33,769 nucleotides of DNA, from NCBI GenBank assembly GCA_018061005.1, contig JAGOVA010000028.1, positions 1-33,769 on the forward strand, in the 5' to 3' direction. The translations under genes and the position numbers were made by a program. The notes under the pieces are model-generated. The model was not told where the DNA came from. It made no database searches and saw only the letters and a list, made by a program, of their open reading frames with translations. Position 1 is the first letter of the stretch. Each line of letters opens with the position of its first letter. This DNA comes from Sterolibacterium sp. (lineage in GTDB: Bacteria; Pseudomonadota; Gammaproteobacteria; Burkholderiales; Rhodocyclaceae). This document shows, in pieces, positions 1 to 33,769 of this stretch.

Positions 1-1
1 C

Positions 2-124
2 GACAGTCGTGGCATTTTGAGTCACGCACTGTACGATATCAAACCCCGCGGCCATGCCGCTGAAGTATTGCAACTCGTCAAAAAATTGGAGAAACCATGC
101 AAATTGCAAAAAATACCGTCGTAA
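2..124 (+). CDS. possible 3' end of an upstream gene, unknown
   Basis: A frame is open from the window edge to a TAA at 122-124. It reads as a plausible C-terminal tail of about 40 residues ending in a basic, helical-looking stretch (VLQLVKKLEKP). It would overlap the first 28 bases of slyD in another frame. The family is not recognisable and the frame could be open by chance. The GGAG at 88-91 that serves slyD lies inside it. Confidence 0.28.
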   Translation, partial: DSRGILSHALYDIKPRGHAAEVLQLVKKLEKPCKLQKIPS

Positions 125-561
125 CCCTCGATTATCAGGTGCTGGACAGCGACGGCGAAATGGTTGATGACGGCTCGGAGAAGCTGGTTTATCTGCATGG
201 CGGTTACGATGACATCTTCCGCGATATCGAAGAAGGGCTGGAAGGCAAGACCATCGGCGACAAGTTGCAGGCCAAACTGCAACCCGATGAGGCTTTTGGT
301 GAATATGACGCTGAACTGGTGTTTGTCGAGTCGCGTGATATGTTCCCGCCGGAGCTTCAGGTCGGCATGCAGCTGGAGCGCGAGGACGGCAACCTGGTGA
401 TCGTCACCGATATCCAGGGTGATTCCGTGGTGGTGGATGGCAATCATCCGCTGGCCGGCAAGGCGCTGCTCTTTTCCTGCAGCGTGGTGGCGGTGCGTGC
501 GGCTACGGCGGATGAAATCGAACATCGTCATGCTCATGGCGCACAGGGGCATCATCACTGA
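97..561 (+). CDS. slyD: FKBP-type peptidyl-prolyl cis-trans isomerase, SlyD family
   Basis: This 154-residue cytoplasmic protein belongs to the SlyD branch of FKBP prolyl isomerases, which combine proline isomerisation with chaperone activity and often metal (nickel) binding. Visible landmarks are the N-terminal FKBP strand (VTLDYQVLDSDGE), the YLHGGYDDIFRDIEEGLEG segment at residues 32-50, the insert-in-flap region at about 66-120, and the family-typical DGNHPLAGKALLF at 114-126. The C terminus is histidine-rich (HRHAHG, then a final HHH), as in metal-binding SlyD proteins but shorter than in E. coli. The start is the ATG at 97 with GGAG at 88-91. The stop codon lies inside an 18-bp tandem duplication. 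The family call is firm; a metal role is inferred from the tail. Confidence 0.93.
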   Translation: MQIAKNTVVTLDYQVLDSDGEMVDDGSEKLVYLHGGYDDIFRDIEEGLEGKTIGDKLQAKLQPDEAFGEYDAELVFVESRDMFPPELQVGMQLEREDGNLVIVTDIQGDSVVVDGNHPLAGKALLFSCSVVAVRAATADEIEHRHAHGAQGHHH

Positions 562-584
562 TTTGCGCATCATCACTGATTTTT
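549..584 (+). repeat. 18-bp tandem duplication at the slyD stop codon
   Basis: The 16-mer GCATCATCACTGATTT occurs at 549-564 and again at 567-582, giving an 18-bp period. The first copy encodes the last slyD residues (HHH) and its TGA stop. The second copy is untranslated and sits just before the Shine-Dalgarno of the next gene. Confidence 0.85.
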
Positions 585-601
585 AACGGAGATAACTTGT
601 C

Positions 602-1018
602 ATGTTCAAGACATTGCACTGTGCCATTCCCTTGATTTTCGCCGTCTCGCTGTGCCCTGTCATGGCACAGGCAGATGAGGCGGGCTCCGGCCCCCGCTGG
701 GGTTCTTCCACGGAGCAGACCACACGCGCTCAGGTCGTGGGTGGCAAGGGGTATTACGATACTGAAAAAGTGGCCAAAGAGGGAGGCGTGATCCGTCTCA
801 AGCTGTATGCCACCGCGTCCATGGCGGATACGCGGGTGATTGAGGAGGTTGCGATCAACTGCGAAACCCGCGAAACCGCACGGGTCAAGTCAGGCGCGCC
901 TGCAGGCAAAGAGGTCTGGGATGCACCGAGCCCGTTGCTGGCAGGGGAAGCGCTGTATGCCACAGCACGCGAATTGTGCGGCTGGGGACCGGGCTTCTTC
1001 AAGCGTCTGGCTGACTGA
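602..1018 (+). CDS. small exported protein of unknown function
   Basis: The 138-residue product starts with a clear Sec signal peptide: a Lys near the start, a hydrophobic core around residues 8-20, and a cleavage site AQA|DE after residue 24. The mature part is about 114 residues, with two cysteines (Cys87 and Cys126) that could form a disulfide in the periplasm. It contains a GGKGYYDTEKVAKEGG segment and an aromatic C terminus (CGWGPGFFKRLAD). The family is not recognised. The start at 602 has a CGGAGA Shine-Dalgarno at about 588-592. It lies 40 bp downstream of slyD and may share its transcript. Expression and export are inferred from the signal peptide and ribosome-binding site only. Confidence 0.75.
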   Translation: MFKTLHCAIPLIFAVSLCPVMAQADEAGSGPRWGSSTEQTTRAQVVGGKGYYDTEKVAKEGGVIRLKLYATASMADTRVIEEVAINCETRETARVKSGAPAGKEVWDAPSPLLAGEALYATARELCGWGPGFFKRLAD

Positions 1019-1019
1019 T

Positions 1020-1049
1020 GTACTCGCTACAAAAGTACTCGCTACAAAA
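1020..1049 (+). repeat. perfect 15-bp tandem duplication after a stop codon
   Basis: The 15-mer GTACTCGCTACAAAA is present twice with no spacer, at 1020-1034 and 1035-1049. It begins two bases after the TGA of the small exported protein. It resembles a replication-slippage duplication; no function is visible. Confidence 0.9.
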
Positions 1050-1087
1050 CACCGTCACATCGCAGCGGTGCTGCGGTCAGAAACAAG

Positions 1088-1116
1088 AACGCCCTGTCTT
1101 GGCAGGGCGTTTTTTC
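1088..1116. terminator. bidirectional rho-independent terminator
   Basis: An AACGCCCTG stem (1088-1096) pairs with CAGGGCGTT (1103-1111) around a 6-base loop and is followed on the plus strand by a run of six T (1110-1115). On the other strand the left flank (AAACAAGAA) gives a weaker U-tract. It can end transcription of the exported-protein gene from the left and of tRNA-Leu from the right. Confidence 0.82.
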
Positions 1117-1131
1117 TTGCTTGCAATCTTC

Positions 1132-1218
1132 TGGTGCCCAGGAGAGGACTCGAACCTCCACAGTGTTGCCACCACTAGGACCTGAACCTAGCGCGTCTAC
1201 CAATTTCGCCACCTGGGC
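1132..1218 (-). tRNA. tRNA-Leu (anticodon CAG)
   Basis: Read on the minus strand, the 87-nt sequence has a GCCCAGG acceptor arm pairing with CCTGGGC, then discriminator A and an encoded CCA (1132-1134). The anticodon stem CTAGG/CCTAG encloses TTCAGGT, giving anticodon CAG for Leu codon CUG. A long variable arm (GTGGTGGCAACACTGT) fits a class II tRNA, and a GGTTCGAGTCC T-arm follows. It is divergent from rnr and has its own promoter at 1242-1269. Confidence 0.96.
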
Positions 1219-1241
1219 AGTGCGAAAATCAAGAGCCGCGA

Positions 1242-1269
1242 ATTCTATAGGAAATTCGAGAATTGTCAA
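1242..1269 (-). promoter_or_regulatory. sigma70-type promoter of tRNA-Leu overlapping the rnr start
   Basis: On the minus strand a perfect -35 TTGACA (1264-1269) and a good -10 TAGAAT (1242-1247) are separated by 16 bases. Transcription would start near 1234, giving a leader of about 15 nt before the mature tRNA 5' end at 1218. The -35 box shares two bases with the TTG start codon of rnr (1263-1265) on the other strand. Confidence 0.72.
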
Positions 1270-3908
1270 AGAAAATTAGCAAATCAGATAAGTCACCCAG
1301 GTTGAGCCGGGTGCGGCGCGCGGATCCCTATCTGGAGCGTGAGCAGGGCAAGTACGAACACCCCCTGCCGAGTCGTGAATACGTCATCGCCATGCTGGAA
1401 AATAGCGGCGTTCCCCTGGAGTTCGAGCGACTCTGTACGGAACTGGATGTGCGTGCTGACGAGTTGGTGGCTTTCCGCCGTCGGCTGGATGCGATGGCAC
1501 GTGCCGGGCAATTGATGCAGAACCGTGCGGGTGCCTGGTTGCTGCCGGCCAAGGCCGCGCTCATCCGTGGTCGTGTGGAAGGCCATGCGGATGGCTATGG
1601 TTTTCTGATTCCGGATGATCGTGCCGAATATCCCTCGGATATTTTTCTGGGGCCGCGTGAGATGGAAGCCATCATGCACGGCGACCGGGCGATTGTACGG
1701 GTCACGGGGATGGATCGGCGTGGCCGTCCGGAAGGCAAGCTGGTCGAGATACTGGAACGTCGCTGTACCCGGCTGGTGGGGCGGGTTTTTAACGAACACG
1801 GCGTGTGGTTTGTCGTGGCGGAAAACCGGCGTATCAGCCAGGACATCCTGCTGGCACCGCCCGCACCGGGCAGCAAGTCGCCCGAGGTGCGCGCCGGTCA
1901 GGTGGTGACGGTCGAAATCATCGAGCCGCCGCGTCATCATGCCCAGCCGATCGGGCGCATCATCGAGGTGTTGGGCAATTATGCCGACCCAGGCATGGAA
2001 ATCGAGATTGCTTTACGCAAGCATGAGCTGCCCTTCGAGTTTTCGACGGCTGCCGAGGCGGAAGCGAAGAAGTTGCCGCTGAAGGTTCGCAAGCTCGACT
2101 GGAAAGGCCGTGAAGACATCACTCATCTGCCCTTGGTGACGATAGACGGCGAAACCGCCCGTGATTTCGACGATGCCGTGTATTGCGAGCCGCTTTCGGG
2201 CAATGGCAAGCGTACCGGCCTGTTCCGGCTGATTGTGGCGATTGCCGACGTTTCTCATTATGTTCAGTCGGAAGCCGCGCTGGATCTCGATGCACGCAGC
2301 CGGGGCAATTCGGTGTACTTCCCGCGTCGGGTGATTCCGATGTTGCCGGAAAAACTCTCCAATGGCCTGTGTTCGTTGAATCCGCAGGTCGAGCGGTTGT
2401 GCATGGTCTGCGATATGACCATCACTAGCAGCGGGCGTGTCGAGAATTATCGTTTCTACCCGGCGGTGATGTTCTCGCATGCGCGCCTCACCTACACTGA
2501 GGTGGCTGCGGCCATTTACGAGCGGGAACCGGCCGCTCGCGAAAAACTCGCGGCTTTGCTGCCGCAGCTTGAAAGTCTCGATGCGGTGTATCGTGCGCTG
2601 GCCAAGGCGCGCGCCAAGCGCGGTGCGATCGACTTCGAAACGGCCGAGACGCGCATGATTTTTGATGACAATGGCAAGATCGACAAAATCGTGGCGACTG
2701 AACGCAACGAGGCGCATCGCCTGATCGAGGAGTGCATGCTGGCAGCCAATGTCTGTGCGTCGGCTTTCCTGGAAAAGCAGAAACAGATGGCGCTGTATCG
2801 TGTGCATGAAGGGCCGACCACCGAACGCTTGCAGCGTCTGCGCGAGTTTCTCGGGGGCTTTGGCCTGCAGATCGGCGGCGGTGACAGCCCCAAGGCCAAG
2901 GATTACGCCGAATTGCTCACGCGCCTGCAGGGGCGGTCAGACAAATCCCTGCTGCAGATGGTGATGCTGCGCTCCTTGCGGCAGGCGCAATACAGCCCGG
3001 ATAACCTGGGGCATTTTGGCTTGTCTTATGAGGCTTACACACACTTCACTTCACCGATCCGCCGCTACCCGGATCTGCTGATTCACCGTGCGATCAAGGC
3101 GGTTTTGCATCAGCAGAAATATCAGCCGGGTGCCGAGCCGGGCGAGACGGCCCAAGGCGCGTGGGAGAAGATCGGTTTGCATTGTTCGATGACCGAACGC
3201 CGGGCCGATGAGGCGACGCGTGATGTCGAAAACTGGCTCAAGTGTTATTACATGCAGGATCGTATTGGCGAAGAATACGAAGGCAGTATTTCTGCGGTGG
3301 TTCCGTTCGGGATTTTTGTCGCTCTGGATGAGGTGTTTGTCGAAGGTCTGGTGCATGTCTCTGAACTGGGGGCGGATTATTTCCACTTTGATGAGGCCGG
3401 GCATGTCATGGTGGGGGAGCGCACCGGCCGCCGCTTCCGTTTGTCCGACCGGGTGCGGGTCAAGGTCATGCGCGCTGATCTGGAAACCAATAAAATCGAT
3501 TTTCGTCTGGTCGAAAACCAGCCTCAACCGCTGCGTGCCCAGGGCAGGAATGCAGGCAGCGTGCAGGCAGTCCGCAGTGAAAAAGAAGTTAAATCAGGCA
3601 AGGAAGGCAAAGGCAGTAAAAAAATGGGGGTAACCCCCATGCCTGTCGCTCGTGAGGTTGCGCCACCGGCCAATCTCAAGGCCAGCGCGCAGAGCCCGGC
3701 GGGCAAACGTGCTCCGGGTGCGTCCCGTGGCGCGCCCGGTGCGACCGGTGTTCGCGTGAAGAGCAAGCCAGCCAAGGCCGTAGCTGGGAAGGCTGCCCGA
3801 TCCGGTGCGTCGTCGCAGAAACCCGCAAAACCCAGAAAATCCGTAAAAACCCCGAAGCCTGCAGCCCGTGCCGCAGGTAACCGCAAGAAAGGAAAGCCTC
3901 GTGGCTGA
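1263..3908 (+). CDS. rnr: ribonuclease R (3'-5' exoribonuclease)
   Basis: The 881-residue protein has the RNase R layout. An N-terminal winged-helix-like segment lies at about residues 32-95, followed by cold-shock domains (first at about 101, [13 protein letters not shown]). The RNB catalytic domain follows, with the acidic cluster [12 protein letters not shown] at 295-306 giving the four metal-binding Asp. An S1 domain ([17 protein letters not shown]) begins at about residue 675. The last 130 or so residues are a Lys/Pro/Ala-rich, probably disordered basic tail, longer than the domains require and typical of RNase R. It degrades structured RNA processively. The only sensible start is TTG at 1263, with AGGA at 1249-1252 ten bases upstream; the next in-frame Met is at residue 44, inside the first domain. 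The gene overlaps rlmB by 8 bases. Confidence 0.95.
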
Positions 3909-4644
3909 ACGTCGTTTCATTTATGGTTTTCACGCCATCATCGCCAAGTTGCGTCACAGCCCGGATGACGTGGCTGAAATCTATCTTGATCAGCAGCGCC
4001 AGGATGCGCGGGCGCGCGATCTCATCAAACTGGCGGAAACCCACAAACGCCGTCTGATTCCGGTCGATGCCTCACGGCTCGATGGCATGGCGGGCGGCCA
4101 TGCCCGTCATCAGGGGGTGGTTGCGCTGGTGACGGGCACGCAACGCGTGCTCAAGCTGGACGATGTGCTCGATACCCTGACCGAACCGGCATTGCTGCTG
4201 GTGCTCGATGGTGTGCAGGATCCGCACAATCTGGGTGCCTGTCTGCGTGCGGCCGATGCGGCTGGCGCACATGCCATCATCGCGCCCAAGGATCGTGCCT
4301 GTGGTTTGAATGCGACCGCTGTCAAGGTCGCCAGTGGTGCGGCCGAGACGGTTCCCTATGTGACGGTCACCAACCTTGCCCGCACCCTGCGCGAATTACA
4401 GGAGCGCGACATCCTGACGATCGGCGCGACGGGTGAAGCAGAGGCGGATCTCTATGCCGTGGATCAGCGCGTACCGCTGGCCTGGGTGCTGGGGGCGGAA
4501 GGCGATGGCCTGCGTCGCCTGACGCGTGAAACCTGCGATGTCCTCGCGCGCATTCCGATGCTGGGTAGTGTGGAAAGCCTCAATGTGTCGGTGGCCAGCG
4601 GGATCTGCCTGTTTGAAGCAAGAAGACAGCGCATGTCGCAGTAG
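3901..4644 (+). CDS. rlmB: 23S rRNA (guanosine-2'-O)-methyltransferase RlmB (SPOUT family)
   Basis: RlmB methylates the ribose of a conserved guanosine (G2251 in E. coli numbering) in 23S rRNA using S-adenosylmethionine. The 247-residue length is typical. The N-terminal substrate-binding domain begins [12 protein letters not shown]. The knotted SPOUT domain shows motif 1 ([17 protein letters not shown], about residues 103-119), motif 2 (LGAEGDGL, about 197) and motif 3 ([15 protein letters not shown]). The start chosen is GTG at 3901, preceded by AGGAAAG and giving the expected N terminus MAERRFIYG; a longer frame from 3868 would run through the rnr tail. The 8-base overlap with rnr suggests translational coupling, and the rnr-rlmB pair is common in proteobacteria. 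Confidence 0.95.
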
Positions 4645-4658
4645 TAAGCCACGGTCTT

Positions 4659-4667
4659 TGTTAAAAT
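4659..4667 (+). promoter_or_regulatory. candidate extended -10 promoter for trpS
   Basis: TGTTAAAAT is a TG-N-TAAAAT extended -10 element placed 15 bp after the rlmB stop. No good -35 box is visible. It would give a leader of about 60 nt for trpS. That leader is pyrimidine-rich and has no recognisable Shine-Dalgarno before the ATG at 4734. Confidence 0.4.
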
Positions 4668-4733
4668 CCCGCGCTTGCCTGTCGTTTTTGTGGCGGCAGT
4701 GCCTTTTCATTTTTATATCGCCTTCCTTCTTCC

Positions 4734-5936
4734 ATGTACGCTGAAAAAGTTCTCTCCGGCATGCGCCCGACCGGTCGCCTGCATCTTGGCCACTATCATG
4801 GCGTGCTGAAAAACTGGATCAAGTTGCAACACGAGTATCCCTGCCTGTTTTTTGTGGCGGACTGGCATGCACTGACCACAGCTTACGATGAGCCAGGGAC
4901 GATCGTTGATAACGGCTGGGAAATGGTCATCGACTGGCTGGCCGCCGGGGTGGATCCGGCACAGGCGACCCTGTTCATTCAGTCGCGCGTACCGGAACAT
5001 GCCGAACTGCATCTGTTGTTGTCGATGATGACACCGCAAGGCTGGCTGGAGCGGGTGCCGACCTACAAGGATCAGCAGGAAAAGCTCAGTCACAAGGATT
5101 TGACCACCTATGGTTTTCTGGGCTATCCGCTATTGATGAGCGCGGATATCCTGATTTATCGTGCGGACAAGGTGCCGGTGGGTGAGGATCAGATTCCGCA
5201 TGTCGAATTTACGCGTGAGCTGGCGCGTCGTTTCAATCACATTTACGGTCGTGAGCCGGGCTTTGAAGAGAAGGCGAAAGAAGCCGTCAAAAAGCTGGGT
5301 AGTAAACGCGCAAAAATGTACGAGGAACTCCGCACGGCCTATCAGGAACGTGGCGAAGCCGAGGCACTGGAGCAGGCGCATGCCTTGCTGGATGAGGCAC
5401 AAAGCCTTTCGCATGGCGACCGCGAGCGGCTGTTCGGTTATCTGGAAGGCGGCGGCAAAATGATCCTCGTCGAACCGGAGGCACTGCTCACCGAAGCGGC
5501 GCGCATGCCGGGGCTGGATGGGCAGAAAATGTCGAAGTCTTACGGCAATACCATCGCCCTGCGTGAAGACAAAGAGAGTGTCACGAAAAAAATCCGCACC
5601 ATGCAGACCGATCCACAGCGCGTGCGGCGCAGCGATCCGGGCGATCCGGACAAATGCCCGGTCTGGCAGTTTCACCTGGTGTATTCCGATGAAACAACGA
5701 AAAATTGGGTGCAGAAGGGCTGCCGCAGCGCGAGCATTGGCTGTCTTGAGTGCAAGCAGCCAGTGATTGATGCCGTGCTCAAAGAGCAGGAGCCGATGCG
5801 CGAGCGGGCGCAGGTGTATCTTGACGACCCGCAACTGGTACGCAATATCATTGCCGATGGCTGCGAGAAAGCCCGCAAGCAGGCGCAGGAAACCATGCGT
5901 GATGTGCGTGAGGCGATGGGTCTTGATTACTCATGA
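4734..5936 (+). CDS. trpS: tryptophan--tRNA ligase
   Basis: This class I aminoacyl-tRNA synthetase charges tRNA-Trp. The 400-residue form matches the longer beta/gamma-proteobacterial type rather than the roughly 334-residue E. coli form. It opens with SGMRPTGRLHLGHYHG (residues 8-23; HLGH is the HIGH motif) and has KMSKS at about residue 265 (DGQKMSKSYGN). The start follows the family N terminus (MYAEKVLSGMRPTG). Unusually there is no purine-rich ribosome-binding site upstream (the sequence is CCTTCCTTCTTCC), so initiation may rely on another signal. The stop overlaps the scpA start (ATGA). Confidence 0.96.
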   Translation: MYAEKVLSGMRPTGRLHLGHYHGVLKNWIKLQHEYPCLFFVADWHALTTAYDEPGTIVDNGWEMVIDWLAAGVDPAQATLFIQSRVPEHAELHLLLSMMTPQGWLERVPTYKDQQEKLSHKDLTTYGFLGYPLLMSADILIYRADKVPVGEDQIPHVEFTRELARRFNHIYGREPGFEEKAKEAVKKLGSKRAKMYEELRTAYQERGEAEALEQAHALLDEAQSLSHGDRERLFGYLEGGGKMILVEPEALLTEAARMPGLDGQKMSKSYGNTIALREDKESVTKKIRTMQTDPQRVRRSDPGDPDKCPVWQFHLVYSDETTKNWVQKGCRSASIGCLECKQPVIDAVLKEQEPMRERAQVYLDDPQLVRNIIADGCEKARKQAQETMRDVREAMGLDYS

Positions 5937-6823
5937 CGCACGTCGTGGCGGGTGTCGCGGATGTCGATGATGTGGCCAATGTGCAGGATGAGCCCCAGCA
6001 CCTGGAAGGTGCCGCTGATACGGAGGTGACTCCCGATCATGCGGCGCGCATCTATGGCGAGCCGATGCTCGAAATGCCGCGCGATCTCTACATTCCGCCG
6101 GATGCGCTGGAAATTATTCTCGATTCTTTCGAAGGCCCGCTCGATCTGTTGTTGTACCTGATCCGCAAGGCCAATATCGATGTGCTGGATATCGCCATGG
6201 CACCGCTGACCAGGCAATATCTGGTTTATGTCGAGGCAATGCGTAAGCACAACCTTGAACTGGCGGCCGAGTATCTGCTGATGGCGGCCATGCTGATCGA
6301 AATCAAGTCGCGCATGCTGTTGCCGCGTCCGCCCAAGGCGGATACGGGCGAGCCGGAAGATCCGCGTGCTGAACTGGTGCGGCGTCTGCTTGAATACGAA
6401 CAGATGAAAGCGGCGGCGGCAAAACTGGACGAAATGCCGCAGGCCGAACGGGATTATGAGTGGGTTTCGGTGTGGATTGACGACAAGGTGGTCGAGCGTC
6501 AGCCGGAGGTCACCCTGCAGGATTTGCGGGCTGCCTGGTTGCAACTCATCAAACAGGCGCGCGTTACCCAGCATCACAAAATCCGTCGCGATGAGCTCTC
6601 GGTGCGTGAGCACATGAGCCTGATTCTGCGTCATCTGACGGGTGGAAACTTTGTTGCCTTTGAACGGCTATTCGAAACAGGCGCCGGGATTCCTCATCTG
6701 GTGGTCAATTTTCTGGCCATGCTGGAACTGGCACGTGAAAAGCTGGTTGAGATTGTCCAGAGCGAACCACTGGCACCGATTTATGTAAGATTGTCTCCGA
6801 ATGCTGAACCTTTACACGCCTGA
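5933..6823 (+). CDS. scpA: segregation and condensation protein A (kleisin)
   Basis: ScpA is the kleisin subunit of the bacterial SMC condensin; with ScpB it bridges the SMC heads. The 296-residue product has the signature [20 protein letters not shown] at about residues 62-81, followed by the helical region ([21 protein letters not shown]). The C-terminal winged helix contains FVAFERLFE. The first 55 or so residues are an acidic, low-complexity extension rich in Val/Asp that is not part of the conserved domain. The ATG at 5933 overlaps the trpS stop by 4 bases, and the 3' end overlaps scpB by 23 bases. This suggests coupled synthesis of the two partners. Confidence 0.94.
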
Positions 6824-7358
6824 AGACTACAAGCGCGTGCTGGAAGTCGCGCTACTGACTGCCAGTGGCCCCTTGCCGCTGGCCGAGTTGAAGCGTCTGT
6901 TCGACGAGGGTTTCGACGACGAAATGCTGCGTTCGCTGTTGAATGATCTCAAGGCCGACTGGTCGCAGCGTGGCATCGAACTGGCGCAGCTGGCCAGTGG
7001 CTGGCGTTTTCAGACACGCCCGGAATATCAGGCGTATCTTGAACGGCTGAAAGTTGAAAAACCGCCAAAATACTCGCGTGCCGTGATGGAAACCCTGGCG
7101 ATCATCGCCTACCGTCAGCCGGTCACACGCGGTGATATCGAGGATATTCGTGGCGTGGCGGTATCCCCGAATATTCTCAAAACACTGGAGTCGCGTGACT
7201 GGATCGATGCAGTCGGTCACCGTGATGCCCCAGGGCGGCCGGCGCTGTATGCCACCACCCGTAAATTCCTCGATGATTTGGGGTTGCGTAGTTTGTCCGA
7301 GCTGCCCCCTTTGGCCGAGATTGAAAAAGTCATGGAGAATCCGAATGCCGCCGCGTAG
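6801..7358 (+). CDS. scpB: segregation and condensation protein B
   Basis: ScpB is the winged-helix partner of ScpA in the SMC complex. The 185-residue length is normal. Its diagnostic C-terminal winged helix reads [20 protein letters not shown] and then [20 protein letters not shown], followed by [18 protein letters not shown]. The start at 6801 lies inside the end of scpA and the stop lies inside the start of rluB, so the gene is embedded in an overlapping run. Confidence 0.95.
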
Positions 7359-8346
7359 TAAAAAAACTGAAAAACCTGAATCACCTGAAGCGGCCACGCC
7401 GGCCCATCGTCCACGCCGCGTAGGAGGGCGGAATACCCCATTTCGCGCAGCTCCTGTGGCTGCGCCAGGCGGGCGACGTGCGCGTGGTGCGGATGCCGCA
7501 GCGAAATCAAAGGCGGCGGGTGCAGGCGCAGCCGCAGCCGACGAACCTACGACCAAATTGCAGAAAGCACTGGCCGATGCCGGTCACGGCTCACGTCGTG
7601 AGCTGGAAGCCTGGATTGCCGAGGGGCGGGTCAGTGTCAATGGCGAAGCCGCGCATGTGGGACAGCGCATCAGCTCGCGTGACAAAGTGCGCCTCAACGG
7701 CAAGCTGGTCCACCTGCGAATTGCTGACGAACGCCGCCTGCGGGTGCTGCTCTACCATAAGCCAGAAGGCGAGATTGTTTCGCGCAACGACCCGCAAGGC
7801 CGCACCAGCGTGTTCGATCGTCTGCCGCGCATGCGTGGAGGTCGCTGGATTGCAGTGGGTCGTCTCGACTTCAACTCCTGCGGCCTGCTGTTATTTACCA
7901 ATGATGGCGCACTGGCCGATCGTCTGATGCACCCGCGCAGCAACATCGAACGAGAATACGCGGTTCGCATTATCGGTGAGTTGAGCCTCGAGGCTCGTCA
8001 GCGTCTGCTCGAAGGCGTGCCACTCGAAGACGGCATGGCGCAGTTCGGTCGCCTGGTGGATGGTGGGGGCGAAGGCACGAACCGTTGGTATCGGGTGACC
8101 CTCAACGAAGGACGCAACCGTGAAGTGCGCCGGATGTTCGAAGCGATCGGGCTGACCGTCAGCCGTCTGATGCGCGTGCGCTACGGGCCGATCCAGATGC
8201 CACCACGCCTGAAGCGAGGGATGGCAATGGAATTGTCGCCGGATGAAGTCAAAACCTTGCTGCGGCATTTGCCTGAAGCCAGACCTTCGCATGCTCAGAC
8301 TCAGTCAGCCCCAGCCCAGCAGATGGAGCCTGATGACGAGGATTGA
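7345..8346 (+). CDS. rluB: 23S rRNA pseudouridine synthase RluB (RsuA/RluB/RluE/RluF family)
   Basis: The 333-residue protein makes pseudouridine in 23S rRNA (position 2605 in E. coli). Residues 1-68 form a basic Ala/Arg/Lys-rich, probably disordered extension. An S4 RNA-binding domain follows at 69-118 ([20 protein letters not shown]). The catalytic motif [17 protein letters not shown] puts the nucleophile at Asp175. [21 protein letters not shown] is the family C-terminal motif. The start at ATG 7345 has GGAG at 7334-7337 and overlaps scpB by 14 bases. The scpA-scpB-rluB order is widespread. RluB is favoured over RluF by context and length. Confidence 0.92.
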
Positions 8347-8407
8347 GTCACGGTTTCATCTGGTTATATGCGGTTACCTGATTGGAAAGAATAATCAGCA
8401 ACGCTTG

Positions 8408-8563
8408 CCATCCCTGCGCAGGCGGTGATCCAGCGCTGACCCGAGGCGCTCGCAAGTTTTGCATTGTAGATTCCCGCCTGCGCGGGAATGACGGGAGCGG
8501 CGTGTAATGGTGTGTGGTGTGTGCGGCCTGCTGGATGCTGGCTGACGTTCATTGCTCATCAGG
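8408..8563 (+). repeat. dispersed intergenic repeat, copy 1 (about 150 bp)
   Basis: This segment aligns by eye with 18614-18755 in the same orientation. Shared blocks are CATCCC(T/C)GCG, GACCCGAGGC-N-CTCGCAAG, CCTGCGCGGGAATGACG and a terminal CATTGCT-N-ATCAGG. A perfect hairpin lies inside it, ATTCCCGC (8470-8477) / GCGGGAAT (8482-8489) with a 4-base loop. The hairpin may also act as the transcript end after rluB. No coding potential is visible, and most of the 242-bp gap between rluB and the DUF4139 gene is this element. Confidence 0.75.
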
Positions 8564-8588
8564 TTCGGTTATATCCGCTTCAACTGTT

Positions 8589-10037
8589 TCACCATTTGGT
8601 TCTGACGCGATAGATCAGTGTGGTTGAGCCTCCGGCGGGTACGCTCACATTCCAGGTCGCCCAGTTGGCTGCGGCTTTAGTGTGGGGGTGGCTTTCGTTG
8701 AGAACTTCCCAGTCACCGGGCACGGGTTCGACGACTTTGATGGTCACGGCTTCGTTCTTGGCGTTCTTCAGTTTCACTTCGTAAGCCGATTCAAAAACGC
8801 CATAACTCCCTCGGCTGGCGGCGGCGATTCGTTTGAAATCCGTTTGTTTCTTTTCGGCAGTGACATCGAATGCGTCGCCCAGCTTGAGGCGGACGGTTTC
8901 GTTTTTCGGTGTATGGTCGATGCGGTCTTCACCGATGAACTGGGCATTTCCGGCCGAGTCCCGTTTGTAGATGCGTACCGTGCCCTTGGGGAGCGGCAGG
9001 GACAGGCTGCGTCCCTTGTTGTCGAATTCGACGAAAACCGCTACCCTGAGTTTTTGCCCCAGATCATTCTGGGCATCGCGGTAGTAGTAGTCGGCACCTT
9101 GCAAACGATATTCCTTGCGTGCCGGAACCTGTGGGGCGGCCAGCAGCGCGACTTGTTTGGTCTGATTGTCGGCGATGGTGGTGGGTCGGTCGAGGGTGTA
9201 AAGGTGGTAATCAAACAGGCTTTCTTCCTGCATGTAGGGTGCGGGTGCGGCAGCCATCATGGGCATAGCTTTCATTTCGCGGCGTTGCATGTCGTCACGC
9301 ACACGATTTACGTCACCGGCAACGAGTTGCAGGCGGGCATTCGGATAGCGGGTGCCGGACTGGTTGGTGAGGGTCACCCAGCCATTCAGGTCGAGCCGGG
9401 TGTCGTCAGCCGATAGCTCTCCCACATAGTCGGCCTTCCAGGAGAGGCCGCCGGTCAGGTAGGACAACTCAAGGTCTTGTTGCCCTGCATTGGTGGTTTC
9501 AAGGCGGATGACCAGGGTGGGGCGGTCACGCAGGTTGTCGGGCAGTGCCTTGTATGCGAGGCGGCCTGGCGGGTGTGATTCGATGCGGTCGGCAAATTGC
9601 AGAACGGCGCCCCCGTTGGCCGAGAGCAGGGTGGCTTCCTCGCTGGTTTCGATGCCGGTGTTGGGGGCGGTCTTGATGACGCGCAATTTACGGCCGACAT
9701 ATTTTTCCAACAGCTTTTGCGGTGTCAGTAAATCAAAATCAAAATTCTGTTCGATTAGACGAAAGCCTTCTTGCTGCGTCGGATTACGCAGCAAGGCTGT
9801 TTCGGGGCGGATGCGTGCCGAAACATCACGCCAGGCCAGCGCATTGTCGCCCTGCCCCAGGTTGACGGTGCGGCTGTCCTTGATGAGTGCGAGATCCTGG
9901 TTGTAGATGGTCAGGGCTACTTGCCGCTGATCTTTGAGGGTCGTTGTTTTTTCGTCTTCGGCAGCCCGAGCCAGCGGTAGCCCAAGCAGGGAGAGGCCCA
10001 GGCAGGCCAGTGCAAAGTGCCGGGGGTTCATGGTCAT
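8589..10037 (-). CDS. exported DUF4139 domain protein
   Basis: The 482-residue product begins with a signal peptide (hydrophobic ALACLGLSLLGLPLARA, cleavage about residue 25) and is probably periplasmic or outer-membrane associated. The mature N terminus (QVALTIYNQDLALIKDSRTV) and the LSYLTGGLSWKADYVGEL segment are typical of DUF4139 proteins. So is the beta-rich C terminus ending in GSTTLIYRVRTKW. The biochemical role of the family is not known to me. The start chosen is the ATG at 10037; the ATG at 10031 is equally possible, and the frame continues upstream without a signal peptide at its beginning. No strong ribosome-binding site is visible at either. It is divergent from the response-regulator gene. 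Confidence 0.8.
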   Translation of the reverse strand: MTMNPRHFALACLGLSLLGLPLARAAEDEKTTTLKDQRQVALTIYNQDLALIKDSRTVNLGQGDNALAWRDVSARIRPETALLRNPTQQEGFRLIEQNFDFDLLTPQKLLEKYVGRKLRVIKTAPNTGIETSEEATLLSANGGAVLQFADRIESHPPGRLAYKALPDNLRDRPTLVIRLETTNAGQQDLELSYLTGGLSWKADYVGELSADDTRLDLNGWVTLTNQSGTRYPNARLQLVAGDVNRVRDDMQRREMKAMPMMAAAPAPYMQEESLFDYHLYTLDRPTTIADNQTKQVALLAAPQVPARKEYRLQGADYYYRDAQNDLGQKLRVAVFVEFDNKGRSLSLPLPKGTVRIYKRDSAGNAQFIGEDRIDHTPKNETVRLKLGDAFDVTAEKKQTDFKRIAAASRGSYGVFESAYEVKLKNAKNEAVTIKVVEPVPGDWEVLNESHPHTKAAANWATWNVSVPAGGSTTLIYRVRTKW

Positions 10038-10124
10038 GGCGGGTCTCGATGAAGGATGTGATGGATTGTCGATTAAAGCCGCTACATCGCAGGTCGTCAA
10101 GGGATGCAGGCACGGCGTGTGGGC

Positions 10125-10133
10125 TGCTAGAAT
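10125..10133 (+). promoter_or_regulatory. candidate extended -10 promoter of the response regulator gene
   Basis: TGCTAGAAT (TG-N-TAGAAT) is an extended -10 element 46 bases before the GTG start at 10179. A -35 hexamer is not evident. It lies in the gap shared with the divergent DUF4139 gene. Confidence 0.42.
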
Positions 10134-10178
10134 CACAGCCATCTTCTCCTTGTTGCACCGTTCTGGATGGAGCCTGTC

Positions 10179-10991
10179 GTGAGCAAACTTTCCCTGGCAC
10201 ATACGCTGTCTGTTTATCTGGTGGAACCCTCATCGGTACAGGCGCGGTTTATTACTGACAAACTGAAGCTGATGGGGGTTGACCGGGTCAAGGTCTTTGA
10301 TTCGGCACTGGCCGTGCTCGAGGCGATGAAGACGGCGCGCCCCAGCGTGGTCATCAGTGCGCTTTATCTTCCGGATATGTCGGGCACTGAGCTGGTTTAT
10401 GCCATGCGGGATGACGCACGGATGGCTGATGTGGCTTTCGTCCTGATTTCCAGTGAGACACGTCCGCAGGTGCTGGAGCCGGTGCGCCAGTCTGGTGCTT
10501 GTGGCATCCTGCCGAAGCCCTTTACGGAGAGGCAGTTGCAGAAGGTGTTGTCGACGACGCTGGAATACCTGACGACGGATGATACGTTGCTCAATGAGCA
10601 TGTCGAACTGGAAGATCTGGTGGTGCTGATCGTCGATGACAGCAAGACTTCACGCAATTATGTACGTCATGTTTTTGAAAACCTGGGGGCAAAAAACCTG
10701 ATCGAGGCCGAAAATGGGGTTGAGGCCGTAAAGATCATGGAGAGCACACTGGTGGATCTGGTTATTACCGATTACAACATGCCGGAAATGGATGGCCAAC
10801 AACTCGTGCAGCATATCCGTGGCAAGAGCTGGCAGAACTCGGTGCCCATCCTGATGATCACCAGCGAGCAGGATCATAACCGGCTTGCGGGGGTGGAAGA
10901 TTCAGGTGTTTCGGGGATTTGCGATAAGCCCTTTGTGCCGGAAGTCATCAAGCCACTACTGATGAAAGTACTTGCCGAAAACCGTCGTTAA
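10179..10991 (+). CDS. tandem-receiver response regulator with degenerate first receiver
   Basis: The 270-residue protein consists of two CheY-like receiver domains (about residues 8-130 and 146-268) and no output domain. The second receiver is canonical: acidic pair Asp153/Asp154, phospho-acceptor Asp198 (VITDYNMPEMDG), Thr228 and Lys250 (CDKPF). The first is altered: the acidic pair is replaced by Glu16-Pro17 (YLVEPSS) and the acceptor position is Ala61 (VVISALYLPDMSG), while the PKPF lysine (113) stays. It therefore probably cannot be phosphorylated and may act in binding. The GTG start at 10179 is preferred over ATG 10167 because GGAG (10169-10172) is 6 bases before it. No histidine kinase or chemotaxis gene is nearby, so its input is unknown. 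Confidence 0.88.
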   Translation: MSKLSLAHTLSVYLVEPSSVQARFITDKLKLMGVDRVKVFDSALAVLEAMKTARPSVVISALYLPDMSGTELVYAMRDDARMADVAFVLISSETRPQVLEPVRQSGACGILPKPFTERQLQKVLSTTLEYLTTDDTLLNEHVELEDLVVLIVDDSKTSRNYVRHVFENLGAKNLIEAENGVEAVKIMESTLVDLVITDYNMPEMDGQQLVQHIRGKSWQNSVPILMITSEQDHNRLAGVEDSGVSGICDKPFVPEVIKPLLMKVLAENRR

Positions 10992-11092
10992 GCCGGGGGC
11001 GCGGTTGGCCGGGCGGGTGTCTCGCGCTCTGCCGGGGCGTGAGGTGTGTGACCTGCGCTTCTGGTTCAGATCAGCATGAATGCCCCGCAACG

Positions 11093-11122
11093 TCCGCCAT
11101 CCCCGGTTGCGCGGGAATGGGG
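11093..11122 (+). repeat. possible remnant of the dispersed hairpin repeat
   Basis: CCATCCCC followed by TGCGCGGGAATG resembles the hairpin part of the repeats at 8408 and 18614. The match is short and the middle is missing. The rest of the gap 10992-11175 shows nothing recognisable. Confidence 0.3.
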
Positions 11123-11175
11123 TGGATTTCAGCTGTTTGTTGAAGGGTATTGCTGCCGGATATTTCTGCCGGTGA

Positions 11176-11709
11176 TTACTTCTCGCGCTTTTTCCAAATG
11201 ATGGGAATGGGCTGGGCTTCGGCAGGTTCTGCTGCAACGGGCGGCATGAGGGGCTGTGTCGACTGGTCGCGCTTGCGAGGCGGGATGGCTTGGTCTCTGC
11301 GCGCCGCCATTGCGGCTGAAAGAAAATCAGTTAATTGATCTTCCAGCCCAATCTGGTTGACCATCTGGATTTCCAGTTTTTCGTGGTAGGCCGCCTCTTT
11401 GCCGGGACGCTGGTCGTAGGCTGCGCGAAGGTCGATTTTTTCTTCCTTGAGCAAGCCTTTGATGGTAAACACACATTCGTTGGCCGGGTTGGCATCCAGT
11501 GTGGCGGTGCGGTCGAGGATGAAACGCACGGTGGCATACGGGTTGCCTGCGTCATCCATCCCTTCGTGGTGGTCAGACGGGAAAGTGTTGCCCTGGGCAT
11601 CGGAAACAAATTCGTGAAACATGGGCAAAGCCAGCGTATGCAGGATCTGCATGAATTCGTTTTTGAAGCTGCGGGGATCTTCCTGGGCGGCGGGGTGATC
11701 GTGAGACAT
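11176..11709 (-). CDS. conserved-looking protein of unknown function
   Basis: The 177-residue product has no signal peptide or membrane segment and is probably cytoplasmic. Residues 1-130 are mixed polar and hydrophobic (FMQILHTLALPMFHEFVSDA; ECVFTIKGLLKEEKIDLRAAY). The last 45 or so residues are Pro/Ala/Gln-rich and basic, ending IPIIWKKREK, which suggests a flexible tail. The start at ATG 11709 is supported by an AAAGG Shine-Dalgarno just upstream. The family is not recognised. It is separated from both neighbours and probably monocistronic. Confidence 0.7.
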   Translation of the reverse strand: MSHDHPAAQEDPRSFKNEFMQILHTLALPMFHEFVSDAQGNTFPSDHHEGMDDAGNPYATVRFILDRTATLDANPANECVFTIKGLLKEEKIDLRAAYDQRPGKEAAYHEKLEIQMVNQIGLEDQLTDFLSAAMAARRDQAIPPRKRDQSTQPLMPPVAAEPAEAQPIPIIWKKREK

Positions 11710-11818
11710 GGGTTACCTTTCAAGACGAAAAACAGGCCAGAAGCCCTCTGAAAACCTTGTTAATACAAGGGTTTCCTGATGATTGTGGAAGGGTGCGAGG
11801 ATACCAGAGTGCAGCAGC

Positions 11819-11840
11819 AAGCGCACTCAAAGCGCACTCA
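11819..11840 (+). repeat. perfect 11-bp tandem duplication upstream of yaeQ
   Basis: AAGCGCACTCA occurs at 11819-11829 and 11830-11840 without spacer, about 100 bases before the yaeQ start. A small imperfect hairpin (CCTTGT/ACAAGG, 11755-11770) lies nearby. The rest of the gap 11710-11938 shows no clear feature. Confidence 0.85.
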
Positions 11841-11938
11841 TCTGAGCACTCGTCTGTTAACATGCGCGACTTTACACGGCGCTGGTCGTGCATGCGTTTT
11901 ACTAAATCAGCGCTTCCATTTCATTCCAACTTTTCGAT

Positions 11939-12496
11939 ATGGCGCTCAAAGCAACGATATTCAAGGCTGATTTGCAAATTGCCGACATGGATCGGCACTA
12001 TTACCAGGATCACACGCTGACCATTGCCTGTCACCCTTCTGAAACTGAGGAGCGCATGATGGTTCGCCTGCTGGCGTTTGCTTTGCATGCGGATGAGTTT
12101 CTTGGTTTTGGCAAAGGCTTGAGTGATGAGGATGAGCCGGATTTGTGGCGCAAGGATCTGACCGGTGCCATTGATTTATGGATCGATGTCGGCCTGCCGG
12201 ATGAAAAGCGGGTGCGCAAGGCGTGCAATCGTGCGGATCATGTCGTCATTCTGGCGTATGGCGGTCGTGCAGCGGAGCTTTGGTGGCAGCAGAACCGCAA
12301 TACTTTTGAGCGTCATGCTCATCTGAGCGTCATGTATCTGCCCAGCGAGATCAGCGCGCATCTGGTCGATTTGTGTCAGCGCACCATGCGCCTGAACTGC
12401 ATGGTGCAGGATGGCCAGGTTTGGCTGGGTGATGATGCCCAACGTCTGGAAGTGACACCGCAATTCTGGAAGAAGACAGCAGCCAGCGAGGCCTGA
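11939..12496 (+). CDS. yaeQ: YaeQ family protein
   Basis: The 185-residue protein matches the YaeQ family, which has a PD-(D/E)XK nuclease-like fold but no settled function. It begins MALKATIFKADLQIADMDRH. It contains the family-typical YYQDHTLTIACHPSETEERM, LSDEDEPDLWRKDLTGAIDL and WIDVGLPDEKRVRKACNRAD stretches, which hold the conserved acidic residues. It ends with a WLGD strand near the C terminus. The length is as expected. No clear Shine-Dalgarno precedes the ATG, but the N terminus fits the family exactly. Confidence 0.9.
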   Translation: MALKATIFKADLQIADMDRHYYQDHTLTIACHPSETEERMMVRLLAFALHADEFLGFGKGLSDEDEPDLWRKDLTGAIDLWIDVGLPDEKRVRKACNRADHVVILAYGGRAAELWWQQNRNTFERHAHLSVMYLPSEISAHLVDLCQRTMRLNCMVQDGQVWLGDDAQRLEVTPQFWKKTAASEA

Positions 12497-12550
12497 TGCT
12501 TGCGCCGCAGGACTACAATGACGGGTTGAGCGACGAGAGGAAGATTACTC

Positions 12551-14341
12551 ATGGATTTTTCGAGCCAGAGCACCAAGGCGCGTGATATGGCGCGTGCGCT
12601 GGTTGCCGGTTTTGATCGGCATTACCGGAAGTTTCGTAACTGTTCTGCACAGGCCAAGGATCTGTTTGATGCCGGTGACTGGCAGGGGATACAGCGTGCG
12701 GTGCGCGAGCGTATTGCTTTTTACGATGAACGCGTCAGCGAAACGGCACTGCGTATGCAGCGTGAATTCAAGGCGCAGGAAGATAACGATAACGTCTGGC
12801 GACAGGCCAAGCTGGAGTTCATCGATCTGTTGCTTGATCACAAGCAGCCGGAGCTGGCGGAAACCTTTTTCAATTCGGTGTTTTGCAAGATATTGCATCG
12901 CACTTATTTTCATAACGATTTCATTTTCGTGCGTCCCGCCGTGTCGACCGAATATCTGGAGTCCGATCCGCCGATCTATCGCAGCTATTATCCGAACGAC
13001 GCGGGGTTTCGTGGGGTGATCCGACAGATCCTCCTTGATTTTGGCTGGGCGCGGCCTTATGCAGACATTGAGCGTGATATCGGCTACGTTTGCGAGGCTA
13101 TCGAGCGTCATCTGGGTGAATGGCCGGAGCGCGAATACAACCTGCAGGTGCAGGTGCTGCGTTCGGCTTTTTATCGCAACAAGGCGGCCTACATCATTGG
13201 CAAGGCGATCAATGGCGGTGTCGAGTATCCGTTTGCAGTGCCTGTGCTGCACACGGATGATGGTCAGCTCTATGTTGACACCATCCTTTTCGATGCGGCG
13301 CGCATAGGTGCGTTGTTTTCGCTGTCGCGTGCGTATTTCATGGTCGATATGGCCGTTCCGTCGGCCTACATCCAGTTCTTGCGGAGCATCATGCCGGGTA
13401 AACCCCGTTCCGAGTTGTACACCATGCTGGGGCTGGGCAAGCAGGGCAAGACCATGTTCTTCCGCGACCTGATCCAGCATTTGCAGCATTCTGAAGATCA
13501 GTTCATCGTCGCACCCGGGATCCGTGGCCTGGTCATGCTGGTATTTACGCTGCCGTCTTATCCTTATGTGTTCAAACTTATCAAGGATGTGTTTGGCAGT
13601 TCCAAGAATGTCGATCATGAAACGGTGCGGCGTAAATATCAGATGGTGAAACAGGTTGATCGGGTCGGGCGCATGGCGGATACGCTGGAGTTTTCCAATG
13701 TGGCTTTGCCGCGTGCGCGTTTCGCGCAGAACCTGATTGATGAACTCCGTCAGCACGCACCTTCATTGATCGAGGAGGAGGGCGATTACATCGTGATCAA
13801 ACACCTCTATATTGAACGACGCATGCAGCCACTCAATATCTATCTTGACAAGGCCGAACGTGAAAATCGGGAGGAACGTATTGAGCATGCCGTCAGCGAA
13901 TATGGCAATGCCATCCGCGAACTGGCCATTGCCAATATTTTCCCGGGCGATCTTTTATGGAAAAACTTCGGTGTGACACGCTATGGCCGCGTAGTTTTTT
14001 ATGATTACGATGAAATCGAATACATGACGGACTGCAATTTCCGCCGGATACCGGTCGCGCCGAATCCTGAAATGGAGATGTCCGGCGAAGCTTGGTACTC
14101 TGTGGGGAATAACGACATTTTCCCCGAAGAATTCTCCACATTTCTGCTGACCTCACCGCGTGTCCGGGAAGCGTTCATGCGTCATCATCCGGATTTGTTC
14201 GATGCAGATTTCTGGAAGACGACCCAGGAAGAAATTGGTCGTGGGGTCGTCAAAGACTTTTATCCCTATCCGGAGCCATTGCGGTTCTGCAACGTGCATG
14301 GTAATGGCACGCATTGCACTGGTGCCACGCGCAGCCCATGA
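12551..14341 (+). CDS. aceK: isocitrate dehydrogenase kinase/phosphatase
   Basis: AceK phosphorylates and dephosphorylates isocitrate dehydrogenase, switching carbon between the TCA cycle and the glyoxylate bypass during growth on acetate. The 596-residue length is typical. The ATP-binding region is [20 protein letters not shown] (about residues 319-338) with the VFKLIKD lysine. The catalytic region reads [20 protein letters not shown] and then [15 protein letters not shown] (about 464-498). The start has AGAGGAAG about 9 bases upstream. It overlaps the pseudouridine synthase by ATGA. No icd, aceA or aceB gene is in the window, but acs (26715) and fumarase fit the same metabolism. Confidence 0.96.
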
Positions 14342-14934
14342 GTCGTCTGGTTCTGTTCAACAAGCCTTATGGTGTGCTGACGCAATTTACCTCGAACGAC
14401 GGACAGCCTACGCTCAAGGATTACATTTCGACCCCCGGTGTTTACGCGGCCGGTCGTCTGGATGCGGATAGCGAAGGTTTGCTGCTGCTGACGGATGATG
14501 GTCGGCTGCAGCATCGGATTGCCGACCCTCGGCATAAATTGCCAAAAATTTATTGGGCACAAGTCGAGGGTATTCCCGATGCAGAGGCATTGCAGCGACT
14601 GATGAAGGGGCTGGATCTGGGGGATTTTCACACGCGCCCCTGTCGTGCAAGGCGGATGGACGAGCCCGCCGATCTCTGGCCGCGCGATCCGCCGATCCGC
14701 TATCGCAAGGCGATTCCGACGAGCTGGCTGGAAATCGAGTTGCGCGAAGGGAAAAATCGCCAGGTGCGGCGCATGACGGCCAAGATCGGGCATCCCACCT
14801 TGCGCCTGGTTCGTTGGGCCATCGGTGCCTGGAACCTGAATGGATTAGCCCCGGGGGAGTGGCGTATCGATGGATCGGCGCCGACGCGCAACGATCCCTC
14901 ACCTGGAAAACAATTCCGACTTTACGAATCCTGA
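14338..14934 (+). CDS. rluE: 23S rRNA pseudouridine synthase RluE-like
   Basis: This 198-residue enzyme of the RsuA/RluB/E/F family lacks an S4 domain and starts directly with the catalytic domain ([17 protein letters not shown]). The motif [17 protein letters not shown] gives catalytic Asp42, and [20 protein letters not shown] is the conserved C-terminal motif. Small size and lack of S4 match RluE, which modifies U2457 in E. coli 23S rRNA. The start ATG at 14338 overlaps the aceK stop (ATGA), so it is probably coupled to aceK; a link between the two functions is not obvious. Confidence 0.88.
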
Positions 14935-14991
14935 TTGTGATCTACAATCAGAACATCGGCTTTGCAAAGCCGATGCAGACGGCAGGTCTGC
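14933..14991 (+). other. three consecutive hairpins after rluE
   Basis: Three inverted repeats follow each other. The first is GATTGT/ACAATC (14933-14938 and 14944-14949). The second is a perfect 22-bp palindrome (14954-14975, arms CATCGGCTTTG). The third is GCAGAC/GTCTGC (14975-14980 and 14986-14991), followed by GGTTTTGG. The last could be a weak terminator. The palindrome could be a protein-binding site or cruciform, lying 95 bases before the CBS gene. Confidence 0.6.
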
Positions 14992-15069
14992 GGTTTTGGC
15001 GTTTTTGCATACACGGCATACGCTGCAAACATTACATTCCGCTTGTGGCACGACTTGAGGGAGGTACAG

Positions 15070-15540
15070 ATGAGACCCATATCCAATATCCTGAAGTCCA
15101 AAACGTCACCCACGGTGCATGCCATTGCGCCGGACGCAACCGTTTTTGAAGCCTTGCAACTGATGGCGGAAAAAAACGTCGGCGCGTTGCTGGTGATGAC
15201 GGGCGATGCGGTTGTCGGTGTCTTGTCGGAACGTGATTACGCGCGCAAGGTGGTGTTGTACGATCTTTCATCGCGCGAGATCCCCGCGTCCAGAATCATG
15301 TCTTCACCCGTCCTGTTTGTCACGCCAGAACAGACCAATGAAGCGTGCATGGCACTGATGACCAGTAACCGGTTGCGCCACCTGCCTGTCATGGAAGGCG
15401 GGCGTTTGCTGGGCATGATCTCGATTGGCGATTTGGTCAAGGACATCATCGGCGAACTGGAGTTTTCCAACGAACAATTAGTCCATTACATCAATGGGAT
15501 GCCGGGGGCTGTTGGGGTGTCATCTTCTCATCCAAGCTAA
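15070..15540 (+). CDS. two-CBS-domain protein
   Basis: The 156-residue protein is made of two CBS motifs (about residues 8-65 and 75-130), which bind adenine nucleotides such as AMP, ATP or NAD as energy sensors. Landmarks are VHAIAPDATVFEALQLMAEK, GALLVMTGDAVVGVLSERDY and ASRIMSSPVLFVTPEQT. They continue with LRHLPVMEGGRLLGMISIGD. The start at ATG 15070 is set by a strong GAGGGAGG at about 15057-15064; the frame extends upstream to 14962 but through the hairpin region. It stands alone, without a fused effector domain, so its target is unknown. Confidence 0.88.
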   Translation: MRPISNILKSKTSPTVHAIAPDATVFEALQLMAEKNVGALLVMTGDAVVGVLSERDYARKVVLYDLSSREIPASRIMSSPVLFVTPEQTNEACMALMTSNRLRHLPVMEGGRLLGMISIGDLVKDIIGELEFSNEQLVHYINGMPGAVGVSSSHPS

Positions 15541-15715
15541 CGCATCAATCGAAAGTGGCGTTGTGTTGTCTTGTGTTGCGTTTTGCTGCGTTTTTCTGTT
15601 GTAGCTGCTGCGATCGTCCTGCCGCCTTGAAATTTCGGGTGGTCAGGGAAAAAAATGAGTGAGCGGACGGCTCTTCTTTCGAGGGGGCGTACCGCTCCTG
15701 GCGGAGGGTTGAACC

Positions 15716-16087
15716 ATGGGTCTGTTGACGACAGAGGCACTCGCCAAGTTTTGTATCGAGCAAAGCTTTTGTTTTGATACACACGACTGGCTGTTGTTGA
15801 GTGATTTTGATGACAAGCGGGTGGCTTTGGTGGCGAAGTACCTCTCGATGACCAGCTGGTACGGGCATGAGCTGGATCTTGAGGCTATTGCCGATCAGAT
15901 CCATGCTTTCGAGTACAACAGCAGCGGGCTTTATTGTGAGTCGCGGCAGCTTGAGTTCAACCTGCCTTATTTTTCGGCGGCTGTGCGTATTGGCGTGACG
16001 CGTGCGCGTGCCATGGCTCAATGTGAAGGGGCGATGGTGCGACGAAGCCGACGGCGTTGCGAACGCAACAGGCTGCTTGTCACGTAG
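15716..16087 (+). CDS. small protein of unknown function
   Basis: The 123-residue product has an excellent ribosome-binding site (GGAGGG at 15703-15708, 7 bases before ATG), which argues that the gene is real. It has no signal peptide or membrane segment. The first 105 residues look like a folded mixed alpha/beta protein (WLLLSDFDDKRVALVAKYLS; LEAIADQIHAFEYNSS). The last 18 or so residues are abruptly Arg-rich (VRRSRRRCERNR), which could be a short tail or the result of a frameshift. No family is recognised. It converges on the FmdE-like gene with a 24-bp gap. The preceding gap 15541-15715 shows only T/G-rich low complexity. Confidence 0.65.
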   Translation: MGLLTTEALAKFCIEQSFCFDTHDWLLLSDFDDKRVALVAKYLSMTSWYGHELDLEAIADQIHAFEYNSSGLYCESRQLEFNLPYFSAAVRIGVTRARAMAQCEGAMVRRSRRRCERNRLLVT

Positions 16088-16111
16088 GCAAGCTCCCCCG
16101 CGATGCGTCGG

Positions 16112-16726
16112 TTATCGGCTTGGCTTTTGAATGACGAAAACCCGGGGATCTTCGCCGTGTTCAAGCAGGATGCGGCGCACCCGGTCTTGCCAGACATGAC
16201 CAAAACGCAGTGCTTCCTCCGGGCTGGCTTCGCCCCGGATGCCGCGTTGCAACTGTGCGGGCATGTCGGTTTCGCCGGTTACTTCTCGCAGGTGGGCAGC
16301 GGCATCGACTTGTGCGCCGGTGTCCAGTCGTGTGTAGCGGATTTCCAGTGGAATGTTGGCACTGAAAACCAGCAAATTTCGCCGGTCGAAGCGACCCGCA
16401 ATTCCCTTGAAGCCTGTGTCAGTGCTTGCCCCTGTCAGCATGGCGACCACGTTGGCAATGATGCCGGTGACCCCTTGAGTTTTATCTTCACGGATTTCGA
16501 CGCGGATCGCGCCACGTTCCGGCAGCGCGTCGCCATACAGGGCGCGTAGTGCATGGCGCGTCAGCTGGTAAGCACCGGCCACGGTGGGGCAGGAGTGTCC
16601 TGCCAGTTTGACCACATCAAGATAGGTGTACTCGATGATGCCGTCGGTCGTCGCACCGAGAAAGTCGGCGAGTGGGTCGCGTAGTTTGAGCGGGGGGACT
16701 TGATTGAAAAAATCTGGGGTCTGCAT
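16112..16726 (-). CDS. FmdE-like protein in the nitrosative-stress cluster
   Basis: The 204-residue cytoplasmic protein has the motif LAGHSCPTVAGAYQLTRHAL (His44 and Cys46). This resembles the GH-x-C-P region of the FmdE family, named after a protein of the formylmethanofuran dehydrogenase operon. No such pathway is expected here, so the substrate is unknown. FmdE-like proteins are metal-associated in general, and a metal or heme-linked role is inferred only. The start at 16726 has AAGGAG 6 bases upstream. The NnrS gene lies immediately upstream (11 bp gap), so the two should be co-transcribed. The family assignment is by a short motif and is moderate. Confidence 0.55.
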   Translation of the reverse strand: MQTPDFFNQVPPLKLRDPLADFLGATTDGIIEYTYLDVVKLAGHSCPTVAGAYQLTRHALRALYGDALPERGAIRVEIREDKTQGVTGIIANVVAMLTGASTDTGFKGIAGRFDRRNLLVFSANIPLEIRYTRLDTGAQVDAAAHLREVTGETDMPAQLQRGIRGEASPEEALRFGHVWQDRVRRILLEHGEDPRVFVIQKPSR

Positions 16727-16737
16727 GGGATGCTCCT

Positions 16738-17841
16738 TCAGGATTTGCGGCGACCCGAGGCTACGGAGAGCAGCATCGTGATTACGAATAACGCCAAAGC
16801 CAGGCCATTGCCGATGGCAGCGGTCTGGCGCAATAAACTTTGATCTGCTTCCAGGAAATCAGCCAGGACGCGCATGAGTAGTGAGGTGTGCAGGGCGATC
16901 AAGGGAAGATAAAAAGTTGGGTGATAGGGGATTTTGACTCTGACTACAGCCGGAAAAATGATGGGGGCATGGCCAAAAATCATCGAAAAGACAAAGCCCA
17001 GAAAAATGCTGTGCAACGCGGCATCATGGAGTGGAGAACCCGCAGTTTCAGCCATGAATCCGCCCAGGACACCCAGGACACCCCCCGTGGCCAGCCAGCC
17101 ATAGCCACTCAGCAGGCAGAGGGCGATGAAGCGGGTGAGCCCGGATTGTTTGATGGTGCGCCGGGCAATATCGTAGCGAAACAGCCAGCCCGCCAGGATG
17201 ATGAGTGTCAAGGCATACAGTGTGAGTCCCAGAGACTCATTCCAGAATGCGCTGGTCAGGCTCAGCAGTAACACCCCGATCAGTAGGGCAAAGAAGCGTT
17301 GCGCGTCGCGGGGTGTGGGCAGATAGCGGGTGAGTTCGAGACGTTCTCCTGCAATGGTGAGGACGAGGAAAGCCATCCACCATGGTACTGCAGCAGGAAT
17401 GAGATGGCTTGCCCACCAGGTCAAACTACCGATCAACCAGCTGAGTGCGCCTAGTGCCAATGTGGCCGTGTAGATGGCAGGTTGCTGGCGAAAAATCAGC
17501 AAACTGCCTGTGGTGAGTGTGGCACCGCCGATGATATTGAGCCCTGATGCGAACTCTGCGGGTAGCCCCGCCATCAAGGCCAGCCCACTGGATCCGGCGC
17601 AAAGAGGTGCCAGATAAGCCCACGGACGCGCCAGTGCCACGGCACGTTCCAGACTGATGACCGTGCCTAAAAAAGCCGGAATCATCAGTGCGCCATGCCC
17701 CCAGGCGAGGGTGGCGGCCTGGGGGGCGTATGGAATCTGGCTGATGCCCATACGCGCCAGGCCGGCCAGTACACCCGCGATCAGAGCGAGCATGCCAAAC
17801 AGCAGCAGAGGCAGGCGGGCAATGGGTGTTATCGGTGCCAT
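16738..17841 (-). CDS. nnrS: NnrS family membrane protein
   Basis: The 367-residue polytopic inner-membrane protein has about ten to twelve hydrophobic segments. NnrS proteins are heme- and copper-containing and relieve nitrosative stress in denitrifiers and pathogens; genes of the family are typical NsrR targets. Landmarks are TLAWGHGALMIPAFLGTVIS, HSIFLGFVFSMIFGHAPIIF and PYHPTFYLPLIALHTSLLMR, with several in-membrane histidines that could bind metal. It lies 21 bp downstream of DUF2249 and 11 bp upstream of the FmdE-like gene. No good ribosome-binding site precedes ATG 17841, so coupling to the upstream gene is possible. Confidence 0.85.
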   Translation of the reverse strand: MAPITPIARLPLLLFGMLALIAGVLAGLARMGISQIPYAPQAATLAWGHGALMIPAFLGTVISLERAVALARPWAYLAPLCAGSSGLALMAGLPAEFASGLNIIGGATLTTGSLLIFRQQPAIYTATLALGALSWLIGSLTWWASHLIPAAVPWWMAFLVLTIAGERLELTRYLPTPRDAQRFFALLIGVLLLSLTSAFWNESLGLTLYALTLIILAGWLFRYDIARRTIKQSGLTRFIALCLLSGYGWLATGGVLGVLGGFMAETAGSPLHDAALHSIFLGFVFSMIFGHAPIIFPAVVRVKIPYHPTFYLPLIALHTSLLMRVLADFLEADQSLLRQTAAIGNGLALALFVITMLLSVASGRRKS

Positions 17842-17862
17842 CGGTGCTGTTGGCGGAAGTCG

Positions 17863-18138
17863 TTAATGACCACAGGCTCTCGGCGTGGCATGCACGGCTT
17901 TGCCGATACGTACCTGCCATGTGTCTGGGCCTTGTTCCAGGTAGTCCCAGGTGAACTCACCTGGGGACTCTGCCTGAAACTGATAAAACAAAGGCTTGGG
18001 GTCGTGGTCGTTGATCAACAGCAGTCCGTCGCCGGGTATCAATGTGTCAAACGTATTGAAAATCAGCGGGTGGCGTTCGCGCGGAGGAATCTGGCGAACG
18101 TCAATGGTGGTCTTGATGTTTTCGGCAGTCGTGCTCAT
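17863..18138 (-). CDS. DUF2249 domain protein (minus arm)
   Basis: The 91-residue cytoplasmic protein is a single DUF2249 domain: DVRQIPPRERHPLIFNTFDT, then NDHDPKPLFYQFQAESPGEF and WDYLEQGPDTWQVRIGK. The DHDP-x-PL region with its histidine is the family hallmark. DUF2249 genes often accompany hemerythrin, NnrS and NsrR genes, but the molecular role is not established. A paralogue is encoded at 19336. AGGAG precedes the ATG at 18138. It is second in a probable DUF59-DUF2249-nnrS-FmdE transcript. Confidence 0.87.
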   Translation of the reverse strand: MSTTAENIKTTIDVRQIPPRERHPLIFNTFDTLIPGDGLLLINDHDPKPLFYQFQAESPGEFTWDYLEQGPDTWQVRIGKAVHATPRACGH

Positions 18139-18171
18139 GGAATTCTCCTGATCAATTACAAGGGGAATCTT

Positions 18172-18507
18172 TCACCAGCCAAAATGTTTGCGAGCTTCTT
18201 CACTCATCAGCGCCGGGCTCCATGGGGGTTCCCAGACCAGGCGCACCTCAGATTGCAGGCTCGCTGGAAGTTGCTCGCGCAATACAGCCTCGACATCCTC
18301 GACGATCATTTCTCCCATCGGGCAAGCCGGGGAAGTCATGGTCATTTCAAGTGTGAGTGAGCGGCCATCTGCGGCAATATCGAGATGGTAGATCAGGCCG
18401 AGATCGACGATGTTCATGCCAACCTCTGGGTCAATCACCTGTCGCAAAGCGTTGAGCAGTGTGTCTTGATCGAGAGGATGGTCGGTGACTGTATTGAGCG
18501 GTGTCAT
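18172..18507 (-). CDS. MIP18/DUF59 family Fe-S assembly factor
   Basis: The 111-residue protein is a single DUF59 (MIP18, SufT/PaaD-like) domain. It has VIDPEVGMNIVDLGLIYHLD (residues 25-43) and the signature cysteine in TMTSPACPMGEM (Cys62). Related proteins help assemble or deliver iron-sulfur clusters. Its place as first gene of an NO-stress operon suggests repair of NO-damaged clusters, which is inference. The start chosen is ATG 18507; a TTG at 18528 is in frame but would lie inside the operator palindrome at 18518-18538. Gap to the next gene is 33 bp. Confidence 0.85.
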   Translation of the reverse strand: MTPLNTVTDHPLDQDTLLNALRQVIDPEVGMNIVDLGLIYHLDIAADGRSLTLEMTMTSPACPMGEMIVEDVEAVLREQLPASLQSEVRLVWEPPWSPALMSEEARKHFGW

Positions 18508-18517
18508 GGCTTTTGAA

Positions 18518-18538
18518 AGATGTATCAAAGATACACCT
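18518..18538. promoter_or_regulatory. NsrR-type operator upstream of the DUF59 operon
   Basis: A 21-bp near-perfect palindrome has halves AGATGTATC and GATACACCT around AAA; eight of nine positions are symmetric. It matches the general NsrR pattern (AAGATGTAT-type halves) and lies 11 bases before the ATG of the DUF59 gene, where bound repressor would block transcription. Its core TGTATCAAA is repeated exactly at 19292-19312. Confidence 0.68.
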
Positions 18539-18565
18539 GAAGCCTAGCAGTAGGAAGCCAGAAAA

Positions 18566-18586
18566 TCAATATATAAAATATATCTT
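18566..18586. promoter_or_regulatory. possible second, weaker operator or AT-rich promoter element
   Basis: ATATAT (18569-18574) and ATATAT (18578-18583) flank AAA; the right flank CTT completes an AAGATATAT half on the minus strand, while the left flank does not. It could be a weak NsrR site or simply the AT-rich promoter region of the minus-strand operon. Confidence 0.3.
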
Positions 18587-18613
18587 CATATCGGTGGCTG
18601 GGGAAGGCGGGGG

Positions 18614-18755
18614 GCATCCCCGCGTAGGCGGAGATTCCGCCCCAGCACCGACCCGAGGCACTCGCAAGTTTTGGATTCCCTCCTGCGCGGGAATGACGCG
18701 TACAGACTACTGCCCGTGGCCTGCGGGATGCTTGCTGGCGTCATTGCTAATCAGG
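18614..18755 (+). repeat. dispersed intergenic repeat, copy 2
   Basis: This is the second copy of the element at 8408-8563, in the same orientation. It shares GACCCGAGGC-N-CTCGCAAG, CCTGCGCGGGAATGACG and terminal CATTGCT-N-ATCAGG. Its hairpin (18675-18694) has one mismatch. Its right end runs over the last codons and stop of nsrR (stop at 18747-18749). It fills most of the gap between nsrR and the DUF59 gene. Confidence 0.72.
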
Positions 18756-19214
18756 AGATTTTTTTGTAACAGGCAGGCTTTGATTGATTTTGAGCAATTT
18801 TCCGATGGCACTTTGCTTGCTCATCAGGTCGGCCAGGGTGTACTCATCCAAGGTTGTGTAGAGTGCCTCGAAAGCGCGCTCGAGTATGTGGTTGAGTTGG
18901 CAGGCTGGCGCGATACAGCATTGAGATGGTGTCGCGGCCATACATTCCACAATCGGCCCGCCACCTTCACTGGCACGCACAACATCGCCCAGTCGAATTT
19001 CTTCGGCAGCATGCGCCAGACGAATCCCGCCGCCCTTGCCTCGCGTGGATTCGATGATCCCGTTGCGTGAAAGTTGATGGACGACTTTCATCAGGTGGTT
19101 GCCAGAAATTTTGTAAGCATCGGCGATTTCGGCAATCGTGATGAGCTTTCCGGGTTCAAGCGCGAGATACATCAGAACCCGCAAGGTGTAGTCAGAGAAA
19201 GTGGTCAGGCGCAT
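18747..19214 (-). CDS. nsrR: Rrf2-family nitric-oxide-sensing repressor NsrR
   Basis: The 155-residue protein begins MRLTTFSDYTLRVLMYLALE, has the recognition helix region SGNHLMKVVHQLSRNG and the wing STRGKGGGIRLA, and continues IRLGDVVRASE. The cluster-binding loop holds Cys91, Cys99, Cys100 and Cys105. By alignment with E. coli NsrR (Cys91/96/102), Cys91, Cys99 and Cys105 are the likely Fe-S ligands, with a loop three residues longer and an extra Cys100. NsrR loses DNA binding when NO attacks its cluster. The start is ATG 19214; the upstream in-frame TTG (19253) is unlikely. The C-terminal codons lie in a dispersed repeat. Its position between two arms that share an operator supports the NsrR call over IscR or RsrR. 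Confidence 0.88.
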   Translation of the reverse strand: MRLTTFSDYTLRVLMYLALEPGKLITIAEIADAYKISGNHLMKVVHQLSRNGIIESTRGKGGGIRLAHAAEEIRLGDVVRASEGGGPIVECMAATPSQCCIAPACQLNHILERAFEALYTTLDEYTLADLMSKQSAIGKLLKINQSLPVTKKSPD

Positions 19215-19241
19215 GGTGGTGTCCCAGTGAAAATGGGGTTT

Positions 19242-19263
19242 AAGATGTAGCAAATATATTGCT
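19242..19263. promoter_or_regulatory. candidate operator upstream of nsrR
   Basis: AAGATGTAG (19242-19250) is a good NsrR-type left half but the right half is poor. The same stretch holds a perfect AGCAA-N5-TTGCT inverted repeat (19249-19263). It lies 28 bases before the nsrR start and could mediate autoregulation. Confidence 0.35.
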
Positions 19264-19291
19264 TTAACGGAATGAAGTTGCTATGCTGAAA

Positions 19292-19312
19292 TCCTGTATC
19301 AAATATACCTTA
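19292..19312. promoter_or_regulatory. NsrR-type operator upstream of the plus-strand arm
   Basis: TCCTGTATC and TATACCTTA flank AAA. The core TGTATCAAA is identical to the operator at 18518-18538, and the right sides agree as ATAC-x-CCT versus ATACCT. It lies 24 bases before the second DUF2249 gene, a position suited to repression. Confidence 0.62.
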
Positions 19313-19335
19313 TGTTTGTGCCGGGAGGATGGATC

Positions 19336-19638
19336 ATGGTTTCAGTACATCAGCAGGTGAGCCAGCTGGATTTGCGTCAAATCACAGCCGTTGAACGCCA
19401 ACCACGGGTTTTTGATCGGTTTAATCAGATGCAGCCTGGCGACACGCTATGGTTGACCCATTTTCATCATTCATTGCCTTTGTTGTATTTGTTGCTGGCG
19501 GAGTCCCCCCGGGGTTTTACCTGGAAATATCTCGAGGAGGGACCCAAACGCTGGCGCATCCGGATTGACAAAATGAACGGGGTGAATGGGGTGAACAGAA
19601 AGATAGCAGCGGAGCTTGCTGTGCAGACCGCACATTGA
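19336..19638 (+). CDS. DUF2249 domain protein (plus arm)
   Basis: The 100-residue protein is a paralogue of the one at 17863: LDLRQITAVERQPRVFDRFN, THFHHSLPLLYLLLAESPRG and WKYLEEGPKRWRIRIDK align throughout. The DHDP motif is changed to HFHHSLPL, so the histidine content differs and the metal or partner may differ too. A short tail contains an in-frame GVN-GVN duplication. The start is ATG 19336 with GGGAGG at 19323-19328; ATG 19312 would overlap the operator. It lies 19 bp upstream of the reductase gene and begins the plus-strand arm. Confidence 0.82.
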   Translation: MVSVHQQVSQLDLRQITAVERQPRVFDRFNQMQPGDTLWLTHFHHSLPLLYLLLAESPRGFTWKYLEEGPKRWRIRIDKMNGVNGVNRKIAAELAVQTAH

Positions 19639-19657
19639 CGCAAAGCGGGGGGGCAAA

Positions 19658-20494
19658 ATGGACATGGCGGTCAATTTGGCAAAACCGGGATTCCCGGTGG
19701 GTGTGGATCAGCGCACGGTTGAGGCCGCGACAAAATGGTCAGAAGAGCACGTGCTCGCCCTGCATCGCTGGTCACCTACGTTGTTTTCTGTGCGGACGAC
19801 ACGTTCATCGGCCTTTCGTTTTACGCCAGGCCAGTTTGCCCGGCTCGGGATCGTGGATGAGGCTGGCGGTGCGTTGATCTGGCGCGCTTATTCAATGGCT
19901 TCTGCGAATTATGACGAGCATCTCGAGTTTTTTTCCATACTTGTGCCTGATGGAGCTTTTACCTCGCGCCTGACGAACATTGCGCCGGGCGCACCGATTT
20001 TGGTCGAGAAAGCCAGCTACGGTTTTCTGACGGCAGATCGTTTTGTCGGTGGGCGTGATTTGTGGCTGCTGGCCACGGGTACGGGGCTCGCGCCGTTTTT
20101 GTCCATATTGCACGATCCGGCAGTGTGGGATAAATATGAGAACATCATTTTGGTCTATAGCGTGCGTTATGCCAGTGAGCTTGCCTATCAAGATGAAATT
20201 GCGGCGTTGCCTGCGCGTGAGTTGCTGCGTGATGGCCGCGCGCACTTGCACTATGTTCCGGTGGTGACGCGGGAGCCTGTGGCGGGGGCGTTGTCGGCGC
20301 GCATCACTCAGTTGATCACGGAGGGTCGGCTGGAAGAGGTCGTCGGCTTGCCACTGGAAATTGAGCACTCGCGTTTGATGATCTGCGGTAATCCGCAGAT
20401 GGCACTGGATTTGCGTGAAGTTTTGACAGGACGTGGCTTTAGAACCGGTCGGCGTGGGGTACCCGGGCAACTGGCTTTTGAAAACTATTGGTAG
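19658..20494 (+). CDS. fpr: ferredoxin--NADP+ reductase (bacterial FPR type)
   Basis: The 278-residue flavoprotein moves electrons between NADPH and ferredoxin or flavodoxin. It shows the FAD-binding region FTPGQFARLGI and RAYSMAS (residues 76-82), then the NADP-binding GTGLAPFLSI (141-150), ICGNPQM and an aromatic C terminus FENYW. These features and the length fit the bacterial FPR subfamily. In E. coli and Azotobacter such enzymes serve redox-stress responses and Fe-S enzyme reactivation. Here it may supply electrons for NO removal or cluster repair, which is inference from context. The start is ATG 19658 preceded by a G-run; the second Met is two codons on. The gene ends 16 bases before the GGGAAA array. 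Confidence 0.9.
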   Translation: MDMAVNLAKPGFPVGVDQRTVEAATKWSEEHVLALHRWSPTLFSVRTTRSSAFRFTPGQFARLGIVDEAGGALIWRAYSMASANYDEHLEFFSILVPDGAFTSRLTNIAPGAPILVEKASYGFLTADRFVGGRDLWLLATGTGLAPFLSILHDPAVWDKYENIILVYSVRYASELAYQDEIAALPARELLRDGRAHLHYVPVVTREPVAGALSARITQLITEGRLEEVVGLPLEIEHSRLMICGNPQMALDLREVLTGRGFRTGRRGVPGQLAFENYW

Positions 20495-20509
20495 GCCGCC
20501 GGTTGTTCT

Positions 20510-20580
20510 GGAAAGGGAAAGGGAAAGGGAAAGGGAAAGGGAAAGGGAAAGGGAAAGGGAAAGGGAAAGGGAAAGGGAAA
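20510..20580 (+). repeat. (GGGAAA)n hexanucleotide microsatellite upstream of the hemerythrin-like gene
   Basis: The array has 11 perfect GGGAAA units (GGG tracts from 20515 to 20577, every 6 bases) plus a leading GGAAA. It occupies most of the 90-bp gap between fpr and the hemerythrin-like gene and ends 4 bases before the ATG at 20585. Four or more GGG tracts with AAA loops match the G-quadruplex pattern on the transcribed-sense strand. Each unit also contains AAGGGA, an imperfect Shine-Dalgarno; the last is 6 bases before the ATG. Unit-number change by slippage would not shift any frame. Confidence 0.95.
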
Positions 20581-20584
20581 GCCG

Positions 20585-21037
20585 ATGAAACGCAGCACCG
20601 CACTGACCTCTTTGTCGCGTGAGCATCACACAGCACTTGTATTGGCCAAGCAGGCACAGCGTCTGGCGCACGATCAGCCGGAATCGCCGGCGGTGCAGAT
20701 GTTTATGTCTGCCTTGAAAGCACGCTTTAGCAGCGAACTTGAACCGCATTTTCAGGTCGAGGAAACGACATTGCTGCGGGCACTCGAGGAAAATACGGAT
20801 ATGGATACGGAGGCGCGTGCGCTGGCACGGCGCACCCGGCATGAACACGAAGCCTTGCGTGCGCTGGCGCAGCGTGTATCGGCACTGGATTTTTCCAGCC
20901 TCGCGCCCTTTGGCGAGTTGCTTGCGGCGCATGTCAGATTCGAGGAGCGCGAGTTGTTTGATCGGGCGGAAAGCCTGCTCTCAGTACAGCAACTGGCGTG
21001 CGTCGCGGCGGCCAGCGCGATGCAATCGCACGCCTGA
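20585..21037 (+). CDS. hemerythrin-like HHE domain protein
   Basis: The 150-residue alpha-helical protein has the metal-ligand pattern of bacterial hemerythrin-like (HHE) proteins: His14/His15 (SREHHTALVLAK), His55 with Glu59/60 (EPHFQVEE), His86/His88 (RHEHEAL), and His116 with Glu120/121 (HVRFEERELF). Such diiron proteins bind O2 or NO or help iron-sulfur repair (compare RIC/YtfE, which has an extra N-terminal domain not seen here). The only ribosome-binding sequence is the GGGAAA array upstream. Its placement after NsrR-controlled genes supports a nitrosative-stress role. Confidence 0.87.
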   Translation: MKRSTALTSLSREHHTALVLAKQAQRLAHDQPESPAVQMFMSALKARFSSELEPHFQVEETTLLRALEENTDMDTEARALARRTRHEHEALRALAQRVSALDFSSLAPFGELLAAHVRFEERELFDRAESLLSVQQLACVAAASAMQSHA

Positions 21038-21080
21038 AGTCAGGTATCGCATGTGTTTCATGTAACCCGGGAGAACCGCC

Positions 21081-21413
21081 ATGTCCATGCCCCACGCTGC
21101 TTCGGGTGAGGTTTTTGATGTCCGCCCCATGGGTGAGCATTTTCGTGAGAAGTCTTCGGTGACGCTGGTGCGTGCCGAGCATCTGGAAGTGTTCCGCCTG
21201 GTTTTACCGGCAGGTAAAGCCACGCCCGGTCACAAGGCGGCAGGAAGCATCACCCTGCAATGCCTGGAAGGGCAGGTTGAACTGGAGGCGCATGGGCGCA
21301 CCCAGTTATTGCAGCCGGGTGACATGGTTTATCTGGCCGATGCCGAGCCGCATGCCGTGAAGGCACTGGAAAATAGCTCCTTGTTGATTACGCTGCTGCT
21401 GCACCGGGTTTGA
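21081..21413 (+). CDS. small cupin-domain protein
   Basis: The 110-residue single-domain cupin shows the two conserved motifs: AGKATPGHKAAGSITLQCLE (His51) and PGDMVYLADAEPHAVKA (His91). The motif set is reduced, so metal binding by His51 and His91 is possible but not certain. Small cupins of this kind are common partners of DUF2249 and hemerythrin genes. GGGAG at 21069-21073 sets the start. It lies 43 bp after the hemerythrin-like gene and probably ends the plus-strand operon. Confidence 0.84.
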   Translation: MSMPHAASGEVFDVRPMGEHFREKSSVTLVRAEHLEVFRLVLPAGKATPGHKAAGSITLQCLEGQVELEAHGRTQLLQPGDMVYLADAEPHAVKALENSSLLITLLLHRV

Positions 21414-21477
21414 GCACGGGAACCCTCTTGCCTGCCATTGCCAGCCAGATGATAGGCAAAATTAACCTGGAATTTCG

Positions 21478-21483
21478 TATACT
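21478..21483 (+). promoter_or_regulatory. candidate -10 box of the flavin dehydrogenase gene
   Basis: TATACT is a near-consensus -10 hexamer 40 bases before the GTG at 21524. No convincing -35 is visible at 16-18 bp spacing. Just upstream, TTGCCT and AGGCAA form an inverted repeat of unknown meaning. Confidence 0.38.
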
Positions 21484-21523
21484 CGCCCCTCTGGTCATCC
21501 CTTTACCGTAGGAGCGCGTCGCC

Positions 21524-23002
21524 GTGACAACATCTGTACATATGCCGTCCCATCCCTGTCGTCTGGCCGATGTTCCGCATTGGGATGGCGAGGCGGATGC
21601 GTTGATCGTGGGTTACGGTATTGCTGGCGCCTGTGCTGCGCTGGAGGCGAGCGCGGCAGGAGCGCAATGCCTGCTTTTCGAAAAGGCCGCAGGAGCGGGG
21701 GGGAGTTCGGCTCTATCGGGTGGGGAGTTTTATTTTGGCGGCAATGGCGGAACCCCTGTGCAGCGCGAGCATGGCTATCCGGATACGACGGAAGATTTTT
21801 ACAATTATTTGATGATGGCCGGTGGGCCGGGCGCCGATGCGGAGCGGGTGCGCCTGTATGCCGAAAATGCCTTGTCGCATTATGAATGGCTGGTGGCACA
21901 AGGCGTGCCTTTCAAGGGCACTTTTCATCCGGCACGCACGGCCGAGCCGCTGACCGATGACACGTTGGTCTGGAGTGGCAGCGAGTCTGCCTGGCCGTTC
22001 TGCGAGCACGCCCGACCCGCCCCGCGCGGCCATGCCGTGCAGAAGAAGGGGATGGGCGCTGGCAAGGTGGCCATGCAAAAGCTGGTTGAGCGGATTGTGA
22101 CCGAGCCACGCATCAGCGTCCATTACAACAGCCGCGCGCTTGCGCTGATCGTCGATACGGATCATGCCGTGCAGGGCATGGTGGTGCGGGTGGATGGAAC
22201 AGTCCGTTATTACCGGGCAAGAAAAGGGGTCGTCCTTTGCAGCGGAGGGTTTATCGACAACGAAGACATGGTGCGTCGTTATGCGCCGGATGCACTGCGT
22301 GTGGGCATTCATGTCAGCGGGGGGCAGGATGATGGTTCAGGGATTCGCATGGGCATCTCGGTGGGTGCTGCGGCGATCCACATGGATCAATTCTTGTCGA
22401 CGCGCGCCTTTGTGCCGCCAGAAAGCCTGATCCGCGGCATCTTCATCAATGAGCGCGGGCAACGCTTCATCAATGAAGACGCTTACCATGGCCGGATCGG
22501 TCAATACATCATGCGCCAGCCCAACGGGAATGCCTGGTTGCTGGTCGACAACCGGATTTTTGAACGTCCTGTATTGAACCCCGGGGTGGAGATTGCTGCC
22601 GTGGGTGAAACCTGGACGGAAATTGAAGAAGCGCTGGGCTTGCCTGCCGGAGAACTGCTACATACCGTTGAAAATTACAATCGTCATGCGCTTGCCGGCA
22701 CTGACCCTCTGTTTCACAAGCAGGCGGAATGGCTGCAGCCGTTAATTGAAGCACCTTTTGCTGCGTTGGCCTTTGGTGACCAAGCCTGGCCAGCGGCGGG
22801 CTTTACGCTGGGCGGGTTGGCCACCCGGACGACGGGGCAGGTCATTAATCCGGATGGCGCGGTGATCCCTGGCCTTTATGCGGCCGGGCGTGCGGCCTGT
22901 GGTTTGCCGCGCTGGGGCGAAGGCTACAGTTCGGGCATGTCGCTGGCCGATGCCAGTTACTTTGGTCGCCTTGCCGGGCAGCATCTGGCTACGGCGAGCT
23001 GA
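21524..23002 (+). CDS. FAD-dependent dehydrogenase of the fumarate reductase/KstD superfamily
   Basis: The 492-residue flavoprotein has an N-terminal Rossmann motif (ALIVGYGIAGACAALEAS, residues 26-43), the GGSSALSGGEFYFGG loop (59-73) and the C-terminal flavin motif WGEGYSSGMSLADASYFG. It also has RGIFINERGQRFINEDAYHG in the middle and GGLATRTTGQVINPDGAVIP near the end. This is the FAD_binding_2 superfamily that includes fumarate reductases, tricarballylate dehydrogenase and 3-ketosteroid 1-dehydrogenase. The substrate cannot be told from sequence. The start is GTG 21524 with AGGAG at 21510-21514; the ATG at 21542 lacks a ribosome-binding site. A ketosteroid-isomerase-fold gene follows 98 bp downstream. 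Confidence 0.85.
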   Translation: MTTSVHMPSHPCRLADVPHWDGEADALIVGYGIAGACAALEASAAGAQCLLFEKAAGAGGSSALSGGEFYFGGNGGTPVQREHGYPDTTEDFYNYLMMAGGPGADAERVRLYAENALSHYEWLVAQGVPFKGTFHPARTAEPLTDDTLVWSGSESAWPFCEHARPAPRGHAVQKKGMGAGKVAMQKLVERIVTEPRISVHYNSRALALIVDTDHAVQGMVVRVDGTVRYYRARKGVVLCSGGFIDNEDMVRRYAPDALRVGIHVSGGQDDGSGIRMGISVGAAAIHMDQFLSTRAFVPPESLIRGIFINERGQRFINEDAYHGRIGQYIMRQPNGNAWLLVDNRIFERPVLNPGVEIAAVGETWTEIEEALGLPAGELLHTVENYNRHALAGTDPLFHKQAEWLQPLIEAPFAALAFGDQAWPAAGFTLGGLATRTTGQVINPDGAVIPGLYAAGRAACGLPRWGEGYSSGMSLADASYFGRLAGQHLATAS

Positions 23003-23100
23003 CGCGGATGTTCATTGAGCCAGGCCGGTCAGTATTCATAGCATCCACATAACCCATACAACCTGCTGATTCAACCCATTTTTTATCGGAGACAATTTAT

Positions 23101-23547
23101 ATGAGCGATGTCGATTTCACCCAGGACTCTACTTTTCCGGCGCAGCAGGCCGGTTTCAACTCGATGCGTCACGTCAAGGCGAGAAATCGTGCCGGTTGGC
23201 TGGCCTTGTTTGCTGACGATGCCGTATTGCAGGATCCGGTCGGGGTTTCGCCGTTCGATCCAACGGGGCTGGGGCACAAGGGTAAAGAGGCCATCGGCGC
23301 GTTCTGGGATAACGTGATCGAACCCAATGGGGGGATTTTTCGCGTTCGTGAGTCTTACCCGGCGGCGGATGAATGCGCCAATGTGATTACCCTGGGCAAG
23401 ACGCTGCCCAATGGCAAACTGTTTGATGTGAATTTTGTCGGCCTTTATCGGGTGAATGAGGCAGGCAAAATTGTCTCACTGAAGGCGTACTGGCAATTTA
23501 ACAAGGTGATGGCAGACTTCGCGGCAGCCATGGCGGATCCGGCGTAA
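23101..23547 (+). CDS. NTF2-like / ketosteroid-isomerase-fold protein
   Basis: The 148-residue protein resembles steroid delta-isomerase: LFADDAVLQDPVG (residues 36-48) aligns with the LFADDATVEDPVG segment of the Comamonas enzyme, keeping the catalytic base as Asp45. AGKIVSLKAYW aligns with its C-terminal strand. By eye, the tyrosine and second aspartate of the classical oxyanion hole are not kept (a Ser near position 21 and Gly114 fall there), so a classical isomerase reaction is uncertain. CGGAGA precedes the ATG. It follows the FAD dehydrogenase in the same direction and may act with it. Confidence 0.78.
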   Translation: MSDVDFTQDSTFPAQQAGFNSMRHVKARNRAGWLALFADDAVLQDPVGVSPFDPTGLGHKGKEAIGAFWDNVIEPNGGIFRVRESYPAADECANVITLGKTLPNGKLFDVNFVGLYRVNEAGKIVSLKAYWQFNKVMADFAAAMADPA

Positions 23548-23562
23548 GCCAGACCAGTTTTA

Positions 23563-24387
23563 TCAGCGATTGGGCGCGCGATGATCCGGCATCAGGTTGA
23601 CGAGCTGCGCCGGATCGTTGATGCGCGAGAGCAGGTTCTCCAGCCCCAGTGCGGGCAGCGCGGCGTGCAAACGCTCCGGGTTTGCGCTGGCCAGCAGATG
23701 GATTTTTCCGCTTTCTTTTTCGCCTTCCTGAAACGCTGAACTGACCCGGCGCACGACTTCGCGCGCCACGGCTTCGGCCACCTCCACGAGTTCTGCTCGC
23801 CCTGCGATGAGCGGGTTCAGACGATCCGCAAGAAATGCGTAATGTGTGCAGCCGAGCACGATGCGATCTGCACCGTCGTCGAGCAATGGCAGGATTTTGT
23901 CTGCAATTTCGCGGGCAAACGCGGGATCATCCCGATGCAGGGTTTCCACGCGCGTCGCCCAGCCCGGGCAAGGTTCGACATGTACGGCCACCGTGCTGGC
24001 GTGGGTTTCGATGAGTTGCTTCAAGCGTGCGCTGCGGGCGGTAGATTCAGTGGCCAGCACAGCGATGCGTCGCGTTTGCGAGCTGAGGGCTGCGGGTTTG
24101 ATGCCTGGCTCAATGCCCACTACGGCAATTTCCGGATGCGCCTGGCGCAAAGACTGAACCGCCGCCGCAGTGGCGGTATTGCAGGCAGCGACCAGCGTGG
24201 TGCAACCACAGGCGACCAGGTGTGCGCCGATCGCCTGCACACGCGTGCGGATAAATTCGTCCGGTTTGTTGCCGTAGGGCAGGTGGGCGGTATCGGCAAA
24301 GTAGGTGAGATCCGTTGACGGCAGCGCACGGGCGATTGCTGCCAGCACCGACAGCCCGCCCAAACCAGAGTCAAAAACGCCAATCAT
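23563..24387 (-). CDS. murI: glutamate racemase
   Basis: MurI makes D-glutamate for peptidoglycan. The 274-residue protein starts MIGVFDSGLGGLSVL, has YFADTAHLPYG, and carries both catalytic cysteines: Cys69 in AACNTATAAA and Cys180 in VLGCTHYAFL. Length and motifs are typical. The start is the ATG at 24387. It lies 43 bp downstream of the fumarase gene on the same strand and is probably the last gene of a UPF0114-fumarase-murI unit. It converges on the NTF2-like gene with only 15 bases between stops. Confidence 0.96.
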   Translation of the reverse strand: MIGVFDSGLGGLSVLAAIARALPSTDLTYFADTAHLPYGNKPDEFIRTRVQAIGAHLVACGCTTLVAACNTATAAAVQSLRQAHPEIAVVGIEPGIKPAALSSQTRRIAVLATESTARSARLKQLIETHASTVAVHVEPCPGWATRVETLHRDDPAFAREIADKILPLLDDGADRIVLGCTHYAFLADRLNPLIAGRAELVEVAEAVAREVVRRVSSAFQEGEKESGKIHLLASANPERLHAALPALGLENLLSRINDPAQLVNLMPDHRAPNR

Positions 24388-24430
24388 TGCGGCCTGCCGG
24401 TGTCACGATGTTAAGGTCGATCAGCCCGCT

Positions 24431-25966
24431 TCAGCCCTTGACGACCGGAATCTTGCCGATGCGTGCCTGCCATTCGGCCGGGCCGGTGGTGTGCACTGAC
24501 ACGCCCTGTGCGTCGACCGCCACGGTCACCGGCATGTCTTTGACCTCGAACTCGTAAATCGCCTCCATGCCCAGATCTTCGAAGCCGACGACTTTGGCCG
24601 CTTTGATGGCCTTGGAAACCAGATACGCCGCGCCGCCCACCGCCATGAGATAGGCGGACTGGTGCTTTTTGATGGACGCAATCGCTTCCGCGCCGCGTTC
24701 GGCCTTGCCGACCATGGAGATCAGGCCGGTTTGCGAGAGCATCATTTCGGTGAATTTATCCATGCGGGTGGCCGTGGTCGGGCCGGCGGGGCCCACCACC
24801 TCATCGCGTACCGGATCGACCGGGCCGACATAGTAAATGACGCGATTGGTGAAATCGACGGGCAGTTTTTCGCCCTTGGCCAGCATGTCCTGTATCCGTT
24901 TGTGCGCGGCATCGCGCCCCGTCAGCAGTTTGCCATTGAGCAACAGCACCTCGCCCGGCTTCCAGGTGGCGACTTCAGCCGGGGTCAGTGTATCGAGATT
25001 GACCCGCTTGCCTTTGCTGGTGTCATAAGTCAGGCGTGGCCAGTCGTCGAGGTTAGGCGGGTCGAGGCGAGCTGGGCCCGTGCCATCGAGGTGAAAGTGG
25101 ATGTGACGGGTGGCCGCGCAGTTGGGGATCATGGCCACCGGCAGACCGGCGGCGTGGGTCGGGTAGTCGAGGATTTTCACGTCGAGTACCGTGGTCAGGC
25201 CGCCCAGTCCTTGCGCGCCGATCCCCAGCGCATTGACCTTTTCCAGTATCTCGAGGCGCAGTTCTTCGGTGCGGGTGAGCTTTTCGCCGCGCGCGGCTTT
25301 TTCCCTCACCAGATGAATGTCGACGGGAGCCATTAGCGATTCCTTGGCCAGCAGCATGGACTTTTCCGGCGTGCCGCCGATGCCAATGCCAAGGATGCCG
25401 GGCGGACACCAGCCCGCACCCATCGTGGGGACCGTTTTCATCACCCAGTCGACGATGGAATCAGAAGGATTGAGTGCGGCAAACTTGGATTTGTTTTCCG
25501 AGCCGCCGCCCTTGGCCGCGCAGATGACTTCGAGATGGTCGGCATGTTTCCCTCCGACGATTTCGTAATGCACCACAGCCGGCGTGTTGTCTTTGGTGTT
25601 TTTACGCAGCCCGGCCGGGTCGGAAAGCACAGAAGCGCGCAGTTTGTTATCCACATTGTTGTAGGCACGGCGCACGCCTTCGTCGACCATTTCCTGCACT
25701 GACAGCGTGGCTTCCCAGCGGACATTCATGCCCACTTTGAGGAAGACCACGGCAATCCCCGTATCCTGGCAAATCGGGCGATGGCCTTCGGCGCACATGC
25801 GTGAGTTGATGAGGATCTGGGCGATGGCATCCTTGGCGGCCGGGCCTTGCTCGCGCTCGTAGGCGGCGGTCATGGCCTGGATGTAATCGACGGGATGGTA
25901 AAAGCTGATGTACTGAAAGGCATCAGCAATGCTCTGGATGAAATCTTCCTGGCGGATGGGGTTCAT
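24431..25966 (-). CDS. fumA: class I fumarate hydratase (iron-sulfur type)
   Basis: The enzyme interconverts fumarate and malate in the TCA cycle using an oxygen-sensitive [4Fe-4S] cluster. The 511-residue protein has the three cluster cysteines in context: Cys66 (RPICQDTG), Cys187 (GWCPPGILGIGIGG) and Cys283 (IPNCAATRH). The C-terminal beta domain contains GPTTATRMDKFTEMML and KDMPVTVAVDAQG. The symbol follows the E. coli class I enzyme; FumA and FumB cannot be separated here. AAGGA precedes the ATG. NO attacks such clusters, which links it loosely to the nearby stress cluster. Confidence 0.95.
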   Translation of the reverse strand: MNPIRQEDFIQSIADAFQYISFYHPVDYIQAMTAAYEREQGPAAKDAIAQILINSRMCAEGHRPICQDTGIAVVFLKVGMNVRWEATLSVQEMVDEGVRRAYNNVDNKLRASVLSDPAGLRKNTKDNTPAVVHYEIVGGKHADHLEVICAAKGGGSENKSKFAALNPSDSIVDWVMKTVPTMGAGWCPPGILGIGIGGTPEKSMLLAKESLMAPVDIHLVREKAARGEKLTRTEELRLEILEKVNALGIGAQGLGGLTTVLDVKILDYPTHAAGLPVAMIPNCAATRHIHFHLDGTGPARLDPPNLDDWPRLTYDTSKGKRVNLDTLTPAEVATWKPGEVLLLNGKLLTGRDAAHKRIQDMLAKGEKLPVDFTNRVIYYVGPVDPVRDEVVGPAGPTTATRMDKFTEMMLSQTGLISMVGKAERGAEAIASIKKHQSAYLMAVGGAAYLVSKAIKAAKVVGFEDLGMEAIYEFEVKDMPVTVAVDAQGVSVHTTGPAEWQARIGKIPVVKG

Positions 25967-25996
25967 GATCGAGTCCTTTGCGTATTTATGGGCGGG

Positions 25997-26545
25997 TCAG
26001 TGTTTTTTGCTCATCAACAGTGATTCGGTCATGATCTTGTCGGTCCAGGCAATCGCCAGTGCCGAGAACAGGAAGGTGACGTGGATCACCACCTGCCACA
26101 TGATCGCCTGTTGCGGGATATTGGCAGCATTGATGAAAGTTTTTAGCAAGTGGATAGATGAAATGCTGATGATGGCGGTGGCCAGTTTGACTTTCAGTAC
26201 GCCGGCATTGACGTGAGATAACCACTCGGGTTGATCTGGATTGTCTTCAAGGTCGAGCCGTGAAACAAAGGTTTCATAGCCGCCGATCGTGACCATGATC
26301 AACAGATTGGCAATCATCACCACGTCGATCAGTCCCAGCACGATCAGCATCACGTCGGTGTCGGTCAGGCTGCCGGCCTTGGCGACCAGATGAACCAGTT
26401 CAAGCATGAACTGATAGACATAAACCCCTTGTGCGACGATCAAGCCGAGATAGAGCGGTGCTTGCAACCAGCGGCTCCAGAAAATGAAGCCTTCCATGGC
26501 GTGGAGCGGGCTTCTCGTGATTTTGGATGGGTTCATCAGGTTCAT
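25997..26545 (-). CDS. UPF0114 (YqhA-like) membrane protein
   Basis: The 182-residue inner-membrane protein has about four hydrophobic segments and the family-typical stretches [58 protein letters not shown] and [20 protein letters not shown]. It aligns along its length with E. coli YqhA, whose role is unknown. The start is set at ATG 26545; an ATG at 26536 is also possible, and the frame reaches a TTG at 26602 with extra residues not found in the family. It lies 30 bp upstream of the fumarase gene. Confidence 0.88.
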
Positions 26546-26661
26546 TCGACGGGAGTTATGCAAGCCCGGAATTCTAGCATCGGCCTTGGCTGGCCATTTC
26601 AAAAGAGACTCAAAACCCGGGCGATGGTGGTATAGACTGGAGAAGGATGTTTCATTTCAGT

Positions 26662-26701
26662 AACGGTCATCAACCAACGTCAACGATCATCAACAAACAT
26701 C
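26662..26701 (+). repeat. 20-bp imperfect tandem repeat in the acs leader
   Basis: Two adjacent 20-bp units (26662-26681 and 26682-26701) match at 17 of 20 positions; both contain TCATCAAC. The second unit ends just before the GGGAG Shine-Dalgarno (26703-26707) of acs. It may be a direct-repeat operator or a slippage duplication. Confidence 0.8.
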
Positions 26702-26714
26702 AGGGAGCCTCATC

Positions 26715-28685
26715 ATGACGACCATCGAATCCGTTTTGCAGGAACACCGGGTGTTTCCACCCTCGGCCGGGACGGTCAGGGATGCGACGATTTCCGGCAT
26801 GGCGGCGTATGAAGCACTGTGTCATGAGGCGGCGCAGGATTATCCGGGCTACTGGGCGCGGCTGGCGCGTGAGCATCTGGGCTGGAAGCAGCCGTTTACC
26901 CAGGTGCTGGATGACTCCCGTGCGCCGTTTTACCAGTGGTTTGTCGATGGCAGGCTCAATGTTTCGTGGAATTGTCTGGATCGCAACGTCGACGCGGGTC
27001 TGGGCGAGCAGGTTGCCCTCATTTTTGAGGCGGACGATGGTCAGGTGAGCAAAGTGACTTATCGGGAATTACTCGCCCGCACCGTCGCATTTGCCAATGC
27101 CTTGAAGTCACAGGGAATCGGCAAGGGCGACCGGGTGATCATCTACATGCCGATGTCGGTCGAAGGCATCGTGGCCATGCAGGCCTGTGCGCGGATTGGT
27201 GCCATTCATTCGGTGGTATTTGGTGGTTTTTCGGCCAAAAGCCTGCAGGAGCGCATCCAGGATGCCGGTGCAGTGGCCGTGATTACGGCCGATGAACAAT
27301 GTCGTGGGGGCAAGGCACTGCCGCTCAAACCGGCGGTGGATGAAGGCATCGCACTGGGCGGCTGCGAGACGATCCGCTGTGTCATTGTTTACCAACGCAC
27401 GGGGAGTGTCTGCCCCATGGTGGCCGGGCGTGATCTCTGGTGGCACGAGGCGGTGGCGGGTCAATCTGCCATTTGCGAGCCGGAATGGGTGGAGGCCGAG
27501 CATCCGCTGTTCCTGCTGTACACCTCAGGCTCGACGGGCAAGCCGAAGGGGGTGCAGCATTCATCGGCTGGCTATCTGCTGCATGCGGTGGTGACGACAA
27601 AATGGACGTTCGACCTCAAGCCGCAGGATGTGTTCTGGTGCACAGCGGATATCGGCTGGGTGACAGGACATACCTATATTGTTTATGGACCACTGGCCAG
27701 TGGAGCAACGCAGGTGGTCTTTGAAGGGATTCCCACCTGGCCGGATGCCGGGCGGTTCTGGAAGCTCATCCAGGATCACAAGGTGTCGATTTTCTACACA
27801 GCGCCGACGGCGATACGCTCGCTAATCAAGGCCGGGCCGGATCTGCCCAAAAAATATGATCTTGCGTCGTTGCGGATACTGGGGTCGGTGGGCGAGCCGA
27901 TCAATCCGGAAGCGTGGATGTGGTATTACAACCAGGTCGGGGGCGGACGTTGTCCGATTGTGGATACCTTCTGGCAGACCGAAACCGGCGGGCACATGAT
28001 TACCCCTTTGCCGGGAGTCACGCCGCTGGTGCCGGGCTCCTGCACACTGCCGTTTCCGGGTATCCAGATCACGGTGGTCGATGAAGTGGGCAATGAGCTG
28101 GCGTGGGGCAGTGGCGGTGCGCTGGTGGTCAAACAACCCTGGCCGGGCATGATCCGCACCATCTGGGGTGATCCGGCGCGTTACGTCAAATCCTATTTTC
28201 CGGAAGAACTCGGCGGGCGGCTCTATCTGGCGGGAGATGGCGCGGTACGCGATGCGAAAACCGGCTATTTCACCATTATGGGGCGTATCGACGATGTGCT
28301 CAATGTCTCCGGGCATCGGATGGGAACCATGGAGATTGAATCGGCATTGGTATCCAATCCGCTGGTGGCCGAAGCCGCCGTGGTGGGGCGGCCGGACGAC
28401 CTGACGGGCGAAGCCATTTGCGCTTTCGTTGTGCTGAAAGGCGCGCGCCCAACCGGTGAGGCGGCTCAGGCAATGATGAGCGAATTGCGCGAATGGGTGG
28501 GCAAAGAGATCGGGGCGATCGCCAAGCCCAAAGACATCCGCTTTGGTGAAAACCTGCCCAAAACCCGCTCCGGCAAGATCATGCGGCGGTTATTGCGGCA
28601 ACTGGCCAAGGGCGAAGATATCACCCAGGATGTGTCAACGCTGGAAAACCCCGCGATTCTCGATCAGCTCAAAGGTGGGCACTGA
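26715..28685 (+). CDS. acs: acetate--CoA ligase (acetyl-CoA synthetase)
   Basis: Acs activates acetate to acetyl-CoA through acetyl-AMP. The 656-residue length is standard. Visible motifs are the P-loop-like [20 protein letters not shown] (about residues 267-286), WWYN-region homologue [22 protein letters not shown] and the hinge region [20 protein letters not shown]. The C-terminal [10 protein letters not shown] carries Lys621, the residue controlled by acetylation in this family. GGGAG at 26703-26707 sets the start. A repeat of 2 x 20 bp lies upstream. With aceK it supports growth on acetate or acetate recapture. Confidence 0.97.
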
Positions 28686-28725
28686 AATTGGGCACAGGAT
28701 GCTGTGGAGCCAAGGAGCCAGGGGG

Positions 28726-29583
28726 TCAGCGTTCGACGTGGCGTAACGACAGGTCGATGGCACTGACGTCCTTGGTCAGGGTGCCGATGGAAATGCGATG
28801 CACGCCGGTTTCGGCAATGGCACGCACCTGTTCCAGCCCCACGCCGCCGGAGACTTCCAGTGCGGCACGGCCTGCATTGATGACCACGGCTTCACGCATC
28901 TGTTCGAGATTCATGTTGTCGAGCAGCACCATCTTCGCACCGCAGTCGAGCGCTTCCACTAGTTGCGTCATGGTTTCAACCTCGATCTGCACGAAGACCT
29001 CCCCATGCGCCAGTTTGCGCGCCTGCCCCAGTGCCTGTGCGACACCGCCAGCGGCGATGATGTGATTTTCCTTGATGAGGATGCCGTCATACAGCCCCAG
29101 CCGGTGATTGTGCCCGCCCCCGGTCTTGACCGCATATTTCTGTGCCAGACGCAGCCCCGGCAGGGTTTTGCGGGTATCGACGATCTTGCAGTCTGTGCCC
29201 TGTACGGCATCGACGAAACGACGGGTTTTGCTGGCTGTGCCAGAAAGCAGTTGCAGAAAGTTGAGTGCTGCACGCTCAGCTGTCAGCAGGGTGCGGGTAT
29301 CCGCCACAATTTCACAGATGGTTTGCCCCGCCTGTATGCGCTCGCCATCACGCGCCTGCCAGGTGATGCGTGAGGCGGGATCGAGCCGCTGAAAACAGGC
29401 ATTGAACCAGGGGACGCCACACAGAACCGCCTCTTCACGGGTAATAACCAGCCCCCGGCTGTGCTGGCCTGCCTTCACCAGCAGCGCGGTCAGATCGCCA
29501 CTGCCGATATCTTCGGCCAGGGCGGTCAGCACATTACGTTCGACTTCGGCGGCGAGTGAAATGTCCATGATGAGCGTTTCCAT
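28726..29583 (-). CDS. nadC: nicotinate-nucleotide pyrophosphorylase (quinolinate phosphoribosyltransferase)
   Basis: NadC converts quinolinate and PRPP to nicotinate mononucleotide in NAD synthesis. The 285-residue protein has the N-terminal ALAEDIGSGDLTA, the central DTRKTLPGLRLAQKYAVKTG, GGGHNHRLGLYDGILIKENH and the C-terminal ALEVSGGVGLEQVRAIAETG. Length is typical. The start is ATG 29583 with AGGAA just upstream; a second ATG at 29568 is in frame. nadA and nadB are not in the window. It converges on acs with a 40-bp gap. The upstream gap 29584-29835 shows no clear feature. Confidence 0.95.
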   Translation of the reverse strand: METLIMDISLAAEVERNVLTALAEDIGSGDLTALLVKAGQHSRGLVITREEAVLCGVPWFNACFQRLDPASRITWQARDGERIQAGQTICEIVADTRTLLTAERAALNFLQLLSGTASKTRRFVDAVQGTDCKIVDTRKTLPGLRLAQKYAVKTGGGHNHRLGLYDGILIKENHIIAAGGVAQALGQARKLAHGEVFVQIEVETMTQLVEALDCGAKMVLLDNMNLEQMREAVVINAGRAALEVSGGVGLEQVRAIAETGVHRISIGTLTKDVSAIDLSLRHVER

Positions 29584-29835
29584 GTTTCCTGAAAAGTGGC
29601 AGCTGATTTTATCATCGTGTCTGTGACGATGATGCGGTCAACAGCCTTCATGCAAGTTTGAAAAGTCAGTGTGACATGCAGGCCATGTCTGCATCTTATG
29701 GTGAGCGAAATCAAGCCGGATTCCAGAAACCAAACCTAAACCCCGCCATGGGATTGATCGCTCGCTGGACGCTGGCCGTCCCGGTCTAATGGGTGGCCGC
29801 TTTTCCGTTTTTCTTCCTTCTTTTTCAAGCTTTTC

Positions 29836-31056
29836 TCATTCAAAGATGGACACTGTGGTCGCGCTGTTGCTGTAGACGTTGTAGCAGGGATTGGATGAGA
29901 CTGTTGGCGTCACATTACCGTTCAGATTCAGGGATTTTGTGATCAAGCTCCCTGTGTAGGCCACATTCGCAGATGTGCCTTTCATGGTGAAATCGACATT
30001 TCTGAGATCCATAACTCCTGTGAGCGTCAAATTATAGTTATTGCCGCTCCAGTCCAAACTGGTGGAACCCGCCACATACAACACCCTACTAATCGTGCCG
30101 CTACTGCAGGTGGAAGGTGCGCTGAGGGTGACGGTTCCTTTTAGGTCGATAGGCTGTCCGGATGAAATGTAAAACGTCACGTCAGTTCCAGTCACTGTTC
30201 TATTGTTGGCCGTCGTCAATCCTCTGGTGAATTCATAGAAGCCTGGATTGAAAGTGGCGTTATTGCTGAGGTTGACTGGGTTCGTGTAGCGGCCGGGGTC
30301 ACAGCCGCCAGCCGGGCAGGTGGTGTAGGTGCGAGTCGTCAACCCCGCAGGTACCGTAAGCGGTGCCGGCAGTGCCGGCAGGGGATCTGCGGATCGGGTG
30401 GGTGCTGGGCTGCAGTTGCCGCAACTGTTTATTCCATTGTTATAGACGGTGATGCTGCCGGGAGCTGTGGCAATAGTAATCCCTGACTGGTTGGTTGTGA
30501 CAAGCCCGCTCCCCGCAGCCTGACTGCCAATTAAAGCAGAGCAGCGATTCAAAGTGGCCTGGTCTGTACCATTGGCAGTGAAGCCGTTGATCGTGACAAT
30601 ACAGCTCGGATTCGAGGCTGCCGCCACCCCCGCCACCGCCTCCGCGCGGATCTGCCAGGCGTTGGCGCCGAGGATCTGGCCGAGGATCAGGCTGGTTGGG
30701 CGGGTGATGACTGCGCGCACGTATTGGTCGTTGCTGGTATAGCTTCCGCTGCCGCCGGGCGGGATGCTGATGGTGACCACCGCACTGTTGCTGGCATCCT
30801 TGAAGCCGTTTTTCTCGGCATAGAGTTTTGCCTCGATCGTCGCGTCGCTGACGCTCAAGTTGCGCGCCCGGCCGTTGGCTCCGGCGTGGGCTGCCGCATC
30901 GGCGGCGTTCTGCATCTGGCCGCGCACCAGGTAAGCGTTGCCGACGTCGATGGCCAGGGCGGCGAAGCCGAACAGGACGACCAGTAGCAGAGCCACCATC
31001 ACGGCGACGGCGCCGGATTCGCGGTGAGAATGGAAATCAGGGTTGAGCGATTTCAT
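29836..31056 (-). CDS. TadG-like exported protein with extended beta-rich C terminus
   Basis: The 406-residue protein starts with the TadE/TadG-like N terminus: a short basic stretch, then a single hydrophobic segment (AVMVALLLVVLFGFAALAID, about residues 18-37) and DVGNAYLVRGQMQNAADAAA. This part is shared by Flp-pilus TadG proteins. The rest is Ser/Thr/Asn/Gly-rich and probably beta-helical (NGFTANGTDQATL; SLNLNGNVTPTVSS), with several cysteines, and lies outside the membrane. The start is ATG 31056 with AGGA about 8 bases upstream. It is 88 bp downstream of the TadE-like gene. No other tad genes (ATPase, secretin) are in the window. Confidence 0.78.
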   Translation of the reverse strand: MKSLNPDFHSHRESGAVAVMVALLLVVLFGFAALAIDVGNAYLVRGQMQNAADAAAHAGANGRARNLSVSDATIEAKLYAEKNGFKDASNSAVVTISIPPGGSGSYTSNDQYVRAVITRPTSLILGQILGANAWQIRAEAVAGVAAASNPSCIVTINGFTANGTDQATLNRCSALIGSQAAGSGLVTTNQSGITIATAPGSITVYNNGINSCGNCSPAPTRSADPLPALPAPLTVPAGLTTRTYTTCPAGGCDPGRYTNPVNLSNNATFNPGFYEFTRGLTTANNRTVTGTDVTFYISSGQPIDLKGTVTLSAPSTCSSGTISRVLYVAGSTSLDWSGNNYNLTLTGVMDLRNVDFTMKGTSANVAYTGSLITKSLNLNGNVTPTVSSNPCYNVYSNSATTVSIFE

Positions 31057-31144
31057 GGCGGGATCCTTGATCAGTGTGCGGTAATGAGGCGGGGCAGGCC
31101 TGATGCGCCGGGGCGCATCGGCGTGGCGTGGTGCAATCAACGAA

Positions 31145-31591
31145 TCACTCTTCGGACATTTCGGTTGTTGTCGCCAGCTTGATATCATTGCCCACAGCAC
31201 TCAGCAGGGAACCCAGCAGCAAACCCTCGTAGGTGTACTCCACTTTCACCCGCAGCCAGTTGCCGGCCGGGCGCGTAGTGGCGGTGCCACTTTGATAGGT
31301 CACCGTGACGCCAGCACCCGTGTTCGGGTCGCAATTGCTGGTGCCGAAGGTGATGACCTCGCCGCAATAGTATTTCTTGGCGCGAGCCTTGATTTCGGTT
31401 TCCGTTTTCTTGACGGACGCGCCCGCCGCCACCACGCCGTAACGTGCCGCTTCGCGGCTGGCGTTGGTGATCAGCGCCTTGTCATACAGGGCGATGCTGA
31501 ATTCGATGATGCCAAACAACAGCAGCAACAGCAGCGGCAACACCAGGGCAAATTCCACAGCGGCGACGCCGCGATGACGAGTGATGTTCAT
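31145..31591 (-). CDS. TadE-like pseudopilin/minor pilin
   Basis: The 148-residue protein has the TadE signature: a short basic N terminus (MNITRHRGVAAVEFALVLPL) with Glu13 in the hydrophobic segment (about residues 9-34), followed by FSIALYDKALITNASREAAR and a soluble domain with two cysteines. Proteins of this type are minor pilins of the Flp/Tad pilus or stand-alone surface proteins. GAGG precedes the chosen ATG 31591; the frame continues upstream without domain features. It precedes the TadG-like gene in the same direction. Confidence 0.82.
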   Translation of the reverse strand: MNITRHRGVAAVEFALVLPLLLLLLFGIIEFSIALYDKALITNASREAARYGVVAAGASVKKTETEIKARAKKYYCGEVITFGTSNCDPNTGAGVTVTYQSGTATTRPAGNWLRVKVEYTYEGLLLGSLLSAVGNDIKLATTTEMSEE

Positions 31592-31627
31592 GGGAGCCTC
31601 GGAAGGGTCAGGTCGTAAGGTAGAAAA

Positions 31628-31645
31628 ACCGGTGTAACCGGTGTA
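31628..31645 (-). repeat. perfect 9-bp tandem duplication in the tadE leader
   Basis: ACCGGTGTA occurs twice without spacer (plus-strand reading), 37 bases before the TadE-like start. Each unit holds the palindrome ACCGGT, so the pair could be a small operator or a slippage product. The rest of the gap 31592-31865 shows an imperfect hairpin (CTCCC/GGGTGGAG near 31711-31728) and little else. Confidence 0.8.
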
Positions 31646-31865
31646 TTTGCAGGCGGAAGTTCGGGCTGAGTGTGTATGCAAATAGCAGGAAGTTAACGGA
31701 AAATTATCCTCCCTTGCAGGGTGGAGTCAAGCGGTACTGCGGTTTTGAGGGGGTGGGTGAGTGGCAGCAGGCAAGTTCGCAACCCGAGGACATTTTATGA
31801 GGGTGCACCTCAAGGGTGCTTCTTGCGGGTGTCTTCGCGGGAATGGCAAATTCTTTTCGGTCAGC

Positions 31866-33308
31866 TTACTTTCCCCGGCTCTTTGCTGCGCCCGAATTTT
31901 GCGTCGCCGCCGACGGGCGCCAGGATTGCACCAGGTACAGTGGCCGGCCCTTGGCTTCGTCGAACATGCGGCCCAGATATTCGCCGATGATGCCGATCGA
32001 CATCAGTTGCACGCCGCCTAGAAAGAGGATCACCACCATCAGCGAAGGGTAGCCATGCACGGGGTTGCCATGCACCAGTGTGTCCCAGATGATGGCGATG
32101 GCGTAGATGAAGGCGCACAGCGCGGTGAGCATGCCGAGGTAGGTCGCCACGATCAGCGGGCCGTTGGTGAATGAGGTAATACCTTCGATGGCGAAGTTCC
32201 ACAGCTTCCAGTAGCCCCACTTGCTGCTGCCGGCGTGGCGCGCGTCGCGTTCATAGGGGATCTCGATCTGCGGATAGCCGATCCAGGCGAACAGCCCTTT
32301 CATGAAGCGATGCTGCTCGCGCAGTTGGCGCAGTGCCAGTACAGCGCGGCGGCTCAAGAGGCGGAAATCGCCGACATCCTGCGGAATTTGCACTTGCCGG
32401 CTCATGCGTCGCATGACCCGGTAGAAGGTGTGGGCGGTGAATTTTTTCAGTGCGCTTTCTCCGTTGCGCTGTGTGCGTCGCGCATTCACGATATCCCAGC
32501 CTTCGCGCCAGTGGCGGATCAACTCGGGGATCAGTTCGGGCGGATCCTGCAAATCGGCATCGATGATCACCACGGCATCGCCCTCAGCATGATCGAGCCC
32601 GGCGGTCATCGCCATTTCCTTGCCGAAGTTGCGGCTGAGTTCGATCACCGCCACGCGCGTCGACTGGCCGGCAAGCTCGTGCAGCACGCGGCGGGTATCG
32701 TCCTTGCTGCCATCATCGACGTAGATGATCTCTGCTGCCATCTTTGGAGCCAGGCCATCGAGCATGGCGGAAAGCCGCTTATGAAAGGCCGACAGCACTT
32801 CGGCCTCGTTATAGGCGGGAACAATGACCGAGAGCGTCAAGGGCAGCAGGTTGTCGGCGGCGGCGGATGCTGGTGCATGTGTGGAGGTGTTCATGTCGGT
32901 CGCGTTTGCTTGTGTCGATTCATCAATCCGTTTCACTACGGTCCGAAAAGCCCACAGTCGGCTGCCAGTGAAATTCCAGAATAGTACCAGCAGGGCGGCC
33001 AGCGCCTGGGCGAGCAAATAATGCAGTTGCAGCAGATGCAGGCCAAGATACATCAGCAGGGTGTTGAGCGCGGCACCGAGCAGAGCCACCGTGAGAAATT
33101 TCGGCAGTACCGTGCTGTGGCGGGCATGGCTCTTGAAGGTCAGGCGGCGGTTGAGCAGGTAATTGACCAGCGCCCCGACCGCGAAACCACAAAGCGAAGC
33201 GGGCAGCGGATCGAGACCGAAGGTTTCCACCAGTAGTGCCAGCGTGGCGAAGTGGGCTGCGGTACCCACGATGCCCACCGCGCTGAAGATGAAAAACTGC
33301 TGCAACAT
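31866..33308 (-). CDS. fused GtrA-like flippase and family 2 glycosyltransferase (GtrB/DPM1 type)
   Basis: The 480-residue protein joins two functions. Residues 1-123 form a GtrA-like domain with four membrane helices (FFIFSAVGIVGTAAHFATLA; FAVGALVNYLLNRRLTF; LLVLFWNFTGSRLWAF), typical of undecaprenyl-phosphate-glucose flippases. Residues 158-380 are a GT-A glycosyltransferase: LSVIVPAYNEAEVLS, IIYVDDGSKDDT, VVIIDADLQDPPELIPELIR with the DAD metal motif. Two C-terminal membrane helices follow (about 390-450), as in GtrB. The internal ATG (32894) has no ribosome-binding site, so one fused product is likely. It probably makes and flips a lipid-linked sugar for surface glycan or glycosylation. 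It overlaps the upstream remnant by ATGA. Confidence 0.86.
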   Translation of the reverse strand: MLQQFFIFSAVGIVGTAAHFATLALLVETFGLDPLPASLCGFAVGALVNYLLNRRLTFKSHARHSTVLPKFLTVALLGAALNTLLMYLGLHLLQLHYLLAQALAALLVLFWNFTGSRLWAFRTVVKRIDESTQANATDMNTSTHAPASAAADNLLPLTLSVIVPAYNEAEVLSAFHKRLSAMLDGLAPKMAAEIIYVDDGSKDDTRRVLHELAGQSTRVAVIELSRNFGKEMAMTAGLDHAEGDAVVIIDADLQDPPELIPELIRHWREGWDIVNARRTQRNGESALKKFTAHTFYRVMRRMSRQVQIPQDVGDFRLLSRRAVLALRQLREQHRFMKGLFAWIGYPQIEIPYERDARHAGSSKWGYWKLWNFAIEGITSFTNGPLIVATYLGMLTALCAFIYAIAIIWDTLVHGNPVHGYPSLMVVILFLGGVQLMSIGIIGEYLGRMFDEAKGRPLYLVQSWRPSAATQNSGAAKSRGK

Positions 33309-33584
33309 CAGGGCTGCATATCCTTGGGTGGCTGTTCGCTGGGTGCCCGGCCGTAACGGGCGATCAGTTCTTGGTATTGCGGCAAATTACGCAGCAGCAC
33401 CGAATCATGATCATCTTCATAGACCAGACGAAAAGCCTGGCCAGTCAGCAGCAATTGGCGCAGCGGCGCGTTGTTCTCTAAGATCACATAGTCGATCCGC
33501 TGTTGTTCGAACAAGGGGCGCCAGTTGGCCTGGCCGTGATACATGGCATGGTAGTTTTGCATGAATTTTTTGCCATACACATCC
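33308..33584 (-). pseudogene. 3' remnant of a probable membrane glycosyltransferase, cut by an IS element
   Basis: Only about 90 C-terminal residues remain. WRPLFEQQRIDYVILENNAP followed by LRQLLL and FRLVYEDDHDSVLLRNL is the pattern seen at the soluble end of many bacterial polytopic glycosyltransferases (GT39/ArnT-like), in which a Trp-containing helix and VYEDD strand recur. The 5' part is replaced at about 33585 by the end of an IS3-family element. An ATG inside the IS (33646) keeps a frame open, but no natural N terminus remains. Its stop overlaps the start of the GtrA fusion gene (ATGA), so it once headed that operon. The family guess is tentative. Confidence 0.6.
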
Positions 33585-33769
33585 TGAGCTTCCCTTTGTT
33601 TTTCGTTTTCCAACTGATCGGCATTATGCCGCTTTCTGTTGTTCATGCTGAGCGTTGACCCATTGCTTCAAGAAGTTAGCTGGCGAGGCGTAGCCGAGCG
33701 TGGAATGCAACCGCTTGCGGTTGTAGAACGGCTCGATGTAATCGAAGATGTCCGCCCGGGCTTCAGCCT
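33585..33769 (-). mobile_element. IS3-family insertion sequence, right end (partial)
   Basis: The element runs off the window. Its inner part encodes a transposase C terminus (33624-33769). The outer end is placed at about 33585, where the plus strand reads TGAGCTTCCCTTTG, beginning with TG as IS3-family ends do. This boundary is inferred from where the flanking coding sequence stops resembling its family, since the opposite end is not available for comparison. Confidence 0.65.
33624..33769 (-). CDS. IS3-family transposase (OrfB, C-terminal fragment)
   Basis: The last 48 residues of an IS3-family OrfB integrase-type transposase are present. They read [20 protein letters not shown] and then [14 protein letters not shown], ending with HEQQKAA and TAA. 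The YIE[16 protein letters not shown] block is the family C-terminal signature. The DDE catalytic residues lie beyond the window edge, so activity cannot be judged. Confidence 0.9.

Follow-up and report, generated by a model that had tools for sequence, protein, structure and literature searches.

A perfect array of twelve GGAAAG units fills most of the leader of a hemerythrin-like gene in the window (the whole 33,769-nt stretch of Sterolibacterium sp. DNA analyzed here). The array, its position, its rarity, the conserved order of the genes around it, and the single Shine–Dalgarno (SD) sites in the leaders of three congeners are established. The explanation that we favor, to which we assign a probability of roughly 60%, is that the array arose recently, and in this lineage only, as a microsatellite grown from the gene's own purine-rich SD, that it is still the ribosome-binding site, and that it probably weakens translation or adds noise to it. 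The features on which the analysis draws are listed here in the order of their coordinates.

18519–18537, unstranded: NsrR-like operator where the SufT–DUF2249–membrane protein genes begin, agreeing with the consensus at 13 of 14 positions (consensus scoring).
18747–19253, minus strand: Rrf2-family regulator, NsrR-like (domain and NCBIfam matches).
19293–19311, unstranded: second, weaker palindrome of NsrR type (10 of 14), preceding the DUF2249–reductase–hemerythrin–cupin run (consensus scoring).
19312–19638, plus strand: DUF2249 protein, first of the same-strand run (ORF and domain match).
19679–20494, plus strand: ferredoxin-NADP reductase-like gene upstream of the leader, start inferred (ORF and domain matches).
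20495–20584, plus strand: leader of 90 nt (72 nt of array, 18 nt without it), from the ferredoxin reductase-like stop to the hemerythrin ATG (sequence, duplex energies, gene-order comparison).
20510–20581, plus strand: (GGAAAG)12, a perfect hexanucleotide array with 11 GGG tracts (sequence, Tandem Repeats Finder, repeat-length comparisons).
20573–20577, plus strand: AAGGG at the last complete GGG tract, presumably the SD in use, with 7 nt between it and the ATG (sequence and duplex energies).
20585–21037, plus strand: hemerythrin (HHE) domain protein of 150 aa (PF01814, E 1.3e-10).
21081–21413, plus strand: cupin protein, a conserved neighbor that follows the hemerythrin gene (domain match, gene-order comparison).

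Tandem Repeats Finder describes window positions 20510–20581 (+) as 12.0 copies of GGAAAG with a period of 6, 100% matches, and a score of 144, which bears out the initial annotation of a GGGAAA array with 11 perfect GGG tracts on the sense strand. The tracts are separated by AAA spacers, and the mRNA of the downstream gene carries the purine strand. At period 6 the window's longest perfect run measures 72 bases, while the remaining periods from 1 to 9 reach at most 21, so that the array is not a product of chance. Across 238,019 bases, comprising the window and 20 stretches of the same genome, the next-longest perfect array with a period of 1–12 is 31 bases long, and the array is the sole place in its own 3.08-Mb assembly with an exact (GGGAAA)4. 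With 12.0 copies ending 3 nt before an ATG, it has the hallmarks of a simple sequence repeat, being perfect, made of many units, and situated where it is relevant to expression. The count of twelve is taken from a single draft assembly of 135 contigs and could be off by some units; an assembly chimera at this point is unlikely, because the genes on either side of the array adjoin each other in all three congeners. An antisense ORF of 346 aa (window 19892–20932, minus strand) crosses the array, where it encodes a Leu-Ser repeat, and is probably spurious.

The trinucleotide CCG alone separates the last unit, which ends at 20581, from the hemerythrin ATG at 20585. The array therefore does end just before the start codon as first described, with a gap of 3 nt rather than the 4 bases obtained by counting from the last AAA, and the PF01814 match upholds the original description of the gene as hemerythrin-like. 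The reductase-like stop codon TAG (20492–20494) is in frame with this ATG, and the stretch from one to the other contains no in-frame ATG, GTG, or TTG. As the 16S rRNA tail GGATCACCTCCTT went undetected in the assembly to which the window belongs, we borrowed it from the congener G002, the one of three congeners searched in which it was found, and computed duplex energies against ACCUCCUUA. Every GGG tract gives the same weak pairing with 16S rRNA, −5.3 kcal/mol, through five pairs over AAGGG, one of them G–U. All 9-mers of the 90-nt leader that pair with the tail at −4 kcal/mol or better overlap the array, which agrees with the earlier claim that SD-like sequence comes from nowhere else in the leader, although the element that pairs is AAGGG and not the AAGGGA originally named. 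The 7 nt between the last AAGGG and the ATG are the usual SD distance, and since the sole pairing in the leader lies within the array, we presume from the sequence that the array is the ribosome-binding site of the hemerythrin gene.

When quadruplex terms are omitted, the region 20470–20640 folds worse than all 200 of 200 shuffles (z = +4.3). No promoter-like site was detected in the leader and no internal plus-strand promoter within 18400–21600, and an Rfam search of 18400–21600 returned no match at E values up to 1. The same interval holds two terminator-like matches, against a mean of 3.8 in shuffles. One of the two is a 5-pair stem on the minus strand (20600–20583) whose tail, GCTTTCCCTT, consists of pyrimidines complementary to the array; as such matches are fewer than in shuffles, this stem is probably a chance occurrence.

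Comparison with the genus suggests that the array is new in an otherwise conserved setting. Eight of the 11 window proteins compared keep their order in all three congeners, with best matches of 58–80% identity; these are the membrane protein, DUF2249, SufT, and Rrf2 genes on one strand, and the DUF2249, reductase, hemerythrin, and cupin genes on the other. The three genes downstream of the cupin gene have no match in the 11–12 kb taken from each congener. The array is present in one of the four genus genomes, and only the window's genome matches (GGGAAA)3 at up to 1 mismatch. The congener leaders, at 29, 38, and 99 nt, contain no repeats and carry the single SD sites GGAG, AAGGAG, and AAGGAGGU; their best pairings reach −5.6, −8.2, and −12.0 kcal/mol, all stronger than the −5.3 kcal/mol of the window, and the best-pairing 9-mers end 5, 8, and 7 nt before the start. 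We rejected the possibility of an old, conserved device, since absence of the array from all three congeners speaks against it. The flanks of the array are short and align to the congener leaders with uncertainty, so the seed from which it would have grown is presumptive. Additionally, no array was found in the 160 bases before 16 of 17 other hemerythrin matches from 61 genomes; L026 was left out, and the L025 match begins inside the protein, so that its true leader falls outside the 160 bases compared.

We infer that a GGAAAG seed in the SD element of the hemerythrin gene grew to 12 units by slipped-strand mispairing. The last GGG tract would serve as the SD, and the units upstream of it would be redundant SD copies within a leader that is otherwise unusually unstructured. 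Tracts that fold into quadruplexes would take up some of these copies, so translation of the hemerythrin gene would probably be weaker or noisier, with no on/off switch. New units enter upstream of the last SD and leave both the SD-to-start spacing and the reading frames untouched, which agrees with the initial proposal that unit number could change without a frameshift but refines it in regard to the spacing. What does change with unit number is how many GGG tracts and redundant SD copies there are and how far the start lies from the upstream stop codon; as the SD spacing is constant, unit number could act solely via structure, redundancy, or leader length.

An effect through structure could take a more elaborate form, in which the GGG tracts of the mRNA fold in fours, leftover tracts free the last SD, and unit number thereby sets translation stepwise. 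We regard this as unlikely, although several predictions fit it. Under a definition of at least four G-tracts of three with loops of 1–7 nt, the array is the one quadruplex motif on the plus strand of the window, none occurs on the minus strand, and 15 occur on both strands of the 238-kb sample. ViennaRNA predicts two quadruplexes in 20480–20620, with an energy of −42.6 kcal/mol with quadruplex terms and −17.4 kcal/mol without them, and in this sense the energy model supports the quadruplex potential that was originally noted. In a modeled series of 0–14 units the predicted number rises in steps, from none with up to 4 units to one with 5–8, two with 9–12, and three with 13–14. The literature offers some precedent, as a quadruplex about 20 bp upstream of the start is described as lowering translation in E. 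coli and one 43–46 bp above the SD as raising it (PMC11087576), and stabilized quadruplexes in natural mRNAs of another bacterium are reported to inhibit translation (PMC10801317). In a tract-counting model that grants each quadruplex at least 4 kcal/mol, the last tract is free in a fraction of 0.53 of states at 11 tracts, compared with 0.00–0.03 at 12 and 0.00–0.01 at 8. At 2 kcal/mol per quadruplex, however, the steps are weak (0.54, 0.34, and 0.18 at 11, 12, and 8 tracts). Furthermore, the energy and tract-counting models leave out loop sequence, proteins, and ribosomes, AAA loops weaken quadruplexes, and the array is not conserved in the genus. A stricter form of the stepwise idea is a modulo-four counter, in which the GGG tracts would act both as SD copies and as quadruplex strands, and co-transcriptional folding in the 5′-to-3′ direction would use them up in fours, leaving an SD exposed at 11 tracts and hidden at 8 or 12. 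Were this true, a gain of one unit would take the gene from peak to trough, the loss of one or two units would lower its output gradually, and that of three would shut it off. The tract-counting model gives still higher free-tract values at fewer tracts (0.71–0.72 at 7 and 1.0 at 3), which makes the current array length no more than a local peak. We consider such a counter very unlikely.

The remaining explanations concern selection, the DNA itself, and protein binding. Twelve perfect hexanucleotide units would be expected to slip, and selection might keep the array as a contingency locus because slippage diversifies the hemerythrin level from cell to cell. Repeats between promoter and start are described as tuning uspA1 and uspA2 in Moraxella catarrhalis (PMC4679880 and PMC7302503). 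The present case, however, is a single array at a single gene, presumably one for a cytoplasmic stress protein and not for a surface antigen; no other perfect array exceeds 31 bases in the 238-kb genome sample, and the congeners lack the array, all of which makes a contingency locus rather improbable. At the level of DNA or transcription, the homopurine mirror repeat could form a triplex or an R-loop, or its complement could supply the T-rich tail of an antisense terminator. The array is pure purine, and the pattern and the reversed pattern each match 8 times, a mirror symmetry given as a requirement of H-DNA (PMC4666352), but this symmetry follows automatically from any GGGAAA unit. The tail of the minus-strand stem does run into the array; yet the stem is short, its tail is weak, terminator-like matches are rarer here than in shuffles, and there is no conservation, leaving little probability for an element of this type. 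Lastly, the recognition core of CsrA is ANGGA, which the AGGGA of each unit fits, and the GGA overlaps the SD, so that the array could offer a platform for a CsrA-type RNA-binding repressor. The window's genome, in an assembly that is 93% complete, has no CsrA family match (0 of 1, with 3 of 14 control genomes matched), and this largely refutes the proposal, which we hold to be almost certainly wrong. From the sequence, the most likely explanation is a young SD microsatellite whose effect on translation would be at most quantitative.

The initial annotation placed the array in an NsrR-linked stress operon, and this holds better for the cluster as a whole than for the hemerythrin run. The best NCBIfam match of the Rrf2 protein is NsrR, at 133.9 bits against a cut-off of 182, followed by RirA at 129.8, and the Rrf2 superfamily cut-off is passed. 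Scored against the NsrR consensus gATGyAT-N5-ATrCATc (PMC1274295), a 13/14 operator lies at the same place at the start of the SufT genes in all four genomes of the genus, while a match of at least 13/14 arises anywhere in 4 of 100 mononucleotide shuffles of the window. The scores preceding the hemerythrin run are 10 (G000), 9 (G001), 11 (G002), and 11 (G003) of 14. Scoring across the window finds 16 places at 10/14 and 3 at 11/14, and because scores of this size also arise by chance, the NsrR link of the operon is less certain. An NsrR-type nitric oxide regulon is thus a likely assignment for the cluster on sequence grounds and a less certain one for the hemerythrin operon. The membrane protein of the cluster (16738–17841) has no Pfam or NCBIfam match.

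A scan of 84,980 species genomes for (GGGAAA)4 followed by G and then a base other than G, from which the window's own records may be excluded, returned 31 stretches, two of them (L035 and L037) from one MAG. Two arrays (L039 and L057) lie near a contig end, with one side cut. One stretch of the 31, L032, has the ATG of an ORF of at least 60 codons within 15 nt of the array; L042 (TTG) and L058 (a GTG overlapping the array) are near starts as well, and both arrays are inside longer open frames. In L032, from a Dehalococcoidia MAG, the GGGAAA units at 1684–1712, which lie 7 nt before the ATG of the next gene, encode a GKGK tail; we take the array-bearing gene to be rplI-like and the next to be dnaB-like, and the codons of the lysine-rich tail may double as an SD. 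The unrelated genome of Hahella sp. CCB-MM4 contains a second 12-unit GGGAAA array (L033, purine strand 4459–4530), 56 nt beyond the 3′ end of an opposite-strand gene, presumably transporter-like, and no 60-codon ORF starts within 60 nt after it. In the class sample, (GGGAAA)4 occurs in 2 of 369 genomes, the window's own and one of 0.4 Mb. Among viral contigs, three units precede an ATG in 8 stretches as compared to 11 for the GTA control, and there is thus no enrichment before ATG. Three of the eight have ORFs of at least 60 codons (L094, L097, and L099). The same frame is open upstream for 184 codons in L094 and 83 in L099, as against 19 in L097, so that only L097 looks like a possible leader; there, 3.5 GGGAAA units (438–462) directly precede the ATG of a 186-codon ORF. 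Long arrays of GGGAAA are thus rarely placed at an SD, and no second clear case turned up in the data searched. Likewise, none of the literature matches listed, which comprise titles and abstract openings and leave subscription literature mostly outside, reports a bacterial leader with an array of GGGAAA or of SD units. As a separate observation, polypurine tandem repeats of the AGAGGAGGG type in L081 (8893–8958, G000:C20) lie in an ORF that we assume to be acyl-CoA dehydrogenase-like, encode PSNPSSPSS on the other strand, and may be a VNTR.

A twelvefold SD before the gene of an iron protein could change the strength of translation, while a role as a cellular switch would be hypothetical. The array offers a clean system for asking whether bacterial translation responds to G-tract number in four-tract steps, and even an inert array would add a new example of an SD element seeding a microsatellite. 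Quadruplexes have reportedly been engineered near the SD in E. coli by Holder and Hartig and by Wieland and Hartig (both cited in PMC11087576), and to our knowledge quadruplexes this close to an SD come mainly from constructs. As in those designs, the G-tracts here overlap or adjoin the SD and would be expected to mask it; in contrast to single inserted quadruplexes, this is a natural array whose G-tracts double as the SD.

Among natural repeats, the G-tract of uspA1 and the AGAT repeat of uspA2 in Moraxella catarrhalis lie 29 and 132 bp away from the ORF and reportedly affect mRNA level (PMC4679880 and PMC7302503). They share with the array the form of a simple leader repeat whose length can change without affecting the reading frame, but here the repeat is itself the SD, lies inside an operon, and is known at one length from one genome. 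The TAACTGA heptamer arrays of marine Beggiatoaceae stand at start codons, number some 169 sets in a single genome, and have little SD character (PMC4679880). Both are short-unit tandem arrays that end a few nucleotides before a start and overlap the ribosome-binding site, whereas ours has a different unit, occurs once, and is SD-like throughout. The GGGNATC repeats of Xanthomonas and Nostoc, which likewise repeat a G-tract unit in tandem between genes and could form quadruplexes, are described as heptamers that occur many times per genome, prefer four units, and near starts are mostly antisense (PMC4692102); the array differs in being a GGGAAA hexamer with one exact four-unit place in its assembly, on the sense strand and at the SD. 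Leader repeats that tune expression are already known, and a natural repeat unit that is at once a presumed SD and a potential quadruplex strand would join them to the quadruplexes close to an SD.
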